This document shows, piece after piece, positions 1-64,000 of a stretch of DNA of 64,000 bases (positions are counted from its first letter, which is position 1; the number at the start of each line of letters is the position of its first letter). The notes below the pieces were generated by a model. The model was not told the origin of the DNA. It ran no database searches and worked only from the letters and a program-made list of their open reading frames with translations. Source of the stretch: Bacilli bacterium (lineage in GTDB: Bacteria; Bacillota_I; Bacilli_A; RF39; UBA660); the NCBI GenBank assembly GCA_017404555.1, contig JAFRCD010000005.1, positions 1 to 64,000 on the forward strand. Reading direction: 5' to 3'. The translations under genes were made by a program, and so were the position numbers.

Positions 1-1
1 T

Positions 2-40
2 ACTTTTGGTATTGTATGTGTTCGTAAAAGAATAGAATAG
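2..40 (+). CDS. 3' end of an unidentified gene (partial)
   Basis: The first bases can be read as the last 12 codons of a gene running in from the left and ending at TAG 38-40, directly before a terminator hairpin. Another frame stops at 33-35, so the reading frame is not certain. Too little is present to name a product. Confidence 0.3.
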   Translation, partial: TFGIVCVRKRIE

Positions 41-63
41 GAAGAAGTTTTTCTTCCTTTTTT
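40..63 (+). terminator. Rho-independent terminator
   Basis: A 7-bp stem, GGAAGAA (40-46) with TTCTTCC (51-57), has a 4-nt loop and is followed by six T. It overlaps the presumed stop codon of the gene entering from the left and isolates it from the T-box operon. Confidence 0.85.
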
Positions 64-98
64 ATCTAATTATTATCTGTCAAGTATACTATAAATCG

Positions 99-127
99 TT
101 GACTTATTTACTAAAAACTAGTAATAT
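99..127 (+). promoter_or_regulatory. promoter of the glyS T-box operon
   Basis: TTGACT (99-104), a 17-nt spacer and TAATAT (122-127) form a near-consensus vegetative promoter. Transcription would begin near 133, at the start of the leader. Confidence 0.75.
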
Positions 128-130
128 ATA

Positions 131-254
131 GGTAAGTTGTGATGACTGAGTTTGGAACCTCACGAGCAGTATACTATAAAAGAGATCTCTTATGATAAAT
201 AAGGTGGAACCGCGGAAATATTTCGTCCTTATGATTCATGAGAGTTTTTATTTT
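131..254 (+). promoter_or_regulatory. compact T-box leader, probably glycine-responsive
   Basis: The conserved T-box bulge sequence GGTGGAACCGCGG lies at 203-215. The flanks ATAAGG and CCTTAT can pair around it as the antiterminator. Just after it, CTTATGA and TCATGAG can pair and are followed by TTTTTATTTT, a likely terminator. A GGA triplet at 154-156, followed by ACC, is the best specifier candidate and is a Gly codon, matching glyS downstream. The whole leader is only about 110 nt, roughly half the pheST leader at 8247, so Stem I must be very short. Uncharged tRNA-Gly would be expected to allow readthrough. Confidence 0.8.
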
Positions 255-267
255 AAGGAGGGATAGT

Positions 268-795
268 GTGAATATCTTTATAGGAACATCTTCAAGAGAT
301 GAACTTGATAAAAAAATCTTAAATATGAGTGATGAATTAATTGAAAAAGTAGCCAAAGTACCAGATTTAAATCTAGTATATGGTGGTTATGATCATGGAG
401 TTATGAAAAAGTGTTATGATGAATTTAAAAAGAATAATAAAAAAATAATTGGTATTACAGTAGATGCTTATGATGATGAATTAGACTGTAGTGAAGTAAT
501 TATTAAGAAAAGTACTTTTGATCGTACTAAAGAAATTTATAATAAGAGTGATATTTTATTAATATTACCAGGTGGTATTGGTACTTTAGCTGAATTATTT
601 TCTATTATTGAACAAATGCGTACCTATGATAATGATAAAATCTTGATTCTTTATAATAAAGATTTCTATTATAAAGATTTAATTGAAGAAATATATAAGA
701 TGTATCAAGAGAAGTTAATAGAATATCCACCTAGTGAATATATGTTAATTAGTAATGATATTGATGAAATAATGACAGTAGTGGAGAATTTTTAG
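268..795 (+). CDS. LOG-family Rossmann nucleotide-binding protein
   Basis: About 175 residues with the LOG/lysine-decarboxylase-like signature: a YGG loop after the second strand (LVYGGYDHGVM) and the hallmark PGGIGTLAE. Family members are phosphoribohydrolases that release bases from nucleoside monophosphates or related nucleotides; the substrate here is unknown. The start is taken as GTG 268 because AAGGAGGG lies just upstream at 255-262. An in-frame ATG at 238 lies inside the T-box terminator region and has no ribosome site. The gene is the first of the T-box operon and ends 10 bases before glyS, so it should follow glycine-tRNA charging. That coupling is unexpected for this family, and I cannot say what the enzyme contributes. 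Confidence 0.8.
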   Translation: MNIFIGTSSRDELDKKILNMSDELIEKVAKVPDLNLVYGGYDHGVMKKCYDEFKKNNKKIIGITVDAYDDELDCSEVIIKKSTFDRTKEIYNKSDILLILPGGIGTLAELFSIIEQMRTYDNDKILILYNKDFYYKDLIEEIYKMYQEKLIEYPPSEYMLISNDIDEIMTVVENF

Positions 796-805
796 GAGGG
801 ATATA

Positions 806-2182
806 ATGGAAAAACTAACAATGGAAAAATTAGTTAATTATTGTAAACAATATGGATTTGTTTTTCAAGGAAGTGAAATCTATGGAGGTCTTGCTAATTC
901 CTGGGATTATGGACCTTTAGGTAGAGAACTAAAAGAAAATATTAAAAAAGCTTGGTTTAAACGTTTTATTCAAGAAGAAGTACATAATTATGGACTTGAT
1001 GCGGCTATTATCATGAATCCTGAAGTTTGGGTAGCATCAGGACATGTTGCTTCTTTTGCTGATCCTTTAATTGATTGTAAGAAGTGTAAAATGCGTCATC
1101 GTGCTGATAAATTAATTGAAGACTTTACTGATGGTAAAGAAACTGGTGATGGTTGGGATAATGAAAAACTAGAAAAATACATTGCTGATAATAGTATTGC
1201 TTGTCCTAATTGTGGTTCTACTGATTTTACTCCAATTAGAAAGTTCAATTTATTGTTTGAATCACATATTGGTGTAACTGAAGATTCTAATTCCAAAGTA
1301 TATTTAAGAGGAGAAACTGCTCAAGGTATATTTGTTAACTTTAATAATGTTTTAAGAAGTATGCGAGCTAAAGTACCATTTGGTATTGGTCAAATAGGTA
1401 AAGCATTTAGAAATGAGATTACTCCAGGTAACTTTATCTTTAGAGTACGTGAGTTTGAACAAATGGAATTAGAGTTCTTCTGTAAACCAGATACTGATTT
1501 AGAATGGTTTAAATATTGGAAAGAGCATTGTCTAGCATTTTTAAATGATTTAGGTCTTAATAAAGATAACTTACGTTATCGTGATCATTCTAAAGAAGAA
1601 TTATCTTTCTATAGTAAAGCTACTACTGATATTGAATATAAATACCCAATGGGTTGGGGAGAATTATGGGGAATAGCAGATCGTACTGATTATGACTTAT
1701 CAGTTCATGAGAAGCATTCCAAGACGGAATTAAAGTATTTAGATCCTGAAACTAATGAAAAGTATATTCCTTATGTAATTGAACCTAGTATTGGTGTAGA
1801 TCGTCTTTTATTAGCTCTTCTTGCTGATGCCTATAATGTTGAAGAGTTAGAAAATGATGAGCGAGAAGTACTTAAAATTCATCCTTTCTTAGCACCATAT
1901 AAAGTAGCAGTCTTACCACTTGTTAAGAAATATCATAGTGATAAAGCTAAGGAAGTATATAGTATTCTTAGTAAAGAATTTATGACTTCATATGATGAAG
2001 CAGGATCTATTGGTAAGAGATATCGTAGAAGTGATGCGATTGGTACACCTTTCTGTGTAACTATTGATGATGAGACAGTAAAGAATAATACAGTTACTGT
2101 TAGAAATAGAGATACTATGGAACAAGATACAGTTAAACTAGATGAATTAAATGATTACATCAAAGAAAGAGTAAAATTTTAG
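806..2182 (+). CDS. glyS: glycyl-tRNA synthetase, alpha2 type
   Basis: Charges tRNA-Gly with glycine in the cytoplasm. The 458-residue protein is the single-chain dimeric class II form (as in Bacilli relatives and eukaryotes), not the alpha2beta2 bacterial form. It has the GSEIYGGLANSWDYGPLG opening, the class II motif 2 region FRVREFEQMELEFF, motif 3 around EPSIGVDRLLLALL, and a C-terminal anticodon-binding domain. Cys pairs in CKKC and CPNC suggest a zinc site in the insert. ATG 806 follows AGGAGGG at 794-800. The gene shares the T-box leader at 131-254 with the LOG-family gene. Confidence 0.97.
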   Translation: MEKLTMEKLVNYCKQYGFVFQGSEIYGGLANSWDYGPLGRELKENIKKAWFKRFIQEEVHNYGLDAAIIMNPEVWVASGHVASFADPLIDCKKCKMRHRADKLIEDFTDGKETGDGWDNEKLEKYIADNSIACPNCGSTDFTPIRKFNLLFESHIGVTEDSNSKVYLRGETAQGIFVNFNNVLRSMRAKVPFGIGQIGKAFRNEITPGNFIFRVREFEQMELEFFCKPDTDLEWFKYWKEHCLAFLNDLGLNKDNLRYRDHSKEELSFYSKATTDIEYKYPMGWGELWGIADRTDYDLSVHEKHSKTELKYLDPETNEKYIPYVIEPSIGVDRLLLALLADAYNVEELENDEREVLKIHPFLAPYKVAVLPLVKKYHSDKAKEVYSILSKEFMTSYDEAGSIGKRYRRSDAIGTPFCVTIDDETVKNNTVTVRNRDTMEQDTVKLDELNDYIKERVKF

Positions 2183-2210
2183 TGACTTTTAATTGATAAA
2201 GTGTTATAAT
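2182..2210 (+). promoter_or_regulatory. promoter of the 2241 gene
   Basis: GTGACT (2182-2187), a 17-nt spacer and TATAAT (2205-2210). It overlaps the glyS stop codon (TAG 2180-2182) and lies within any upstream-extended reading frame of the next gene, which supports a start at 2241. Confidence 0.65.
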
Positions 2211-2240
2211 ACTAAGTCAACTGAGGAAAGAGGTGCAGTT

Positions 2241-2747
2241 ATGAAAAATTATGACCGCGTATTAGAAGTTTTAAATGCTACATGTGATTTTTTATCAGCA
2301 TACGAAGGTAAATCATACGAGGGAAGTATTATACCTGTCAAACTTGAATTTAACAATAATCTTTTAGAACGGGGCTTAGTAGTAGTTTATGAAAAAGATA
2401 AAAAGAAACTAGCTCGTGCCGAAATAGAAGATAAGTTTGAAGATAATGATATTGCTGGTTTACTTACACCAAGTAAGAACTATATACAACTTGCTTGTAT
2501 TAAGGATAAAACCATTACTACAAACATTACTTTTGATGGTGAATGTGTTATTACTGATGGTATAGGACCAGCTGGTGTTATTGATCCTAAATATAGTGTT
2601 ATCAACGACATGTTTGAAGATTGGTATATTACTAAAGAACAATTAGGTAAGCACTTAAGATATGATGATATTTATCAACATGCTTATGTTTATGCTGAAA
2701 TGTTAAAAAGACGTGAAAAAAAGATGTCAAAAACTAAAAGAAAATAG
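2241..2747 (+). CDS. uncharacterised cytoplasmic protein
   Basis: I do not recognise a family. The protein has 168 residues, no signal peptide or membrane helix, and a Lys/Arg-rich C-terminus (KRREKKMSKTKRK), which would suit an RNA- or ribosome-associated protein. ATG 2241 is chosen because AGAGGTG precedes it and a promoter sits just upstream; an in-frame TTG at 2193 would lie inside that promoter. It is a single-gene unit: its stop touches the -35 box of the infC operon promoter. Confidence 0.6.
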   Translation: MKNYDRVLEVLNATCDFLSAYEGKSYEGSIIPVKLEFNNNLLERGLVVVYEKDKKKLARAEIEDKFEDNDIAGLLTPSKNYIQLACIKDKTITTNITFDGECVITDGIGPAGVIDPKYSVINDMFEDWYITKEQLGKHLRYDDIYQHAYVYAEMLKRREKKMSKTKRK

Positions 2748-2776
2748 TTGACAATTATAGGCTTTAAGCATATAAT
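2748..2776 (+). promoter_or_regulatory. consensus promoter of the infC operon
   Basis: TTGACA (2748-2753), exactly 17 nt, then TATAAT (2771-2776): a full sigma-A consensus, as expected for a ribosomal-protein operon. Confidence 0.9.
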
Positions 2777-2782
2777 TAGTAA

Positions 2783-2905
2783 GGAATTAAGGAAAGAGAT
2801 TTTATATCCACCTGATTGCGAAAAGCGATAGGTCAAAAGCCAGATAATAAAATAAGTTTATTAGGTTTTTAAAGTGGATATAGAATTATATCTACTTTTT
2901 CTTTA
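2783..2905 (+). promoter_or_regulatory. L20-type attenuator leader of infC-rpmI-rplT
   Basis: The leader ends in a terminator: AGTGGATATA (2873-2882) pairs with TATATCTACT (2887-2896), and the T-rich tail runs to 2903. Upstream TATATCCAC (2803-2811) is the exact complement of GTGGATATA (2874-2882), so it can form a competing long-range antiterminator. In Bacillus the same operon is controlled by L20 binding a leader of this design and causing premature termination. Position and pairing match; L20 binding itself is inferred. Confidence 0.8.
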
Positions 2906-2927
2906 ATTTAATTGGAGGTGTTTTGAA

Positions 2928-3455
2928 ATAGCAAATAAGAATGATTTGTTAAAAAATGAACAGATTACAGTACCTGAAGTTTTGGTTATTGGACCAAATG
3001 GTGAACAGATGGGAATTAAATCCATTGAAGATGCTAAGACATTAGCAACTTATGCAGCTTTAGATTTAGTGCTTATTTCACCTAATGCTAATCCACCTGT
3101 TTGTAAAGTAATGGACTATAACAAGTTCAAATATGAAAAACAAAAGAAACAGAAAGAAGCAATGAAAAAGCAAAGAGCAACCCGTTCAGAGTTGAAGGAG
3201 TATCGTATGACTCCTAATATTGATGTAGGTGACTTTGAAACTAAGCTAAGAAATATCACTAAGTATTTAGAAAAAGGTGACAGGATTAAACTAACTGTTC
3301 GTTTTAAAGGTCGTCAAATGGCTCATACTGAATTAGGTAAAGATGTATTAGATCGTTTTGCGGACAGACTACAAGATTTAGCTACTATCGAACAACAACC
3401 TAAATTAGATGGTCGAATGATGACTATGTTATTGGCACCAAAAAAAGATAAATAG
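2928..3455 (+). CDS. infC: translation initiation factor IF-3 (ATA start)
   Basis: Binds the 30S subunit, blocks early 50S joining and proofreads the start codon. The 175 residues show the IF3 N-domain, the basic linker (KFKYEKQKKQKEAMKKQ) and the C-domain ending near GRMMTMLLAPK. Reading upstream from TTG 2946, the frame continues through a recognisable IF3 N-terminus (ANKNDLLKNEQI) to ATA at 2928. That ATA sits 9 nt after GGAGG (2914-2918), normal spacing, whereas TTG 2946 would be far too distant. Rare starts (AUU) are standard for infC because IF3 discriminates against them and so limits its own synthesis. First gene of the rpmI-rplT operon. Confidence 0.93.
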   Translation: MANKNDLLKNEQITVPEVLVIGPNGEQMGIKSIEDAKTLATYAALDLVLISPNANPPVCKVMDYNKFKYEKQKKQKEAMKKQRATRSELKEYRMTPNIDVGDFETKLRNITKYLEKGDRIKLTVRFKGRQMAHTELGKDVLDRFADRLQDLATIEQQPKLDGRMMTMLLAPKKDK

Positions 3456-3469
3456 AAGGAGGAAGAATT

Positions 3470-3658
3470 ATGCCAAAATTAAAAACCCATAAGGGAACAG
3501 CTAAAACAATGAAAAAGCGTAAGAATGATTATAAGATCGGTAGACCTGGTCATAATCACAATACTGGCTATAAGCCAACTAAATTTAATAGAAAAGGAAG
3601 AAGTGGATCTACTTTATCAAAGGCAGATCAAAAGAAGCTTAAAAACTTATTGAAATAG
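3470..3658 (+). CDS. rpmI: 50S ribosomal protein L35
   Basis: A 62-residue, strongly basic protein starting MPKLKTHKGTAKT, the L35 signature, located between infC and rplT as in most bacteria. L35 binds 23S rRNA in the large subunit. Start ATG 3470 follows AGGAGG at 3457. Length is normal for the family. Confidence 0.97.
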   Translation: MPKLKTHKGTAKTMKKRKNDYKIGRPGHNHNTGYKPTKFNRKGRSGSTLSKADQKKLKNLLK

Positions 3659-3671
3659 GAGGTAGAGGAAA

Positions 3672-4289
3672 ATGGCAAGAGTAAAGAACAGTGTAACGAC
3701 AAAAGCACGTCATAAGAAAGTGTTAAAACAAGCTAAAGGTTACTTTGGTAGTAAACATAGATTATATAAATCAGCTAAAGAACAATTAATGCATTCTGGA
3801 CAATATGCTTATCGTGATCGTAAACAAAAGAAACGTGATTTTAGAAAGCTTTGGATAACAAGAATTAATGCCGCTTGTCATGAACGTGGTATTAGTTATT
3901 CAAGATTTATTGATGGTTTAACTAAAGCTGGTGTAGCAATAAATAGAAAGATGTTATCAGAAATAGCTATTAATGATCCTAAAGCTTTTGATGAAATAGT
4001 AAAAACAGCTAAAAAAGGATTAGAAGGTAAAGTAAAAGCTGAAGAAGTAAAAAATAGTGCTGAAGTAACTATTAAAGGAAAGACTGCTAAGAAAGAGACA
4101 GAAGCAAAGAAAGAACCAGCTAAGAAAGCACCTGTAAAGAAAGAAGAACCTAAAAAAGAAGTAAAGAAAGAGGCTAAGAAAGATTATGCTACACTTTCAG
4201 TAGCTGAATTAAAAGCTGAAGCCAAGAAAAAAGGAATAAAGGGTTATTCAACAATGAAGAAAGCAGATTTAATTGCTGCTTTAAAATAA
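3672..4289 (+). CDS. rplT: 50S ribosomal protein L20 with a C-terminal Rho_N/SAP-like extension
   Basis: Residues 1 to about 118 are ordinary L20 ([19 protein letters not shown] onward), needed for early 50S assembly and a known autoregulator of this operon. The protein continues to 205 residues. First comes a Lys/Glu/Ala/Pro-rich, probably disordered linker (about 119-170). It ends in a 34-residue helix-loop-helix motif with [18 protein letters not shown] and ADLIAAL (bases 4185-4286), which resembles the Rho N-terminal/SAP fold. Normal L20 stops at the end of the core. S2, encoded 90 bases downstream, has the same type of tail, so the extension is genuine and not a frameshift. Confidence 0.95.
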
Positions 4290-4293
4290 ACAT

Positions 4294-4345
4294 ATTAGAT
4301 GGTTTATTTATCTAGTGCCCTTGTGGTGATAAATAATAGTCTAAT
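4294..4345 (+). promoter_or_regulatory. structured leader hairpin before rpsB
   Basis: Between rplT and rpsB, ATTAGA (4294-4299) pairs with TCTAAT (4340-4345), and TTATTTATC (4304-4312) pairs with GATAAATAA (4328-4336). An asymmetric internal loop separates the stems, and the apical loop holds GTGCCC and TTGTGG. No T-run follows, so it is not a simple terminator. A ribosomal-protein binding leader controlling rpsB-tsf is a reasonable inference. Confidence 0.55.
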
Positions 4346-4379
4346 AGAAGAAAAATAAAAACGAAAAGGAGATTATGAT

Positions 4380-5372
4380 ATGACAGTAGTATCAATGAAT
4401 TATTTATTAGAAGCTGGTGTTCATTTTGGACATCAAAAAAGAAGATGGAATCCAAAAATGAAGGAATACATCTATACAACAAGAGATGACATATATATTA
4501 TCGATTTACAAAAGACAGCAGAAAAGATTGAAGAAGCTTATGCTGCTATTAAAGAAATCGCTGAAAAAGAAGGAAAGTTCTTATTTGTAGGAACTAAGAA
4601 ACAAGCTCAAGAAGCTGCAGAAGAAGCTGCAACTCGTACTAATATGTACTTTGTAAATGAAAGATGGTTAGGAGGAACTCTAACTAACTTTAAGACTATT
4701 AGATCAAGAGTTAGAAGAATGGAAGAAATTGAAAAGCAAGAAGAAGATGGAACTTTCGATTTACTTCCTAAAAAAGAAGTTATTAAAATAAGAAAAGAAT
4801 ATGACAAATTACATCGTAATTTACGTGGTATTAGAGATATGAAGAAAGTACCACAAGCAATGATTATCGTTGATCCTAAGTGTGAAGAAATTGCGATTAA
4901 AGAAGCTCGTATTTTAGGAATACCTGTATTTGGTATTGTTGATACCAATTGTGATCCTGATATGGTAGATTATGTTATTCCTGGTAATGATGATGCTGTA
5001 AGAGCAGTTAAATTAATTATTGGAGTACTTGCTAATGCCATTGCTGAAGTAAATGGTAATGAAATGATTGACTATGTCAATAATGATGATAAGGGTAAAG
5101 AAAAGCCAGCTAAGAAGGAAACTAAGAAAGAAGAAAAGGAAGAACCTAAGAAGGAAGAAAAACCAAAGAAGACTACTAAGGAAGAGACTAAAGTAGAAGA
5201 AAAGAAGGAAGAAGCACCAAAGAAAGAAGCTAAAAAAGCTCCTAAAAAGGAAGAAGTAAAAGAAGATTTAGATTCTAAGACTTTAGTTGAATTAAAAGAA
5301 ATGGCTAAAGCTAAAGGTATTAAAGGATACTCAAAACTTAAGAAAGCTGAACTTATTGAAGCTTTAAAATAA
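4380..5372 (+). CDS. rpsB: 30S ribosomal protein S2 with a C-terminal Rho_N/SAP-like extension
   Basis: Residues 1 to about 230 are normal S2, with [19 protein letters not shown] near the N-terminus and the conserved [13 protein letters not shown]2 joins the 30S subunit late and bridges head and body, near S1 or its equivalents. The chain then runs to 330 residues. A roughly 65-residue Lys/Glu/Pro linker leads into a terminal helix-loop-helix motif with [20 protein letters not shown] and AELIEALK, closely matching the end of L20 here. Typical S2 is about 250 residues. AAGGAG precedes ATG 4380. Co-oriented with tsf 18 bases downstream. Confidence 0.96.
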
Positions 5373-5390
5373 GACATAAAAAGGAGAATA

Positions 5391-6266
5391 ATGATGATAA
5401 AAGCAAGTGATGTTAAAGAGCTAAGAGAAAAGACAGGCGCTGGTATGCTTGATTGTAAGAAAGCTCTAGAAGAAGTATCAGGGGATATGGAAAAAGCCAT
5501 TGATTGGTTAAGAGAAAAAGGTATTGCCAAAGCTGCTAAGAAAGAATCAAGAATTGCGGCTGATGGTTTGTGTGAAATTAAAACTGATGGCAATAAAGCT
5601 GTTATAGTAGAAGTTAATTCTGAGACTGACTTTGTTGCTAAAAACGAAGAGTTTACTAAGTTTGTTGATTTAGTAAGTGAAGCAATTCTAAATAACGATG
5701 TTGAAACTAATGAAGATGTTTTAAAATTAGATGTAGATGGAGAAACTATTGAAGAAAAATTAGTTGCTCTAACTGCTAAAATAGGAGAGAAACTATCTTT
5801 TAGAAGATTTGAAAAGGTTGAAAAAGAAGATAGTGATGTCTTTGGTTCATACTTACATATGGGTGGTAAGATTGCTGCATTAGTAGTTCTTACTGGTGGT
5901 AATGAAGAAGTGGCTCGTGATGTGGCTATGCAAACAGCCGCTATGAATCCTATGTGCTTAAATAGAGAAAGTGTTCCTGCTGATGTATTAGAGCGTGAAA
6001 GAACAGTTATTAAGGAACAAGTTCTTAATGAAGGAAAACCAGAAGATATAGCAGAGAAAATGGTTAATGGTAGACTAAATAAGTTCTATAAAGAAATATG
6101 TCTTGAAGAACAAGAGTTTATTAAAGAATCAAAAATGTCTGTAGGAGACTTCGTTAAAAAAGAAAATGCTTCTATTAAAGCAATGTACCGTTTTGCCGTA
6201 GGTGAAGGAATCGAAAAGAAAGAAGAAAACTTTGCCGAAGAAGTAATGAGTCAAGTAAACGGATAA
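5391..6266 (+). CDS. tsf: elongation factor Ts
   Basis: Exchanges GDP for GTP on EF-Tu. The 291 residues show the N-terminal UBA-like domain (VKELREKTGAGMLDCKKALEE), the EF-Tu contact motif TDFVAKN, and the two-part core. ATG 5391 and ATG 5394 are both possible; AAGGAG at 5381-5386 sits slightly better for 5394. It follows rpsB in the usual rpsB-tsf operon. Confidence 0.97.
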   Translation: MMIKASDVKELREKTGAGMLDCKKALEEVSGDMEKAIDWLREKGIAKAAKKESRIAADGLCEIKTDGNKAVIVEVNSETDFVAKNEEFTKFVDLVSEAILNNDVETNEDVLKLDVDGETIEEKLVALTAKIGEKLSFRRFEKVEKEDSDVFGSYLHMGGKIAALVVLTGGNEEVARDVAMQTAAMNPMCLNRESVPADVLERERTVIKEQVLNEGKPEDIAEKMVNGRLNKFYKEICLEEQEFIKESKMSVGDFVKKENASIKAMYRFAVGEGIEKKEENFAEEVMSQVNG

Positions 6267-6281
6267 TATAAAAGGTGCAGT

Positions 6282-6860
6282 ATGAAGAAACTATTATTAA
6301 TACTACTTGTAGGTTTAATTATTATAAGTGGTTGCGGAAAAGTTGTAAAAGTAAAAAAAGTAGAAGAGATTACTGATAACGAGAAATTTGCCCAAGAATT
6401 TGATATTAGTAAGGAAAATAATTTTAAATATCTTAATTATGATGAGTTAATGGATGTATTAAATAATAAATCAGGTATTATCTTTTTAGGTAGTGGTGAT
6501 TGCGAATGGTGTAAAAAAGCTGCTAAACTTCTTAATGAGTCATTAAAGTATAAAGATATTAAAGATGATATTTATTACTATAATCCTAAAAAGATTAAAG
6601 CAAATAATAACAAAAAATATCAAGAATTATTAAAGATTCTTGATCCATATTTAACTGAAGATGAAGATAAAAACAAAGAATTGTTATTACCAGATATCTA
6701 TTTCGTTAAAAAGGGTAAAATAATTGATCATAATAATGATCTTGCTACTATAAAGACTAATCCGGAAGAGTATTTAACTAAAGAAAGAAAAAAAGAAATA
6801 AGAGAAAAATACGAAGACTTAATTAGTAAATACAATGTCAAAGAATGTAAAACATGTTAA
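6282..6860 (+). CDS. thioredoxin-like lipoprotein
   Basis: A 192-residue exported lipoprotein. The hydrophobic signal ends in a lipobox (IISGC), so Cys about 18 would be lipidated and anchored outside the membrane. A thioredoxin-like core follows, with strand GIIFLGS and the active site CEWC, followed by a helix (KKAAKLLNESL). The likely role is extracytoplasmic thiol-disulfide exchange or a redox-sensing relative; substrate unknown. The C-terminus carries another CKTC motif. It lies 15 bases after tsf and may be read through from it. Its last codons form the 5' arm of a terminator. Confidence 0.75.
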   Translation: MKKLLLILLVGLIIISGCGKVVKVKKVEEITDNEKFAQEFDISKENNFKYLNYDELMDVLNNKSGIIFLGSGDCEWCKKAAKLLNESLKYKDIKDDIYYYNPKKIKANNNKKYQELLKILDPYLTEDEDKNKELLLPDIYFVKKGKIIDHNNDLATIKTNPEEYLTKERKKEIREKYEDLISKYNVKECKTC

Positions 6861-6876
6861 TTACATTCTTTTTTTT
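6843..6876 (+). terminator. terminator overlapping the lipoprotein stop
   Basis: GAATGTAA (6843-6850) pairs with TTACATTC (6861-6868), followed by eight T. It ends the rpsB-tsf-lipoprotein transcript. TATAAT at 6891-6896 then offers a -10 box for the next gene. Confidence 0.85.
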
Positions 6877-6918
6877 GTTCAAAAAAAGGTTATAATTATG
6901 ATAAGGAGAGTGAAAAAG

Positions 6919-7608
6919 GTGATTGAAGAAAAGAAGAAAAACAAGTTAGTCGGACCATTTATTATAGTATTACTACTATTACTTGGTTCTATAGGATTCA
7001 TTCTTTATGATAAAGGAATAATCTTAAAACAAAAAGAGGAACCAAAAACAGAGAAAAAAGAGGTTAAGAAAGAAGAAAAGAAAGAAGAAAAAGAAACTCT
7101 TGATTTCGTAACTGATCTTAGCAAGGTTTCTAACAAAAGAGGAGAGAATACTTATGTTTTAGATGGATCCGATGGATTTGACAATTTTTATCAATTGGAT
7201 AAGGACCAAAAAACAGTTAAATGCCAAATTTCGTGGGATAGGATGAATGAAGCAATAAATGGGCAAAAATCCAATACGGTAGGATATAAAGTTGAGGACA
7301 TTGAAATAACGTTTGAACAAAAAGTAAACGAAATGTATTTTGGCGGAACAGGACAAAGTATATCAGGAGATCTAGTACTGTTTCTAATGGAAGATGGTAC
7401 GGTCGAATATATTCCGACATATTATGCTGCCAAAGCAAAAGAAATAAAATCCTATGGAAAAATACCAGAGCTTGAGAACATAATTAAGTTCTATAGTGCA
7501 GGAGTTAGGGCAGGACAATTTGGATATCATACAGTATTGGCTCAGGATAATACCGGAAAACTATATGATTTAGAACCTTTAATAAAAGAATTTAATTCAA
7601 CAGAATAA
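6919..7608 (+). CDS. membrane-anchored extracytoplasmic protein, unknown function
   Basis: One N-terminal membrane helix (LVGPFIIVLLLLLGSIGFIL) is followed by a Lys/Glu-rich linker of about 30 residues and an approximately 160-residue outside domain that I do not recognise. GTG 6919 is preferred because AAGGAGAG (6903-6910) lies 8-10 nt before it; the ATG at 6898 overlaps that ribosome site. The helix, charged linker and outer domain plan recurs at 17709, 27353 and 31519. It has its own -10 box and terminator. Confidence 0.6.
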   Translation: MIEEKKKNKLVGPFIIVLLLLLGSIGFILYDKGIILKQKEEPKTEKKEVKKEEKKEEKETLDFVTDLSKVSNKRGENTYVLDGSDGFDNFYQLDKDQKTVKCQISWDRMNEAINGQKSNTVGYKVEDIEITFEQKVNEMYFGGTGQSISGDLVLFLMEDGTVEYIPTYYAAKAKEIKSYGKIPELENIIKFYSAGVRAGQFGYHTVLAQDNTGKLYDLEPLIKEFNSTE

Positions 7609-7637
7609 AAAAAGAAAACTAATTTTTTCTTTTTTTA
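7607..7637 (+). terminator. A/T-rich terminator
   Basis: AAAAAAAGAAAA (7607-7618) pairs with the T-rich arm at 7625-7636. The U-rich arm also serves as the tail. Confidence 0.65.
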
Positions 7638-7682
7638 TATATAAAAGTGTTATATAATATACTTAAATAAGGAGAGATAAAT

Positions 7683-8228
7683 ATGTTTGATCAAGTGTTA
7701 AGTAAATTAAAGAAAAATATGGATAGTTCAATTGATGCTTTTGAAAAGAGACTTGCTAGTGTACGTGCTGGTCGTGCTAATCCATCTAGTTTAGATGGGG
7801 TACAAGTAGAATACTATGGTAATTTAACACCACTTAAGTCTTTAGCGACTATTTCAGTACCAGAGGCTCGTATATTAATGATTAAACCTTTTGATAAGAG
7901 TTGTTTAGCTGATATTGAAAAAGCTATCTTTGAATCTAATTTAGGATATACTCCTAATAATGATGGAGAAACAATTAGAATAGTAATTCCTGAACTTACT
8001 GAAGAACGTCGTAGGGAACTTACCAAACAAGTAAAAGCACTTGCTGAAGATGCTAAAGTATCAATTAGAAACAACCGTCATGAAGCACTAGATGCTGCTA
8101 AAAAAATGGATGCCGATGAAGATAGTGAGAAGCGTTTTGAAAAAGATGTTCAAGAAGAAGTTAATAAGTATAATAAAATAGTAGAAGAAAAGCTTAAAGA
8201 GAAAGAACAAGATTTACTTAACATTTAA
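7683..8228 (+). CDS. frr: ribosome recycling factor
   Basis: Splits post-termination ribosomes together with EF-G. The 181 residues (family about 185) include the conserved ASVRAGRANPS loop and the C-terminal coiled region ending KEKEQDLLNI. ATG 7683 follows GGAGAG at 7671. In many Firmicutes frr follows rpsB-tsf-pyrH; here two envelope genes occupy that interval and no pyrH is seen. A TATAAT at 7653-7658 suggests its own promoter. Confidence 0.97.
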   Translation: MFDQVLSKLKKNMDSSIDAFEKRLASVRAGRANPSSLDGVQVEYYGNLTPLKSLATISVPEARILMIKPFDKSCLADIEKAIFESNLGYTPNNDGETIRIVIPELTEERRRELTKQVKALAEDAKVSIRNNRHEALDAAKKMDADEDSEKRFEKDVQEEVNKYNKIVEEKLKEKEQDLLNI

Positions 8229-8241
8229 AATATGGTATAAT
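8213..8241 (+). promoter_or_regulatory. promoter of the pheST T-box
   Basis: TTTACT (8213-8218, within the end of frr), a 17-nt spacer and TATAAT (8236-8241), with an extended -10 TGG directly upstream. Confidence 0.75.
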
Positions 8242-8246
8242 TTCTA

Positions 8247-8460
8247 TATCGACTTTGACCTAGGAGTAGTAATAAGAATTTTCTTTTCAAGAGAGACTAT
8301 GGTTGGTGAAAATAGTTAAAGAATGCTTATGAATTCACCTAGTGAGTTCCTATAACTAAATTATAGGCGGATAATCACGTTACGATAATTAAGAAATAGT
8401 ATAACTATAAAATAGGATGGTACCACGAATAGTTCGTTCCTATATTATGGTTATTTTTTT
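8247..8460 (+). promoter_or_regulatory. T-box riboswitch of pheST (Phe specifier)
   Basis: A full-size T-box: AGAGA and GGTTGGTGAAA motifs of Stem I (8291-8311), a GAATTCACC specifier region with TTC (Phe) at 8334-8336, and the T-box bulge TGGTACCACG (8418-8427). ATAACTATAAAATAGG (8401-8416) can pair over 16 positions with one mismatch to CCTATATTATGGTTAT (8439-8454), followed by seven T, as the terminator. Uncharged tRNA-Phe should stabilise the antiterminator and raise pheST expression. Confidence 0.93.
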
Positions 8461-8473
8461 TGGAGGGATTGAG

Positions 8474-9511
8474 ATGTTTGATGATGTCAAAAAGAAGTTA
8501 GAAAAGGATCTGAAAGATATTAAAGACTTAAAAGAATTAAATGATCTAAAAGTAAAATATCTTGGTAAAAAAGGTCTTATTACTGAACTTAATAGTAAGA
8601 TTAAGGAAGTAGCTAACGAAAAGAAAAAAGAGTTTGGAATGAAAGTAAATGAACTTCGTACATCATTTAATGATTTTTATGATGACAAGAAAAAAGCATT
8701 AGAGGAAGAAATCTTAAATGAAAAATTAAAAAACGAAGTAATCGATATAACTTTACCAGCAACAACTATTCCTATGGGTTCTCCTAATATCTTGGAAAGA
8801 GTTATTGAAGACTTTGAAGAAGTGTTCATGTCTTTAGGATATGATGTTTATGATGGACCAGAAATAGAAGAGGACAAATATAACTTTGAACTCTTAAATA
8901 TACCTAAAGGTCATCCCGCTAGAGATGCTCAAGATACTTTCTATATTGAAGGGGATGAAATATTACTTAGGAGTCAGACATCACCTGTTCAAGCAAGGGT
9001 TATGTTAGAGAAGAAGGGTAAAGAACCAGTAAGAATGATTTGTCCTGGTAAAACATATAGAAGAGATGATGATGATGCTACTCATTCTCATCAATTTATG
9101 CAAATTGAAGGACTTTTAGTAGATAAGAATATATCTTTATCTGATCTAAAAGGAACTTTTGATGTTGCTGCTAAAAAGTTATTTGGTGAAGACACTGTAA
9201 CTCGTTTTAGACCATCATATTATCAATTTACTGAACCTTCAGTAGAAACTGATATTTCATGCTTTGCTTGTAAAGGAGAAGGTTGTTCACTATGTAAGAA
9301 TACTGGTTGGATAACGATTTCTGGTGCTGGTATGGTTCATCCTAATGTTTTAAGAAACTGTGGTTATGATCCTGAAGAATGGAGTGGATTTGCCTTTGGT
9401 TTTGGTGCTGACAGATGTGCCATGTTAAAGTATGGTATCGATGATATTAGAACTTTCTATAATACTGACTTACGCGAAGTAAAACCTTTTGATAGAGGGG
9501 GTGCTAAATAA
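8474..9511 (+). CDS. pheS: phenylalanyl-tRNA synthetase alpha subunit
   Basis: Catalytic chain of the class II alpha2beta2 enzyme. The 345 residues comprise an N-terminal coiled coil, motif 2 around MICPGKTYRRDDDDATHSHQ, and the FAFGFGADRCAMLKYGI motif 3 region. CFACKGEGCSLCK resembles a Cys-rich insertion seen in some relatives. ATG 8474 follows GGAGGG (8462-8467); the frame is open further up but runs into the T-box terminator. Its TAA overlaps the pheT ATG by one base, so the subunits are translationally coupled. Confidence 0.97.
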   Translation: MFDDVKKKLEKDLKDIKDLKELNDLKVKYLGKKGLITELNSKIKEVANEKKKEFGMKVNELRTSFNDFYDDKKKALEEEILNEKLKNEVIDITLPATTIPMGSPNILERVIEDFEEVFMSLGYDVYDGPEIEEDKYNFELLNIPKGHPARDAQDTFYIEGDEILLRSQTSPVQARVMLEKKGKEPVRMICPGKTYRRDDDDATHSHQFMQIEGLLVDKNISLSDLKGTFDVAAKKLFGEDTVTRFRPSYYQFTEPSVETDISCFACKGEGCSLCKNTGWITISGAGMVHPNVLRNCGYDPEEWSGFAFGFGADRCAMLKYGIDDIRTFYNTDLREVKPFDRGGAK

Positions 9512-11877
9512 TGATATCAATGAACTGGGTAAAAGATTATGTTGATTTAGAAGGAGAAGATTTAAAAGATTTAGCTGTTAAAATTACTAAAGCTGGTATC
9601 AATGTTGAAGATGTTGTAACTAATCATATTGATCATTTAGTAATAGGTGAAGTTAAAGAATGTGTACCTCATCCTGATTCTGATCATTTAAATATTTGTC
9701 AAGTTGATGTTGGTGAGAAAGAATTAAGACAAATTGTCTGTGGAGCACCTAATGTTCGTAAAGGTATAAAAGTAATAGTAGCTCTACCAGGAGCAATTTT
9801 ACCAGGAGACTTTGAAATAAAAGCTGGTAAAATTCGTGGTGAAAAGTCTGATGGTATGATCTGTGCTTTATTTGAACTTGGTTTAGAAGAAAAGACAGAA
9901 GAAACCTACGCTAAAGGAATTGAAGAATTAAAAAGTGATGCTCCTGTTGGTGTTGATCCCTTAGAGTATTTAGGAGTAGAAGATACTAAATATGAACTTG
10001 ATGTTCATAAACATCGTAATAATGACTGTTATTCACATATTGGATTTGCCTATGAAGTGGGAACTATTATTAATAAAAAAGTAGAGTTGCCAGTAAGCAA
10101 ATATAAAGAGTCTAAAGAAGATATTAATAAGTATATTAAATTAGAAGTTAAGACTGACAAGTGTCCATTCTATTTAGGAAAGATGGTTAAAAATGTAAAA
10201 ATAGGAGAATCTCCAGAATGGATCAAAAGAAGAATTATTGCTGCTGGTATGCGTCCAATTAATAATATAGTTGACATATCTAACTTTGTTATGTTGGAGT
10301 ATGGGCAACCAACGCATTTCTTTGATGCTGATAAACTAGGTAAAAAGGTCCTAGTTAGAAATGCTACTCCTAATGAGAAGATTACAACTCTAGATGGTAT
10401 AAAACGAGTATTATCTGATAAAGACTTAGTAATTACTGATGGTAAGGTACCAACATGTATTGCTGGTGTCATGGGTGGTGAAAACACCGAAGTAGATGAA
10501 AATACTAAGAACATCTTCATTGAAGCAGCTATCTTTGATGCAGTCACAACACGTAATACTTCAGAAAAATTAGATTTAAAGTCTGAAGCGTCTATTAGAT
10601 ATGGTAAAGGATTAAACTATGAATATACTTTTCTAGCTATGGATAGATGTTGTAGCCTACTAGAAGAATATGCTTCTGGTGAAGTGTTATCAGGTAGTGT
10701 TTTACATGATAAGACTGATAAAAGTATTAAAGAAGTAGAATTTACTACAGAAGAGATTAATAATATGTTAGGTATCGAAATAAGCGATAAAGACATGGAA
10801 GTTGAACTTAAACGTTTGGATTTTGAATATACAAAGAATAAGAATAAATTCAAAGTAATTATTCCTAAAAGAAGATTAGATATAGATCCTAACGTAGCCG
10901 ATATGGCAGAGGAAATTGGTCGTCTTTATGGATATCATAACCTAAAATCATCTCTACCACTTGTTCCTAACAAAGAAGGAGTTTATAAGGGTGATGTTGG
11001 TATTCGTAAAAGTATTTCTAAACGTCTAAGAAATTTAGGACTAAATCAAACACTAACTTATACTCTTACTAGTCCTGAAGATGCTAAGTTATTTAGATAT
11101 GATAATCGTGAACAAATAACCCTACCAAGTCCACTTAGTGTAGATAAATCAGTTATTAGAACGAGCATAATACCAAGTCTATTAAATGTTTATCGCTATA
11201 ATAAAGCTCGTAAGGTTGAAAATGTTCTACTATACGAAATTGGTAAAACATATGATGTTAACTATGAAGAAATATCTAAAGTTGCTATTCTAATGTCTGG
11301 TAACTATATTGATAACGAGTGGAGTAATACTCGTATTAAATGTGATTTCTATACCCTTAAAGGTATTGTTGAAAATGTTTTAGATTATCTAGGCTTCAAG
11401 AATAGATATAATTTTGAAAAAAGTGAAATTGTTGATTTACATCCAGGTATGAGTGCTAAGATATTAGTTGATCGTAATGAGATTGGTGTAATTGGTAGAG
11501 TTCATCCTAAACTTACTAAAGATGAAATCTATGTAGCTGAATTTAATATGACTTATCTATACGAAGCTAAGGTAAAACCATTAAAATATAAAGAAGCTTC
11601 TAAGTATCCAGAAATAAGAAAAGATGTTGCCTTTATCGTTGATAAAGAAATAACTAATGAAGAAATAACTACTGTTATTAGAAAAGCAGGAGGAAGACTT
11701 TTGAGTAGTATCGATATCTTTGATATTTATGACATGGGTAAGAAGAAGTCAATGGCTTATAAATTAATCTTTAAAGATGATAGTAGAACTTTATCTGATG
11801 AAGAAGTTATGAAAGTTTTTGATAATATTATTGATAAAGTAAAAACTAATCTTAAAGCTTTTTTAAGAGATAATTAG
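9511..11877 (+). CDS. pheT: phenylalanyl-tRNA synthetase beta subunit
   Basis: 788 residues with the usual bacterial domain order. An EMAP-like tRNA-binding domain spans about residues 40-150 (HPDSDHLNICQVDVG). The B3/B4 editing domain follows (about 200-370), then B5 (about 400-480), a catalytic-like core, and a C-terminal FDX-ACB anticodon-binding domain (YPEIRKDVAFIVDKEI onward). Overlaps pheS by one base and is controlled by the same T-box. Confidence 0.97.
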   Translation: MISMNWVKDYVDLEGEDLKDLAVKITKAGINVEDVVTNHIDHLVIGEVKECVPHPDSDHLNICQVDVGEKELRQIVCGAPNVRKGIKVIVALPGAILPGDFEIKAGKIRGEKSDGMICALFELGLEEKTEETYAKGIEELKSDAPVGVDPLEYLGVEDTKYELDVHKHRNNDCYSHIGFAYEVGTIINKKVELPVSKYKESKEDINKYIKLEVKTDKCPFYLGKMVKNVKIGESPEWIKRRIIAAGMRPINNIVDISNFVMLEYGQPTHFFDADKLGKKVLVRNATPNEKITTLDGIKRVLSDKDLVITDGKVPTCIAGVMGGENTEVDENTKNIFIEAAIFDAVTTRNTSEKLDLKSEASIRYGKGLNYEYTFLAMDRCCSLLEEYASGEVLSGSVLHDKTDKSIKEVEFTTEEINNMLGIEISDKDMEVELKRLDFEYTKNKNKFKVIIPKRRLDIDPNVADMAEEIGRLYGYHNLKSSLPLVPNKEGVYKGDVGIRKSISKRLRNLGLNQTLTYTLTSPEDAKLFRYDNREQITLPSPLSVDKSVIRTSIIPSLLNVYRYNKARKVENVLLYEIGKTYDVNYEEISKVAILMSGNYIDNEWSNTRIKCDFYTLKGIVENVLDYLGFKNRYNFEKSEIVDLHPGMSAKILVDRNEIGVIGRVHPKLTKDEIYVAEFNMTYLYEAKVKPLKYKEASKYPEIRKDVAFIVDKEITNEEITTVIRKAGGRLLSSIDIFDIYDMGKKKSMAYKLIFKDDSRTLSDEEVMKVFDNIIDKVKTNLKAFLRDN

Positions 11878-11880
11878 TGT

Positions 11881-11908
11881 AAAAAAGAGACAAATAGTCT
11901 CTTTTTTT
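11881..11908 (+). terminator. pheST terminator
   Basis: AAAAAAGAGAC pairs with GTCTCTTTTTTT around a 5-nt loop, just after the pheT stop. Confidence 0.9.
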
Positions 11909-11996
11909 GTAAATTAGACAGTTATTTTACATATATATTACATTTCATTTACATAAACTTAACAATTACCTGTTATGATAATTATAGGTGATATAT

Positions 11997-12164
11997 ATGC
12001 TAAAGAAAATGCAAGACTTAGAAATAGCTAAAGGATTATTCTATTTATCAACATTAATGATTACTTTAGGTATATTCATAATATGTATTAATATTATTAA
12101 TTCTAGATCAACTATTTTTGTTTATTCTGGATTAATAAATTTAGGAAAATTTCTCTTGCCATAG
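11997..12164 (+). CDS. small membrane protein (55 aa)
   Basis: A short open frame between pheT and lemA begins with ATG 11997, six bases after AGGTG (11986-11990), and ends at TAG 12162. It encodes a short charged N-terminus (MLKKMQDLEIAKG) and then a strongly hydrophobic stretch of one or two helices. Good ribosome-site spacing and a coherent membrane profile argue that it is real. No family is recognised. It precedes lemA in the same direction. Confidence 0.55.
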   Translation: MLKKMQDLEIAKGLFYLSTLMITLGIFIICINIINSRSTIFVYSGLINLGKFLLP

Positions 12165-12208
12165 AATATAATTTAGTGTATATTTAAATTAATAAAGGAG
12201 GTATATTT

Positions 12209-12823
12209 ATGCCAATATGGTTAATCGTTATTTTAGCGATAGTAGTTTTAATTTTATTGTGGTTCTTCGGAACTTATAATTCATTAGTTTCATTAAGAAA
12301 CAAAGTAAAGGATCAATGGGCTCAAATTGATGTTCAATTAAAAAGAAGAGCTGATTTAATCCCTAATTTAGTAGAAACTGTTAAAGGTTATGCTAAACAC
12401 GAGAAAGGAACATTAGAGGAAGTAATTAAAGCACGTAATACTTTTGTTAGTGCTAAGACACCAGAAGAAGAGATGAAAGCTGCTGGTGATTTAGAAAAAA
12501 CTGTTTCTAAATTATTTGCTCTTGCTGAAAATTATCCTGATTTAAAAGCCAATGAAAACTTTATGAGTCTTCAAAATGATTTAAAGGATACAGAGGATAA
12601 GATTTCTTATGCACGTCAATTCTATAATGATGTTGTAAGACAATATAACGACAAGGTACAAATGGTACCATCTAACTTTGTTGCTAATATGTGTCATTTT
12701 GAAAAAGAAGCATTCTTCGAAGCTACTGAAGCTGATAAAGAAGTACCAAAAGTTAGCTTTGATGAAGATGGTGAAGAAGCTAAAGAAGAGCCAAAAGAAG
12801 AAACAAAAAAAGGTAAAAAATAA
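12209..12823 (+). CDS. lemA: LemA-family membrane protein
   Basis: One N-terminal membrane helix, then the LemA helical domain: [50 protein letters not shown] and [14 protein letters not shown] Glu/Lys-rich tail ends the 204-residue protein. LemA proteins are envelope proteins of unclear molecular role, very often encoded beside a DUF2207 or TPM-domain protein, as here. ATG 12209 follows GGAGG. Confidence 0.93.
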
Positions 12824-12845
12824 GCTTACTAAGGTAAGCTTTTTT
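12822..12845 (+). terminator. intercistronic terminator after lemA
   Basis: AAGCTTAC and GTAAGCTT pair around a 4-nt loop with a short T-run. It may be partial, since the DUF2207 gene starts 16 bases later with no clear promoter between. Confidence 0.7.
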
Positions 12846-12861
12846 AAATAAAGGAGGATAC

Positions 12862-14547
12862 ATGAAAAAGATCAAATACTTTATAGTTTTACTAGGACTA
12901 TTTATGTTTTTACCACTGACAGCTAAAGCTGATACAATTTCTGATGTAAATATGGAAATTGATGTTCTAGAGGATGGTTCTGCCAATATAGTTGAAACAT
13001 GGGATGTTCAAGCTTCTGGGGGTAGTGAATGGTATAAGCAATATAAAAACTTAAAAAATATGGAAATATCTAACTTTTCTGTTTCTAAAGATGGAGTCCC
13101 ATTACAAGAAAAAACATGGGATGTTGATGAAAGCATGAGTGAAAAAGATGGATATTATGGAATCAATAGAATTTCTGATGGAGTTGAACTATGCTTTGGT
13201 AAAAGTGATTATCAACCCCATAGTTTTACAATGAGATACAATATATCTAATTTTATTTTTAATGTTGATGATGCCCAAGTAATCTATTTTACTTTACTTC
13301 CTAAGGCAACTGTTGGTAACTTTAGTGTTAGATTAAAAAGCTTTTATCAATTCCCTGATAAATTAGATGTTTGGGGCTTTGGCTATAAAGGATATGCTTA
13401 TGTAAAAGATGGTGTTGTTGAAATGTCTAATGAAGAGACAACATCCTTAAATAATGATTATGTTGTTTTACTGGCTAAATTTCCATCAGGAACATTCAAA
13501 ACAGAAAACAAATATGAAGAGTTTAATACCTTTGATGATGTGTTAAAACTAGCTAAAAAAGGTTCCTTTGAGTATGACTATGGTACAAAAGAAAGTTTAG
13601 GAACTAAAATTTGGAATATTATCTCTTTTGTATTCTATATTGGTTTATTTATCTTGCCATTTATAATTGGATTCTTTGCTAGTAGGGCAGCCAAATATGG
13701 ATATAAGGATAATAAAAAGATAACCAAGGACAATACACCTTTATTTAGGGAAATACCATGTAAAAAAGATATATACTATGCTCATGCATTAATTAAACTT
13801 AATGAGTTTGGATATAAAGAAACTAATATATTAGGTGCTATTATTTTAAAATGGATTAGAGAAGATAAAATAGTTTTCAAAAATGAAAAGAAAGGCATCT
13901 TCAATAAAGATACTAGCTCAATTGATATGAGTAAAGAATGTACTTTTGAAAACGATGCTGAAGCTAGTCTGTTTACTATGATGAAAGAAGCTTCAGGTGA
14001 TAATATACTAGAACCTAAAGAACTAGAAAAATGGTGTAAAAAGCACTATTCCAAATTCCTAAATGTCTTTAAAAAGTTTACCGATGAACAAATAAATAAA
14101 TTAAAGTCTGAAGGTCATATCTACAATCGTCAAGATAAGAAAGAATGTAAGTATAAGAATGTAATGGATGATAAGATTTATGAAGATAGTAAACAATTAT
14201 TTGGTTTAAAACTATTCTTTAAAGAATTTACAGATATGAATACTAAAGAAACCATGGAAGTAAAACTATGGGATCATTACTTAATGTTTGCTTATCTATT
14301 TGGTATGGCTGAAAAAGTAGCTAAACAAATGAAGAATCTTTATCCAAAGGAAATAGCAAAATTAGAACAACAAGGAATGGATATTGGTACAATAATGTAT
14401 ATAGATCATTTATCAACAGCTAGTGTTCATGCTGCTACTGCTGCTAGAGCGGCAGCTCAAAGTTACTCTGGTGGAGGCGGAGGCTTCTCATCAGGAGGCG
14501 GAGGAGGAGGTTCCTTCGGTGGTGGCGGCTCTATGGGTGGTCGTTAA
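12862..14547 (+). CDS. DUF2207 membrane protein with Gly-rich tail
   Basis: 561 residues. A signal peptide (to about residue 23, ending TAKA) is followed by an extracytoplasmic DUF2207 domain (about 25-230, with the typical DVNMEIDVLEDGSANIVETW opening). A membrane segment (about 250-275, FVFYIGLFILPFIIGFF) leads to a cytoplasmic part and a C-terminal tail of GGGG/SGGG repeats. This is the usual LemA partner. The pairing is conserved across Firmicutes, but its biochemical role is not established. ATG 12862 follows AAGGAGG. Confidence 0.88.
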   Translation: MKKIKYFIVLLGLFMFLPLTAKADTISDVNMEIDVLEDGSANIVETWDVQASGGSEWYKQYKNLKNMEISNFSVSKDGVPLQEKTWDVDESMSEKDGYYGINRISDGVELCFGKSDYQPHSFTMRYNISNFIFNVDDAQVIYFTLLPKATVGNFSVRLKSFYQFPDKLDVWGFGYKGYAYVKDGVVEMSNEETTSLNNDYVVLLAKFPSGTFKTENKYEEFNTFDDVLKLAKKGSFEYDYGTKESLGTKIWNIISFVFYIGLFILPFIIGFFASRAAKYGYKDNKKITKDNTPLFREIPCKKDIYYAHALIKLNEFGYKETNILGAIILKWIREDKIVFKNEKKGIFNKDTSSIDMSKECTFENDAEASLFTMMKEASGDNILEPKELEKWCKKHYSKFLNVFKKFTDEQINKLKSEGHIYNRQDKKECKYKNVMDDKIYEDSKQLFGLKLFFKEFTDMNTKETMEVKLWDHYLMFAYLFGMAEKVAKQMKNLYPKEIAKLEQQGMDIGTIMYIDHLSTASVHAATAARAAAQSYSGGGGGFSSGGGGGGSFGGGGSMGGR

Positions 14548-14576
14548 GAAAGTGTCAACACACACTTTCTTTTTTT
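14547..14576 (+). terminator. terminator of the lemA-DUF2207 unit
   Basis: AGAAAGTGT and ACACTTTCT pair around a 6-nt loop, followed by seven T. Confidence 0.88.
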
Positions 14577-14617
14577 ACATCTTTATAGTAGAATATAGAT
14601 AGATTTGTGGTGATAGA

Positions 14618-15256
14618 GTGGTATTTTTATATAATGATAAAAAATATGATATTGTAATTGAGAAGAAAAGAACTACTAAAAATACATATCTTCGGGTTAA
14701 AGACGATATGAAGATTCATATTACCACTAATTTTTTAACACCAAACAGATTTATTGAAAAGTTCATTAATGATAATTATAATTCAGTAATAAAAATGATA
14801 GAGCGTCAAGAACAGAAGAAGGAAGCTAATACTGGCTTTCGTTATTTAGGTAAGAAGTATGATATAGTTTATACAGATAGTAAGAAAGTAATTCTAGGCG
14901 AAAACAAAGTCTTTATGAATAAAGATACAGATATTGATAAATGGTATAAAAAACAGGCTAAAACCATCTTTCAAGAAGAATTAGATCGTCTTTATGACGA
15001 GTATTGTTATGAAATACCTTATCCTAATCTTCGAATAAGGAAAATGACCTCAAGATGGGGTGTCTGTAATACTAAACTAAAGACTATTACTTTAAATTTA
15101 GAACTTATTAAAAGAGATCTTAAGTATTTAGATTATGTTATTGTCCATGAACTATCACATTTAATTGAAGCTAATCATTCAAGTAAGTTTTGGAAGTTAG
15201 TAGAAGATAATTTTAAAGATTATAAAAAAGTAAGAAAAGAAATGAAAGAATTTTAG
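14618..15256 (+). CDS. YgjP-like zinc metallopeptidase (DUF45)
   Basis: 212 residues ending in the YgjP/WssP-like hydrolase core. TSRWGVCNTK is followed by YVIVHELSHLIEANHSSKFW, which contains the HExxH zinc motif with a downstream His as the third ligand. Family members are cytoplasmic M48-like proteins of poorly known substrate. The start is GTG 14618 after GGTGAT at 14609-14614. Ten bases separate it from the methyltransferase gene, suggesting one operon. Confidence 0.85.
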   Translation: MVFLYNDKKYDIVIEKKRTTKNTYLRVKDDMKIHITTNFLTPNRFIEKFINDNYNSVIKMIERQEQKKEANTGFRYLGKKYDIVYTDSKKVILGENKVFMNKDTDIDKWYKKQAKTIFQEELDRLYDEYCYEIPYPNLRIRKMTSRWGVCNTKLKTITLNLELIKRDLKYLDYVIVHELSHLIEANHSSKFWKLVEDNFKDYKKVRKEMKEF

Positions 15257-15265
15257 GAGGTAGCT

Positions 15266-16009
15266 ATGCTTATAACTAGTAGTGATAATGAAAGAGTAAA
15301 AAAATATATTAAGTTAAAACAAAAGAAATATCGTGAAAAGTATAATGAATTTATTGTTGAAGGTGAACACTTAGTACTAGAAGCTAAAAGAAGTGGTATT
15401 GTTAAAGAAATAATTCTAGAAAAAGATGAAGTAATACCTCTTGATGGAGAAAAAATATATCTACCTTATGAAATAATTAAGAAGATATCTACTAATGAGA
15501 ATCCACCTAAAGTAATGGCTTTATGTGAGAAAAAAGAAAATGAAAAAGAACTAGGTAATAAGATTCTTTTAATTGATGGAGTCCAAACTCCTGGCAATTT
15601 AGGAACAATTATTAGAAGTGCAAAAGCTTTTAATGTTGATACCATTATTCTGTCTGAAAACACCGTTGATTTATATAATCCTAAAGTATTAAGAGCTACT
15701 CAAGGAATGCTTTTTCATATTAATATTTATACTGATGATTTAAAAGAAGTAATCGAAAAAATTAAGAAAGAAGGGATTCCTGTTTATACAACTAATGTTA
15801 ATTATGGAGAAGATGTTCGGAAACTAACAGCTAGCGAGAAGAAGAGATATGCTTTAATTATTGGAAATGAAGCTCAAGGAGTTAGAGATGAAATAACTGA
15901 TTTAGCTGATAGTAAATTATACATCAAGATGAATGATGATGTAGAAAGTTTAAATGTTGGTGTTGCGACGTCTATTCTTCTATATGAATTGGGTGATGAT
16001 GATGAATAA
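15266..16009 (+). CDS. SpoU/TrmH-family RNA 2'-O-methyltransferase
   Basis: 247 residues. The N-terminal substrate-binding domain (SSDNERVKKYIKLKQKKYRE) is of the RlmB/YsgA type, and the SPOUT catalytic domain has the three family motifs PGNLGTIIRSAKAF, IIGNEAQGV and LNVGVATSILLYE. It most likely methylates a ribose in rRNA using SAM; the exact nucleotide cannot be told from sequence. Its end overlaps rimM by eight bases. Confidence 0.9.
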   Translation: MLITSSDNERVKKYIKLKQKKYREKYNEFIVEGEHLVLEAKRSGIVKEIILEKDEVIPLDGEKIYLPYEIIKKISTNENPPKVMALCEKKENEKELGNKILLIDGVQTPGNLGTIIRSAKAFNVDTIILSENTVDLYNPKVLRATQGMLFHINIYTDDLKEVIEKIKKEGIPVYTTNVNYGEDVRKLTASEKKRYALIIGNEAQGVRDEITDLADSKLYIKMNDDVESLNVGVATSILLYELGDDDE

Positions 16010-16499
16010 TTTAGTATATTTAGGTATTATTTCCACAACTCATGGAATAAAAGGAGAATTAAAAATAACAAGTGATTTTGAATACCCAGAAAAAGCTTTT
16101 AAAGTAGGGACTTACTTAATTATTGATAATAAATCATATGAAATAAAGAGTTATCGCGTTCATAAAGGATATCATATGGTTACCTTAGATGACTATAATA
16201 ATATTAATCAAGTGTTATTCTTGAAAGGCAAAAAAGTTTATAAAGTTAGAAGTGAATTAAATTTAAAAGAACACGAGATACTCGATGAAGATTTATTAGA
16301 GTATACCGTTCTAACAAATGATTGTTTTGATGGAAAAGTAAAAGATATATATGATACGGGAAATGGTAATAAAGTATTAAAAGTAGAACTTAATAATAAA
16401 GAATACTTAATCCCAATGGCTTCACCAATGATTTTAAAGATTAATAACGAGAAAAAAGAAATTATAATTGAACTTATGGAAGGAATTGATGAGGTATGA
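16002..16499 (+). CDS. rimM: 16S rRNA processing protein RimM
   Basis: Assists maturation of the 30S head. 165 residues with the N-terminal RimM barrel (LGIISTTHGIKGELKI) and the PRC-barrel (NKEYLIPMASPMILKIN). The start is ATG 16002, just after GGTGAT; the frame is open further upstream, inside the methylase gene. It overlaps trmD by four bases (ATGA), a normal rimM-trmD coupling. The usual neighbours rpsP and the KH-domain gene are absent. Confidence 0.94.
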   Translation: MNNLVYLGIISTTHGIKGELKITSDFEYPEKAFKVGTYLIIDNKSYEIKSYRVHKGYHMVTLDDYNNINQVLFLKGKKVYKVRSELNLKEHEILDEDLLEYTVLTNDCFDGKVKDIYDTGNGNKVLKVELNNKEYLIPMASPMILKINNEKKEIIIELMEGIDEV

Positions 16500-17179
16500 A
16501 AATAGATATCTTAACTTTATTTCCAGAAATGTTTAATGGTGTTTTCAATGAATCTATTATTAAAAGAGCTATCGAAAAAGAACTAGTTACAATTAATTTA
16601 ATTAATTTTCGTGACTATAGTAAAGATCCTCATCAAAAAGTAGATGATACTCCATATGGTGGTGGTAGTGGTATGGTCCTATCTTGTCAACCTATCTATG
16701 ATTGTATTAATGACATTAGAACCGTTGATAGTAAGATAATTTTACTGACACCAGCCGCTAAAACATATAATCAAAAACAAGCATATGACTTATCAAAAGA
16801 AAAGCACTTAATAATTATCTGTGGTCATTATGAAGGCTTTGATGAAAGAATAAGAAAACTAGTTGATCTAGAAATAAGTGTTGGTGACTATGTCCTAACT
16901 GGTGGTGAAATACCAGCTATGATATTAGTTGATTCTATAACAAGATTATTACCAGGTGTAATAAAAGATGAATCTCATCAAAATGACTCCTATAATAATG
17001 GTTTACTAGATTACCCAACTTATACTAAACCAGCTGAGTATCTAGGTATGAAAGTACCAGAAGTATTATTATCTGGTGATCATCAAAAAATAGCCGAGTA
17101 TCGCAGGCAAGAAAGCTTAAAGAAGACAGAACAAATAAGACCTGATTTAATTAAAAAAGAAGGTGAAAATGATGCCTAA
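16496..17179 (+). CDS. trmD: tRNA (guanine-37-N1)-methyltransferase
   Basis: Methylates G37 in tRNAs reading CNN and some other codons, preventing +1 frameshifting. 227 residues with the SPOUT trefoil-knot motifs: DTPYGGGSGM, IIICGHYEGFDERI and SVGDYVLTGGE, the last forming the SAM-binding knot. Overlaps rimM by four bases. Confidence 0.97.
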   Translation: MKIDILTLFPEMFNGVFNESIIKRAIEKELVTINLINFRDYSKDPHQKVDDTPYGGGSGMVLSCQPIYDCINDIRTVDSKIILLTPAAKTYNQKQAYDLSKEKHLIIICGHYEGFDERIRKLVDLEISVGDYVLTGGEIPAMILVDSITRLLPGVIKDESHQNDSYNNGLLDYPTYTKPAEYLGMKVPEVLLSGDHQKIAEYRRQESLKKTEQIRPDLIKKEGENDA

Positions 17180-17624
17180 AAAGAAGTATGTAGTTGATAA
17201 AAAGAAAAAAAATAAAAAGAAAAGCATTAAGACCATTACTATTGAAGGATACAGTATGGCCAAAAAGAATCATAAGTTTTATATTAAAGGAGATAACGTT
17301 TCTAATATAGTAGTAAGTGATGAAGAATTGGTAAAAAAATTAGTTATTTATAAAGTTGAAAAACAATATAAACAACTAATTAATAAAGCTACTGAAATCC
17401 TAGCTAGTGATGATGACGATAATGCTTCAGGAAGTAGATTAATACTTGATGAAGTAGAACGTTTTCGTCAACAAATTAAAAATAAGTATAAAGAATACTT
17501 AGAAAAAGAAGAATTAATGCTAATGGCTAAACAACTAACTATTATTAAGAAAGCTGCTAAAGAGAAAGAACAAGCCATTATATCAGAATTAAATGAAGAA
17601 AAAAAGGGAAATAAATCTAAATAA
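17172..17624 (+). CDS. uncharacterised basic coiled-coil protein in the trmD operon
   Basis: 150 residues, Lys-rich at the start (KKKYVVDKKKKNKKKS), with a long helical, probably coiled-coil second half. No family recognised. ATG 17172 lies six bases after AAGGTGA and overlaps the trmD stop, so it is translationally coupled. High charge and operon position would fit an RNA-binding accessory protein, but that is inference only. Confidence 0.6.
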   Translation: MPKKKYVVDKKKKNKKKSIKTITIEGYSMAKKNHKFYIKGDNVSNIVVSDEELVKKLVIYKVEKQYKQLINKATEILASDDDDNASGSRLILDEVERFRQQIKNKYKEYLEKEELMLMAKQLTIIKKAAKEKEQAIISELNEEKKGNKSK

Positions 17625-17627
17625 GTT

Positions 17628-17656
17628 AAAGAAGTGTAAAGTAGCACTTCTTTTTT
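17628..17656 (+). terminator. terminator of the trmD operon
   Basis: AAAGAAGTG and CACTTCTTT pair across an 8-nt loop with a T-run. Confidence 0.85.
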
Positions 17657-17708
17657 GTTTACAATAAATAATAAATGATATAATTATTTTAAGATAGGAA
17701 GTGGTTGT

Positions 17709-18497
17709 ATGGAGAAAAAGAGTAAAATAATTATTATCATCTTAAGTGTAATTATTGCTTTATTAGTATTGGGCATTATTGGATATATTATTTATGATAA
17801 TCCTTTTGCTAGTCCTAAGGTAGAAGAAAAGAAAAAAGTTAAGAAAGAAAAGAAAGAAAATCCTAATGCTTTAAAAGGAGAGGAAAAAGAAGAAATAAAA
17901 AAACATACAGAGGAATATCTTAGTTTAGCTAAGAGCTTTCCAATTACTGATGTTGATGATGTGGATGATCAAGCTATCTTCTGGTTTTTAACTATGAAAC
18001 TTCAAAACTATAGTGAGGGTTTTGCTAAAGAAGAAATGGAAAGACTAATGGAAAAGTACTTTAAAGATGATATCAATATTGTTTATGGTGATATTAATTG
18101 TAATGTTGGTGACGGTGTATTATACAAATTGGATAGTAATTCTTCTAAATATATTCGTGTTGGTGACCATGGTCATGGTGGAGCAGGACTTGTTGCTGGT
18201 GAAATGTTTTTTGAAGATATTACTAAGGATGGAGATTATATAACTGTTAAAACCCAAATTCTTTATAGTAGATGTGATGATGCTGATACAGTAGGACCCA
18301 TCTCTGTTTACTTCACCAAATGTCCAGATGAGAGTGGAAATAGTGTAGTTTATAGAACTAAAGCAGAAGGAGTAGAAATAACAGAAGAAGAATTTAAAAC
18401 CATTAAAGATAAAGTACCATATACGATATTTAAGTTCAAAATAAGCGAAGATAAAAAGAATTATGGACTAGTAAGTGTTGAAATAAAAGATGCCTAA
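17709..18497 (+). CDS. membrane-anchored extracytoplasmic protein, unknown function
   Basis: 262 residues: one N-terminal helix (IIIIILSVIIALLVLGIIGY), a Lys/Glu linker, and an outside domain of about 200 residues with four scattered Cys and a DHGHGGAGL loop. No known domain recognised. Same plan as the 6919 and 31519 proteins. A TATAAT at 17679-17684 gives a plausible promoter. The stop codon forms part of a terminator shared with the convergent flippase gene. Confidence 0.6.
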   Translation: MEKKSKIIIIILSVIIALLVLGIIGYIIYDNPFASPKVEEKKKVKKEKKENPNALKGEEKEEIKKHTEEYLSLAKSFPITDVDDVDDQAIFWFLTMKLQNYSEGFAKEEMERLMEKYFKDDINIVYGDINCNVGDGVLYKLDSNSSKYIRVGDHGHGGAGLVAGEMFFEDITKDGDYITVKTQILYSRCDDADTVGPISVYFTKCPDESGNSVVYRTKAEGVEITEEEFKTIKDKVPYTIFKFKISEDKKNYGLVSVEIKDA

Positions 18498-18511
18498 AAT
18501 AGGCATTTTTT
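18491..18511 (+). terminator. terminator in a convergent overlap
   Basis: TGCCTA (18491-18496) and TAGGCA (18500-18505) flank AAA and are followed by TTTTTTA. It spans the stops of both convergent genes, which overlap by four bases, and ends the rightward transcript. Confidence 0.75.
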
Positions 18512-19780
18512 AGTGTATTTAAATAGTAAGTAAACTACTACAATAATATTAATACTGGTACTAATAATAAGAGCATATATACCAATTTTAAGAAGTGAAA
18601 AAAGTATTAGAGAAGAACTTCTAACAAATAAAGAAATAATGGTTATTTTTAAGTTATAGGTACTTTTACCCATCGCATCAATCGCAAAAGACAAAGGTGC
18701 TTCTATATACTGAAGAATACATATAGGTGCAAGTATTCTAACATAATTAACTCCTAAAGTAGTATTATAAATTAGCTTTAAGAAAAATGTAGGAAAGATT
18801 ACAAGGGTTAGACAACAAACGGATCCAATTAAAAGAGAAAAGAAAAGAGCTTCCTTAATCTTTCTTTTTACTTCTTTTATATTTCTTTTAGAGTATTCCA
18901 AACTAACTACTGGTAATAAAGCTTGGGAAATAGCTAAAGTAAAGAAGGAAGGCAAAAGAATTAAAGGTAGTACATAACCCGTAATAATTCCATATTCACG
19001 TATAATAAATGTTTTAGAATAACCCGATAATAGTAAAAAAGTAGTAAGGATAATTGGTTCTAAAAAATATCCTAAAGAAGCAATTAATCTACTAGAAGTA
19101 TTTGGAACACTAATAGTAAGTGCTTCTTTCAAATAGATTTTACTGGGCTTTAAATCAGATTTTCTGATTTTGGAATCCTTAGGAATAAATAAAAGCATAA
19201 TTAATATTGATGATAATTCACTGAATATATTAACAATAATTAAAAAGTTAACCGCACTAGTAATATTATCTTTTAACTTAGGAATAAATATTATAATTAG
19301 AACTAATCTAACTATGTCTTCAAAAATATTGGATATTACATGGGGAAGCATTCTATTCTTACCAAAGAAATAACTCCTAATGATATTAGATAAAGTAGAA
19401 AAAGGAATTACTAAAGCAATAGAAGTTAAAGCTAGTGTAACTCTTTCTTCATGCAATAAGTTTTTAGCTAAAAAAGGACTAAAACAAATTATAATAATCA
19501 TCAAAATAATATTTATGACTAATGATATCGGTACTATCGAAGAAAATAATCTTTTACTATTTCTTTTCTTTTCAGCTACTAGTTTAGAAATAGCTATAGG
19601 GAAACCAAATTGACTAAGACTAATAAAAAGCATAAAAGTAGGTAATATCAACATATAAAGACCTATTCCTTCAGTACCAATCAATCTATTAATAATAATT
19701 TTAATAACCATTCCTAGGAGTTTTGTAACGAATCCACCGACCATTAAAAGGGCTGTTGCCTTGATAAAACTACCTTTCAT
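18494..19780 (-). CDS. SpoVB/MurJ-like lipid flippase (MOP superfamily)
   Basis: 428 residues, about 12 hydrophobic helices, with the polysaccharide-transport opening FIKATALLMVGGFVTKLLGM and the RLIGTEGIGLYMLILPTF region typical of SpoVB-type proteins. Such proteins flip lipid-linked wall or polysaccharide precursors; SpoVB is needed for spore cortex in Bacillus. At 428 residues it is shorter than SpoVB (about 520), so a general lipid II or polysaccharide flippase is equally possible. It is the only gene on the minus strand in the first 49 kb. Its ribosome site is an unusual GGGGGG tract. Confidence 0.82.
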   Translation of the reverse strand: MKGSFIKATALLMVGGFVTKLLGMVIKIIINRLIGTEGIGLYMLILPTFMLFISLSQFGFPIAISKLVAEKKRNSKRLFSSIVPISLVINIILMIIIICFSPFLAKNLLHEERVTLALTSIALVIPFSTLSNIIRSYFFGKNRMLPHVISNIFEDIVRLVLIIIFIPKLKDNITSAVNFLIIVNIFSELSSILIMLLFIPKDSKIRKSDLKPSKIYLKEALTISVPNTSSRLIASLGYFLEPIILTTFLLLSGYSKTFIIREYGIITGYVLPLILLPSFFTLAISQALLPVVSLEYSKRNIKEVKRKIKEALFFSLLIGSVCCLTLVIFPTFFLKLIYNTTLGVNYVRILAPICILQYIEAPLSFAIDAMGKSTYNLKITIISLFVRSSSLILFSLLKIGIYALIISTSINIIVVVYLLFKYTKKCLF

Positions 19781-19901
19781 AAAATACCCCCCAAAAAAAT
19801 AAAAAAAATGTCAAAAAAGAGTGTTCATTTTTTTCTAAATATGATATTATATTTTATGAAAAGAGTAGTGATTTTATTTCAATATGTAAAATTACTGTAT
19901 A

Positions 19902-19930
19902 GTTACATAAATTTGCTCTTCATATATAAT
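19902..19930 (+). promoter_or_regulatory. promoter of the 19967 gene
   Basis: GTTACA (19902-19907), a 17-nt spacer and TATAAT (19925-19930). Confidence 0.6.
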
Positions 19931-19966
19931 TTAAAAATGATAAAATAAGATTTAGAGGTGAAAATT

Positions 19967-20854
19967 ATGAACGATTTACTTTTATTTTTAACTTCAAAGG
20001 AGATTATGATAGTCTATATACTTATTTTAGCTATTGTATTCCTTAGTATCGTAGTTTGGTTAATTGAAAGAAGTTATTATAAAAGAAAACTCCGTCATAA
20101 TACCAAAGAATTAAATAGATTAGTAGATGAAGTAGGAGAAAGACTTGTAGAAGAAGAAAAGACAAAGCCTGTACCAGCAACTACTATTGAAGCTACTATT
20201 CCTACTAAGGTAGAAGAAAAAATAGAAGTTATTGAACCTACTCCTAAAGTTGAAGAGATAGAAGTAAAGCCAGTAGTTGAACAACCTAAGGAAGAAATAG
20301 TATATGAAACTATTGAAGATGAACAACTACAAGCACAAGAAGAAATAAGAAAGATTACAGAAAGTTTAATTGATGTTAAAGAAGATGAACCAATTGAAAA
20401 TATTGCTTTAACTAAATTTGAAGAAGAACAAGAGAAAAATTCTATTATCAGTATTGATGAATTAATGGCTACTAAAGAAATGTATAAAGTAGAAGAAATT
20501 AATGATTATGAAGATGAAAGCAATGTAATACTTAGTATTAATGAATTAGAGAATTTAAAGAATAATACTCAACCAGTTGTAAAAGAAGAAGTAGAACCAG
20601 TTAAATTAACTGTAGTAGATCCAAAAGACATTAGGCCAAATGTTAAAGTTGTTGAAGAAAAGAAACCAACTACTACATTCAAGAGTAGTCCTGTTATTTC
20701 ACCAATCTTTGGATTAGAAAATAAAGAAAAAGTAGAGAAGAATAATGTAATGAATTTAGAAAATTCAGCTACTTATGATAAGTTTGATGAAGAAATAAGA
20801 AAAACTAATGAATTCTTAAATACTTTAAAAGAACTACAAAAGAAATTAGATTAA
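19967..20854 (+). CDS. membrane-anchored acidic protein with repeated ISI(D/N)EL motifs
   Basis: 295 residues. One membrane helix (about 12-33) is followed by basic residues, then a long Glu/Lys/Pro/Val-rich, probably disordered cytoplasmic region (about 60-240) and a short C-terminal helix. Two short motifs, IISIDELMATKEM and ILSINELENLKN, repeat within the acidic part, and SPVISPIFGLENK follows near the C-terminus. The plan of membrane tether, flexible arm and short linear motifs suits a scaffold for cytoplasmic partners, for example in division. No family recognised. ATG 19967 follows AGAGGTG. Confidence 0.65.
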   Translation: MNDLLLFLTSKEIMIVYILILAIVFLSIVVWLIERSYYKRKLRHNTKELNRLVDEVGERLVEEEKTKPVPATTIEATIPTKVEEKIEVIEPTPKVEEIEVKPVVEQPKEEIVYETIEDEQLQAQEEIRKITESLIDVKEDEPIENIALTKFEEEQEKNSIISIDELMATKEMYKVEEINDYEDESNVILSINELENLKNNTQPVVKEEVEPVKLTVVDPKDIRPNVKVVEEKKPTTTFKSSPVISPIFGLENKEKVEKNNVMNLENSATYDKFDEEIRKTNEFLNTLKELQKKLD

Positions 20855-20866
20855 TGTATGAGATAT

Positions 20867-20893
20867 AAACAAGGATACAAATCCTTGTTTTTT
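20867..20893 (+). terminator. terminator after the 19967 gene
   Basis: AAACAAGGAT and ATCCTTGTTT pair around ACAA, followed by T. Confidence 0.85.
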
Positions 20894-20942
20894 AGTTTCG
20901 TCTAGGTTATAATAAATATATAAGATAAAGTAGGAGAAGCAT

Positions 20943-22784
20943 ATGAAAAAGATATTCAACCTATATAATATAACTTTAGTAATATTATTAACATTAATAT
21001 CAGTATTAACTTTAAGGACAACAGAAGTAAAAGCTACAGGAACAGTAACATGGCCAAGTGGAAGTACTGCTACTATATCAAGAACAGTTCAAAATGTTTA
21101 TAATGCTCCCAAAGTAAATTTCACTTACAACGTGGTTGAGGGTTCATTAAAGACAGCTGATTTTGCTCCAGGAGCAAATGTGTACAATTCAATGGGTATA
21201 TTATCTGGTGGTCCCAATCATATATATAATGTACACAGTTTTTTAAAAGCTACTTCTTTACCCGAAGGGTTTACACCTGATCCAGTCAATATTGTTTCAT
21301 CATCAACTTCTGAGTATCCTATTTATATGTGGTATTCTAATAATACTATTTATTATTATAGTGAAGCCGATATTATATATTTAAATCCTAATTCTTCATA
21401 TATGTTTGGTGATCCTGATGGTAATGGTAGTATTAACCTAACAAATGTTTCGGGATTACAATATGTGAACACCTCTAAAGTAACAAATATGGAATGTATG
21501 TTTTTTGCTTGGAGATTTACTAGTGATTTGGATTTAACACCCTTAGCAAATTGGGATGTCTCAAATGTAACAAATATGAATTCGATGTTTTACGCTGAGC
21601 TGTCTTCTAATTTAACTGATATATCTCCACTTGCTAATTGGGACACTTCAAATGTAACAAATATGGGCACGATTTTTAATAACCAACAAAAAATATCAGG
21701 AACCTTTCCGATATTAGGAAATCCAACAATGTATGGTGATGCCTTCTATAATGCAGCTACTCAATCAGGGTCTCAAATAACTGTTAATTATGGAAGCGGA
21801 ACTACTAATATAGATAGTATAATTGCTACTAAATCAAATAATTCTAATGTAGTAAAAGGGGTACAGGTGTCACCGCCATCTACATCGCCAAGTGGAGGAA
21901 TAACAGCTACTGCAACTATTTCCTTTAATGGAAACGAAACAGTAAGCAATAGTTATACAGCGACCAAGTCTACAACTATTAATCTGGCTAATTTAGGACT
22001 TACATTTACTGAACCTGGTAATTATGAATTTAAAGTTAATGAAATAGTTACTAGTAATAATGCTTATCCTATTACTAGTGATACTTATACAATAGTAATA
22101 ACTGTTCGTAATGAACTTAATGCTAATAATAGGCCAACAGGTAATTTAGAAGCTACTTTTGTAATTAAGGATTCTAATGATAATAAGGTAAATACTATGA
22201 GTTTTAGTGCTCCTAAAGATGAAAGTAAGTTTGGTCATATTGAATTAACTAAGAAAGTAAAAGGACTAATGGGAAGTATTACTAAATATTTTGAATTTTC
22301 TGTTCAAATAGATGATGCAGCTAGTAATGCTTGTTCTAGTTATAGTGGTAATGAAAAGTATCCTGTAAGTGGAGTAGATTCAGGTCACTATAGTGCTGCT
22401 GAAGTAACTAAATGTAAAAGTGGTACTAAAGATAGTTTATCTTTAAAACATAATCAGACAGCAATTATAGGTCAGTTTACTTATAACAACAATACTTACG
22501 ACTCTATTTCTATAGATGATTATTATAAGATAATAGAAAGTGCTGAAAGTGACTATACGACAACCTTTAAGATAAATAGTGGTAGTACTACTAGTGGTCG
22601 AGATACTGGTAGCAAAGCTATAACCCATAGTGGTAAGATTGTTACTTTCTATAATCAAAGAGAAGGTTCTCCGTTAACAGGGCTAATCCTAACAATCTTA
22701 CCTTATCTAATTCTAGTAGGTATCGGTATTGGAGGAGTACTCTTATATAAAAACAGAAAAGAACTGTTAAAAGTAAAGATCTAA
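20943..22784 (+). CDS. pilin-like cell-surface protein with DUF285 repeats and SPLTG anchor
   Basis: 613 residues. A signal peptide (to about residue 31, VKATG) is followed by BspA/DUF285-type repeats (NWDVSNVTNMNSMFY and NWDTSNVTNM, about 185-260). Next come tandem Spy0128/FctA-like pilin domains (TSDTYTIVITVRNELNANN; FGHIELTKKVKGLMG), a family that forms internal Lys-Asn isopeptide bonds. The C-terminus is SPLTG, a hydrophobic helix and KNRKE, a variant sortase signal. It is probably covalently anchored and used in adhesion. The protein at 55033 is a paralogue with the same N- and C-terminal plan. No sortase gene lies in the window. Confidence 0.82.
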   Translation: MKKIFNLYNITLVILLTLISVLTLRTTEVKATGTVTWPSGSTATISRTVQNVYNAPKVNFTYNVVEGSLKTADFAPGANVYNSMGILSGGPNHIYNVHSFLKATSLPEGFTPDPVNIVSSSTSEYPIYMWYSNNTIYYYSEADIIYLNPNSSYMFGDPDGNGSINLTNVSGLQYVNTSKVTNMECMFFAWRFTSDLDLTPLANWDVSNVTNMNSMFYAELSSNLTDISPLANWDTSNVTNMGTIFNNQQKISGTFPILGNPTMYGDAFYNAATQSGSQITVNYGSGTTNIDSIIATKSNNSNVVKGVQVSPPSTSPSGGITATATISFNGNETVSNSYTATKSTTINLANLGLTFTEPGNYEFKVNEIVTSNNAYPITSDTYTIVITVRNELNANNRPTGNLEATFVIKDSNDNKVNTMSFSAPKDESKFGHIELTKKVKGLMGSITKYFEFSVQIDDAASNACSSYSGNEKYPVSGVDSGHYSAAEVTKCKSGTKDSLSLKHNQTAIIGQFTYNNNTYDSISIDDYYKIIESAESDYTTTFKINSGSTTSGRDTGSKAITHSGKIVTFYNQREGSPLTGLILTILPYLILVGIGIGGVLLYKNRKELLKVKI

Positions 22785-22791
22785 ATTATTT

Positions 22792-22818
22792 AAAGAGTTG
22801 ATAAAACTCTTTTTTCTT
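22792..22818 (+). terminator. terminator after the surface protein
   Basis: AAAGAGTT and AACTCTTT pair around ATAA and run into TTTTTC. It covers an in-frame TTG upstream of mtaB, which rules that start out. Confidence 0.82.
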
Positions 22819-22842
22819 TGTATAATTATGTCCGGTGGTTAT

Positions 22843-24138
22843 ATGACATTTTCAATATATACTTTAGGTTGTAAAGTCAATCTTTATGAAAGTGAATTTG
22901 TAGCTAACTTACTTAAGAAAAATAAATACACTGAAAAAGAGTTCAGTGATTTTTGTGATGTATATATTATTAATACTTGTTCAGTTACTAATAACGCTGA
23001 TAGTAAGTCTATGAAAATGATTAGAAATGCCAAAAAACGTAATCCTGAAGCCTGTATAGTTGCGATGGGGTGTTTTGTTGAGAAGAGTAAAGATAATCTA
23101 GATAAAATAAATGAATGTGCTGATATTATAATAGGTACTAAAGATAAATCTAAAATAGTTGAACTTTTGGATAAATTCTTTGAAGATAAGAAAAGGATTA
23201 CTAGATTATACGATTATCTTGCTAAAGACAGTTTTGAAGACATGTACATTGATAATTTTGCGAGTAGGACAAGAGCTTTCGTTAAAATACAAGATGGATG
23301 TGAGAACTTCTGTAGCTATTGCATTATTCCTTTTGTAAGAGGAAAAAGAAGAAGTAAAGACTTTGACAAAGTCATAGAAGAAATAACCTCTCTAGTTAAT
23401 AATGGTTATCAAGAAATAGTCTTAACTGGTATTCATACTGGTAGTTATGGTGTAGATATTAATAGTAGTTTTGCTTCTCTATTAAGAGAAATAGTAAAAA
23501 TTAAGGAGTTGAAAAGGCTTCGTATTTCTTCAATTGAAATAACGGAATTAAATGATGAAGTACTTGCTTTATTAAGAGAGGATAACGTAATAGTTGATCA
23601 TCTACATATACCACTACAATCTGGATGTGATAAGATATTAAAGTTAATGAATAGAAAATATGATTTAGCTTACTTTGAAAACAAATTAAAAGAAATAAGA
23701 AAGATCAGAAAAGATATTGCTATAACAACAGATGTTATAGTTGGATTTCCCGGTGAGAGTGATGAAGACTTTAGAGAAACAGTAGATACTGTTAAGCATT
23801 TTGAGTTTGCTAAAATTCATGTGTTCCCATACTCTTTAAGAGAAGGTACTAAAGCCGCTACTATGACTGATCAAGTAGACGGGAGAGTTAAAAAAGAGCG
23901 AGCAAAGACTCTTGGAGAAGTATCAAAAGAGCTAGAGATTAATTACATGAATAAGTTTATAGGTAAAGATTTGTTAGTTTTAACTGAAGAAGTAAAGGAT
24001 GGCTTTACTTATGGACATACTAGTAATTATCTTCATATAAAAATTAATAAAGAATTAAAGCCTAATACTTTTATTAAAGTACATCTTATTAAGGTTAATT
24101 ATCCTTATGTAGAAGGAGAGCCTAATGACTTACATTAA
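22843..24138 (+). CDS. mtaB: tRNA t6A37 methylthiotransferase MtaB
   Basis: Radical-SAM enzyme that adds a methylthio group to t6A37 of tRNAs reading ANN codons. 431 residues: an N-terminal UPF0004 domain with three Cys for one iron-sulfur cluster (TLGCKVN, NTCSVT, AMGCF), the radical-SAM motif CENFCSYC with IIPFVRG, and a C-terminal TRAM domain. The GCKVN opening marks MtaB rather than MiaB. ATG 22843 is chosen because the upstream frame lies in a terminator. Overlaps recD2 by 14 bases. Confidence 0.93.
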   Translation: MTFSIYTLGCKVNLYESEFVANLLKKNKYTEKEFSDFCDVYIINTCSVTNNADSKSMKMIRNAKKRNPEACIVAMGCFVEKSKDNLDKINECADIIIGTKDKSKIVELLDKFFEDKKRITRLYDYLAKDSFEDMYIDNFASRTRAFVKIQDGCENFCSYCIIPFVRGKRRSKDFDKVIEEITSLVNNGYQEIVLTGIHTGSYGVDINSSFASLLREIVKIKELKRLRISSIEITELNDEVLALLREDNVIVDHLHIPLQSGCDKILKLMNRKYDLAYFENKLKEIRKIRKDIAITTDVIVGFPGESDEDFRETVDTVKHFEFAKIHVFPYSLREGTKAATMTDQVDGRVKKERAKTLGEVSKELEINYMNKFIGKDLLVLTEEVKDGFTYGHTSNYLHIKINKELKPNTFIKVHLIKVNYPYVEGEPNDLH

Positions 24139-26320
24139 AGGAAAATATAGTCGTAGTATTTATACATCTGATAATGGTTACCATATCGGACTTTTTAGGG
24201 TGCAAGAAGCCAGTTCTGATGAATTATCTAGTTATGTTGGTAGAACAATAACTTTCACAGGTTATTTTCCTGAATTAAATGATATTGATAACTATATTTT
24301 CTATGGTAAATTAGTTCAACATGATAAATATGGAGAACAGTTTCAAGTAGATAGTTATGAAAGAGTCTTACCTGATGAAGATGATAGTATGATTACTTTC
24401 TTAACTAGTTCTTTATTTAAGGGTTGTGGTGTTGGTAAGGCCAAGGCTACTAAAATAGTTAAAACTCTTGGTAAAGACACATTAAAAGTAATACTAGAAA
24501 ACCCTAATGATCTATTATTAATTCCTACTATTAGTGAGAAAAACGCTACTAAACTACATAACCGCTTAAAGGATTATGAAACTAGTTATGACAGTATTTT
24601 ATACTTAACTAATCTTGGTTTTAGTGCTAAAGAGGCAGCACAAATATATAATTATTATAAAGATGATGTTATAAGAGTAATAGAAGATAATATTTATACT
24701 TTAATTAATGATATTAATGGAATGAGTTTTAAAAGAATAGATAGTATTTATTTGCGTAATAATGATGATTTAAATAATATTAATCGTTTGAAGGCAGTAG
24801 TTATATATATTTTAAATGAACTAACCTTTAATATTGGCTATAGTTATTTTTCCTTTGATGAAATTAGTTCTTATATTCCTAAAGTCCTAGGATATTCTAT
24901 TTCTAATTTAGAAGAAGTACTAAAAGAGTTAGAAAAAGATTTAAAACTTATTAATTATAATAATCGTTATTATTTATATGATATGTTTACTAGTGAAGAA
25001 TTAATTGTGAACAGAGTTAATATTATAAATCGCAATTCTCCTAAAAAGATTAGTAACCTAGATAAAGTTATTAAAGAAGTAGAAGAGGATTTGTCTATTA
25101 AATACAATAGTGATCAAAAAGAAGCTATTAAACAGGCTATAAGCAATGATTTTCTAATTATTACTGGTGGACCAGGTACAGGAAAAACAACAATAATTAG
25201 AGCTATATGTGAGGTATATAGGCGGATTTTTAATATTAATTACTTAAAACTAAGTAAAGAGTTAGCTCTTTTATCCCCAACTGGTAGAGCGGCTAAAAGA
25301 ATAAGTGAAAAGACTAATTATCCAGCTTCTACTATTCATAGGTTCTTAAAATGGAACAAGGAAACTGATAATTTTTCTGTTAATGAATACAATCAAAGTG
25401 ATGTTAAAATGGTCATTATTGATGAGTTTAGTATGGTTGATACTTATTTATTTGCTAATCTCTTAAAAGGCTTAAAAGTAGATACTAAGATCATTATTAT
25501 TGGTGATGATGATCAATTACCTAGTGTTGGTCCTGGTGAAGTTTTAAAAGATATGTTAGATAGTGAAAAATTAAACTACGTTAAACTTAATAAATTATAT
25601 CGTCAAAGTGAAAACTCTAATATTATTAAGCTTGCTTATGATATAAAAAGAGAAAAACTAGATGAAAGTATTTTTAATACTAAAGATGACTTAACTTTTA
25701 TCAACAGTCATGATGACTTTGTAATGGATAATATTATTGACTTAGTAAAGACTTATAGAGATCTATCTTATCAAGATTTACAAGTATTAATACCTATCTA
25801 TAAATCATATTTAGGAATTGATAATGCCAATAATAAATTACAAGCTGTACTTAATAGAAAGAGTTCCAATAAAAAGGAAATTACTATTGGTGATACTACT
25901 TATCGAGAAAATGATAAAGTCATTCAACTAATCAATAATCCAGATGATAATGTCTTTAATGGAGATATTGGTATTATTAAAAAGATCATAACTAGACCTA
26001 AAAAAGAAATAACTATTGACTTTGATGGTAATTTAGTAAGTTATAAACAGAGTAGTTTTAATGATTTTAAACTAGCTTATGCAATATCTATCCACAAAGC
26101 TCAAGGTACAGAAACTGATATAATTATTCTACCAATTGTAAGAACATATAGTAGAATGCTTTATAAGAAGTTAATTTATACCGCAGTAACTAGAGCTAAG
26201 AAAAAACTATTTATTATTGGTGATATTAAATATTTACACTATGCCGTTAATAATAATAAAGAAGATCTACGGAGAACCTCTATTAAAGAATTCTTAACTG
26301 ATGGTATAAAACATGAATAA
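24125..26320 (+). CDS. recD2: RecD2-type DNA helicase
   Basis: SF1B 5'-3' helicase acting in DNA repair without RecBC. 731 residues (usual range 730-800). An N-terminal OB-like and helix-hairpin-helix region (about 1-200) precedes Walker A GGPGTGKTT (about residue 350), Walker B region IIDEFSMVD, motif III IGDDDQLPSVGPG, and motif VI with AYAISIHKAQGTE and TAVTRAKK. GGAG lies before ATG 24125, which is inside the mtaB end, so the two are coupled. Confidence 0.93.
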   Translation: MTYIKGKYSRSIYTSDNGYHIGLFRVQEASSDELSSYVGRTITFTGYFPELNDIDNYIFYGKLVQHDKYGEQFQVDSYERVLPDEDDSMITFLTSSLFKGCGVGKAKATKIVKTLGKDTLKVILENPNDLLLIPTISEKNATKLHNRLKDYETSYDSILYLTNLGFSAKEAAQIYNYYKDDVIRVIEDNIYTLINDINGMSFKRIDSIYLRNNDDLNNINRLKAVVIYILNELTFNIGYSYFSFDEISSYIPKVLGYSISNLEEVLKELEKDLKLINYNNRYYLYDMFTSEELIVNRVNIINRNSPKKISNLDKVIKEVEEDLSIKYNSDQKEAIKQAISNDFLIITGGPGTGKTTIIRAICEVYRRIFNINYLKLSKELALLSPTGRAAKRISEKTNYPASTIHRFLKWNKETDNFSVNEYNQSDVKMVIIDEFSMVDTYLFANLLKGLKVDTKIIIIGDDDQLPSVGPGEVLKDMLDSEKLNYVKLNKLYRQSENSNIIKLAYDIKREKLDESIFNTKDDLTFINSHDDFVMDNIIDLVKTYRDLSYQDLQVLIPIYKSYLGIDNANNKLQAVLNRKSSNKKEITIGDTTYRENDKVIQLINNPDDNVFNGDIGIIKKIITRPKKEITIDFDGNLVSYKQSSFNDFKLAYAISIHKAQGTETDIIILPIVRTYSRMLYKKLIYTAVTRAKKKLFIIGDIKYLHYAVNNNKEDLRRTSIKEFLTDGIKHE

Positions 26321-26349
26321 AACACCATAATATTACTGAGGTGATTTAT

Positions 26350-26520
26350 TTGAATAAAATTGTTTCTAAGGCCTTGGGAATGATGGCTATAATGGGTGCT
26401 GGTATTGGAGGCTATATGCTTCTTGAGAAAAAGAACCCAGAAATGGCAAAAGATATGCAAAATATTGCAAATAATGCTAAAAACAAGGCTACTGACATAA
26501 TGAATGATATGAAGAACTGA
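26350..26520 (+). CDS. small YtxH-like membrane protein (56 aa)
   Basis: TTG 26350 follows GAGGTGA at 26338-26344 by five bases; the frame ends at TGA 26518-26520. The product has a hydrophobic Gly/Met-rich segment (ALGMMAIMGAGIGGYML) and an amphipathic tail with NIANNAKNKATDIMNDM. It resembles short YtxH-type envelope proteins, but the match is loose. A terminator starts inside its last codons, which supports a genuine gene end. Confidence 0.65.
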   Translation: MNKIVSKALGMMAIMGAGIGGYMLLEKKNPEMAKDMQNIANNAKNKATDIMNDMKN

Positions 26521-26537
26521 TATTTCAGTTCTTTTTT
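26512..26537 (+). terminator. terminator after the 26350 gene
   Basis: AGAACTGA and TTCAGTTCT pair around a short loop, followed by TTTTTT. Confidence 0.88.
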
Positions 26538-26587
26538 ATTGAAAAGTTTTATTGTTTATTATATTATATTAATGAAAGGTAGGGAAA

Positions 26588-27139
26588 ATGGAAGTAGTAA
26601 GAGTAAAAGGGGAATCGGATTATAGCTACACAATCATCGATAATAACAAGAGTTTAAATATCTTTTTTGATAAATATTTAAACCCGTATTTTACCTGCAA
26701 AAATTTAGAGAAGGAAGATAAATATATACTTTTTCATATTACTGAAGAAGATTATAGTATTTACACTATCTTTGATAATCTATATAGAAATCTTACTAAA
26801 GAAGTAGTCGATGAAAAAAAGAAAAGAAAGTGCAAGAACAAAAGACATGGTAAAGCCATAGTTTTTGAAAGTGATAATGACATCTTTTCCTCAATTAATG
26901 AAAAGGAGCAACAAAGTAATAGCTTAATTATTGCCAAAGAAGAAACAGATATAATTATGCAGTTCAATTATAAGAATAATATTAATAATACTATTAGAGT
27001 TGATAATTCCAAAAATCAATATAATCATTTTAAAGAAGCGTTTATTGAATTCTATGACGATTTACAGAATTATGATCCTGAATACCACCAAATGCACATC
27101 AAGGAATATAAATACTTAACAAAGAAAATTCGCAAGTAA
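26588..27139 (+). CDS. uncharacterised cytoplasmic protein
   Basis: 183 residues, no membrane helix or signal peptide, with a basic patch (EKKKRKCKNKRHGK) in the middle. No family recognised. It stands alone between two terminator/promoter boundaries. A TATATTA-like -10 box precedes it near 26561-26570. Confidence 0.5.
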   Translation: MEVVRVKGESDYSYTIIDNNKSLNIFFDKYLNPYFTCKNLEKEDKYILFHITEEDYSIYTIFDNLYRNLTKEVVDEKKKRKCKNKRHGKAIVFESDNDIFSSINEKEQQSNSLIIAKEETDIIMQFNYKNNINNTIRVDNSKNQYNHFKEAFIEFYDDLQNYDPEYHQMHIKEYKYLTKKIRK

Positions 27140-27151
27140 TAGTAATATTTA

Positions 27152-27180
27152 TTGTCAAAAATCATTTTTCCTGTTATAAT
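27152..27180 (+). promoter_or_regulatory. promoter of tRNA-Met
   Basis: TTGTCA (27152-27157), a 17-nt spacer and TATAAT (27175-27180), 19 bases before the tRNA. Confidence 0.8.
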
Positions 27181-27199
27181 TAGTAGTGCCTCATGAAAT

Positions 27200-27276
27200 G
27201 GCGATGTAGCTCAGCTGGCTAGAGCGTTCGGTTCATACCCGAAAGGTCGAGGGTTCGATCCCCCCCGTCGCTACCA
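27200..27276 (+). tRNA. tRNA-Met(CAT), elongator
   Basis: 77 nt with encoded CCA. Acceptor arms GGCGATG and CGTCGCT pair with a G-T at position 1-72; anticodon stem TTCGG/CCGAA encloses TTCATAC with anticodon CAT. The acceptor and the TAGCTCAGCTGGCTAGAGC D-arm closely match the Bacillus elongator tRNA-Met. It lacks the initiator's GGG/CCC anticodon stem. Confidence 0.95.
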
Positions 27277-27283
27277 GGAAATT

Positions 27284-27311
27284 AAAGACACATTTGTGTC
27301 TTTTTATTTTT
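27284..27311 (+). terminator. terminator of tRNA-Met
   Basis: AAAGACACA and TGTGTCTTT flank TT and are followed by TTATTTTTAT. Confidence 0.85.
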
Positions 27312-27352
27312 ATAAATAGATGATATAATTGTAATAAGAATAAGGAGGAGTT

Positions 27353-27781
27353 ATGAATAAGTTAAAAGTACCAATTATTATTGGTAGTATTGCGCTATTA
27401 TTTCTACTAGCAATAGGTATCTATAAAGTAGGAGTAGCTAATAAGTTATTTGGACCTAAAGACGATATAAACAGTGGGAATATTTCTACAAAATTACTTG
27501 ATAATGATGAATATAAAGACATTAGTTTAGATAAGATTTCTTATATTGAAATAATTAAATATACTGAAGGTGGGGATGAACGTGAAAAAATTACTGATCA
27601 AGCTAGTATCAGTAGAATTTACAATAGTCTAAAAAACATTGAACTAAGAGGTCTTACAGATAGAGCTTGTGAAGACAATACGACTATTTATGCAATATTT
27701 TTAAAAAATGGTGTCCGGAAAGCTATTGAATTTGAATGTGATTGGATAATTATTAATGGTAAAAGATATAATTATCATTAA
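27353..27781 (+). CDS. small membrane-anchored protein, unknown function
   Basis: 142 residues: one N-terminal helix (PIIIGSIALLFLLAIGIYKV) and an outside domain of about 110 residues with two Cys that could form a disulfide. No family recognised. AAGGAGGAG precedes ATG 27353. It ends just before the promoter of the TMEM43 gene. Confidence 0.55.
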   Translation: MNKLKVPIIIGSIALLFLLAIGIYKVGVANKLFGPKDDINSGNISTKLLDNDEYKDISLDKISYIEIIKYTEGGDEREKITDQASISRIYNSLKNIELRGLTDRACEDNTTIYAIFLKNGVRKAIEFECDWIIINGKRYNYH

Positions 27782-27790
27782 GACAATTTA

Positions 27791-27820
27791 TTGACAAGAA
27801 AAAATAAAATGACTTATACT
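27791..27820 (+). promoter_or_regulatory. promoter of the TMEM43-family gene
   Basis: TTGACA (27791-27796), an 18-nt spacer and TATACT (27815-27820), followed by AAGGAGG at 27830. Confidence 0.7.
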
Positions 27821-27840
27821 TATTATATAAAGGAGGATAT

Positions 27841-28935
27841 ATGAATAAGAATTCAAAAACAGGCGGAATTGTTGGGGGATTAGTAATCTTAATTATTGGT
27901 ATTGGATTACTTTGGTATAACGAAGGAAGGGCAGTTAAAACAGCTCGAGCAATTAGTGAAGCTAAAAAAACATATACTCAAGTAAAATCAGACAAAGTTG
28001 ATCCTAAATATGATGGAAAACTAATTGCGACTAATGGTAAAGTAGATCTAAGTGCTAGTGATGAATTAGTTGATGAAACTTTTGGGATTAAAGTAAAAAG
28101 CATTAAATTAAAGAGAACTGTGGAAATGTATCAATGGGAAGAAAGTTGTGAGACAGACGATAAAGACAAAGAAAAGTGTACATATGAGAAAAAGTGGTCT
28201 GATGATTTAATCGACTCATCTGATTTCAAGGAAGAAGGTCATAAGAATCCAGATTCTATGCCTTATAGTGAAGAGACTTATCTAGCTAGTAATGTTAAAC
28301 TAGGAGCCTTTACACTAACTAAAGAATTAGAAGAAAGACTTCCTGCTGATAAAGAAGTTAACACTCAACAATTAACTGAACAATTTAATAATAAAGTTGA
28401 AGGAATGAAAATATCTGGCAAATATATCAATAATATTCCTGAAGAAGGAACACCAGAAATTGGTAGTATCAGAGTATCATTTGCCTATAATGGAACTGAC
28501 AGTGCTTCTGTTTTAGCCGTTCAAAATGATGATACTTTTGCTGAATATACTGCTAAAAGTGGTAAACATGTTTATCGCATTAAAGAAGGAATTCATACTG
28601 GTGCTGTTATCTTACAAGATATGACTGATGAAAACAACTTCATAAAATGGTTACTAAGAATTGTAGGAACAATATTAATCATGGGTGGAATTGGATCATT
28701 ATTTGGCCCTATTCAAACTCTAGCTAATTTCGTACCAATTTTACGTAATATTGTATCATTTGCCACTGGGTTAATAGCCTTTGTTCTAGGTTTAGCAATC
28801 TCATTACTAGTAATAGCAATTGCTTGGTTTAGATTTAGACCAATACTTTCAATTGTACTTATTGCTATAGCGATTGGCTTAATTGTATTCTTAAGATTAA
28901 GAAAACCAGAAGAAGCTAAAACTGAAAGTAAATAG
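27841..28935 (+). CDS. TMEM43/LUMA-family membrane protein (DUF1625)
   Basis: 364 residues. An N-terminal helix (GGIVGGLVILIIGIGLLWYNEGRA) is followed by a large non-membrane domain with the family signature LIATNGKV, DETFGIKVKSIKLKRTVEMY and QWEE. Three C-terminal helices (about 275-355) follow. This matches the TMEM43 family, known from animal nuclear envelope and ER and from scattered bacteria. Its bacterial function is unknown. The gene has its own promoter and terminator. Confidence 0.8.
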   Translation: MNKNSKTGGIVGGLVILIIGIGLLWYNEGRAVKTARAISEAKKTYTQVKSDKVDPKYDGKLIATNGKVDLSASDELVDETFGIKVKSIKLKRTVEMYQWEESCETDDKDKEKCTYEKKWSDDLIDSSDFKEEGHKNPDSMPYSEETYLASNVKLGAFTLTKELEERLPADKEVNTQQLTEQFNNKVEGMKISGKYINNIPEEGTPEIGSIRVSFAYNGTDSASVLAVQNDDTFAEYTAKSGKHVYRIKEGIHTGAVILQDMTDENNFIKWLLRIVGTILIMGGIGSLFGPIQTLANFVPILRNIVSFATGLIAFVLGLAISLLVIAIAWFRFRPILSIVLIAIAIGLIVFLRLRKPEEAKTESK

Positions 28936-28948
28936 TATTTGTAAATAA

Positions 28949-28977
28949 GACAATCAAATGATTGTCTTTTTTTATGT
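28949..28977 (+). terminator. terminator of the TMEM43-family gene
   Basis: AGACAATCA and TGATTGTCT flank AA, followed by TTTTTT. Confidence 0.88.
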
Positions 28978-29001
28978 TTTGGTATAAAATTATTTATATA
29001 T

Positions 29002-29077
29002 TGCCCTGTAGCCAAGTGGTAAGGCAGTGCGCTCTGACCGCATCATTCCGTTAGTTCGAATCTAACCAGGGCAGCCA
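29002..29077 (+). tRNA. tRNA-Gln(CTG)
   Basis: 76 nt with encoded CCA and discriminator G73. Acceptor arms TGCCCTG and CAGGGCA pair fully; the anticodon loop CTCTGAC gives anticodon CTG (reads CAG). The D-arm TAGCCAAGTGGTAAGGC is the usual tRNA-Gln form. No terminator is seen before gltX, so the two may share a transcript. A hairpin (TAACTAC 29086-29092 with GTAGTTA 29099-29105) lies between, without a T-run. Confidence 0.93.
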
Positions 29078-29182
29078 AATGTTATTAACTACGATATAGT
29101 AGTTAGATATAAATAATATTGGAGGCGTCATACGAAAAAAAGAAAGAAAAAAGAAATTAAAGATTAACACGGAGGTGTATTT

Positions 29183-30841
29183 ATGAATAAAGAGGAAAGA
29201 ATTGAATTAGCTGATCTTCTATTTCCCAATCTAGAAAATAGTATTGCTGAAATAGAGAAGAAGTATCCTGAAAGAAATCTACCTGAAGATGCTATGGTAA
29301 CTCGTTATGGTCCTTCACCAACGGGTAATGTACATTTAGGTAACTTACTTTCAGCTTTTTGTGATATGGTTTATGCCAGGGAAAGTCATGGTGTTTTCTT
29401 TCTTCGAATAGAAGATACTGATCAGAAGAGAATGATTGAAGGCGGTATTGATAATATTACTAGTGTTCTAAAAGATTTTGATATTATACCTACTGAAGGC
29501 TATTCTTATGGGGGAGAATATGGTCCTTATAAACAAAGTGAAAGGACAGAAATATATCAAGCTTATATTAAAGAATTAATTATTAAAGATCTTGCTTATC
29601 CCTGCTTTATGAGTGCTGAAGAAATAGAAAGTATTCGCCTAGAACAAGAAAAAGAAAAGACCAAAATAGGTATATATGGAATTTATGCTACTGATAGAGA
29701 TCTATCTTTAAAAGAAATAAAAGAAAAGATTAACGCTGGTAAAGAGTATGTCATTAGATTAAAGTCACCTGGTAATGCCAACAACATAATTACTTTTGTT
29801 GATGAGATTAAAGGTAAGATGAAGTTCCCTGAACATAATATGGATACTATTTTACTAAAGAAAGATGGAACACCTACTTATCACTTAGCTCATGTTATTG
29901 ATGATCACTTAATGCATACTACTCATGTTATTCGTGGTGATGAATGGGTAAGTAGTATTCCTCTTCATTTACAATTATTTGAAGTATTAGGATTTAAACC
30001 AGTTAAATATGCTCATATTGCACCTATTACTATTAAAGATAAGGAAACTGGTAATACCAGAAAAATAAGTAAAAGAAAAGATCCTTTCTTTGGTGTTAAG
30101 TACTATGAAGAAAATGGTATTCCTATTGAAGCTTTACATCTTTATTTAGCGACAATTACTAATACTAATTTTGAAGAATGGTATTTAGCTAATCCAGATA
30201 AAACAATTGCGGATTTTACATTTACTTTTGAAAAACAGGCAGTGGGGGGAACTTCTTTTGATGAAGAAAAATTAAATAATTTATGTAAAACATACTTTTC
30301 TCGTAAAAAAGGCGAAGAAATCTATGAAGAGACTCTTGCTTGGGCTCAAAAACATGATACTGATTATGCTAGAATCTTAGAAGAAAATAAAGAGGATATG
30401 ATTAGATTCTTAAATATTGAAAAAGATGGTCCTCGTCCAAGAAAAGATATTTCTAAATATAGTGAAGTTAAAGAGGAGTTCTATTATGCTATTGATGAAT
30501 ACTTTGAAGAAGAGAACTATCGTAATACTTCATTTGATAAAGAATATGATCTTGACTTAATAGAAGATTATTTAAATAGTATATCCCTTGATTTAACTAA
30601 TGAAGAATGGTTTAGTCAAACTAAAGATTTCGCAGAAAAGAATGGATATGCTAAAACTCCTAAAGAATATAAAAAGGATCCTGATAGCTATAAGGGTCAT
30701 GTCGGTGATATTTGTGAGGCTGTAAGAGTTATTCTAACAGGTAGACTAAAATCACCTGATTTATATTCAATTATGAAAATATTAGGTAAGGAGCGAATCT
30801 TCAAAAGACTAGATATGTATAAAAAAGTAGTTGCGAAATAA
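29183..30841 (+). CDS. gltX: glutamyl-tRNA synthetase
   Basis: Class I synthetase charging tRNA-Glu, and in organisms without GlnRS also tRNA-Gln as a first step before GatCAB amidation. 552 residues, longer than the usual 480-500. HIGH-type motif in GPSPTGNVHLGNL, KMSKS-type motif KISKRKDP, and an alpha-helical anticodon-binding C-terminus. ATG 29183 follows GGAGGTG (29171-29177). It lies between tRNA-Gln(CTG) and tRNA-Glu(CTC), both possible substrates. Discriminating or not cannot be judged from this window. Confidence 0.95.
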   Translation: MNKEERIELADLLFPNLENSIAEIEKKYPERNLPEDAMVTRYGPSPTGNVHLGNLLSAFCDMVYARESHGVFFLRIEDTDQKRMIEGGIDNITSVLKDFDIIPTEGYSYGGEYGPYKQSERTEIYQAYIKELIIKDLAYPCFMSAEEIESIRLEQEKEKTKIGIYGIYATDRDLSLKEIKEKINAGKEYVIRLKSPGNANNIITFVDEIKGKMKFPEHNMDTILLKKDGTPTYHLAHVIDDHLMHTTHVIRGDEWVSSIPLHLQLFEVLGFKPVKYAHIAPITIKDKETGNTRKISKRKDPFFGVKYYEENGIPIEALHLYLATITNTNFEEWYLANPDKTIADFTFTFEKQAVGGTSFDEEKLNNLCKTYFSRKKGEEIYEETLAWAQKHDTDYARILEENKEDMIRFLNIEKDGPRPRKDISKYSEVKEEFYYAIDEYFEEENYRNTSFDKEYDLDLIEDYLNSISLDLTNEEWFSQTKDFAEKNGYAKTPKEYKKDPDSYKGHVGDICEAVRVILTGRLKSPDLYSIMKILGKERIFKRLDMYKKVVAK

Positions 30842-30853
30842 CTACTTTTTTTG
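30825..30853 (+). terminator. gltX terminator
   Basis: AAGTAGTT and AACTACTT pair across the gltX stop, followed by TTTTTT. TATAAT at 30854-30859 then serves the tRNA-Glu. Confidence 0.85.
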
Positions 30854-30871
30854 TATAATGTTTTTGTACTT

Positions 30872-30948
30872 GGCCTGTTGGTGAAGTGGCTTAACACACT
30901 GCCCTCTCAAGGCAGCATTCACGGATTCGAATTCCGTACAGGCTACCA
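30872..30948 (+). tRNA. tRNA-Glu(CTC)
   Basis: 77 nt with encoded CCA. Acceptor arms GGCCTGT and ACAGGCT pair with a terminal G-T; anticodon stem CTGCC/GGCAG encloses CTCTCAA, anticodon CTC (reads GAG). The GTTGGTGAAGTGGCTTAACAC D-region and CACGGATTCGAATTCCGT T-arm are typical of tRNA-Glu. Confidence 0.92.
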
Positions 30949-30957
30949 TTTGTAACT

Positions 30958-30984
30958 AAGACGTTTAAAAACGTCTTTTTTTGT
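30958..30984 (+). terminator. tRNA-Glu terminator
   Basis: AAGACGTTT and AAACGTCTT flank AA with a seven-T tail. Confidence 0.88.
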
Positions 30985-31060
30985 GTAAAAGAAAGTAAAA
31001 TATTGGCAATAATTTATTAAAAATATAAGTATCTGTGATAAAATGATAATAGGTGATAAT

Positions 31061-31519
31061 ATGAAATATTCTGAATTTGAAGCAGATGAACGTGAAAAAA
31101 GAATAAAAGAAGTAGCTGAATATGTAATTAAAACTGGTGCTTCTACTAGAAAAACAGCTGAATATTTTACTGAACATCACTTTCCAATAAGTAATGCTAC
31201 TGTAAGTGAATATTGTCATCTATATAAAAAGAGAAATCCCCAAGAAAAAGAAAACATAACAAAGGTTATTAAAAATAATACTCCTCAAACTATTAGGAAT
31301 AAAAAAGTCGAATTTAGAGTTTATAATCATACCAAATTACTTTTAAGTGGTTTAACGATTAAAGAAATTGCGGAATACTCACATAGTAGTTATTGGACTA
31401 TTTATAATGATTTAACAATGCGTTTAAATAAATTAGATAGTTCTCTAGCTAAACAAGTTAAGACTATTCTAAAATCTCGTTCTGAAGCCAACTTAAAAAG
31501 TTCTAAGCGGAGTAAATAA
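31061..31519 (+). CDS. SpoIIID-like regulator with two helix-turn-helix units
   Basis: 152 residues. The N-terminal half (RIKEVAEYVIKTGASTRKTA) and the C-terminal half (GLTIKEIAEYSHSSYWTIYN, then LAKQVKTILKSRSEANLK) each resemble the SpoIIID HTH. SpoIIID is a DNA-binding regulator of the mother-cell sigma-E regulon and is about 90 residues with one HTH; here the fold seems duplicated or split by an insertion. ATG 31061 follows AGGTGAT (31051-31057). It is coupled by a one-base overlap (TAATG) to the next gene. The spoIIGA-sigE pair lies 1.6 kb downstream, consistent with a sporulation role. Confidence 0.72.
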   Translation: MKYSEFEADEREKRIKEVAEYVIKTGASTRKTAEYFTEHHFPISNATVSEYCHLYKKRNPQEKENITKVIKNNTPQTIRNKKVEFRVYNHTKLLLSGLTIKEIAEYSHSSYWTIYNDLTMRLNKLDSSLAKQVKTILKSRSEANLKSSKRSK

Positions 31520-32247
31520 TGGGAAAAGTTAGAATTAAACCCCGAATAATTAAAAAAAATGATACTAAATTTATCGTCATATTCCTAATTGTTTTCATCT
31601 TGGCGGCTACTTTTATTATTTATAATATTTATGATAGAGAAATTAAAACTGATAGTCATGAACAAGAAGTAAGTATTAAAAATAAGAAAATAAAAGATTT
31701 ATATAATAAAGTAAAACTATCTAAAGAAGAAGATTTTAAATTTGCTGAATTAAATGATGAAACTAAGCTTTATTTAGCTTATCGACAAATACCAAAGAAG
31801 AAATTCTTGTCTTCTGAATGCTCCCTTTTCAGTGAAGTGAAACTAGAAAAGAACAATGATTTATATATGTGTGATGATAAAGGAAATAATTCATTCAAAA
31901 AAGAAGATTTAGAAGAAGAATACCATAAGTTATTTGGTGATGTTTTCTTTAAACATAAGAGTATTATCAGTAAATACGAAATATTTAAGTTTGTTAAATC
32001 CAAAGATATCTATATAAAGGGTAAATACCTAGGGGGGAGTGATGATGTAGTTATCGCTACTAAAAGGTTAGTAAAGGCCTTTAAAGAAGATAATAAACTA
32101 TATTTATTAGAAAGTGTTAACTATACTAATAAAAGTGATGGAAAAATGATTAATAATAGCAAACACTATAAAAGTGGTACTTATAAGTACACATTCAAGA
32201 TTAAGAAGAATAAATACATCTATCAGAAGAAGGAATTGATAAAATGA
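31519..32247 (+). CDS. membrane-anchored extracytoplasmic protein, unknown function
   Basis: 242 residues: a basic start (KVRIKPRIIKK), one helix (FIVIFLIVFILAATFIIYNI) and an outside domain of about 200 residues with two Cys. No family recognised. It overlaps the SpoIIID-like gene by one base and the metallo-beta-lactamase gene by four (ATGA), so all three are translated from one transcript. A sporulation link is possible by context only. Confidence 0.65.
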   Translation: MGKVRIKPRIIKKNDTKFIVIFLIVFILAATFIIYNIYDREIKTDSHEQEVSIKNKKIKDLYNKVKLSKEEDFKFAELNDETKLYLAYRQIPKKKFLSSECSLFSEVKLEKNNDLYMCDDKGNNSFKKEDLEEEYHKLFGDVFFKHKSIISKYEIFKFVKSKDIYIKGKYLGGSDDVVIATKRLVKAFKEDNKLYLLESVNYTNKSDGKMINNSKHYKSGTYKYTFKIKKNKYIYQKKELIK

Positions 32248-32768
32248 AAATCGGAAGAGTTATAACTGGATATTTAGAAGAAAATTGTTATGTCATCAGT
32301 GACGAAAAAACATGTTTAGTAATAGATCCTGGTGATGATTATGATAAAATTGAGAAAGAAATAGCTGGTAAAAAAGTTTTAGCAGTCTTAATAACTCACC
32401 TTCATCATGATCATATTGGTGCTTTAAGACATTTCCTAAAGAAAAGAAGTATTAAGATCTTTAAGAAGGGTAATTTAGAAGAAAAAGAATATACAATTGG
32501 TAACTTTACTTTTACTGCTATTTTTACACCAGGACATTCAGAGGACTCAGTTACTTATTACTTCAAGGATATTAATACTATGTTTGTAGGAGATTTTGTT
32601 TTTGAAGGAACAGTAGGTCGTTGTGATCTTCCTGGTGGAAATGAAGAAAAGATGAAGCAAAGTATTGAAAAATTAAAAACTTATCCAAAAGATACTAGAT
32701 TATTACCTGGTCATTATGAAGAGACCACAATTAAAGATGAAATAGCTAATAATATATATTTTAAATAG
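32244..32768 (+). CDS. metallo-beta-lactamase-fold hydrolase (YqgX/glyoxalase II-like)
   Basis: 174 residues with the complete metal-site series: THLHHDHIG (HxHxDH), FTPGHSEDSV, FVGDFVFEGTVGR, and the final LLPGHYEE. This short form is a small thioester-hydrolase-like enzyme, as in Bacillus YqgX; the natural substrate is unknown. Overlaps the preceding gene by four bases. Confidence 0.9.
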   Translation: MKIGRVITGYLEENCYVISDEKTCLVIDPGDDYDKIEKEIAGKKVLAVLITHLHHDHIGALRHFLKKRSIKIFKKGNLEEKEYTIGNFTFTAIFTPGHSEDSVTYYFKDINTMFVGDFVFEGTVGRCDLPGGNEEKMKQSIEKLKTYPKDTRLLPGHYEETTIKDEIANNIYFK

Positions 32769-32777
32769 GAGGATATT

Positions 32778-33098
32778 ATGTATATTGATTTAATAATAAT
32801 TGTAGTTTTATTAGGTTTAGTAATATATTTCTTTAGAAAGTTTGATAGTTTTGTTTATTTCATGGCTATCCTAGATATTTTACTTAGAATACTAACTTTC
32901 TTAAAGAATAATTTACCATTACCTGATGTAGCGGCCTTGATTAATAAATATGTACCAGAAAGCATTCCCTCATTAATTGGTAAATATACTAATGGTAGTC
33001 TAAAAACTGTTCTGGTATGGGCATATGTAGTTATAATGATTATCTTTGAAGTATATATTATTAAATACTTTTGGAAAAAGAAACGAAGAAGAAGATAA
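32778..33098 (+). CDS. small membrane protein with two helices
   Basis: 106 residues: two hydrophobic helices (IDLIIIVVLLGLVIYFF; VWAYVVIMIIFEVYII) around a soluble middle, ending KKKRRRR. No family recognised. AGGAGG precedes ATG 32778. Last gene of the unit starting at 31061. Confidence 0.65.
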   Translation: MYIDLIIIVVLLGLVIYFFRKFDSFVYFMAILDILLRILTFLKNNLPLPDVAALINKYVPESIPSLIGKYTNGSLKTVLVWAYVVIMIIFEVYIIKYFWKKKRRRR

Positions 33099-33126
33099 AA
33101 AGCGACAAAATTACGTCGCTTTTTAT
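33097..33126 (+). terminator. terminator after the 31061-33098 operon
   Basis: AAAAAGCGAC and GTCGCTTTTT pair, followed by ATTTTTA. It separates this unit from spoIIGA. Confidence 0.88.
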
Positions 33127-33151
33127 TTTTAAATAATACTAGGTGATTGAT

Positions 33152-33937
33152 ATGAAAATATATGTAGATTTAGTATTATTTTTAAACTTCTTCTTTGATT
33201 TAGTTCTCCTAACTGGTATAGACATTTTATTAAAAAGGAAAATAAAAATAAAAAGACTCTTATTAGGAAGTATTATTGGTTCTTTGACTATTCTCTTGCT
33301 CTTTATAAAAATGAATTCCCTAACTTTCTTCTTATTTAAAATAGTTATCAGTATTTTAATGATTATTAGTACATTTGGTTATAAAAATAAGGAATACTTT
33401 TTTAAAAACATAACTTATCTCTATTTACTAAGTATTATTCTAGGTGGAGGACTATATCTATTAAATATTTCTTTTTCCTATGATAACGAAGGATTAATAT
33501 TCTTTCATAACGGATTAGGTATTAATATTATTTTAATTATTATTATCAGTCCCTTTATCATTACTTGGTATATTAAAAAAAGTAGAAATTACCAGAATAC
33601 AATCCCCAATTATTATGAGGTTAAAATTATTTTAAATAATAATGAATATAACTTGAATGGTTACTTAGATACCGGTAATAGATTGAAAGATCCTTATTTT
33701 CATCGATCGATTATTTTAGTGGATAAGAAAGAATTATTTAATATGAATAATAAATATATCTATGTACCATATAAGGCTTTAAATAGTAAGGGTTTAATAA
33801 GATGTATCAAAGTAGATGAAATAGTAATAAATAGACAAGTATTTAAAAATATATTAATTGGTGAAAGTAAAGATAAAATTAATATTGATAATATTAACTG
33901 TCTTTTACCAGGAAGATTAAAGGAGGAACTATGTTAA
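33152..33937 (+). CDS. spoIIGA: sigma-E processing peptidase SpoIIGA
   Basis: Membrane-bound aspartic protease that removes the pro-sequence of sigma-E in the mother cell after septation. 261 residues: about five N-terminal helices (1-145) and a C-terminal protease-like domain with the catalytic motif NGYLDTGNRLKDP, Asp about 173, and a LLPGRL region near the end. ATG 33152 follows AGGTGAT. It directly precedes and overlaps sigE, the same order as in Bacillus and Clostridium. It is a strong marker of an endospore programme. Confidence 0.9.
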   Translation: MKIYVDLVLFLNFFFDLVLLTGIDILLKRKIKIKRLLLGSIIGSLTILLLFIKMNSLTFFLFKIVISILMIISTFGYKNKEYFFKNITYLYLLSIILGGGLYLLNISFSYDNEGLIFFHNGLGINIILIIIISPFIITWYIKKSRNYQNTIPNYYEVKIILNNNEYNLNGYLDTGNRLKDPYFHRSIILVDKKELFNMNNKYIYVPYKALNSKGLIRCIKVDEIVINRQVFKNILIGESKDKINIDNINCLLPGRLKEELC

Positions 33938-34626
33938 AGAAAATAAAACTATTGTGGTTAAGAATTACAAGTAAGTTTAATAATATTTTTTATGTAGGAG
34001 CGACGGATATATTACCAGAACCTCTTACCAAAGAAAAAGAAGATTTCTACCTAGATTTATTTAGAGATGGGGATATGAAAGCAAGAGATATTTTGATTGA
34101 ACATAACTTAAGATTAGTAGTCTTCTTATCTAAAAAGTATGAAAATACTGGTGTTGATCTAGAAGACTTAGTTAGTATTGGTACAATAGGTCTAATTAAA
34201 GGAGTTAATACTTTCTCTAAAGATAAAAATATTAAATTAGCTACTTATGCATCAAGGTGTATTGATAATGAAATATTAATGTATTTACGAAAGAATAAGA
34301 AAATTAAAAGTGAAGTTAGTATCGAAGAATCGCTATCGTATGATAGTGAAGGAAACGAACTACATTTAGAAGATGTTATTGGGACTGAGAAAGACATGAT
34401 TACCAAGAAACTTGAAGAAAAGACGGAAAAAGAAATAATGCTAAATGAAATAATGCATCTCAATCCCAGAGATCGAGATATTATGATATTTCGCTATGGG
34501 TTATTAGGTCATGAGGAAATGACCCAAAAAGAAATTGCTAAGACATTAGGTATTTCTCAATCTTATATATCCAGAATAGAGAAAAAGGTAATAAAAAGAT
34601 TAAAATCGTTAGTAAATATTACATAA
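33931..34626 (+). CDS. sigE: RNA polymerase sporulation sigma factor sigma-E
   Basis: Mother-cell sigma factor. 231 residues. A hydrophobic/basic pro-sequence (about 1-20, LLKKIKLLWLRITSKF-like) precedes FYVGATDILPEPLTKEKE, the conserved start of mature SigE. Region 2 has NLRLVVFLSKKYENTG and LEDLVSIGTIGLIKGVNTF; region 4 has RDRDIMIFRYGL and an HTH with TQKEIAKTLGISQSYISRIE. ATG 33931 overlaps the end of spoIIGA and follows AAGGAGG. Expected to be made inactive and cleaved by SpoIIGA. Confidence 0.93.
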   Translation: MLKKIKLLWLRITSKFNNIFYVGATDILPEPLTKEKEDFYLDLFRDGDMKARDILIEHNLRLVVFLSKKYENTGVDLEDLVSIGTIGLIKGVNTFSKDKNIKLATYASRCIDNEILMYLRKNKKIKSEVSIEESLSYDSEGNELHLEDVIGTEKDMITKKLEEKTEKEIMLNEIMHLNPRDRDIMIFRYGLLGHEEMTQKEIAKTLGISQSYISRIEKKVIKRLKSLVNIT

Positions 34627-34643
34627 AAGATGTAAATAATAGT

Positions 34644-34674
34644 AAAATAGCATTGTGATAGATGCTATTTTTTA
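34644..34674 (+). terminator. terminator of spoIIGA-sigE
   Basis: AAAATAGCAT and ATGCTATTTT pair across an 8-nt loop, followed by TT. Confidence 0.82.
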
Positions 34675-34709
34675 GTATAATAATTAGGTACGACTAGGAG
34701 GTATGAAAG

Positions 34710-37352
34710 ATGAAATATGTACATTTATTCAGCGAAGGTAATGCTGATATGCGCGAGTTATTGGGAGGTAAAGGTGCTAATTTAGCAGAAATGACTAATA
34801 TAGGACTACCAGTACCTCAAGGATTTACAATCAGTACTGAAGCTTGTACCAAGTATTATGAAGATGGTAAAAAAATAAACAAAGATATTGAAAAAGAAAT
34901 AGTAGAAAACATTCATAAAATGGAAAAAATTACTGGTAAAAAGTTTGGTGATATTGATAATCCATTATTAGTAAGTGTTCGTAGTGGTGCTAGAGCATCA
35001 ATGCCTGGTATGATGGATACTATTCTTAATTTAGGTTTAAATGAAGAAGTAGTAGAATCATTAGCAGAAAAATCAAATAATCCGCGTTGGGCATGGGATT
35101 GTTATCGTAGATTTATTCAAATGTATTCTGATGTTGTTATGGAAGTAGGTAAGAAATACTTTGAAGAACTAATCGATGAAATGAAGGCTAAAAAGAAAGT
35201 TAAAAGCGACGTTGACTTAACAGCTGAAGACTTAAAAGAGTTAGCATATAAATTCAAAGACGAATACAAGGAAAAAGTTGGAAAAAATTTCCCTGATGAT
35301 GCGACTGAACAATTAATGGGTGCTGTTAAAGCAGTATTCAGATCATGGGATAATCCAAGAGCTAATGTTTATCGTCGTGATAATGATATTCCTTATTCAT
35401 GGGGTACTGCTGTTAATGTTCAAGCTATGGCCTTTGGTAATATGGGAGATGATTGTGGAACTGGTGTTGCTTTCACAAGAGATCCTGCTACTGGAGAAAA
35501 AGGATTATTTGGTGAATTCTTAACTAATGCTCAAGGAGAAGATGTTGTAGCTGGTGTTCGTACACCAATGCATATTTCGGAAATGGAAGAAAAATTCCCA
35601 GAAGCTTATAAAGAATTCGTTAAAGTTTGTAAAACTCTAGAAGATCACTATCGTGATATGCAAGATATGGAGTTTACTGTAGAACATGGTAAACTTTATA
35701 TGTTACAAACCAGAAATGGTAAAAGAACAGCTCAAGCAGCTTTAAAAATTGCTTGTGATCTAGTTGATGAGGGAATGCGTACTAAAGAAGAAGCAGTTGC
35801 TATGATTGATCCAAGAAACTTAGATACGTTATTACATCCTCAATTTGATAATGATGCTTTAAAAGAAGCAACTCCTATTGGTAAAGGTTTAGGTGCTTCT
35901 CCTGGTGCTGCTTGTGGTAAAGTAGTATTTACTGCTGAAGATGCAGTTAAAGGTGCTGAGAAGGGCGAAAAAGTAGTTCTAGTAAGACTAGAAACTTCAC
36001 CAGAAGATATTACTGGTATGAAAGCTGCTCAAGGTATTTTAACTGTTCGTGGTGGTATGAAATCACATGCTGCTGTTGTAGGTCGTGGTATGGGTACTTG
36101 CTGTGTTTCTGGTTGTGGCGACATCATCATGAATGAAGAAAAGAAAGAGTTTACCCTAGGAGATAAAACTTATCATGAAGGTGACTATATCTCTATTGAT
36201 GGCTCAACTGGTAATATTTATGATGGTGAATTAAAAACTGTTGATGCTACTATTGCTGGTGAATTTGAGCGAGTTATGAACTGGGCAGACGAGATTAGAA
36301 CACTTAAAGTAAGAACTAATGCTGACACACCAGCTGATGCTAAAAAGGCAAGAGAACTTGGTGCTGAAGGTATTGGTTTATGCAGAACAGAGCATATGTT
36401 CTTCGAAGAGGAGAGAATTGCTGCTTTTAGAGAGATGATTTGTGCTGATACTAAAGAAGAAAGAGAAAAAGCTCTTGATAAGATTCTTCCATATCAACAA
36501 AGTGATTTTGAGAAGCTTTATGAAGCCTTAGAAGGTTATCCAGTAACTATTCGTTTCTTAGATCCACCTCTACACGAGTTTTTACCTACTGAAGAAGAAG
36601 ATATTAAGAAACTAGCTAAAGCTCAAGGAAAAAGCGTTGAAGATATTAAGAATATAATTGATTCATTACACGAATTCAATCCAATGATGGGTCATCGTGG
36701 TTGTCGTTTAGATGTTACATATCCAGAAATAGCTGTTATGCAAACAAAAGCAGTTATTAGAGCGGCCATTAATGTTAATAAGAAACATCCTGATTGGAAT
36801 GTTAAACCAGAAATAATGATTCCGTTAATTGGAGAAGATAAAGAATTAAGATTCGTTAAAGATATTGTTGTAGAAACAGCTGATAAAGAAATAGAAGATG
36901 CTAAATCAAATATTAAATATGAAGTAGGAACTATGATTGAAATACCAAGAGCAGTTCTAACTGCAGATGTAATAGCTAAAGACGCTGATTTCTTCTGCTT
37001 TGGTACTAATGACTTAACCCAATTAACTTATGGATTTTCACGTGATGATTCATCTAAATTCCTACCAGCATATTATGACAATAAGATTTTAGAAAATGAT
37101 CCATTTGCTAAAATAGATCAAAAAGGTGTAGGAAAACTAATGGAAATGGCTGTTAAACTAGGAAAGCCAGTCAATAATAAGCTACATTTCGGTATTTGTG
37201 GTGAGCATGGTGGCGATCCAAGTAGCGTTGAATTCTGTCATAAGATAGGACTAGATTATGTATCATGTTCTCCATTCAGAGTACCAATAGCAAGGCTTTC
37301 TGCAGCGCAAGCTGTTATTAAAGAAAGAAACGAAAAGACTAGAGAAAACTAG
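34710..37352 (+). CDS. ppdK: pyruvate, phosphate dikinase
   Basis: Interconverts PEP + AMP + PPi and pyruvate + ATP + Pi in the cytoplasm; in anaerobes it often works glycolytically. 880 residues: an N-terminal ATP-grasp domain (LLGGKGANLAEMTNIGLPVP), the central phospho-His domain with GGMKSHAAVVGRGMGT (catalytic His about 453), and a C-terminal PEP/pyruvate TIM barrel ending in LHFGICGEHGGDP. AGGAGG precedes ATG 34710. Its last 52 bases and terminator are repeated exactly at 40045-40105. Confidence 0.97.
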   Translation: MKYVHLFSEGNADMRELLGGKGANLAEMTNIGLPVPQGFTISTEACTKYYEDGKKINKDIEKEIVENIHKMEKITGKKFGDIDNPLLVSVRSGARASMPGMMDTILNLGLNEEVVESLAEKSNNPRWAWDCYRRFIQMYSDVVMEVGKKYFEELIDEMKAKKKVKSDVDLTAEDLKELAYKFKDEYKEKVGKNFPDDATEQLMGAVKAVFRSWDNPRANVYRRDNDIPYSWGTAVNVQAMAFGNMGDDCGTGVAFTRDPATGEKGLFGEFLTNAQGEDVVAGVRTPMHISEMEEKFPEAYKEFVKVCKTLEDHYRDMQDMEFTVEHGKLYMLQTRNGKRTAQAALKIACDLVDEGMRTKEEAVAMIDPRNLDTLLHPQFDNDALKEATPIGKGLGASPGAACGKVVFTAEDAVKGAEKGEKVVLVRLETSPEDITGMKAAQGILTVRGGMKSHAAVVGRGMGTCCVSGCGDIIMNEEKKEFTLGDKTYHEGDYISIDGSTGNIYDGELKTVDATIAGEFERVMNWADEIRTLKVRTNADTPADAKKARELGAEGIGLCRTEHMFFEEERIAAFREMICADTKEEREKALDKILPYQQSDFEKLYEALEGYPVTIRFLDPPLHEFLPTEEEDIKKLAKAQGKSVEDIKNIIDSLHEFNPMMGHRGCRLDVTYPEIAVMQTKAVIRAAINVNKKHPDWNVKPEIMIPLIGEDKELRFVKDIVVETADKEIEDAKSNIKYEVGTMIEIPRAVLTADVIAKDADFFCFGTNDLTQLTYGFSRDDSSKFLPAYYDNKILENDPFAKIDQKGVGKLMEMAVKLGKPVNNKLHFGICGEHGGDPSSVEFCHKIGLDYVSCSPFRVPIARLSAAQAVIKERNEKTREN

Positions 37353-37360
37353 TCTTTTTA
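37300..37360 (+). repeat. 61-bp direct repeat, left copy (ppdK 3' end plus terminator)
   Basis: Identical at all 61 positions to 40045-40105. This copy holds the last codons of ppdK, its stop (37350-37352) and the terminator hairpin. The flanking bases differ on both sides. Confidence 0.95.
37333..37360 (+). terminator. ppdK terminator
   Basis: AAAGACTAG and ACTAGTCTTT form the stem around an A/G-rich loop, followed by T. The ppdK stop codon lies inside the hairpin. Confidence 0.85.
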
Positions 37361-37420
37361 AAGCAACTATTTAATTTGTATATATAATTTTGTGGTAAAA
37401 TAATTATAGGATGTGAGAAT

Positions 37421-39976
37421 ATGAATAAGGATTTAGATTACAAAGAATTATCATCTAAAAGCAAAGAAGAAATAATGGAACTATTTAAAACAAATGAAGA
37501 TGGACTAAATAAAAATGTTTATCATCATAGATTAGAAGAATACGGTGAAAATATCGCGACAAATAGAAAAAAGAAAACGCCAATGTTTTTTATTTTAGAA
37601 GCGTTAAAGGATAAATTTGTATTAATATTATTTTTACTTGCAGCAATAGATTTTATTACAGATGATAAAATAGGTGCTTTTATAATACTTGGTATTACTT
37701 TAATAAGTGTTATTATAAGATTTAGTCAAGATTGGTCTACATATAAATTCAATGAAAAATTGAAAGAACAAATAAGAATTTTTACTGACGTTATAAGAGA
37801 AGGTAAACAAAAAGAAATAAGACAAGAAAAAGTAGTATATGGTGATATTATTACGTTAAGTGCAGGAAGTGTTATACCAGCGGATCTATATCTATTTGAA
37901 AGTAAAGACTTATTTATTAATCAATCAGCATTTACTGGTGAAAGTGCAGCAGTAGAAAAGAATATCAATATAGAAAGTAAAACTAATGATCCTATAGATA
38001 TAAATAATATATGTTTAATGGGTTGTAATGTTATAAGTGGTCAAGGAAAAGGTGTAGTTATTAAAACTGGACTTGATACATTTATAGGTAATATGAACAA
38101 ACAAAAAGAAGTAGTTAAAGAAGAAACAACTTTTGATAAAGGTATGAATCATATTACAGGGCTTCTTATTAAATGTATGGTGATAATTTGTATATTAGTA
38201 TTTGTAATTTATGGAATGATAAGAGGAAATATCAATCAAGCAATATTGTTTGCTTTATCAGTCGCTGTAGGTATTACACCTAGTATGTTACCAATGATAG
38301 TTAATGTTAACTTAACTAAAGGAAGTAAAGCATTAGCTAAAAAGAATACTCTAGTTAAAAGTATTAAATCAATTCAAAATTTAGGTTCTATGGATGTGTT
38401 ATGTACTGATAAAACAGGAACTCTTACAAAGAACAACATTGAACTACAAAAGTATATTAATGTTGATGGAGAAGATGATGATTATGTACTAAAATGTGCA
38501 TATGTTAATAGTTCTCTTGGTACGGGGTATAAAAACATAGTAGATAAAGCTATAATTCAATATGCCAAAAGTCATAATGTAGATATATCTAACTATAAAA
38601 AAATAGATGAAATTCCATTTGATTATATGAGAAAAAGATCATCAATAGTTGTGACTCATCATGATAAAATTAGAGTAATTGCCAAAGGAGCATTAGAAGA
38701 AGTAGTAAAAGTATGTGATATGGCACGAGTAAATGGAGAAGAGGTTCCAATTACAAAAGAAATAACAGAAAAAGTTAATAAAAAAGCCGAAGAAATGGAA
38801 AAAGATGGAATGCAAGTAATTGCTCTAGCAGTTAAACCAGAATATTCTGGTGTAGATGAGTATGATGCAGAAGATGAAGTGGATTTTACATTAATTGGCT
38901 TAATTGCATTCTTGGATCCACCAAAACCATCAGCAGAACAAACTATTAAAAAATTAAAAGAATATGGTGTAGATATAAAAATACTAACTGGAGATAATGC
39001 TTTTGCAACTAAAAATATATGTAATGCTGTTGGAATAGAAACTATAATTTTAACTGGAAAAGAAATAGATGAATTAAATGATTATGAACTAAGTAAAAAA
39101 GTAGAAGAAATAGATATATTTGCAAGAATGAATCCAATGCAAAAAGAAAGAGTAGTATCAATTCTAAGAAAAAATGGACATTCAGTAGGATATATGGGTG
39201 ATGGAGTAAATGATGCTCCAGCACTAAGAAGTTCTGATGTCGGAATAAGTGTAGATGGAGGAACAGATATTGCCAAAGAATCAAGTGATATAATTCTTTT
39301 AGAACAAAACTTAGAAGTAATACATAATGGTGTTATAGAAGGTAGAACTGTTTATGGAAATATATTAAAATACATGAAACTAGCTTTAAGTCAAGACTTT
39401 GGGGATGTATTTAGTATCTTAATTGCATCTATATTTTTACCATTCTTACCGTTATTACCAATTCAAATGTTAATACAAGATTTTATTGTAGAATTATTAC
39501 AAATTGGTATACCATATGATAATGTTGATGAAAGTTTCTTAAGGAAAGTAAAAAAGTGGGACATAAAATCAATAGGAAGATTTATGGTTATATTTGGAGT
39601 TATCTCATCAATTACAGATATAGTAGCATTCCTAGTATTCTGGTTTGTATTAAAATATAATTCAATGAATTTACAAGCTTATTTCCAAACAGCATGGTTT
39701 GTTGAGTGTATTGTTACAGAAACATTTATGATATTCTATATAAGAACAAATCATATTACAAAATCTAGACCAAGTAATACTTTATTACTATTAACATTCT
39801 TAACAATAGTTGCAACTATAACTGTACCTATAGTATTAAGCTTTACAACAGGATTTAACTTCGTAATATTACCAGCTATTTATTATTTATATTTAATTGG
39901 TTTTGTAGTAATATATGGAGTAATTGCACAAATAGTAAAAAGTATATATATTAAAAAATTGGGTGAGTGGTTATAA
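37421..39976 (+). CDS. mgtA: MgtA-type (P3B) magnesium-transporting P-type ATPase
   Basis: Plasma-membrane ATPase of the class that imports Mg2+. 851 residues: TGES motif (FTGESAAVEKN), VGITPSMLPMIVNVNLTKG in helix 4, the phosphorylation site CTDKTGTLT (Asp about 330) preceded by the SIQNLGSMDV context of MgtA/MgtB, and the hinge MGDGVNDAPAL. Several C-terminal helices follow. It has no operon partner and lies exactly between two 61-bp copies of the ppdK 3' end, which strongly suggests later acquisition. Downstream is a 28-bp palindrome rather than a T-tailed terminator. Confidence 0.9.
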   Translation: MNKDLDYKELSSKSKEEIMELFKTNEDGLNKNVYHHRLEEYGENIATNRKKKTPMFFILEALKDKFVLILFLLAAIDFITDDKIGAFIILGITLISVIIRFSQDWSTYKFNEKLKEQIRIFTDVIREGKQKEIRQEKVVYGDIITLSAGSVIPADLYLFESKDLFINQSAFTGESAAVEKNINIESKTNDPIDINNICLMGCNVISGQGKGVVIKTGLDTFIGNMNKQKEVVKEETTFDKGMNHITGLLIKCMVIICILVFVIYGMIRGNINQAILFALSVAVGITPSMLPMIVNVNLTKGSKALAKKNTLVKSIKSIQNLGSMDVLCTDKTGTLTKNNIELQKYINVDGEDDDYVLKCAYVNSSLGTGYKNIVDKAIIQYAKSHNVDISNYKKIDEIPFDYMRKRSSIVVTHHDKIRVIAKGALEEVVKVCDMARVNGEEVPITKEITEKVNKKAEEMEKDGMQVIALAVKPEYSGVDEYDAEDEVDFTLIGLIAFLDPPKPSAEQTIKKLKEYGVDIKILTGDNAFATKNICNAVGIETIILTGKEIDELNDYELSKKVEEIDIFARMNPMQKERVVSILRKNGHSVGYMGDGVNDAPALRSSDVGISVDGGTDIAKESSDIILLEQNLEVIHNGVIEGRTVYGNILKYMKLALSQDFGDVFSILIASIFLPFLPLLPIQMLIQDFIVELLQIGIPYDNVDESFLRKVKKWDIKSIGRFMVIFGVISSITDIVAFLVFWFVLKYNSMNLQAYFQTAWFVECIVTETFMIFYIRTNHITKSRPSNTLLLLTFLTIVATITVPIVLSFTTGFNFVILPAIYYLYLIGFVVIYGVIAQIVKSIYIKKLGEWL

Positions 39977-40004
39977 TAATTATATAAATATAGTTATATA
40001 TTTT

Positions 40005-40032
40005 CACAAATAAGAATTAATTCATATTTGTG
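40005..40032. repeat. 28-bp palindrome at the end of the mgtA segment
   Basis: CACAAATA and TATTTGTG flank a GAATTAATTC core, with a single A-A mismatch on the axis arms. It has no T-run and lies 12 bases before the right 61-bp repeat. It could be a terminator-like hairpin or a recombinase/regulator site. Confidence 0.6.
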
Positions 40033-40044
40033 TTGCGAGTTATA

Positions 40045-40105
40045 CTGCAGCGCAAGCTGTTATTAAAGAAAGAAACGAAAAGACTAGAGAAAACTAGTCT
40101 TTTTA
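40045..40105 (+). repeat. 61-bp direct repeat, right copy
   Basis: Exact duplicate of 37300-37360. Here the ppdK codons have no gene in front of them, so the copy is a remnant or a recombination joint. The terminator hairpin in it is intact (40078-40105). The two copies are offset by 2745 bp, the size of the segment with mgtA. Confidence 0.95.
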
Positions 40106-40120
40106 TTTAAAAATAAATTA

Positions 40121-40149
40121 TTGACAACGATTATAATTTAAATTAGAAT
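40121..40149 (+). promoter_or_regulatory. promoter with inverted repeat, before the TQXA adhesin
   Basis: TTGACA (40121-40126), a 17-nt spacer and TAGAAT (40144-40149). TATAATT (40132-40138) and AATTATA (40147-40153) form an inverted repeat across the spacer and -10 box, a possible repressor operator. Confidence 0.65.
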
Positions 40150-40185
40150 TATATTGAAAATAAGAATAGGAAGGGAAAAGATTAA

Positions 40186-41811
40186 ATGAAAATTAAGAAT
40201 TTACGCGTAAGAGCTGCTTCTATAGGAGTATCTTTAGTACTAGCAGGTGGTTATGGTGGTGCCATGGCTATGCCAGTTTTTGCTGAAGATGTTCAAGAAG
40301 AAGTAGAAGTAGAGAACAATGACGAAATAGTTTTAGCAGAAGCAAATATGGGGGAAGAAATTGCTGTTGAAGAAATAGTACCGGAAGTAAAAGAACAAAT
40401 TAAAGAGGAAGTTGTTGAAGAACAAGTTCCAGAAGTAAAGAAGGAAGAAGAGGCTAAAAAAGAAGAAGTAACTAAAGAAGAAACTACTAAAGAAGACGAT
40501 AAAAGCAAAGAAAAAGAAGAAGTTAAAGAACCTAAGAAAGGTGCTTCTACTCCTGAAGCTTCAGAAGAAAAAAGAGAAGAAAACGAACCTCATAAAGTAT
40601 CAGTAATAACTGTTAAAGTAGATGGTGAAGGAGCTGCTTTAGCAGGAGCTACTCTACAAATAATTGATAGTAATGGTAATGTTGTAGACGAGTGGATATC
40701 TGATGGTAAAGAACATATTTCAATGCTACCTGAAGGAACCTATACTTTACATGAAGCTGGAACTCCAGCTGGTTACACTACTTCTGAAGATAAAACCTTT
40801 ACAGTTAAAGTTGAAGTAAATGATATTAATGCTGGAGTAGTACATGACGATAGTGGTACTGTATGTTGGCATTATGGAGGCGTACCTCTATACTATGTTG
40901 AAAGCGAAGGAGAAAGAGAAGAAGTTTACTGTATCAATCAAGATTGGAAAGAACCACATGATATAGATTACAATGGTATGGTTCTAGATGAAACAAATAT
41001 TAGAACCTTTACTCCAGATAGTGATCCTTCTATGACTGACCAAGAACTATATGATAAAGTACTAGATATAATATATCATCGTAGTAAAGCAGAAGAATTA
41101 TTCCCAAATCTATCTGAAATCGAAATACGATTTATTACTGAGTATGCGTTAAAGACATATACTTCTTCAGAGGTTTTAGCAGCTAATGCAAAAAGAGATG
41201 AACAAGGTCATATAATTCGGGATGAAGATGGCAATATTGTCTATGAATATTATCGTTTCTTAAGATATTATCGTTATGATCCAGATTCTCCACAAGGGTA
41301 TGTAATTGATCCTGAAAATGGTGATGGATTTGGTAAATTAGCTCAACACTGGTGGACAGCACATAATCATACTAAAATACCTGATGAATATGCTCAATTA
41401 TTCTATTATTTAATAGGTACTAGTGATAAACATCCTAAAGATATGCATCTATATATCTATTCAACCAAAAATTTAGCTGCTGATGGAGAATCATATCAAA
41501 ACTTATTAGGAGTTAGATGGTTTGATCCATATGATGAAGACTATAAGATGTATTTATCAGTAATAAATAAAGCTAAACCATATACACCACCAGAAGAACC
41601 AGAAAAGCCTAAAGAGCAAGACAGTCCTAAAAAACAAAAGGAAACAACTACTACACCAACTAAGACTAGTGCTAAAGTAATTGATGCCCCTCAAACAGGT
41701 GATGATAATTCATTTACATGGGCTCTAGCTGGCTTGGGTTCATCTGCAATGGCTTTAACTGCTCTAGCGGAAATGAAAAGAAGAGAAAATAAAAAAGTAA
41801 AAAGAAAATAG
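40186..41811 (+). CDS. TQXA/thioester-like surface adhesin with SpaA-like domain and APQTG anchor
   Basis: 541 residues. A signal peptide (to about residue 32) is followed by a long Glu/Lys/Val-rich stalk (about 33-140) and a SpaA/Cna-B-like domain (about 142-220, LPEGTYTLHEAGTPAGYT). A TQXA-type thioester region follows (about 225-400): VYCINQDWKEP with Cys 249, and ITEYALKTY where the family has TQxA. Here the thioester glutamine reads Glu 319. The C-terminus is a Pro/Lys/Thr linker, then APQTG, a hydrophobic segment and KRRENKKVKRK, a variant sortase signal. It is probably a wall-anchored adhesin, but whether a thioester can form is doubtful. Confidence 0.75.
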   Translation: MKIKNLRVRAASIGVSLVLAGGYGGAMAMPVFAEDVQEEVEVENNDEIVLAEANMGEEIAVEEIVPEVKEQIKEEVVEEQVPEVKKEEEAKKEEVTKEETTKEDDKSKEKEEVKEPKKGASTPEASEEKREENEPHKVSVITVKVDGEGAALAGATLQIIDSNGNVVDEWISDGKEHISMLPEGTYTLHEAGTPAGYTTSEDKTFTVKVEVNDINAGVVHDDSGTVCWHYGGVPLYYVESEGEREEVYCINQDWKEPHDIDYNGMVLDETNIRTFTPDSDPSMTDQELYDKVLDIIYHRSKAEELFPNLSEIEIRFITEYALKTYTSSEVLAANAKRDEQGHIIRDEDGNIVYEYYRFLRYYRYDPDSPQGYVIDPENGDGFGKLAQHWWTAHNHTKIPDEYAQLFYYLIGTSDKHPKDMHLYIYSTKNLAADGESYQNLLGVRWFDPYDEDYKMYLSVINKAKPYTPPEEPEKPKEQDSPKKQKETTTTPTKTSAKVIDAPQTGDDNSFTWALAGLGSSAMALTALAEMKRRENKKVKRK

Positions 41812-41840
41812 TTCAAATGAGTGTTCATTTGAACTTTTTT
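41810..41840 (+). terminator. terminator after the adhesin
   Basis: AGTTCAAATGA and TCATTTGAACT form an 11-bp stem around GTGT, followed by TTTTTT. Confidence 0.92.
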
Positions 41841-41865
41841 TGGTATAATTTTAAGAGGTGATAAT

Positions 41866-42114
41866 ATGTTAGACAAATATTTACCAAAACTTGATCTACA
41901 TGGATTAGATAGAGACTATGCCCGTATTCTATTACGTGAGTTTATTGAAGATAATCGCAAATTAGGTAATAAAACTATTGAAATAATACATGGCAAAGGT
42001 AAAGGGATACTAAAAAGAGCAGTTCATGAAGAATTGAAAATAAATAAGTTAGTCGAATCATACAAATTAGATAATTTTAATGATGGGTGTACTGTGGTTA
42101 TTCTAAAAAAATGA
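41866..42114 (+). CDS. stand-alone Smr-domain protein
   Basis: 82 residues consisting almost entirely of an Smr domain: LDLHGLDRDYAR at the start, IEIIHGKGKGILK in the centre. Smr domains nick DNA or RNA and form the C-terminus of MutS2, which rescues collided ribosomes in Bacillus. Here it is free-standing. AGAGGTGAT precedes ATG 41866. No partner gene is adjacent. Confidence 0.85.
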   Translation: MLDKYLPKLDLHGLDRDYARILLREFIEDNRKLGNKTIEIIHGKGKGILKRAVHEELKINKLVESYKLDNFNDGCTVVILKK

Positions 42115-42168
42115 TTTTGCTATGTCTATAATCAATGAAAAAGTTAGCAATAACGCCCTTCGTTTTTA

Positions 42169-42197
42169 TTGACCCACTTTTATCATTAGTATATAAT
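42169..42197 (+). promoter_or_regulatory. promoter of the glycosyltransferase-GtrA pair
   Basis: TTGACC (42169-42174), a 17-nt spacer and TATAAT (42192-42197). Confidence 0.8.
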
Positions 42198-42223
42198 TGA
42201 AACATAAGGTGGAGGATTTCGTC

Positions 42224-44707
42224 ATGATGAAGTTTATCGAAATATTAAAAAAGTATAGACTTATAATATTCATATTGGTAATTAGTGTGCTTAGATTTTT
42301 ATTAAGCCATAATTTACCTTCTTTTTATTTTTCAAATTTCAAATATGATGATAGGTTGATGGTAGGTCAAATGCTTTCATTAATGAAAAATCAATATTTG
42401 GGTACCTACAGTCAACTTACTTTAATTAAGGGACCAATATTTCCCATGGTTTTGTACTGTGCCAAGGGTATGGGTATATCATTTAGTTCCTTATTTACTC
42501 TTCTTTATATTTTTTCATCATTATTCTTTGCATTCTCTATGAAAAAAATCATCAATAATAATAAATTCTTTCTAGTGTTATATCTATTATTAATATTTAA
42601 CCCTATTACTTATTCAGCCGAAGTGTTTCAAAGACTTTATGTAAATACTATTTCTATTCCTGAAACCTTAATATTCCTTGGATTTGTAGTAAATATCATT
42701 ACGTCAGATGAAGTAAAAATTAGAGATTGTATTGGATTGGGAGTTATAACAGCCATTATGCTTTTAACTAGAAATGATAATATCTGGATTTTTGTCGTGA
42801 TGAGCATGCTAATTATTTATAAATTAATCAAGAAAAAACAATTAAAGGTTTGCTACATATTCTTATTTCCAATTTTAATTACCACAGGTGCTTTTCTATT
42901 AATTTCTAGTATTAATTACAAGCACTATCAAATATCTACATATAATGAGCTTGAAAACACTCATTTTAGAGATGCATATTCTAAAATATTACAAATAAAA
43001 GACGAGAACAAAAAATTGAAAATATCCATTCCCAAAACCACACTGTATGAGTTAAGTGAAAAATCTAAAATATTTGGACTAACTAAAAAAGAAGTCAAAA
43101 GGCAGTACAAATTATCCAAACGAGATGAAGTAGACAATGGAGATATCATCTGGTTTTTTAGATTTATTACATACGATAAACATCACTTTCTGACTGGCAG
43201 ACAGGCAGATAAATATTATAAAGAGCTAAGCAATGAATTGGATACATTATTTGAAACTGGTGAATTGAAGAAAGAAAAGATATTACCATCTATTTATTTA
43301 AATTCAACCACTAATAAAGCTTTAGTATTATTACCTCGTAGAATACTAAAGGCTATATATTACACATCAACTTATGAGAATGTTAGAACATATAGTATCG
43401 ATGAACTAGAAGCACAAGAAGCAATATATAACAATGAAATTGATGCTTATTCTATGATCTACAGAGATTATCGTTACGCTGAAAATATTATTACAAAAAA
43501 TACTCAATTAGCAGAAATAATGCGCACAATATATAAAATCTTTATAGTCCTTTTCAGCTTTATTGCTTTAATTATCTATTTTAAAAATATTAAGAAGCTA
43601 GATAATTTAGGATTTATTATTAATATTATTTTACTAGTATATCTACTTATTTTAGGAGGAGTAGTTTATACCGATATTACAGCCTTTCATGCAATCAGAT
43701 ACCGTTATTTATGCAATGTATATATCTTGCAAAGTATATTTATCATGCTGAATTTAGGTAGAATATATTTAAATAGAGTAGAAACTGATAATACTAAACT
43801 TGCCTCCATGAGTGATAAAGTAACTAAAAAGATAAATGGTATTAAAGTATCGGTAATTATTCCTGCCTATAATGAAGAAAAAGCTATTGATAGTACTATT
43901 AGAGAAATCAATGAAGTTTTAAAGAAACATAGTATTTACAAAGGCTCTGAAGTGATTGTTGTGAATGATGGATCCAGTGATAAGACTGGTAAAATTGCCG
44001 CTAAGAGTGGTGCCATAGTCATTAATAATTCACATAATATGGGTTATGGTTTTTCGTTAAAAAAAGGCATTAAAAAAGCTAAAAACAATCTTATCGTTAT
44101 AACAGATGCAGACGGTACTTATCCATTTAATTATGTTCCTAAAATGATACAAGAACAAAAACAAGGCTTTGATTTAGTAATAGGTGCGCGATGTGGGAAA
44201 TATTATAGACAATCTACTTTTAAAAACATATTAAGAAAAGCACTAAAGAAATTAGTAGAATTTGTTACCGATAGAAAAATAGAAGATGTCAATTCAGGAC
44301 TTAGAGTGTTTGAAAAATCAACAGTTGTTAAATACCTTCCACTACTGTGTAACACCTTTAGTTTTTCAACTACTGAAACACTTACTTATGCCATGAACAA
44401 TCATAACATTGCTTACGTTGATATCCCATACCAAAAAAGAGTGGGAAAAAGCAAAATAAAGTTAGTTAGAGACTCCATAAAAGTATTGCAGTACATATTA
44501 AAACTAAGTGTTTATTATAGACCTCTGAAGATTTATTATTTATTTACTTTCTTAGGTATTACTATATCCTTAATTGGTCTTATCTGTTCTAACTTTACGA
44601 GAATAAGATTAGGATATGTTCTAGGCATAGGTGGATTATTGGTATTTATTATCCTATTACTACTTGGTTTCTTGGCTTCACATTTAAAACAAAATAAGGA
44701 TAAATAG
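42224..44707 (+). CDS. GT-C-like membrane protein fused to a GT2 glycosyltransferase
   Basis: 827 residues. Roughly residues 1-530 form a polytopic membrane part resembling GT-C/PMT-type transferases, with an early Asp pair (KYDDRLMVGQ). Residues about 540-760 are a cytoplasmic GT2 domain of the dolichyl/undecaprenyl-phosphate sugar synthase type (VSVIIPAYNEEKAIDSTIRE, VVNDGSSDKTG, ITDADGTYP). Two C-terminal helices follow. One chain may both make a lipid-linked sugar and use it. Start ATG 42224 is eight bases after GGAGG. GtrA follows eight bases later. Confidence 0.82.
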   Translation: MMKFIEILKKYRLIIFILVISVLRFLLSHNLPSFYFSNFKYDDRLMVGQMLSLMKNQYLGTYSQLTLIKGPIFPMVLYCAKGMGISFSSLFTLLYIFSSLFFAFSMKKIINNNKFFLVLYLLLIFNPITYSAEVFQRLYVNTISIPETLIFLGFVVNIITSDEVKIRDCIGLGVITAIMLLTRNDNIWIFVVMSMLIIYKLIKKKQLKVCYIFLFPILITTGAFLLISSINYKHYQISTYNELENTHFRDAYSKILQIKDENKKLKISIPKTTLYELSEKSKIFGLTKKEVKRQYKLSKRDEVDNGDIIWFFRFITYDKHHFLTGRQADKYYKELSNELDTLFETGELKKEKILPSIYLNSTTNKALVLLPRRILKAIYYTSTYENVRTYSIDELEAQEAIYNNEIDAYSMIYRDYRYAENIITKNTQLAEIMRTIYKIFIVLFSFIALIIYFKNIKKLDNLGFIINIILLVYLLILGGVVYTDITAFHAIRYRYLCNVYILQSIFIMLNLGRIYLNRVETDNTKLASMSDKVTKKINGIKVSVIIPAYNEEKAIDSTIREINEVLKKHSIYKGSEVIVVNDGSSDKTGKIAAKSGAIVINNSHNMGYGFSLKKGIKKAKNNLIVITDADGTYPFNYVPKMIQEQKQGFDLVIGARCGKYYRQSTFKNILRKALKKLVEFVTDRKIEDVNSGLRVFEKSTVVKYLPLLCNTFSFSTTETLTYAMNNHNIAYVDIPYQKRVGKSKIKLVRDSIKVLQYILKLSVYYRPLKIYYLFTFLGITISLIGLICSNFTRIRLGYVLGIGGLLVFIILLLLGFLASHLKQNKDK

Positions 44708-44714
44708 GTGTAAT

Positions 44715-45128
44715 ATGAAAAATAGAATAAGAAAAATAGTAGAAAACAAAATGTTCTTATATGGCATATTTGGCTTACTTACTAGTATTTTAAATGTGAT
44801 AATGTTTTATTGTTTTGATTTAATTATGCCATACCAAATAGCCAATCTTATTACTCTAGTTATAGTTAAATTAATTGCCTTTTATTGTAATAAAACCTTT
44901 GTCTTTAAAAGTAAATGTGCAAATAAAACGGAATTAATAAAGCAGTTTTTTAGTTTCGTGATAGTTAGAGGGTTAACATTATTAATAGATTATTTTGGTT
45001 TAATTATTATGATCCAATACTTTAATTTAGATCATGTTCTTTCCAAAATCATAATCACCATAGTAGTAGTTATTACTAATTATGTTACGGGAGAAAAGTA
45101 TGTATTTAGTCAAAAGAAAGCACACTAA
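44715..45128 (+). CDS. GtrA-family membrane protein
   Basis: 137 residues with four helices. The family signature is FGLLTSILNVIMFYCF near the start, KLIAFYCNKTFVFKS, and YVTGEKYVF at the end. GtrA proteins are thought to flip undecaprenyl-linked sugars for glycosylation of wall polymers or O-antigens. Pairing with the GT2 fusion directly upstream fits that role. AGGTGTAAT precedes ATG 44715. Confidence 0.88.
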   Translation: MKNRIRKIVENKMFLYGIFGLLTSILNVIMFYCFDLIMPYQIANLITLVIVKLIAFYCNKTFVFKSKCANKTELIKQFFSFVIVRGLTLLIDYFGLIIMIQYFNLDHVLSKIIITIVVVITNYVTGEKYVFSQKKAH

Positions 45129-45141
45129 GTGCTCTTTTTTG
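45116..45141 (+). terminator. terminator after gtrA
   Basis: AAAGCAC and GTGCTCTTT pair around ACTAA with a T-run, overlapping the gtrA stop. Confidence 0.8.
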
Positions 45142-45249
45142 TTATTCTGGCAAACTAAAAAAGAATTCTTCTTATAATATTTTTGATTCACTTTTAATTA
45201 GAACCGAATATTTATAAAAACAGGGGAGCACAAAGTTTCTAAAAAATTG

Positions 45250-45278
45250 TTGACTTTTAGGCATCAATATGTTAATAT
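45250..45278 (+). promoter_or_regulatory. promoter of the 45314-49069 surface cluster
   Basis: TTGACT (45250-45255), a 17-nt spacer and TAATAT (45273-45278), the same pair of boxes as the glyS promoter. Confidence 0.78.
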
Positions 45279-45313
45279 ATAGGGCATCCAAAAAAAGAAG
45301 GGGGTAGTACGTA

Positions 45314-46960
45314 ATGTATACCGAAAATTATGAAAGAAAAGGATTTCCAATTAGAGACTTTTTACTTAAGTTATTACTAATAGTAATTTTTGTTGTGTTA
45401 TTATGCTGGTTATTACCTAAATTCATTGCACCAAAAATAACTAACTATAACAATAGTAAAAACAATAATTTGGCAAATTCTAGTTTTTCAAGCACTGAAT
45501 TATCAGGTTTAAGCAGCCAAATCTTTGCTGATAATTTAGACAAAATGAAAGAGGCTGCAACAAGTTATTTTACTAAGGAACGTCTTCCAAAGGAAATTGG
45601 TGAATCTAAGAAAATAACTTTAAAAGACATGATAGAGGAGAAACTATTAGTACCATTAATTGACAAAAATGGTAAAGAATGTAACAAGACAAAAAGTTAC
45701 GTTAAAATATCTAAGTTAGATGATGAATATCTAATGAAGGTAAATCTAAGTTGTAGTGAGAAGGAAGATTATATCCTAGTTCACATGGGATGCTACAGTT
45801 ATTGTGAATCTGCTATCTGCGATAAGAAGGATTCTGATGACTACGAGATTAGAGGTTCAAAAGAAACTTCAATCGTACCATTCTATGGAACTAAGAGTGG
45901 AAGCACTAAGTATTATTACTATGGTGGTTCTACTACAAGATATGTACCAACTTCTACTAGTAGTAGTAAAGGAGCTGTTTATTACATAACTAATATAAAC
46001 AACTATAATACTACTAATAATCATTCTGGAGGTTCAGGTTCTGTTATTAATAACATTACTAACAATGTAATTAATATTATCGTTAATAACTGTCATCAAC
46101 ATGGAACTTGTCCAAAGCCAGATCCAAAACCAGAAGTAGAATATATCTATGAATATAGTAAAACTACTGGAGCTACATTCACTAAATGGAGTGATTGGAC
46201 TGCCTGGAGTAAGACAAGTTGTGATACTAAAGAAATAAATTGTAGTACAGCTGATCCAAGTTGTTTATACAAATTACAAATGTATAAGAGACGTGAAAAA
46301 GTAGGAAGTTATCAAAAGGCATATACAACTTCACATCAAGAATTAACTCAATTAGCTACATATAATAAGAAGTCTTGTAGTAATTTCAACTATGTAATTA
46401 TTGATAATACTACATATGCAACTACTACAACTACAACAACAACTTATACTAGAATTAATACAATTACTAACACAACTGCATCATCAACTGGTGGTTGGAC
46501 TTATGCTGGTCGTAAGTCATATGCTAACCCACCACGTGATACAGCTGGTGTTCATTACAAATGGGCTGGTGCTGATTATAGCTACTGTGGAGATACTTGT
46601 ACAACTCTACCTAATTGGTATTATGATACCTATAAATATAGTGGTGGTTTAACTAAAGTATCTAGTACAACTACACCTGGTAGAACTACTACATCAACTT
46701 CTACTTCAAGTTCAACTTCTAGTAGCTTACAAGTAAGTTGTGGTGCTTATGTTTATAAAACAGTACCAGTATATGGATATATAACTAAATATGAAAAAGC
46801 TTATAGAACAGAAAACCTATATGGTGATGTATGCTATAAGAGTACAAAAGATAGAAAGAAAATAACTGATGGTAAGACTCAAACTAGATGGAGTGTTTAT
46901 AATGATACATCACTATTAAATGATGGTTGGGTTTATACCGGAAAGAAAAGAAGAAAGTAA
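45314..46960 (+). CDS. large membrane-anchored Thr/Ser/Tyr-rich protein with a TSP1-like WSxW motif
   Basis: 548 residues. One N-terminal helix (about 20-40) precedes an outside region: a small domain (about 65-175) with Cys pairs and SYVKISKLDDEYLMKVNLSC, a low-complexity Tyr/Ser/Asn stretch, and then TKWSDWTAWSKTSCDT (about 289-304), which resembles thrombospondin type-1 repeats. The C-terminal half is Thr/Ser-rich with an eight-Thr tract and further Cys. No known family covers it. The ribosome site is GGGGG, shared with 46976 and 49169. Expected outside the cell, possibly adhesive. Confidence 0.65.
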   Translation: MYTENYERKGFPIRDFLLKLLLIVIFVVLLCWLLPKFIAPKITNYNNSKNNNLANSSFSSTELSGLSSQIFADNLDKMKEAATSYFTKERLPKEIGESKKITLKDMIEEKLLVPLIDKNGKECNKTKSYVKISKLDDEYLMKVNLSCSEKEDYILVHMGCYSYCESAICDKKDSDDYEIRGSKETSIVPFYGTKSGSTKYYYYGGSTTRYVPTSTSSSKGAVYYITNINNYNTTNNHSGGSGSVINNITNNVINIIVNNCHQHGTCPKPDPKPEVEYIYEYSKTTGATFTKWSDWTAWSKTSCDTKEINCSTADPSCLYKLQMYKRREKVGSYQKAYTTSHQELTQLATYNKKSCSNFNYVIIDNTTYATTTTTTTTYTRINTITNTTASSTGGWTYAGRKSYANPPRDTAGVHYKWAGADYSYCGDTCTTLPNWYYDTYKYSGGLTKVSSTTTPGRTTTSTSTSSSTSSSLQVSCGAYVYKTVPVYGYITKYEKAYRTENLYGDVCYKSTKDRKKITDGKTQTRWSVYNDTSLLNDGWVYTGKKRRK

Positions 46961-46975
46961 TTGGGGGTGTAACTG

Positions 46976-49069
46976 ATGAATATAAGAAATATAATTATTC
47001 ATAACGAAAAAGGAGATCTTCATGACCATACTTTAACTAATGGTATGACTATTAAAACTAGAGACTATTTATTCGCTACCGTTATCTATGAAGATGGTAC
47101 TTGCGAAGAAGTTTCATTCAATGAAGGAATTAATAAAGCTGTAAAACTTGCTAAGAAAGAAAATTTAACAGCTGAAGAAATGAAAGACTTTGGTATCGTT
47201 AGATATGTAAAAGAAGAAGACTATATAGAAGCTCTTGATGATGTTATGGATGAAATGGATGATGAATTAGAAATTGATACCGATGAATTAGATTTTGATG
47301 ACGAAGATATCGAAGTTAAAAGAGTATCAAGTGAAAATGATCACAAAACTGCTAAAACTATTGGTAGATTAGCATTAGGTGCTGGTATCTTAGCTTTAAT
47401 TCTTGGAAGTTGTAGTCTTACTAAGGGATTAGTTAAGAACTCTACTGAGCCAACTAAGGCAGAAGAAACAGATGATGAGGACTTTGCTAAAGCCTTTGAA
47501 GATATGACTATTGAAGAATTACTAGATACTACTACTAATGATGTACAAAAAGAAGCTATGAATAGAAGATTCAATGTAATTAACTATTTAAATGGTGAAT
47601 TCGCTGACTATTACTTAGAAAGTGATAAAGATGTTAGATTCGGTTTACATTATCGTGAATTAGAAGCACTAGATTTAGCATATAATAATTACACTACTGA
47701 AGAAGTAATGGAAATGTATAATGGTTCTACATTAAACATCAAGAAATTAAATGATGCTTATAGAACTGGTACTCTTATGATGATGGGTGCTTATACAATG
47801 TCTGATTCTAATATGCCTGTTAAGGGTTATGAATTAATTAGATGTCCAGAAAAAAGAGAAATTGCTAAATCTTGGGAAGATAAGTTCTATGCAATTAAAA
47901 ATGCTAAGGGACAAGATCAAATTAATAAGATTAATGATTTCTATCGTGAATTCAATAGTTTATTCCCAATTGATCAAAAGACTAGAACTGAAGGTCTAGC
48001 TCACTATGATTCAAGAGAGAATATGGACTATGAATTACTTGCTTATCTTACACCAATGGTTTCTGCTATGGAGCAAATGTATCAAAATCTTGAAGTAGAT
48101 GCTACTTTAAGTGATCAAGCAATTAAATTTGTTAATGATTTAGGTGTATGTAATTATCTTGATGATAAGATTGAAAACTATGCAAGATGCGTTAATACCT
48201 GCAATGATTGTCAAAAGAGCATTGATGAGTCATATCCAACAGGATTACACTTTGAAAATGCTATTAATGCATACCTAGAAAGCAAAAACATTAATGTAAT
48301 TGATGATGATCATCGTGATATCAGTAAATATGACAGATACTTAAAAGCAGTTAATGCTTACTGTGAAGCTGGTAAAGATGGTTATACTGAAAATCAAAAA
48401 TATGTTTCTATTTCTAAGACTCTTCAATCTTGGTCTAAATCATCTAGTAAAACAACTTATCGTACTGAAACGAAGAAACGTAAAGTTTCTAGAGAAGAAG
48501 CAGTTAAGAAGTTTGGAGAAGCTAAAGTTAAGGCTAAAGAAGAAGCAGTTAGAAAACAAATAGAAAAAGAAAATGCTGCTGCTAAAGCTAAAGCTTTAAA
48601 AGAAGCTGCTAAGAAGAAGAAAGAACTTCAAGATGCTGAAAACAAGAAGAAAGAACAATTAGAAAAAGAAATTAAGAAAGAAAATGAACAAAATAAACAA
48701 GATGTTATCGATAATCTACCTGACTATGTAGATAAGGATAGTGTTTCACCAGATCCTGGACATAGTAGTGATCTACCAGATCCACAAGAATCAGGTAAGA
48801 GATTAGATAATAATGAACCAGAATACAAAGGTAAGGATAGGGTAACACCAGATCATATTATGCCAGTTGAACCAAATCAAGTAAATAACAACACAAGTAC
48901 AAATACTAACACTAATACAAATACAACTCCTGCTAATAATTCAACTACATATGATGATCTACCAGATCCTAATGTAACTGGTAAAGACTTTGATGCTAAG
49001 GCAGAAGCTATGGTTAATGCAATGGCTAATGCTAAGAGTGAAGAAAGTCCTAAGACTTTAACAAAATAA
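46976..49069 (+). CDS. large single-pass membrane protein, coiled-coil, unknown function
   Basis: 697 residues. An approximately 120-residue cytoplasmic N-terminus is very acidic towards its end (DDELEIDTDELDFDDEDIE). One helix (about 130-148, LALGAGILALILG) follows. Then comes a large outside part: an alpha-helical domain (about 190-500), a Lys/Glu/Ala coiled coil (about 510-575), and a Pro/Asn/Thr-rich tail with two LPDP motifs and an (NT)n tract. No family recognised. It lies 16 bases after the 45314 gene with a GGGGGTG ribosome site, so the pair is one operon and the products may act together. Confidence 0.65.
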   Translation: MNIRNIIIHNEKGDLHDHTLTNGMTIKTRDYLFATVIYEDGTCEEVSFNEGINKAVKLAKKENLTAEEMKDFGIVRYVKEEDYIEALDDVMDEMDDELEIDTDELDFDDEDIEVKRVSSENDHKTAKTIGRLALGAGILALILGSCSLTKGLVKNSTEPTKAEETDDEDFAKAFEDMTIEELLDTTTNDVQKEAMNRRFNVINYLNGEFADYYLESDKDVRFGLHYRELEALDLAYNNYTTEEVMEMYNGSTLNIKKLNDAYRTGTLMMMGAYTMSDSNMPVKGYELIRCPEKREIAKSWEDKFYAIKNAKGQDQINKINDFYREFNSLFPIDQKTRTEGLAHYDSRENMDYELLAYLTPMVSAMEQMYQNLEVDATLSDQAIKFVNDLGVCNYLDDKIENYARCVNTCNDCQKSIDESYPTGLHFENAINAYLESKNINVIDDDHRDISKYDRYLKAVNAYCEAGKDGYTENQKYVSISKTLQSWSKSSSKTTYRTETKKRKVSREEAVKKFGEAKVKAKEEAVRKQIEKENAAAKAKALKEAAKKKKELQDAENKKKEQLEKEIKKENEQNKQDVIDNLPDYVDKDSVSPDPGHSSDLPDPQESGKRLDNNEPEYKGKDRVTPDHIMPVEPNQVNNNTSTNTNTNTNTTPANNSTTYDDLPDPNVTGKDFDAKAEAMVNAMANAKSEESPKTLTK

Positions 49070-49088
49070 GGATGGAAACATCCTTTTT
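49069..49088 (+). terminator. terminator of the surface cluster
   Basis: AGGATG and CATCCT flank GAAA, followed by TTTTTT, directly after the stop codon. Confidence 0.85.
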
Positions 49089-49091
49089 TGA

Positions 49092-49120
49092 TTGACAAAT
49101 TAACTAATTTATGGTATAAT
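49092..49120 (+). promoter_or_regulatory. consensus promoter of the 49169 gene
   Basis: TTGACA (49092-49097), exactly 17 nt, then TATAAT (49115-49120) with an extended -10 TGG. It is one of the strongest promoters in the window, for a gene of unknown function. Confidence 0.9.
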
Positions 49121-49168
49121 ATGTACACATATTGAGGGTAGGACTAAAGAAGAACAGGGGGTTTAATT

Positions 49169-49588
49169 ATGAAGAAGAATTATATCGTTGAGTATTTAGA
49201 TGAAAATGAATTCCGTAAAAAAGAAAGATCAGTCCGTAAATATAATATGCTTGCTTATAAAAAACTTACATTTGAATACTATCAAGAAATACGTAATGGT
49301 AATTTCTTAGGTAAAGAAGTAAATAAGAATCTTAAGAACAATACTGCTGATTACGAATTAAAATTACCAACTGATGATTTATTTGCTAAAGTACATGGTG
49401 ACATTGTTTTACATTATACTGTTTACTTTGATAAGAAAATTATTCTTTTAACTAATATTACACCAGATGGTATTTTGGATGAAGGTCATAGAGCTGAACT
49501 TACTACTTATAAGGGAGTTATGGTATCTAAAGCTCATCCTGAAAAAGACATGTTTAAGATTAACCTAATGAATATGTTAAATAAATAG
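49169..49588 (+). CDS. small cytoplasmic protein of unknown function, strongly promoted
   Basis: 139 residues, no membrane helix. A basic N-terminus (FRKKERSVRKYN) is followed by a probably beta-rich domain (KVHGDIVLHYTVYFDKKIIL). No family recognised. A perfect consensus promoter and a GGGGGT ribosome site imply high expression. The gene has its own terminator. Confidence 0.65.
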   Translation: MKKNYIVEYLDENEFRKKERSVRKYNMLAYKKLTFEYYQEIRNGNFLGKEVNKNLKNNTADYELKLPTDDLFAKVHGDIVLHYTVYFDKKIILLTNITPDGILDEGHRAELTTYKGVMVSKAHPEKDMFKINLMNMLNK

Positions 49589-49609
49589 AGATAATATCTC
49601 TATTTTTTT
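49584..49609 (+). terminator. terminator of the 49169 gene
   Basis: AATAGAGATA and TATCTCTATT form the stem and are followed by TTTTTT. Confidence 0.85.
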
Positions 49610-49612
49610 ATA

Positions 49613-49640
49613 CAAAAAAAGCGCTTATGCGCTTATTTTT
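49613..49640 (-). terminator. terminator of the minus-strand gene 49645-50283
   Basis: AAGCGC and GCGCTT pair around TTAT. On the minus strand the hairpin is followed by a run of seven T; on the plus strand the tail is weaker (ATTTTTA). Confidence 0.75.
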
Positions 49641-49644
49641 AATA

Positions 49645-50283
49645 CTAGTTATAATATTTATAGAATTCATCAGTATAAGGTGTCCATCTACGATCATCAT
49701 CAGCATAATTATATTTGTTTATAAATAGAATATGGGATTCATTTTTATAAAATCTAGCTGCCCATGTGTCAATTTCATCATCATATTCTCTACCAAATTC
49801 GCGAGAAAAAATATATCCGATTCTGTTTCTAAATTCATCTAGTAAATTATACTTACTATTTCCAGTAAGCATATTTATTTCTTCTAAATGGTGATTATAA
49901 ATTCCCTCTCCATAATTAATTATGAAATCAGCTTCATCATAAATACTTATTAGTTCACTAGTAGTAAAAGCATTTTTAGACATGCTACCGTCAACATATA
50001 AGGCATATGAGTTTATATCATCTTTAATTAGTTTTTCCCCTTCAGTAAGATCAATCCAGTATTTAGTTTGATAAAAGTATTTTTCATACTCCTTCTTAGT
50101 AGCTTCTAAAATTGCTTCTTCATACTCAATCAGTTCCTTAATGAAATTATCATCAAACCCACAAAAGCCAAGTCTTTTATATATTTCTTTTTCAAACAAA
50201 TCACTGGTTTTTTGGTTTTTAGCAATAACTAATTCTGTAAATAACAATTTATCTATATCAATAGTTTTATATTTCAACTGCAT
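49645..50283 (-). CDS. uncharacterised cytoplasmic protein on the opposite strand
   Basis: 212 residues, acidic, Tyr-rich, without membrane segments. No family recognised. The minus-strand start ATG (50281-50283) follows AGGTGATT. It has its own promoter (50307-50334) and terminator, and it stands against the direction of nearly all its neighbours. This monocistronic placement is typical of recently gained genes, but I see no toxin, nuclease or phage motif in it. Confidence 0.6.
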   Translation of the reverse strand: MQLKYKTIDIDKLLFTELVIAKNQKTSDLFEKEIYKRLGFCGFDDNFIKELIEYEEAILEATKKEYEKYFYQTKYWIDLTEGEKLIKDDINSYALYVDGSMSKNAFTTSELISIYDEADFIINYGEGIYNHHLEEINMLTGNSKYNLLDEFRNRIGYIFSREFGREYDDEIDTWAARFYKNESHILFINKYNYADDDRRWTPYTDEFYKYYN

Positions 50284-50306
50284 TAGAAATCACCTCACTT
50301 ATAAGT

Positions 50307-50334
50307 ATTATAAAACAAAACTATAATATGTCAA
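50307..50334 (-). promoter_or_regulatory. promoter of the 49645 minus-strand gene
   Basis: On the minus strand, TTGACA (50334-50329), a 16-nt spacer and TATAAT (50312-50307). Confidence 0.75.
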
Positions 50335-50409
50335 CTCAGCCAATATTTAAAGATATTGACTTTTATATTGATGAGTATTAGTATAACTTAATAAGAAAGG
50401 AGTACGGTG

Positions 50410-50598
50410 ATGTCAAACAAAAGTAGGGATGAGAGTGGATATAGTTGGCAAAAGCATAATCCTGATAGTGGTACAGCCCAACAAAACTCAAAAACTTGGG
50501 AAGGTGAACATACATGGTATGATCCTAACACACAGAAAATGGGATGGCACGGAGCCAATGCCTCAGACAAAATAAAAAAACTAGGCGGTAAAAATTAA
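50410..50598 (+). CDS. small hydrophilic protein (62 aa)
   Basis: ATG 50410 follows AAGGAG (50398-50403) and GGTG. The product is polar and rich in Asn, Lys, Trp and Gly (SGYSWQKHNPDS, TWYDPNTQKMGWHGAN), with four Trp and no Cys, helix or signal. No family recognised. TTGACT at 50356-50361 gives a -35 box, and a two-way terminator follows. A small structural or phage-derived protein is conceivable. Confidence 0.5.
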   Translation: MSNKSRDESGYSWQKHNPDSGTAQQNSKTWEGEHTWYDPNTQKMGWHGANASDKIKKLGGKN

Positions 50599-50636
50599 TA
50601 GTGCTTTAGAAAGTGTAGCACATCAAAACACTTAAT

Positions 50637-50674
50637 AAAAACAGTAGATAATTATAAAGTACTACTGTTTTTAT
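50637..50674. terminator. bidirectional terminator
   Basis: AAAAACAGTAG (50637-50647) and CTACTGTTTTT (50662-50672) form an 11-bp stem. T-runs exist on both strands, so it can end the 50410 transcript and also the leftward tRNA transcript. Confidence 0.75.
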
Positions 50675-50752
50675 AATAGTCTAATAAAAAAAACTCATGA
50701 ATGTCATAAGTTCTATGTAGACATTCAGAAAGATTCTGAATGGATTTAACAA

Positions 50753-50836
50753 TGGTGCGGGTAACAGGAGTTGAACCTGCACGTCTAAGACACTAGATCC
50801 TAAGTCTAGCGCGTCTGCCAATTCCGCCATACCCGC
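50753..50836 (-). tRNA. tRNA-Leu(TAG)
   Basis: 84 nt on the minus strand with encoded CCA. Acceptor GCGGGTA pairs with TACCCGC; the anticodon stem CTAGA/TCTAG encloses CTTAGGA, anticodon TAG (reads CUN). The long variable arm (TGTCTTAGACG) marks a class II tRNA. Confidence 0.93.
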
Positions 50837-50847
50837 ATATATATAAA

Positions 50848-50924
50848 TGGTGGACCCTATTGGACTCGAACCAATGACCGTCCGGTTATGAGCCGGATGC
50901 TCTAACCAACTGAGCTAAGGGTCC
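50848..50924 (-). tRNA. tRNA-Ile2(CAT), lysidine type
   Basis: 77 nt on the minus strand with encoded CCA. Anticodon stem TCCGG/CCGGA encloses CTCATAA, anticodon CAT. The GGACCCTTAGCTCAGTTGGT body matches the Bacillus tRNA-Ile that TilS modifies to read AUA, not tRNA-Met. It is cotranscribed with tRNA-Leu 11 bases downstream. Confidence 0.85.
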
Positions 50925-50935
50925 ATTGCTTAATT

Positions 50936-50964
50936 ATAATAACATATTATTATTAATCTTGCAA
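50936..50964 (-). promoter_or_regulatory. promoter of the tRNA-Ile2-tRNA-Leu pair
   Basis: On the minus strand, TTGCAA (50964-50959), a 17-nt spacer and TATTAT (50941-50936), 11 bases before the tRNA. Confidence 0.65.
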
Positions 50965-51032
50965 TATAATAACAAAAAATTTCCAAGATATAATATTTAT
51001 GATAGAATATAATTAATGTAGTAGGTGATAAG

Positions 51033-52247
51033 ATGAAGATACTTTATATTAATCATTTTCCTTTAATTGGATCAGGTTCAGGAGTATATACAAGTACTAT
51101 TGCTAAAAGTTTTGCCAAAAAAGGTAATAGTTCTATTATTATCTATCCTGATAATAATGATAAAACTAATGAAGAAGAGAATATTACTTACTATCCTGTT
51201 TTATTTAAAAGTCATAAACTACCATTTGACTTTCCATGTTTTACTACACATCCATTAAGTACATTTGCCTTTACTAGTATGACAGATGAAGAAAAAAAAT
51301 TATATGAAGATGTATTTAGAGATAAAATAGAAGAAGTTATTATAAAAGAAAAACCTGATATTATTCATGGTAATCATATATGGACTTTATCTGGTATTGG
51401 AGCTGAATTAGCTAAAAAGTACCATATACCCCTTGTTTTAACCTGTCATGGTACTTGTATTCTAGGTATTCTTGAAGAAGAAAAACTAAAACATAATTGG
51501 GGCACTAAATGGGCTCATATTGCGGCTGATTACAGTAATAGAATTATTACTATTTCTAATGATAATAAACAGAATGTTGAAAGAATATTTCCTAATAATA
51601 AAGATAAAACTATTCTAATTAAAAATGGTATTAATACGGATGTCTTTAAATATGACAAAGCCATTGATAAAGAACAAGTTCTTAAAGATTTTAATATTCC
51701 TGGTAATTATGACAAAATAGTAACATTTGCTGGTAAACTAACTTATATAAAGGGAGTAGATACTTTACTTGATGCAGCTACAATATATGAAGATAATAAT
51801 ACTCTAACTATTATTGCTGGTGATGGTGAAGCCAAAGAAGATTTAATTGATTTAGCTAAGAAGAATAATTTAAAAAATGTTTTCTTTATTGGTAATAGAT
51901 CTCAAGAAGAATTAAATAAATTATTTAATATCGCAACTTGTAGTGTAGTACCATCACGCAAAGATGCTTTTGGTTTAGTAGCTGCTGAAGCCATGGCTAG
52001 TGGAGCTCCTGTTATAGTAACTAATCATGGTGGCCTAAAAGATTTAGTAAATGATGAAGTTGGTTTCTTATTTGAAATAGGTGATCATAATACACTTGCT
52101 AAAGATATACTTAAAATATTAAATAAAGAAGTTATTTTTGATAAAAATAAGATAAGTCAATATGCAATAAGTAATTTTTCGCAAGATAAAATGGTTGAAG
52201 AAGTAGAAAAAATATATCAAGAAGCGATTAAAAATAGACTAAACTAG
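51033..52247 (+). CDS. GT4 family glycosyltransferase
   Basis: 404 residues, GT-B fold. N-terminal Rossmann domain with the GSGSGVYTSTIAKSFAKKGN acceptor loop; C-terminal domain with VTFAGKLTYIKGVD and the nucleotide-sugar motif DAFGLVAAEAMASGAPVIVT (E-x7-E). It transfers a sugar from an NDP- or UDP-sugar to lipid or another acceptor at the inner membrane face; glycolipid synthesis is the commonest role. AGGTGAT precedes ATG 51033. Confidence 0.88.
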   Translation: MKILYINHFPLIGSGSGVYTSTIAKSFAKKGNSSIIIYPDNNDKTNEEENITYYPVLFKSHKLPFDFPCFTTHPLSTFAFTSMTDEEKKLYEDVFRDKIEEVIIKEKPDIIHGNHIWTLSGIGAELAKKYHIPLVLTCHGTCILGILEEEKLKHNWGTKWAHIAADYSNRIITISNDNKQNVERIFPNNKDKTILIKNGINTDVFKYDKAIDKEQVLKDFNIPGNYDKIVTFAGKLTYIKGVDTLLDAATIYEDNNTLTIIAGDGEAKEDLIDLAKKNNLKNVFFIGNRSQEELNKLFNIATCSVVPSRKDAFGLVAAEAMASGAPVIVTNHGGLKDLVNDEVGFLFEIGDHNTLAKDILKILNKEVIFDKNKISQYAISNFSQDKMVEEVEKIYQEAIKNRLN

Positions 52248-52293
52248 AATAAAATGCTATAATATAATAGTATAGTAAACTAAGGAGACAAAA

Positions 52294-54237
52294 ATGGAGA
52301 ATGAAAAGGTAATTAATAACATACGTGGACTAGCGTTAGATATGATTAATAATGCTGGCAGCGGGCATCCCGGTGTTGTTTTAAGCGCAGCTCCAATTCT
52401 ATATACGTTATATGCTAAACACTTACGTTTCAATATAGATGACGATAAGTATTTTAATCGTGATCGTTTTATATTATCGTGTGGTCATGCTTCAGCACTA
52501 TTATATGCAACCCTATATATGGCAGGTTTTGATATTACCTTAGACGATTTAAAAGATTTCCGAAAAATTGATTCCAAAACACCAGGTCATCCCGAATTAG
52601 GAAAGACTCCAGGTGTTGATATGACTACTGGACCTTTAGGACAAGGTTTTGCTACTGCAGTAGGTATTGCCATGGCTGAAAGAAAGTTAGAAAATGATTT
52701 TCCTAATGGCTTATTTGACTATTATACTTATGTACTAGTAAGTGATGGTGATTTAATGGAAGGGATCTCCTATGAAGCTGCTTCACTTGCTGGTACCCAA
52801 AGATTGAATAAATTAATTGTTTTATATGATTCTAATAATAATAGTTTAGATCACAGTACTGATATAACCTTTACTGAAGATGTGAAAAGTCGCTTTAAAG
52901 CCCAAAATTGGGACGTATTTGAAGTAAAAAATGGTGAAGATGTTGAAAGTATCGATGAAGCTATAAATGAAGCTAAAAGAAGCTCTAAACCATCTTTAAT
53001 TATAGTAAATACTGTTTTAGGTAAATATAGTAAATATGAAAATTCTAATCTTTCACATGCCATGCAATTAGATGATGATGAAATAACTATTATTAAGAAT
53101 AAATTAAATGTAAGAGATATTGCTTTTTCAGTATCTACGGAAGCAATTGAAACTTTTAGAGAACAAGTATCATTAAGATGTAGTAATATTACACAAAATG
53201 ATGAAGCTATTATTAATAATCTTACTGAAGAACAAAAAGAATATTTTAGTTACCTAGTTATAAATGATAAGAGTATTAGAAATATCAGTTTTAATGAAGA
53301 CATTGAAGAAGAAGAAGCCCCTCGTGATACATCATCTAAAATACTTAATCGTTTAGCTACCGATAATCCATATATAATTGGAGGGGCAGCTGATGTTTTC
53401 TTATCCACTAAAACTTATATAAATGATCAAGGTGATTTTACCAATGAAAATAGAGATGGTAAGAATATCTTCTTTGGAGTTAGAGAACATCTAATGGGAG
53501 CTGTGGCTAACGGATTAGCACTATGTGGTTTTAGGCCCTATGTATCTACATTTACCACCTTTTCTGATTACTTAAGACCAGCTATTAGACTCGCAGCTAT
53601 GATGAAATTACCAGTTGTCTATATACTTACTCATGACTCAATTAGTATTGGTGCTGATGGACCTACTCATCAACCAATTGAACAATTAGAATCATTAAGA
53701 ATTATTCCTAATGTAGAAGTATTCAGACCAGCAGATGCCAATGAAGTAATAGGTTCATATAAAGTAATCTATGAAAAGAAAGATTCTCCTGCTGTAATCG
53801 CTCTTTCTAAAAACAAATTAAAAGTACTAGGAAACGCTAAAATAAATGAAGTAGTTAATGGCGCTTATATTCTAAATGATGATGGTAGAGACCTAAATGG
53901 TGTTTTAATCTCTTCTGGTGAAGATGTTCATCTATCAATAGAAGTTGCTAATAGATTACAGAAAAAAGGTCTCAATCTTAGAGTAGTATCTGTACCATGT
54001 ATAAGAAGACTAATGGAACTACCTGATAAGAAATATGATGAAATACTGCCAGTTGAAAAGAAAAAAATAGTTATTTCTACTGAAATAAGTGGTTCTTGGA
54101 ACGAAATAATTTATAATCCTGATTGTTTAATAACTATGTCTACTTTTGGTGCTAGTGGTAGTAAAGAGGATATCTATAAGAAATTTGGTTATGATATTGA
54201 TACATTAGAGAAAAAAGTAGAAGAATTAATTAAATAA
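52294..54237 (+). CDS. tkt: transketolase
   Basis: TPP enzyme of the non-oxidative pentose phosphate pathway. 647 residues (family about 665): GHPGVVLSAAPILYTLY, the TPP-binding SDGDLMEGISYEAASLAG region, the central GADGPTHQPIEQLESLR, and a C-terminal domain. AAGGAG precedes ATG 52294. Followed by sirA and yneF, the same order as in Bacillus subtilis. Confidence 0.95.
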   Translation: MENEKVINNIRGLALDMINNAGSGHPGVVLSAAPILYTLYAKHLRFNIDDDKYFNRDRFILSCGHASALLYATLYMAGFDITLDDLKDFRKIDSKTPGHPELGKTPGVDMTTGPLGQGFATAVGIAMAERKLENDFPNGLFDYYTYVLVSDGDLMEGISYEAASLAGTQRLNKLIVLYDSNNNSLDHSTDITFTEDVKSRFKAQNWDVFEVKNGEDVESIDEAINEAKRSSKPSLIIVNTVLGKYSKYENSNLSHAMQLDDDEITIIKNKLNVRDIAFSVSTEAIETFREQVSLRCSNITQNDEAIINNLTEEQKEYFSYLVINDKSIRNISFNEDIEEEEAPRDTSSKILNRLATDNPYIIGGAADVFLSTKTYINDQGDFTNENRDGKNIFFGVREHLMGAVANGLALCGFRPYVSTFTTFSDYLRPAIRLAAMMKLPVVYILTHDSISIGADGPTHQPIEQLESLRIIPNVEVFRPADANEVIGSYKVIYEKKDSPAVIALSKNKLKVLGNAKINEVVNGAYILNDDGRDLNGVLISSGEDVHLSIEVANRLQKKGLNLRVVSVPCIRRLMELPDKKYDEILPVEKKKIVISTEISGSWNEIIYNPDCLITMSTFGASGSKEDIYKKFGYDIDTLEKKVEELIK

Positions 54238-54287
54238 TTCGACAAAATTATCCATATTGATTTGCTACTATAAAGATGGTGATCAAT

Positions 54288-54713
54288 ATGTATACTTATT
54301 ATATATTTAATATTAAAGAAGAATTTAAAGACCTTTATGGAGATAATCCATCAGGTCTTTATAATATTTTAAATAATATTAAAAATATTAAATATGATGA
54401 AGCTAATTTTGGTATTACTTTTCTCAAACAATTAACTAGAAAAATAGAAAAACAACATCTAGATAATTATCTATTCATTAAAATGCATAAAGAAGCATTT
54501 TATAGTAAAAAAGAAAACATTCATTATTATTCTGATGGGATTCTAAATGAAATATCCAATTTAGAAGTAATGAATAGTTGTATTAGAATAATTACTAATA
54601 AAAAAAATAGTATTTTTATTAAATATTTAGAAAGATATAGTACTAATTTCTTCATCTGTGACTTTAAAAATACTAACTTTTATTTTATAGATAGAATTAA
54701 AACTCTTGTTTAA
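54288..54713 (+). CDS. sirA: SirA-like inhibitor of replication initiation
   Basis: 141 residues, starting YTYYIFNIKEEFKDLYG and ending with CDFKNTNFYFIDRIKTL, both close to the Bacillus SirA pattern (HYYTYLIKEEF...; ...MDFN...YGWLNP). SirA binds DnaA domain I and blocks new replication rounds on entry to sporulation. Similarity is moderate, but the tkt-sirA-yneF position strengthens the call. ATG 54288 follows GGTGATC. Confidence 0.7.
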   Translation: MYTYYIFNIKEEFKDLYGDNPSGLYNILNNIKNIKYDEANFGITFLKQLTRKIEKQHLDNYLFIKMHKEAFYSKKENIHYYSDGILNEISNLEVMNSCIRIITNKKNSIFIKYLERYSTNFFICDFKNTNFYFIDRIKTLV

Positions 54714-54756
54714 ATAATAAATATTTAGTAAAATAAAGAAGAAGGAGAGTGATAAA

Positions 54757-54966
54757 ATGGCTCATGATATTATATTGGTAGTAATTAGTCTTCTAGTAGG
54801 CGCAGTAATTGGTTTTTTAATTGCTAAACAATATATGCAAAAATATCTAAAGAAGAACCCACCTATTAATGAAGATATGATTAAAACATTAATGATGCAG
54901 ATGGGAAGAAAACCAAATCAAAAACAAATTAATCAAATGATGAAAGCAATGGAAAAGTATAATTAA
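54757..54966 (+). CDS. yneF: YneF family membrane protein (UPF0154)
   Basis: 69 residues: one N-terminal helix ([19 protein letters not shown]) and the family tail [20 protein letters not shown] with [14 protein letters not shown]. Function unknown, widely conserved in Bacilli. AAGGAG precedes ATG 54757. Confidence 0.93.
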
Positions 54967-54978
54967 CCATTGCTTTTT
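54943..54978 (+). terminator. yneF terminator
   Basis: AAAGCAATGG (54943-54952) and CCATTGCTTT (54967-54976) pair across the yneF stop, followed by TT. Confidence 0.85.
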
Positions 54979-54979
54979 A

Positions 54980-55009
54980 TTGACACAAACTTCAAGAAAA
55001 TAGTACAAT
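54980..55009 (+). promoter_or_regulatory. promoter of the second pilin-like protein
   Basis: TTGACA (54980-54985), an 18-nt spacer and TACAAT (55004-55009). Confidence 0.65.
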
Positions 55010-55032
55010 TAATACATAAGGTAGGGAAGTAT

Positions 55033-56346
55033 ATGAAGAGAATATTTAGTATACATAATGTATTTTTAATGCTTGTAGTAGTACTAATAGGAGTACTAAG
55101 TCTAAATATAAAAGAAGCAAAAGCAGCAGGAACTGTAACTTGGAGTGGACCAAATTCAATCACCATTAGAGAGACAATAAGAAATATAGCAAATCCTATA
55201 GTGGCTAGTAGTGAGCATGGGCTTTTTGCTTCAGGTGATGATACGACACCAGTTTCAACAGCAACAATAAACTATACAGCCAGTGATACTCCAACAAATT
55301 ATCAAATAACGAAATCTACAACAATGGATTTATCAAGCCTAATGTTTATAAAACCAGGAGATTATGAATATTATTTTGAGCCAGATGGTTTGATTGATTC
55401 AAACGATTACAGTATTGACGCATATTTTGATCCCGAAGATGATTTCAATTATTTTGTAGTAGTGCAAGTGCGAAATGTTGTTGATGCTAATAATGTACCA
55501 ACTGGCAATTTTACGGCGTCGTTAATCTTATATAATACGGTGTATAATGAACAAACTGGAGAAGAGGAAATGGTAAAAATAACGCCAATATCAGGAGTGT
55601 TATATGCTAATTACGATTTTGAAACTAATTCTACGTATTTTGGTCATATAGAACTATCAAAGACTGTAAAAGGGATAGGTGCTGATACAACCGAATATTT
55701 CCCAGTAACAATTAGCATCGATAATGATCCTGGTGATAGCGAAAGTGATTATAGGAGTATTGATAGTAGTGGTTGGACATATCCAATAAGTGGATTAGAT
55801 GCAACAGTAACCTATAATGGAAATACTATTAACAACCCAACAACTATAACCGATGGAACACCAACAACTATCTATCTAAAACATGGACAGACAGCAATCA
55901 TTGGACAAGTCACAAGTGGTGGTAATACCTTTGATGCAATACCAGTTAAACGTAGATATTCTATTCCTCCACTTGATCCAAATCCAGGGGGAGGAGGTAT
56001 TATAATTATAAAAAATTATAAAGCCAACCCTATAACTCCTAAAAAAATGATAAATATTAATGGTGATGATCTATTTGGTAGTTATTTTACAGCGGTAGAA
56101 ACACCTGGAAGTTATAGTCCATCATATTCTATAGATGGAGAAGCAGCTGAAACTGGCTACTCAGTTCCTGCAACAGAAATTGCGTCGGGTACAAATACAG
56201 TAGATTTCTACAATACCAAAGAAATGTCACCAGTAACTGGATTAATCTTTACAATATTACCTTACTTAATACTAGCAGGTATTGGTATAGGAGGAACACT
56301 TCTAATAATGCATTTAAAGAAAGAAGAAAGAAAAGTTAAGGAATAG
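55033..56346 (+). CDS. pilin-like cell-surface protein with SPVTG anchor
   Basis: 437 residues. A signal peptide (to about residue 32, AKAAG) is followed by GTVTWSGPNSITIRETIRN, related to the start of the mature 20943 protein. Two Spy0128/FctA-like pilin domains follow (VVQVRNVVDANNVPTGNF; FGHIELSKTVKGIG), then a Pro/Gly insertion (PPLDPNPGGGG, about residue 315) not seen in the paralogue. The C-terminus is SPVTG, a hydrophobic helix (LIFTILPYLILAGIGIGG) and KKEERKVKE. ATG 55033 follows AGGGAAG; the upstream frame lies in the promoter. Probably a sortase-anchored fibre or adhesin. Confidence 0.8.
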   Translation: MKRIFSIHNVFLMLVVVLIGVLSLNIKEAKAAGTVTWSGPNSITIRETIRNIANPIVASSEHGLFASGDDTTPVSTATINYTASDTPTNYQITKSTTMDLSSLMFIKPGDYEYYFEPDGLIDSNDYSIDAYFDPEDDFNYFVVVQVRNVVDANNVPTGNFTASLILYNTVYNEQTGEEEMVKITPISGVLYANYDFETNSTYFGHIELSKTVKGIGADTTEYFPVTISIDNDPGDSESDYRSIDSSGWTYPISGLDATVTYNGNTINNPTTITDGTPTTIYLKHGQTAIIGQVTSGGNTFDAIPVKRRYSIPPLDPNPGGGGIIIIKNYKANPITPKKMININGDDLFGSYFTAVETPGSYSPSYSIDGEAAETGYSVPATEIASGTNTVDFYNTKEMSPVTGLIFTILPYLILAGIGIGGTLLIMHLKKEERKVKE

Positions 56347-56366
56347 ATTTAATATCTATTCTTTTT
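56341..56366 (+). terminator. terminator after the pilin-like protein
   Basis: GAATAGAT and ATCTATTC flank a 5-nt loop, followed by TTTTT, overlapping the stop. Confidence 0.85.
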
Positions 56367-56392
56367 ATGTTAAAATAAAGTTGGTGATGGCC

Positions 56393-58156
56393 ATGAAAGA
56401 CTTTAAGCAAAAACTTAGTAATACACCAACTGCACCTGGTAGTTACCAGATGAAGAATAAAGATGGTGTAATTATTTATGTTGGTAAAGCCAAAAACTTA
56501 CAAAAACGTCTTAGAAGTTACTTTACTAAGAGTCAAACAGGTAAAACACTAAGATTAGTTGAAGAAATAGATGATTTTGAATACATAGTTACATCATCAG
56601 AATTAGAATCATTAATACTAGAAATAACCTTAATAAAAAAATATAATCCTAAATATAATATCTTACTTAAAGATGATAAAACTTATCCTTATATTGAACT
56701 TACTAATGAAAAGTATCCAAGGGTTAGAGTAGTACGTAATGTTAAAAGAAAACGAAATAAAAACTATTTATATGGACCTTTTCCTAATGTTAAAGCGGCT
56801 CGTAAAACTGTAAATATTATTAATAGAATATATCCTCTTAGAAAGTGTGATCGTCTACCTAAAGAAGTATGTCTATATTACCATATTGGTGAATGTCTAG
56901 GATATTGTGCATATGATATTGATGAAGAAATCATAAATACAATGAAAAAAGAGATAATTAGCTTCTTAAAAGGAGATAGTTCTATTATTACAAAAAAGAT
57001 TAAAGAAGAAATGCAGAAAGCTAGTGATAATCTTAACTATGAAAGGGCTCTTGAACTTAAAGAAATGCTCACTGATATAGATATTACTCTTTCTAAACAG
57101 AAATTAGATCTTCGTCAAGCTATTGACTTCGATGTAATAAACTATTATACCGATAAGAATTATGTCTCTATTCAAATATTCTTCATTCGTGATGGTCTTT
57201 TAACATCACGTCATGAGGAGATATTTAGTAGTATTGATAAAAGTGAAGATGAAATTATTGAATATATTATTAAATTCTATGATAATTTAGGAATTATTCC
57301 TAAAGAAATAATTATACCAGAATCAATAAATAAAGATCTTCTAGAAGAATACTATCAAAATAAAGTATTAGTGCCAAAGAAGGGTAAATATAAGAAACTT
57401 CTTGATTTAGCTTATACAAACGCTAAAGACAAGTTACTTTCTAGGGAAGAAAAAGAAATAGAGTCTAATCAAAGTAGACTAGAAGCTATTGATGAATTAA
57501 GTAGTCTTCTAGGACGTAAAGTATCGAAAATGGAAGCTTTTGATAATTCTCATTTATTTGGTACTTTCTATGTTGGAGGAATGGTTGTCTATGATGATTT
57601 TATTCCTCTAAAGAATGAATACCGTAAATATAAATTATCACTTGATGTCAAAGATGATTTAAAAGCCATGCATGAAGTATTATATCGTCGCTATTTTAAA
57701 TTATTAATGGAGAATCTACCATATCCTGATCTAATTGTGATGGATGGTGGTAAAACCCAAATAAATGTCGCTAAAGAGGTTATTTCTTCTTTAAAACTAG
57801 ATATACCTATCATTGGGCTAGTTAAAGATAGTAAACATAGAACTAGCTATATAATGGATGAAAACTATAATGTATTGGAAATAAAAAAAGATAGTAAACT
57901 ATTACTTTTCCTAACTAAAATGCAAGAAGAAGTACATCGCTTTGCGATTACCTATCATCGTAACATTAAAAGTAAAGGTGCTTTAGTAAGTGTCCTTGAT
58001 AGTATCCCTGGTGTAGGTGAAAAAAGAAGAAAATCTCTAATTAGAGAATTTGGTTCCTTAAAGAAATTAAAAGAAGCAAGCGTTGAAGAAATAGGTAAAG
58101 TAATTAAAAATAAAACTGATGCCGAAAAAATATATAAATATTTAAAAGAAATATAG
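56393..58156 (+). CDS. uvrC: excinuclease ABC subunit C
   Basis: Makes both incisions in nucleotide excision repair. 587 residues: GIY-YIG nuclease (PGSYQMKNKDGVIIYVGKAK), a Cys cluster (CDRLPKEVCLYYHIGECLGYC), UVR domain (ASDNLNYERALELKEML), RNase H-like 3' domain (EAFDNSHLFGTFYVGGMVV, with catalytic DGGKTQ), and a C-terminal helix-hairpin-helix pair (LDSIPGVGEKRRKSL). ATG 56393 is chosen after GGTGATG; two other in-frame starts lie just upstream. Confidence 0.96.
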   Translation: MKDFKQKLSNTPTAPGSYQMKNKDGVIIYVGKAKNLQKRLRSYFTKSQTGKTLRLVEEIDDFEYIVTSSELESLILEITLIKKYNPKYNILLKDDKTYPYIELTNEKYPRVRVVRNVKRKRNKNYLYGPFPNVKAARKTVNIINRIYPLRKCDRLPKEVCLYYHIGECLGYCAYDIDEEIINTMKKEIISFLKGDSSIITKKIKEEMQKASDNLNYERALELKEMLTDIDITLSKQKLDLRQAIDFDVINYYTDKNYVSIQIFFIRDGLLTSRHEEIFSSIDKSEDEIIEYIIKFYDNLGIIPKEIIIPESINKDLLEEYYQNKVLVPKKGKYKKLLDLAYTNAKDKLLSREEKEIESNQSRLEAIDELSSLLGRKVSKMEAFDNSHLFGTFYVGGMVVYDDFIPLKNEYRKYKLSLDVKDDLKAMHEVLYRRYFKLLMENLPYPDLIVMDGGKTQINVAKEVISSLKLDIPIIGLVKDSKHRTSYIMDENYNVLEIKKDSKLLLFLTKMQEEVHRFAITYHRNIKSKGALVSVLDSIPGVGEKRRKSLIREFGSLKKLKEASVEEIGKVIKNKTDAEKIYKYLKEI

Positions 58157-58180
58157 TATAATAAGATTGAGGTGAAAATT

Positions 58181-58570
58181 ATGAATAATAAAGGGTATAC
58201 ATTAATTGAATTATTAGGAACTATTGCGATAATAGGAATACTTACTTATTTAGCTGTTGCTGGAGTTAGTAAATATGTTGACAAAAGTAAAAAGGAAACA
58301 TATGCCAATCATGAAAAAACACTTAAAAGAGCAACCCAAAACTATATGATGGATCATCTTGATAGTACTGGTAGAATCGCTGCTTCTACATTAAAAGATG
58401 AAGGTTATCTTGATAATTTAGAGGATCCTAAAAGTCACACAAGTTGTATTCCTAATACCTTTGTCGATGTTCAGGCTAGTCAGGCACCAAATAGTTTTAA
58501 TACTAGTTATACGTACACTATATGCTTAAAATGTGCTAATTATGAAAGCGAGACTTGTCCTAGTAGTTAG
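58181..58570 (+). CDS. type IV prepilin-like protein
   Basis: About 129 residues. MNNKGYTLIELLGTIAIIGIL is a class III prepilin signal: a short basic leader, Gly, then Tyr-Thr-Leu-Ile-Glu with the Glu at +5. The outside part has four Cys. It should be processed by PilD/ComC-type peptidase and assembled into a pilus or competence pseudopilus. No assembly ATPase or peptidase gene is nearby. ATG 58181 follows AGGTGA. It lies between uvrC and mutL. Confidence 0.8.
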   Translation: MNNKGYTLIELLGTIAIIGILTYLAVAGVSKYVDKSKKETYANHEKTLKRATQNYMMDHLDSTGRIAASTLKDEGYLDNLEDPKSHTSCIPNTFVDVQASQAPNSFNTSYTYTICLKCANYESETCPSS

Positions 58571-58578
58571 GTGATATC

Positions 58579-60300
58579 ATGGCTAAAATAGAAGTAATGG
58601 ATCAAAACTTAGCTAATAAGATCGCCGCTGGTGAAGTTATTGAAAGAGTTATGAATGTTGTTAAGGAACTAGTTGAAAACTCTATTGATGCTGAAGCTAG
58701 TGAAATAAAGATTGAATTAGAGAATTCAGGTATCGATAAGATAAAGATAACTGATAATGGTATCGGGATGAACAAAGAAGATGCTCATCTTTCTTTTTCG
58801 CGTCATGCAACATCTAAAATTAAGAAGATTGATGACTTATTCGATATCGAAACCCTAGGCTTTCGTGGTGAAGCATTACCTTCTATTGCCGCTGTTGCTA
58901 AAGTTAAAATGAAAAGTTCCGATGGTAAAGAGGGAACTACCATTATAATTGATGGAGGTAAGTTAGTTAAGGAAGAAGATAGTGATCTAAAGAAAGGTAC
59001 TCAAATTGAAGTTGAAAAACTTTTTTATAATACTCCAGTTCGTCTTAAGTATCTAAAAAGTCCTCATGTTGAATTGTCTCATGTTTTAGAATACTTAAAT
59101 AAAATAGTTCTTGCTCATCCGGAAATAAAATTTACAGTAAAAAATGATGGTAAAGAGCTAATAAAGACTGATGGTAGAGGAGATTTATTGAAAGTTATAT
59201 ATAATATATATGGTGCTGATGTTGCTAAGAAAATGATTACTATTGAGTCTGAGAATGACGATTATAGTTTATCTGGATATATTGCTTATCCTGAGAAAGC
59301 TCGTAGTAATCGTAATGCTATTACTACTTTAGTAAATGGTCGTTATATTAAAAATAATTTCCTTAATAGGGCTATTATTGATGCCTATCACACATATATT
59401 CCTAAAGATAAGTTTCCAATTGTTGTCTTAAACATTTCTGTAGATCCTATTTTAGTTGATATTAATATTCATCCTACTAAAATGGATATTAAATTTTCTA
59501 AAATGAATGAATTAAAAGAACTAGTTAATGATAGTATTGTAAAAAACTTAGAAAAACTAGTTTTAATACCTGATATTTCTGAAAATAAAGTAATAGAAGA
59601 TAAAGCAGAAATAACTGATTATCAAGAAGAATTAGAGAAAATAGAAAAAGATGATGATTATACTATCGCCGAACCAACTTATGAAGAAATCAGTCTTGAT
59701 TTTGATGAAGTTCGTACTATTAAAAGAATAATTCCGAAGGGAATTGTCTTCGAAACATATATTATTGGTGAAAATGAAGATGGTATGTATATTATTGATC
59801 AACATGCTGCAGCAGAGAGGATTAATTATGAAAAGTATCTAACAAATATGAAAAAAGAGAAAACTACTGTTACTGATTTATTAATACCTATTAAAATAGA
59901 ACTACCTAACAATGAATTTATTATCGTTAAGAATAATCTTGAACTATTAGAATCCTTTGGTTTTAATATTGAAGAGTTCGGTAGTAACACTTTTATTGTT
60001 CGTTCTCATCCAACCTGGTTATTAGAGGGCTTTGAAGAGGAACAAATTCGTAAAATATTTGAAATAGTTAGTGTTAAAGAAGATTTCACTAGAGAAAAGT
60101 TCATTGATCGTACAGCGATGACTTTGGCTTGTCGAATGTCAATTAAAGCTCATGATTATATTAGTGAAGAGGACATGACTTATCTATTAGATACTTTAAT
60201 TGCTTGTGAAAATCCATTTACTTGTCCTCATGGTCGACCCACTATTATAACTTACTCTAAATACGAACTAGAAAGACTATTTAAAAGGAGTATGAATTAA
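58579..60300 (+). CDS. mutL: DNA mismatch repair protein MutL
   Basis: 573 residues. GHKL ATPase N-terminus (KELVENSIDAEA, ITDNGIGM, RGEALPSIAAVAK) and C-terminal dimerisation/endonuclease domain with the metal motif DQHAAAERINYE and CPHGRP. The latter shows a nicking MutL, as in species without MutH. No mutS lies next to it. Directly followed by miaA with no gap. Confidence 0.95.
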   Translation: MAKIEVMDQNLANKIAAGEVIERVMNVVKELVENSIDAEASEIKIELENSGIDKIKITDNGIGMNKEDAHLSFSRHATSKIKKIDDLFDIETLGFRGEALPSIAAVAKVKMKSSDGKEGTTIIIDGGKLVKEEDSDLKKGTQIEVEKLFYNTPVRLKYLKSPHVELSHVLEYLNKIVLAHPEIKFTVKNDGKELIKTDGRGDLLKVIYNIYGADVAKKMITIESENDDYSLSGYIAYPEKARSNRNAITTLVNGRYIKNNFLNRAIIDAYHTYIPKDKFPIVVLNISVDPILVDINIHPTKMDIKFSKMNELKELVNDSIVKNLEKLVLIPDISENKVIEDKAEITDYQEELEKIEKDDDYTIAEPTYEEISLDFDEVRTIKRIIPKGIVFETYIIGENEDGMYIIDQHAAAERINYEKYLTNMKKEKTTVTDLLIPIKIELPNNEFIIVKNNLELLESFGFNIEEFGSNTFIVRSHPTWLLEGFEEEQIRKIFEIVSVKEDFTREKFIDRTAMTLACRMSIKAHDYISEEDMTYLLDTLIACENPFTCPHGRPTIITYSKYELERLFKRSMN

Positions 60301-61176
60301 ATGAAAAAAGACATTATTGTAATTGTTGGACCTACTGGTGTTGGTAAAACCAAAGTAAGTATTGAACTAGCTAAAAGATTAGATGCTGAAATAATTAATG
60401 GGGACTCCGTTAGTATTTATAAAAGACTTGATATTGGTAGTGCTAAACCAACACCTGAGGAGAGAGAAGGAATAATCCACCATCTATTTGATATAAAAGA
60501 TATTGATGAAGAGTATTCTGTTTATGACTATCAAAAAGATGGTCGAAAAATTATTGATGAATTAGAGAAGAATAATAAACAAATTATTATTGTTGGTGGT
60601 ACAGGGTTATATATTAAAGCTCTATTATACGATTATAGATTTACTGAAGGTACTAAATATGATGAATATAATGATCTAAGCAATGAAGAAATACTTACTA
60701 AAATAAATGAATTTGATCAAGATATTAATATTCATCCTAACAATAGACAAAGATTAGTAAGAACGTTAAATAAGATTGAAAATAATGAAAAAATTAACTC
60801 CAATAAAGACCAAGCACTTTATAATATCAAAGTAATTGGTCTAACTACTAATCGTGATCTTCTATATGAAAGAATCAATAAGAGAGTAGAAATTATGTTT
60901 ACAAATGGTCTTTTAGAAGAAGTTAATAGTCTAAAAGAGTATTATTCTAAATCTAAAATACTTAATAATGCCATTGGTTATAAGGAATTTGTACCTTACT
61001 TTAATAATGAATGTTCACTTAATGAGGTAAAGGAAGAGATTAAAAAGAATACCCGTCATTATGCCAAAAGACAGTACACGTTCTTTAATAATCAATTTAA
61101 TACTAATTGGTATGATGTTAATTTTAATGATATAAATGCTACCATTGAAGAGATATATTGTGATATAATAAAATAA
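60301..61176 (+). CDS. miaA: tRNA dimethylallyltransferase
   Basis: Adds the isopentenyl group to A37 of tRNAs reading UNN. 291 residues: P-loop GPTGVGKT, INGDSVSIYKRLDIGSAKPT, and GGTGLYIKALLYDY. Start ATG 60301 abuts the mutL stop; AAGGAG lies inside mutL. The mutL-miaA order is conserved in many bacteria. Confidence 0.95.
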   Translation: MKKDIIVIVGPTGVGKTKVSIELAKRLDAEIINGDSVSIYKRLDIGSAKPTPEEREGIIHHLFDIKDIDEEYSVYDYQKDGRKIIDELEKNNKQIIIVGGTGLYIKALLYDYRFTEGTKYDEYNDLSNEEILTKINEFDQDINIHPNNRQRLVRTLNKIENNEKINSNKDQALYNIKVIGLTTNRDLLYERINKRVEIMFTNGLLEEVNSLKEYYSKSKILNNAIGYKEFVPYFNNECSLNEVKEEIKKNTRHYAKRQYTFFNNQFNTNWYDVNFNDINATIEEIYCDIIK

Positions 61177-61199
61177 ATTGCAGAGGGAAGGGTTCGTAA

Positions 61200-62960
61200 A
61201 TGAAAGATTATGAAAATATGTTTTTAGCAACTTTAATGAAAAAGTACAGTGTAGGAGATAATCATCTTGTTTTTCTACCAATGAATACAATGTGTGGATC
61301 TGTTGCTTTTTTTAATAATGTTCCTACCGTTGATGAGAATAATGAAGAAGTATTTGAAATACTGCCCGAATACGATGAAACAGTTGAAAATGGTGATTTC
61401 GCAACTATCTTTATTGATAGTGCTGGTAATAACTATTTTCCTCTTGATGATTATGACTTTCTAATATCTAATTGCGATCAATGTTATACAACACTTGTTA
61501 GAGTAACAGATTTAATCGAGGGTGAGCCAACTGAAGAAAATGTTCAGGAAGCTATTCAAAATTTTAGTGAGGAAACCCAACATTTAATAGTAGATGCTAA
61601 ATATGATGATGAAAAAGATGAATATAGTTTTACTCCTATCTTTTTAGATAAAGTGTTTACTACAACTGAAGAAAATGTCGAAGAAATAGAAAAAGATGAT
61701 AATGATAAAGAAGGAACTGTCTCATTAACTGCTGATGATCTATTATCTCTTTTAGCTGAAAATGCTTTTGATATTGATCAATTAAGAGATATTAGATCAC
61801 AATTAACCGAAACTGCTGAGAATATCAAAGTATTAGAAGAGTTCGTTGATAATGAATTAAAAAAAGAAGAGACTCCTGAAGATAAACCTACTTCAAAGAT
61901 AGTAGCCTTACTAAAGGATCAATATAATGTAGATACCTTCGATCGTAATGAAGTATTCAAGAAAGTATCATCTGCTGTTATATCTCAAGATGAACATATT
62001 GCCCGTATTCTGTCTGAATTACAGAGAATTGATATTGCTGAAGCGACTGGTTCTATTGAGTATAATTCAGCTATCTTATTAACTGGTTCAACTGGTGTTG
62101 GTAAAACAGAAATGATGAGACAGATAGCTAAAGCTATTAATCGTCCTTTTGCAATAGTTGATACCAATCAATTAACAACAGCCGGTTATGTGGGACTAGA
62201 TATTGAAGAAGTTTTATACCAATTATACTTAGATTGTAATAAGGATATCAAAAAAGCAGAGAAGGCCATTATCTTCTTTGATGAAATAGATAAGAAGGGA
62301 TCTTCTAATAAAGATGATCCTCATGGTAAAGGGGTCCTAAATGAATTATTAAAATTTGTTGATGGTACTACCTATATGGCTAAACCAAATATTCATTCCA
62401 CTTATGGAGTAAATATTGATACATCCCATATGCGTGTAATCTTTGGTGGAGCTTTTACTGAAGTATATAAAGATTTTGGTCGTCGTAATGCTCAAATTGG
62501 TTTCAATAAAACTGAAGTAGTTAAAAAAGAACCTAATATTGATGACTTCGTAGAAAAAGCTCAAATACCTGATGAGTTTATGGGTAGATGTTCAGTAGTA
62601 ATTCATTTAAATGATTTAGAGGAAAAAGATTTAGCAGAAATACTAGTTAAATCAAATATATCAGAGATTAAGAACCAACAAAAGATATTTAAACAAATTG
62701 GTATTAATCTAAAGTGCTCTGATTCTTATATAAAAGAAATAGCTCATCAAGCTTACCTAGAAAAAACAGGTGCTCGTAGCCTAAGAGGTAAAGTATCTGC
62801 TTCTGCTTGGTCAGCCCTAGATTATGCTATTGATCATACTGGTGAATTTGATACAGTTACTTTCAATAAGAACACTGCATTAGATAGTAGAAAATATCAT
62901 ATCTATAAAAAAGAAATCAAGAATATGGAAAAAGTAAAAACAAAGAAAAAGAGTAAATAG
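61200..62960 (+). CDS. ClpX-like AAA+ ATPase with an unfamiliar N-terminal region
   Basis: 586 residues. The C-terminal 330 form a ClpX/HslU-type AAA+ module: Walker A GSTGVGKT (about 295-302), pore loop AGYVGLDIE, Walker B IIFFDEIDK, the EFMGRC arginine-finger region, and sensor 2 TGARSLRG. The first 200 residues are acidic, resemble no ClpX zinc domain, and end in a coiled segment. A clear IGF-type ClpP loop is not seen. Probably a protein unfoldase or remodeller with its own adaptor domain, and not simply ClpX. It is followed ten bases later by the 62970 gene. Confidence 0.82.
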   Translation: MKDYENMFLATLMKKYSVGDNHLVFLPMNTMCGSVAFFNNVPTVDENNEEVFEILPEYDETVENGDFATIFIDSAGNNYFPLDDYDFLISNCDQCYTTLVRVTDLIEGEPTEENVQEAIQNFSEETQHLIVDAKYDDEKDEYSFTPIFLDKVFTTTEENVEEIEKDDNDKEGTVSLTADDLLSLLAENAFDIDQLRDIRSQLTETAENIKVLEEFVDNELKKEETPEDKPTSKIVALLKDQYNVDTFDRNEVFKKVSSAVISQDEHIARILSELQRIDIAEATGSIEYNSAILLTGSTGVGKTEMMRQIAKAINRPFAIVDTNQLTTAGYVGLDIEEVLYQLYLDCNKDIKKAEKAIIFFDEIDKKGSSNKDDPHGKGVLNELLKFVDGTTYMAKPNIHSTYGVNIDTSHMRVIFGGAFTEVYKDFGRRNAQIGFNKTEVVKKEPNIDDFVEKAQIPDEFMGRCSVVIHLNDLEEKDLAEILVKSNISEIKNQQKIFKQIGINLKCSDSYIKEIAHQAYLEKTGARSLRGKVSASAWSALDYAIDHTGEFDTVTFNKNTALDSRKYHIYKKEIKNMEKVKTKKKSK

Positions 62961-62969
62961 GAGGTTCCT

Positions 62970-63494
62970 ATGGAAAAGAGTGATACTGAATTACTTTTCA
63001 TGCAACAAATACAACATGTGGTGACGGAGTTTAATGAAAAGGCCAATAATTATAATACTAGAAGAGAATTTCAAAATGCTAGAGATTTTCTTAATCTAAT
63101 TAATATCTATTTAACAAATAGAACTTTTGAATTATACGATAAAAGAACTTATTTGGAAATGGATATTGATAAAGAAAAAGAGATCTATATGGCCTTAAAA
63201 AGTAGAATGAATGGATTATTACATTATTTCAATCGTAACAGTCAAGTAATAGAGTATAATGAAAATAATAAAGATCCAGTTGATTATATTCATCTTTCTA
63301 AAGTTTATTATTATCTTAAAACAGCTACTGATATTAAGACTAATAACTTAAAAGATGTTCTAAAGTATTATAAGAAATTAGATAAAAAGATGATAAAAGA
63401 GTATTATCGGTCTACTACTACAAGTGGTGCGTTTGTTGAAGAAGCTAATACTTTAGTAGAAGCCAATAGAATAAGCAATGAAAAGAGACTGTAA
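62970..63494 (+). CDS. uncharacterised helical protein paired with the ClpX-like ATPase
   Basis: 174 residues, mostly predicted helix, no membrane segment. No family recognised. AGGAGG precedes ATG 62970, ten bases after the ClpX-like gene, so it is likely an operon partner and could be a substrate or adaptor. That link is inference. Confidence 0.55.
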   Translation: MEKSDTELLFMQQIQHVVTEFNEKANNYNTRREFQNARDFLNLINIYLTNRTFELYDKRTYLEMDIDKEKEIYMALKSRMNGLLHYFNRNSQVIEYNENNKDPVDYIHLSKVYYYLKTATDIKTNNLKDVLKYYKKLDKKMIKEYYRSTTTSGAFVEEANTLVEANRISNEKRL

Positions 63495-63508
63495 AGTCTC
63501 TTTTTTAG
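63483..63508 (+). terminator. terminator after the 62970 gene
   Basis: AAGAGACT and AGTCTCTT pair across the stop codon, followed by TTTT. Confidence 0.85.
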
Positions 63509-63529
63509 TGTCAATAAATGTCAAAACAT

Positions 63530-63558
63530 TTGCGTCTTTACTCTAAATTAGATATAAT
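63530..63558 (+). promoter_or_regulatory. promoter of parE
   Basis: TTGCGT (63530-63535), a 17-nt spacer and TATAAT (63553-63558). Confidence 0.7.
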
Positions 63559-63585
63559 TATCATGGAAAGATATGGTGATTTTAC

Positions 63586-64000
63586 ATGAAATATGATTCA
63601 TCATCTATAAAAATCCTTGAAGGTTTAGAAGCTGTTCGGAAAAGACCAGGAATGTATATTGGTTCTACCGATAAAAGAGGATTACATCATTTAGTATGGG
63701 AAATCGTTGATAATGCTGTTGATGAAGCTATCAATGGTTTTGGTGATTATATAAAAATAACAATTCATAATGACAAATCAGTTTCCGTAGAAGATCATGG
63801 TCGTGGTGTACCAACTGGTATGCATTCATCTGGTAGATCTACTCCTGAAGTTATTTATACTATTTTACATGCTGGTGGTAAATTTGAATCAGATGGTTAT
63901 AAAGTATCAGGAGGACTACATGGTGTTGGTTCTAGTGTTGTTAACGCCTTATCTGAATGGATGGAAGTAACTATTAAAAGAGATAAAGAAGAGCACTTTA
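63586..64000 (+). CDS. parE: DNA topoisomerase IV subunit B (5' part)
   Basis: The first 138 codons, cut by the window end. GHKL ATPase opening: [59 protein letters not shown] and [18 protein letters not shown]. The PTGMH and [11 protein letters not shown] details favour ParE over GyrB. ATG 63586 follows GGTGATT. The parC partner would be expected to the right. Confidence 0.9.

Follow-up and report, generated by a model that had tools for sequence, protein, structure and literature searches.

Ribosomal proteins L20 and S2, and often the protease FtsH, end in a putative Rho_N-family module in a family of Bacilli

Introduction

Considering that extensions of ribosomal proteins are described as common and mostly unexplained in passages of a study of Mycoplasma pneumoniae (PMC9534751), a locus at which two neighbouring genes for unrelated ribosomal proteins end in the same small module raises the question of what this module is, how it came to be shared and what it may do for its carriers. 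The locus is situated in a stretch of 64,000 nucleotides of a Bacilli bacterium of the RF39 order (positions 1 to 64,000 of contig JAFRCD010000005.1, assembly GCA_017404555.1; named the "window" in the current work), in which the genes for L20 and S2 are each extended at the C-terminal end. The same passages report that 11 of the 52 ribosomal proteins of this species are extended, with most extensions predicted to be disordered and their functions largely elusive, and make no mention of one folded module recurring on the two subunits and a protease.

Results

C-terminal extensions of L20 and S2

The identity of both proteins as bacterial L20 and S2 is given by TIGR01032 (173.2 bits, NCBIfam cut-off 65.65) and TIGR01011 (340.3 bits, cut-off 76.3). 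Ordinary ribosomal sequence continues until about residue 118 in L20 and about residue 223 in S2, and is followed, as originally predicted, by a C-terminal extension (in L20, residues 119-205, beginning at base 4026; in S2, about residues 224-330, ending at base 5369), within reading frames that are both open and unbroken (Table 1). The motif KGIKGYS and the K-K-A-x-L-I-x-A-L-K finish, which had been noticed in both tails, were confirmed in each of them, the latter as KKA-D/E-LI-x-ALK, and over 89 nt the DNA of the two module copies, spaced by 1083 nt, is 72% identical. That the tails arose by an accident of annotation or assembly was rejected since relatives carry the tail too. The presence of the module on L20, S2 and FtsH in part of these relatives was scored with a home-made profile of 11 tails at a threshold of 8 bits; the L20 module of the window reaches 66.6 bits against the profile of the tails.

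Table 1 Positions of the extended proteins, of the candidate modules and of further carriers (window coordinates, unless a genome or locus handle is given)
Feature	Position or handle	Strand	Evidence or remark
rplT, ribosomal protein L20 with C-terminal extension, 205 aa	3672..4289	+	PF00453 161.9 bits; TIGR01032 173.2 bits
L20 linker, residues 119-169, Lys/Glu/Pro-rich	4026..4178	+	net charge +8
L20 Rho_N module, residues 170-205	4179..4286	+	PF07498 34.3 bits (whole protein), 38.8 bits (module alone)
rpsB, ribosomal protein S2 with C-terminal extension, 330 aa	4380..5372	+	PF00318 333.1 bits; TIGR01011 340.3 bits
S2 linker, residues 224-294	5049..5261	+	net charge +3; pLDDT <50 at residues 239-294
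S2 Rho_N module, residues 295-330	5262..5369	+	PF07498 39.1 bits; predicted helices 302-312 and 322-329
Third module copy, FtsH C-terminus, outside the window	G000:C3:71799-71888 (locus L003)	-	33.8 bits
Rho as module carrier in the class	L004; L259		L259 by sequence inspection
S1-domain protein, several S1 domains, ending in linker and Rho_N module	L287:189-1796		genome G091
Sigma-70 factor with two N-terminal Rho_N copies	L276:1309-3111		genome G037
OppF-like oligopeptide ABC ATPases, C-terminal Rho_N module	L338:153-1811, L339:187-1623		L339 24.3 bits, just under cut-off
Flavodoxin with module	L299		
Apparent membrane proteins, module at or near the C-terminus	L024, L077, L279, L290, L291, L293, L296, L333-L335, L340, L379		
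L20s with basic tail instead of module	G005, G008, G013, G015, G018, G026, G078-G082		

Family of the module

The gathering cut-off of Pfam for Rho_N (PF07498; 24.9 bits) is exceeded by both L20 (34.3 bits, E-value 2.2e-8) and S2 (39.1 bits, 7.2e-10), and because of these E-values a chance likeness is excluded. The presence of one module on two unrelated ribosomal proteins of different subunits is supported by the Rho_N scores in both, each protein showing above cut-off just its ribosomal domain (Ribosomal_L20 or Ribosomal_S2) plus Rho_N. A lack of any similarity to Rho_N, set beforehand as the outcome that speaks against the original prediction, therefore did not occur.

That prediction had described the endings as Rho_N/SAP-like, an assignment that is supported by the Rho_N scores and by the profile relatives, the SAP score itself being borderline and that for HeH below cut-off. 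Against HeH/LEM (PF12949, cut-off 28.9 bits) the isolated modules scored 15.0 and 14.9 bits. For SAP (PF02037, cut-off 23.9 bits), whole L20 reached 21.8 bits and whole S2 was unlisted at E <= 1; the isolated L20 module scored 28.2 bits, in a match covering positions 1-20 of 37 only, and the isolated S2 module 18.5 bits. The solved structures retrieved as profile relatives are mostly of nucleic-acid proteins and include 1jjr (2.9e-11 over two stretches, 6.7e-4 each), which is deposited as thyroid autoantigen and which we take to be Ku70, as well as Ku70/XRCC6 entries (0.0021), Rho (7oqh, 1.8e-7; 8hsj, 2e-5) and Tho1 (0.018). Rho, Ku70 and Tho1 are RNA- or DNA-binding proteins. Judged by these profiles, the module, of about 36 residues, belongs to the Rho_N family.

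Predicted structure

An AlphaFold model of S2, generated with 39 relatives, consists of a well-folded core, a stretch with pLDDT below 50 (residues 239-294) and a last segment of 30 residues with pLDDT 92-93, this C-terminal end being modelled confidently as a helix-loop-helix (Table 1). The module modelled alone, from 62 sequences, reached a pLDDT of 81.7. According to these models, the S2 tether is disordered and the module is folded. Superposition of the predicted module on the N-terminal helices of Rho (3l0o) gave a Z of 6.0 with an rmsd of 1.5 over 42 residues, and on residues 461-501 of the DNA nuclease FAN1 a Z of up to 4.9, values which, being below 8 for a short helical model, may reflect a common arrangement. 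A Foldseek search with the module model, which is very short, returned E-values that were all above 1, none of them significant.

A third copy on FtsH and further carriers

A third copy of the module is found outside the window at the C-terminus of a protein which, given its AAA and Peptidase_M41 domains, is FtsH (PF07498 29.1 bits beside these two domains). Beyond L20, S2 and FtsH, the Rho_N search detected no module copy in the 944-kb genome, and the profile of the tails returned those three places and no others at E <= 10. Rho itself was undetected in this genome (no TIGR00767 match at E <= 1e-20) and in all 36 other family genomes searched, being found in one of 60 relatives in all. The S1-domain search of the window's genome gave six matches, each in a frame of its own and one of them NusA-like (L344), and detected no multi-domain S1 protein.

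Since FtsH and, in other Bacilli, apparent membrane proteins, OppF-like ATPases, a sigma factor and an S1-domain protein carry the module as well, the original proposal of a function at the ribosome surface is too narrow. Membrane proteins were named by their hydrophobic stretches, and these names, like those of L259 (Rho) and L344 (NusA-like), come from sequence reading without a Pfam match. Two side observations concern further frames: a recurrent protein of about 270 aa or more in other Bacilli has weak Rho_N-like stretches near its end (L079, L084, L283-L286, L288), and an identical 153-aa frame with the module occurs in one genome (G118) at two places about 13 kb apart (L296 and L345).

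What FtsH, the OppF-like ATPases, the apparent membrane proteins and the flavodoxin have in common with the other carriers is the module and not an RNA-related job, as would be the case if the module were a protein-docking tag by which one common adaptor, or contact between modules, gathers ribosomes, FtsH and other machines at the membrane. Docking to a common partner, unlikely though credible in our estimate, is the main rival to a grip on nucleic acid, against which it also counts that the ATPases, apparent membrane proteins and flavodoxin have no obvious reason for contact with nucleic acid.

Distribution in the family and the class

All 80 GTDB S2 loci analysed, being the best 80 of 560 obtained with a full-length query including the tail, carry the module, with a lowest profile score of 43.9 bits; the corresponding genomes (G060-G089 and others) are counted here as nearest GTDB relatives. 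The closest GTDB records are labelled mostly as uncultured Bacilli, the others as Bacillales, Erysipelotrichaceae, Tenericutes, Clostridia or Firmicutes, and a few are labelled as animal gut samples. L20 is encoded within 45 of these 80 loci, 40 times with the module and five times with a basic low-complexity tail.

Of 98 sampled genomes of the window's family, 91 (the window's own counted in) yielded an L20, and its frame is at least 164 aa long in 89 of the 91, the exceptions being G338 (121 aa) and G323 (split). When 30 loci were fetched by L20 core (the best-scoring cores of the 91 genomes, the window's own among them), the module was present on L20 in 28. For FtsH, 30 GTDB genomes picked by their L20 and S2 tails yielded 28 proteins, 26 with the module and two without (G080 and G082), and ten family genomes without a Rho_N match on FtsH yielded eight, none of which passes the tail profile. 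On FtsH, then, the module is frequent but not constant. One further locus set was chosen by Rho_N matches and for that reason gives no prevalence for the family. The FtsH of genome G002 has a look-alike of the module that scores below the tail-profile threshold.

Of 23 genomes from other families of the class (G037-G059), 12 have an L20 with the module and ten an L20 that lacks it and has no extension (118-130 aa), L20 not having been found in the remaining genome; S2 carries it in four genomes and is without it in 19, and none of the 15 FtsH proteins read from this set has it. Family f22 has the S2 module in all four genomes with a match (G159, G166, G173 and G180), the remaining two matches of G173 being apparent membrane proteins. 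The phylum search matched 44 of 195 genomes, and every other match listed belonged to the window's own family or class; as the matches listed lie there, the search is uninformative on other classes. Fusions to L20 and to S2 thus have a scattered occurrence in the class, whereas that to FtsH was encountered in no genomes other than those of the window's family and the nearest GTDB relatives. Both ribosomal fusions being present in several further families, a spread by duplication within this lineage, as supposed by the original prediction, is not supported.

Conservation, charge and replacement tails

Three duplicate loci (L002, L027 and L128) were left out of the identity, charge, nearest-neighbour and pN/pS counts. 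When 39 relatives were compared with the S2 of the window, identity averaged 0.81 for the core, 0.29 for the linker and 0.61 for the module; by this comparison of sequences, the module is conserved while the linker drifts. Invariant in 62 aligned L20 and S2 tails are the two lysines that start the last helix, together with L, A and L. The pN/pS, from ortholog pairs preselected at 78-97% DNA identity, is 0.32 for L20, 0.39 for S2 and 0.18 for FtsH. These values and invariant positions, the conserved module behind an unconserved linker and the S2 module in every one of the 80 best loci argue against a promiscuous domain that passes between genes by copying and has little effect under selection in the proteins that receive it. 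Such a domain would account for the patchy occurrence over L20, S2, FtsH and other proteins of the class, including its absence from FtsH in some relatives and from some L20s; we regard this account as improbable.

The mean net charge of the module is +1.7 in L20 (n=74), +1.1 in S2 (n=110) and -0.2 in FtsH (n=47), and in the window's own genome +5, +2 and +5, respectively. The low mean charge, slightly negative in FtsH, is a point against a grip on nucleic acid. Twelve L20s without the module were read from the family and its nearest GTDB relatives, and 11 of them end in a basic low-complexity tail rich in Lys, Thr and Ala (Table 1), with a net charge of +8 to +16 in the six measured. The twelfth (L350, of the family genome G338, which is in 220 contigs) has no tail at 121 aa, and this too is a point against the grip. 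The replacement tails, which the ten module-less L20s of other families lack, suggest that L20 in this family and its nearest relatives usually requires a basic and flexible end; a role in contact with nucleic acid is therefore favoured, and the substitution of a low-complexity tail for the module speaks against a docking tag.

History of the copies

According to the original prediction, the module spread by duplication within the lineage, which the window's genome does not show: identity between the modules of its L20 and S2 is 57%, and the same codon is used for 12 of 23 common residues, values that give no support to a recent duplication in this genome. Across 64 genomes, L20 and S2 modules share an identity of 0.66 within a genome versus 0.56 between genomes, a within-genome level which none of 2000 shuffles reached, either in the 46 linked genomes (L20 and S2 fetched together as a single locus) or in the remaining 18, in a comparison made without phylogeny control. 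Part of the codon agreement is due to shared codon usage, as FtsH pairs also rise, by 0.04-0.05. In nine of the 64 genomes, the S2 module resembles, at the DNA level, the L20 module of the same genome more than it does any other S2 module of the set. When the S2 module was compared with all L20 modules, that of the same genome was the closest in 14 of the 46 linked and two of the 18 other genomes, a linkage effect that is non-significant (Fisher p 0.20) and uncontrolled for phylogeny. These data fit repeated or occasional local copying, or gene conversion, between the often-neighbouring L20 and S2 genes in some relatives; that adjacency drives such gene conversion is suggestive, not proven.

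The within-genome likeness of L20 and S2 modules is also what co-evolution with a common docking partner would give. The FtsH module, however, hardly follows the other two within the 41 genomes compared (0.452 within versus 0.435 between genomes for L20, and 0.478 versus 0.465 for S2), which speaks against such a partner, as does the length of the loop. Loops come in two lengths, the longer exemplified by GYSTM and the shorter consisting of TTG, VTG or VAG followed by M or L. Among the best 80 of 560 GTDB loci, S2 has the shorter loop in ten, and the neighbouring L20 likewise in all ten (with the loop of L135 counted by eye and the others by pattern match), eight further L20s with a shorter loop being located beside an S2 with a long one. 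FtsH, which was read from nine of the ten genomes with short-loop loci, keeps the longer, SKM-type loop in all nine, its tyrosine being changed in two.

A tree of 269 tails was built on 43 columns, 23 identical tails having been dropped beforehand; 43 columns are too short for branching order, and therefore the nearest-neighbour counts and the minimum number of label changes (34, obtained without a shuffled control) were used alone. The nearest relative outside the own genome is another FtsH module for 44 of 46 FtsH modules, and a module of the other kind for 35 of 223 L20 and S2 modules. This separation of FtsH from the intermixing L20 and S2 modules agrees with the possibility that the module aids ribosome assembly by holding newly made L20 and S2 on rRNA or by serving as an RNA chaperone, the FtsH copy being unrelated. 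L20 is an early assembly protein, as this requires; S2, contrary to it, joins the small subunit late, and the probability that we assign to an assembly aid is low.

Discussion

Relation to known proteins

Rho is among the closest likenesses: all three carriers of the window's genome score above the Rho_N cut-off, and the predicted helix-loop-helix aligns with Rho structures, at a Z that may reflect a common arrangement. In Rho, however, the helices are located N-terminally and are followed by an OB fold and a RecA-type ATPase, neither of which is present in L20 or S2, whereas here the module is C-terminal and tethered, on ribosomal proteins and FtsH, in genomes without detected Rho. SAP domains (PF02037), as in Ku70 and Tho1, are of similar length and have basic residues before the last helix, but differ in that the whole-protein Pfam scores of L20 and S2 are below the cut-off.

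An L20 with a C-terminal extension is likewise described by the NCBIfam model NF011109 (PRK14537), named "50S ribosomal protein L20/unknown domain fusion protein", a name mentioning neither S2 nor FtsH. The window's L20 scores below the cut-off of this model (171.9 versus 187 bits), which also matches the S2 tail (2.8e-5). The NCBIfam "sunset domain variants" NF051450 (L20) and NF051451 (S2) concern the same pair of proteins with, judged by their names, a different extra domain, and L20 and S2 of the window are far under their cut-offs (142.5 versus 375 and 288.3 versus 710, respectively). Already known, then, are the fusion of L20 to an unlabelled domain (PRK14537) and, by name, an extra domain on the L20/S2 pair (sunset variants); no report that L20, S2 or FtsH bears a Rho_N or SAP module was found in the open-licence PMC literature.

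What the module may do

The most likely function of the module, proposed tentatively and at a little less than even chances, is that of a tethered weak grip on nucleic acid, probably RNA. On this view, proteins that work near nucleic acid would have gained a small Rho_N-family headpiece, SAP-like in kind and attached by a long, flexible tether. Through the tails of L20 and S2, each ribosomal subunit would gain a weak extra grip on RNA, which might be mRNA on its way out of or into the ribosome, rRNA in the course of assembly or the RNA of a neighbouring ribosome, and many such weak contacts could sum up on polysomes. The FtsH tail would place the same grip on the cytosolic end of the protease, near RNA or ribosomes at the membrane. 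S2 is located near the mRNA exit and in E. coli docks S1; since no multi-domain S1 was detected in the window's genome, we infer that the S2 tail could assume part of the mRNA contact of S1.

The nucleic-acid proteins among the profile relatives, the invariant lysines, the basic replacement tails of L20 and the occurrence of the module on Rho, an S1-domain protein and a sigma-70 factor all point to such a grip. RHON1, a plant protein with a C-terminal Rho_N motif, is described as RNA-binding (PMC11120748). On the opposite side, a monomeric N-terminal fragment of Rho, comprising this fold and the OB fold, did not shift double-stranded DNA (PMC12133298).

A bolder proposal, quite unlikely in our view, is that the module serves as an address common to translation and membrane quality control, so that ribosomes and FtsH would gather on the same RNA or adaptor at the membrane, the L20 and S2 copies being kept alike by repeated local copying.

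Significance

Throughout a bacterial family, one conserved module, folded according to the models, is found on both ribosomal subunits and, in many genomes, on a membrane protease as well. Natural swaps represent ready-made experiments: L20 occurs with the module, with a basic tail or with nothing, the loop is long or short, and FtsH is with or without the module. If the module binds RNA, it would provide a built-in grip on mRNA or polysomes in bacteria in which Rho is undetected, as is a multi-domain S1 in the present genome. Binding of a partner would instead make the module the mark of a hub that links ribosomes to the membrane. Should the reading as a common address be true, translation would be physically coupled to the surveillance of new membrane proteins by FtsH in a small-genome bacterium without detectable Rho.

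What the first reader, a model, noticed from the sequence alone, without database searches (positions are those of the whole stretch)
45314..49588. Surface cluster of unknown proteins with a TSP1-like WSxW motif and shared GGGGG ribosome sites
Two very large single-pass proteins (548 and 697 aa) are encoded as a pair, followed by a 139-aa protein behind a perfect consensus promoter. All three start after GGGGG tracts instead of AGGAGG. The first holds WSDWTAWSKTSC, like thrombospondin type-1 repeats used in adhesion, and long Thr/Ser runs. The second combines an acidic inside tail, an outside helical domain, a coiled coil and LPDP motifs. I recognise no family for any of them. They may form an envelope complex, and of all regions in the window this best fits an undescribed system.
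Basis: partly seen in the sequence, partly recalled or inferred. Interest (0 to 1): 0.6.

Follow-up and report, generated by a model that had tools for sequence, protein, structure and literature searches.

The report
Two-gene pilin-derived surface operon

Summary
P1 (548 aa) and P2 (697 aa) form one transcription unit. P3 (139 aa) has its own perfect promoter. All three carry GGGGG ribosome sites. None matches Pfam, or solved structures by sequence.

P1-P2 is a conserved pair restricted to one family of reduced-genome gut Bacilli. P1 is in 172/193 family genomes and 0/258 other Bacilli. A large same-strand gene directly follows P1 at 68/79 loci; at least 44 of these 68 are detectable P2 homologues.

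P1 residues ~69-150 are homologous to the head of the clade's type IV pilins (profile-profile E 4e-14, controls negative), but P1 lacks a canonical prepilin signal and a continuous spine helix. It reads best as a "retired" modular pilin: membrane-anchored, with a Cys-rich beta module grafted on. TSP1 membership is not supported. P2 is bitopic, with a confidently predicted helical ectodomain of unknown fold.

P3 does not belong: it also sits beside addAB or a SpoVS-like gene and models like RelE-superfamily toxins.

GGGGG sites are strongly non-random (P1 58%, P3 46%, P2 25%, other genes 2%); P3 mRNAs also share a leader hairpin. Function (adhesion or envelope complex) is inferred.

The parts
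45119..45133 (+). terminator-like hairpin closing the upstream GtrA gene
45250..45278 (+). promoter of the P1-P2 unit (TTGACT-17-TAATAT, extended TG); the same position is promoter-like in most orthologues
45300..45304 (+). GGGGG Shine-Dalgarno of P1
45314..46960 (+). P1: 548 aa; residues 1-13 inside, TM ~16-36, pilin-head domain ~64-161, disordered linker 162-272, Cys/Trp beta module 273-548 with WxxW at 292
46963..46967 (+). GGGGG Shine-Dalgarno of P2
46976..49069 (+). P2: 697 aa; cytosolic alpha/beta domain ~4-98, acidic linker 77-117, TM ~128-146, helical ectodomain 168-464, K/E-rich coiled-coil-like stretch ~500-580, low-complexity tail with LPDP at 600 and 662
49068..49085 (+). terminator-like hairpin ending the P1-P2 unit
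49092..49120 (+). perfect sigma-70-type promoter of P3 (12/12, extended TG); not part of the P1-P2 system
49121..49168 (+). P3 leader; relatives carry a hairpin with GGGG in the loop followed by AGGGGGTTGAATAT-ATG; the window copy keeps the 5' motif and the SD but pairs poorly
49169..49588 (+). P3: 139-aa soluble RelE-like-fold protein, separate transcription unit, not part of the P1-P2 system

Best explanation
P1-P2 is a two-gene envelope system of one family of reduced-genome gut Bacilli. P1 derives from a type IV pilin that has left the pilus: its membrane helix is kept as an uncleaved signal anchor, the pilin head sits next to the membrane on a short flexible linker, and a long flexible linker carries a Cys- and Trp-rich beta module (swapped or extended with other repeats in relatives) outward. 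P2, made from the same mRNA, is a bitopic partner with a small cytosolic alpha/beta domain, one TM and a fast-evolving helical ectodomain. The most likely working is that the two assemble side by side in the membrane, P2 holding or positioning P1 and linking it to the cytosol, while P1's outer module binds a surface ligand (host, mucin or neighbouring cell). Shown: homology of the P1 head to pilins, adjacency, clade restriction. Predicted: one transcription unit, domain layout. Inferred: topology, lack of cleavage, physical complex, adhesion. P3 is a separate soluble RelE-fold protein with its own promoter and an RNA leader.
For: P1 head versus the clade's N_methyl pilin heads: hhalign probability 98.2, E 3.9e-14 over 82 columns; controls P3 and P2 below 0.5. 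A true pilin (L028, N_methyl E 1.7e-8) was hit directly by P1. P1 is in 172/193 family genomes, and in 35/38 family versus 0/258 other-family Bacilli. The P2 slot is filled at 68/79 distinct P1 loci, with gaps of at most 61 bp. 44/68 slot proteins recruit to the P2 ectodomain profile, while only 4 of 1556 background ORFs do; some further slot proteins align to the same region above controls. Model: P1 head, beta module and P2 ectodomain at pLDDT about 90-95. P1 outer modules vary: Flg_new in L022 and L025, Ig-like-looking repeats in L003, YYDKNG repeats in L058. Conserved Cys residues. Promoter and terminator hairpins bracket P1-P2. Modular pilins with grafted adhesive domains are an established kind (PMC10191384).
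Against: No direct evidence of a P1-P2 contact: the fused model has pTM 0.44 and is not a complex prediction. Seven loci have P1 followed directly by P3 with no P2 (L127, L216, L217, L245, L261-L263), so P1 can do without P2. The ligand is unknown. Near-universality in the family could point to a housekeeping envelope role rather than adhesion.
Confidence: 0.5

Rival explanations
1. P1 is still a functional type IV minor pilin or tip adhesin (a modular pilin): the degenerate N-terminus is processed and P1 caps pili made from the genome's N_methyl pilins, with P2 as an assembly or anchoring factor.
For: F at +1 in 64/66, Asp at +5 in 43/66 and Gly at -1 in 33/66 P1 proteins; six matches to a pilin query in the same genome, among them the N_methyl pilin at 58172; modular tip pilins are known (PMC10191384).
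Against: No N_methyl match in the window P1, nor among the families shown for the 29 members; no Ala and often N/S/R/K/D/E at -1, Pro at +2 in 39/66, Lys/Arg at +4 in 59/66; a variable linker of about 25 aa separates TM and head helix.
Confidence: 0.2
2. P1-P2 is an envelope housekeeping or signalling unit (wall or division scaffold, transmembrane sensor) rather than an adhesin; the P2 cytosolic domain relays or organises.
For: Near-universal in the family despite genome reduction; P2 has a dedicated cytosolic domain, and a 218-aa paralogue of that domain with its own TM lies behind tuf.
Against: Fast sequence turnover of P2 and swapping of P1 outer modules fit external, ligand-facing roles better.
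Confidence: 0.2
3. All three genes, P3 included, form one envelope complex.
For: P3 lies within two genes downstream at 51/73 P1 loci and shares the GGGGG sites.
Against: P3 has no TM and is RelE-like, has its own promoter and terminator, and is found next to addAB or SpoVS-like genes elsewhere.
Confidence: 0.05
4. The P1 C-terminal half is a true thrombospondin type 1 repeat array, perhaps C-mannosylated at WxxW by a GT-C enzyme.
For: WxxW in 86/91 P1 proteins; conserved Cys; polyprenol-sugar-type enzymes nearby (GT2 and GtrA in the window; a PMT-family gene upstream in 19/57 loci).
Against: No TSP1 family among Pfam hits shown and no solved-structure match; no PMT match in the own genome, an empty result without positive control; DPY19 was not searched.
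Confidence: 0.05

Closest known systems
Modular type IV pilins (for example S. sanguinis PilB and PilC, as described in PMC10191384)
   Same: a pilin head carrying grafted, exchangeable outer domains
   Different: P1 has no canonical class III signal, a linker in place of a continuous spine helix, and a regular neighbour gene P2; no sign of filament assembly
N_methyl pilins of the same clade (window 58172; L028; L166)
   Same: homologous head domain (E 4e-14 against a profile of such pilins)
   Different: those carry KGFTLVELL-type signals; P1 has FPIRDF or FSIKDV instead
Thrombospondin type 1 repeats (PF00090)
   Same: WxxW spacing, Cys-rich beta-strand region
   Different: no profile or structure match; predicted strands of about 36 residues
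RelE/YoeB/YafQ/HigB toxin fold (for P3)
   Same: the top 13 Foldseek PDB hits are RelE-superfamily toxin entries or a related hypothetical protein (HP0892), probability up to 0.97
   Different: extra N-terminal helices; present in 35/37 close family genomes, usually one match per genome; no conserved antitoxin neighbour; no sequence-family match

Membership tests
Type IV pilin | pilin globular head | tested here: met
   hhalign 98.2%, E 3.9e-14, negative controls; helix plus antiparallel beta in the model
Type IV pilin | class III signal (Gly/Ala at -1, Glu at +5, N_methyl profile) | tested here: not met
   no N_methyl hit in the window P1; -1 Gly 33/66, Ala 0; +5 Glu 0/66, Asp 43/66
Type IV pilin | continuous spine helix joining TM and head | tested here: not met
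   variable linker of about 25 aa (P1 37-63) before the head helix; the TM itself was not modelled
Type IV pilin | cleavage by prepilin peptidase and polymerisation | not testable with these tools
   needs N-terminal sequencing or microscopy
Thrombospondin type 1 repeat | match to TSP1 profile or structure | tested here: not met
   no Pfam match for the window P1, no TSP1 among families shown for 29 members, no PDB sequence relative
Thrombospondin type 1 repeat | W/R ladder in a three-stranded fold | tested here: inconclusive
   long beta strands predicted but coordinates could not be inspected; the Foldseek search of the fused model gave nothing
RelE-superfamily toxin (P3) | RelE fold | tested here: met
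   pLDDT 88.5 model; best PDB hits probability 0.93-0.97, though E-values only 0.07-0.3
RelE-superfamily toxin (P3) | adjacent antitoxin | tested here: not met
   neighbours differ between loci
RelE-superfamily toxin (P3) | ribosome-dependent mRNA cleavage | not testable with these tools
   needs assay
Sortase-anchored surface protein (P2 LPDP motif) | LPxTG plus C-terminal TM and basic tail | tested here: not met
   the last LPDP (662) is followed by about 30 residues without a TM

The most novel reading that the evidence does not exclude
A family of gut-associated reduced-genome Bacilli turned a pilus adhesin into a fixed transmembrane device: a pilin that lost processing, tied to a fast-evolving bitopic partner with a cytosolic domain, giving a near-universal attachment and sensing complex. 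Its genes, together with an autonomous RelE-fold protein, are translated from a clade-specific poly-G Shine-Dalgarno class, and the RelE-fold gene is controlled by a hairpin leader whose loop mimics that site.
Probability: 0.25. Interest if true: 0.75.

Novelty: new variant of a known kind. Interest (0 to 1): 0.5.

Why it matters
These uncultured bacteria have very small genomes, yet nearly all sampled genomes of the family keep P1 and most sampled loci keep the pair. A study of chicken caecum ties genome-reduced RF39 bacteria (UBA660) to host growth and notes that research on the order is at an early stage (PMC13155120); that the window's family is UBA660 was not verified. A universal surface complex built from an ex-pilin would give a first handle on how such cells attach or build their envelope, a marker for the family, and a case of a pilin leaving the pilus. 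The shared poly-G ribosome sites and the leader of the RelE-fold gene would make a clade-specific mode of translation control directly testable.

Tried and rejected
TSP1 membership (Pfam, PDB by sequence, Foldseek of the fused model): nothing. P2 ectodomain against the PDB by fold: no hit with meaningful probability, but the query was a 975-aa read-through of P1 plus P2, which weakens that negative; in that alignment the N-termini of most P2-only rows were misplaced onto P1. Defence or phage origin: PADLOC and PHROGs hits only weak ones, no phage homologue of P1 and no plasmid homologue of P2. LPDP as a general motif: only 25/68 P2-slot proteins. Sortase anchoring of P2: no C-terminal TM. Known RNA family for the P3 leader: none in Rfam. 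P3 viral fold relatives: none. P3 as RelE by Pfam: no match. PMT glycosylation of P1: the gene is upstream in only 19/57 loci and gave no match in the own genome. A C2-toxin component hit of the pilin-head profile (E 0.0015) was taken as chance: 66 residues, not seen with the P1-head profile.
Full report
WHAT IS THERE. The window lies in a 0.94 Mb low-GC genome. Terminator-like hairpins at 45119-45133, 49068-49085 and 49619-49634, with promoter-like sites at 45250-45278 and 49092-49120, divide the stretch into two units: P1-P2 and, separately, P3. The window's own pair is preceded by a GT2-domain membrane protein and a GtrA protein; in relatives the usual order is PfkB kinase - Smr - P1 - P2 - P3.

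ORGANISMS. A scan of named genome contigs with P3 gave 80 loci, nearly all labelled as metagenome-assembled; titles say Bacilli, Bacillales, Erysipelotrichaceae, Tenericutes or Firmicutes for the most part, and named ones include Candidatus Faecimonas and Onthousia. I believe this is the GTDB order RF39, but that placement is from memory. The genome has sporulation genes (SpoIIGA, a sigma factor, SirA).

CO-CONSERVATION. P1 is found in 172 of 193 family genomes and, in a sample of the class, in 35 of 38 family members and none of 258 others. P2 by sequence alone seems rare (29/193), but that is mostly a limit of sequence search. At 68 of 79 distinct P1 loci the next gene is a large same-strand ORF (at least 380 aa, gap under 120 bp), typically with a hydrophobic segment. 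Iterated profiles recruit 44 of 68 of these as P2-ectodomain homologues; among 1556 other ORFs the profile hit only four, at loci where the P1-P2 pair is cut, split or disturbed (L076, L117, L122, L252). Of the remaining 24, four (L211, L214, L240, L246) align to the P2 profile at 94-100% probability and several more weakly in the same region, above unrelated window proteins (probability at most 2.9); others show no detectable similarity. At least one slot gene (L226) looks unrelated. Seven loci have P1 directly followed by P3, so P2 is not absolutely required.

P1 IS PILIN-DERIVED. A weak hit from P1 landed on a 256-aa protein with a canonical pilin start (L028; N_methyl E 1.7e-8). A profile of 29 P1 heads against a profile of 14 heads from the clade's pilin-like proteins gives 98.2% probability, E 3.9e-14 over 82 columns, while P3 and P2 profiles give below 0.5%. 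The model shows a helix followed by antiparallel strands at pLDDT about 92. Yet P1 is not a canonical pilin: no N_methyl match, Gly at -1 in only half and never Ala, no Glu at +5 (Asp in 43/66), a charged residue at +4 in most, Pro at +2 in 39/66, and a variable linker between TM and head. The conserved Phe +1 and Asp +5 look like remains of a prepilin start. Relatives carry other outer parts on the same anchor: Listeria-Bacteroides repeats (L022, L025), Ig-like-looking repeats (L003) and YYDKNG repeats (L058, L102). This is the cut-and-paste logic of modular pilins (PMC10191384), here on what looks like a fixed anchor.

THE OUTER MODULE. Residues 273-548 are predicted with high confidence as very long beta strands, with invariant W292, W295, C355, C425, C429, C476 and W526. 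No Pfam or solved-structure relative was found. TSP1-like is a description of spacing, not a membership.

P2. One weak TM near 128, an acidic segment before it, and a helical ectodomain 168-464 at pLDDT about 95. Its N-terminal alpha/beta domain has one paralogue in the genome, a 218-aa single-TM protein behind tuf. No family or fold match; the fold search used a 975-residue read-through of P1 and P2, so the negative is weak. That read-through was only a device to model both in one job; the chain does not exist in the cell, and P2-only rows of the alignment were partly misplaced.

P3. Found in 35/37 close family genomes and, in a class sample, in 28/31 family and 0/216 other genomes. The model (pLDDT 88.5) has RelE, YoeB, YafQ and HigB structures as its best matches, probability up to 0.97 but E-values only 0.07 to 0.3. 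There is no constant antitoxin neighbour. Other contexts: behind addB-addA, or behind a SpoVS-like gene and before pilin genes. It should be taken out of the proposed complex.

GGGGG SITES AND THE P3 LEADER. GGGGG precedes 58% of P1, 46% of P3 and 25% of P2 genes against 2.1% of 921 other genes. With start codons refined, P3 has it both near P1/P2 (35/56) and elsewhere (30/44). P3 mRNAs share the leader ACA..UUGAAGGUA.AGGGG...AGGGGGUUGAAUAU-AUG. Arms flanking the first G run pair better within a locus than when 3' arms are swapped between loci (mean score 11.7 versus 8.8 with SD 0.33; 0 of 2000 swaps reach it). Relatedness inflates this test, and 36 of 60 loci have fewer than 6 pairs, the window's among them (2). 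No Rfam family matches. P1 leaders are short, with a strong promoter and GGGGG but no obvious hairpin. The meaning is open: G-tract sites can pair with CCUCC through one G-U (own knowledge), and the hairpin could mask or mimic the site.

MOST LIKELY WORKING. A membrane-anchored pair, probably co-translated, P1 reaching out and P2 spanning to the cytosol. Steps shown: gene structure, homology of the head, adjacency, restriction to the family. Steps inferred: no cleavage, physical contact, ligand binding. I rate the envelope-complex reading at 0.5, with adhesion as the favoured but unproven role.

Noticed in passing
49121-49168; L241, L088, L114, L084, L129 upstream of P3: Conserved leader of P3 mRNAs with a hairpin holding GGGG in its loop and a second G run as ribosome site; no Rfam match; arm-swap test favours real pairing.
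   Followed up: partly
window starts 45314, 46976, 49169 and orthologues: GGGGG ribosome sites are far commoner before P1 and P3 than before other genes of the clade.
   Followed up: partly
G000:C3:38091-38723 (L034 1498-2154 -): 218-aa single-TM paralogue of the P2 N-terminal domain, between tuf and a gene whose product looks FemX-like (not tested).
   Followed up: no
G000:C4:97065-97559 (L140), L139, L144, L145: Large pilin-like proteins (600 to over 1300 aa open frames) in the family, several pilin matches per genome.
   Followed up: partly
40186-41811: Secreted-looking protein with a SpaA prealbumin-like domain and a C-terminal PQTG-like sorting signal.
   Followed up: no
42197-44707: Membrane protein with a GT2 glycosyltransferase domain at its C-terminus, directly followed by GtrA; inserted between Smr and P1, which are usually adjacent in relatives.
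   Followed up: no
49645-50283 (-): 212-aa protein without Pfam match.
   Followed up: no
50407-50598: 63-aa Trp-rich small ORF before two tRNA genes on the other strand; no family, may not be a gene.
   Followed up: no
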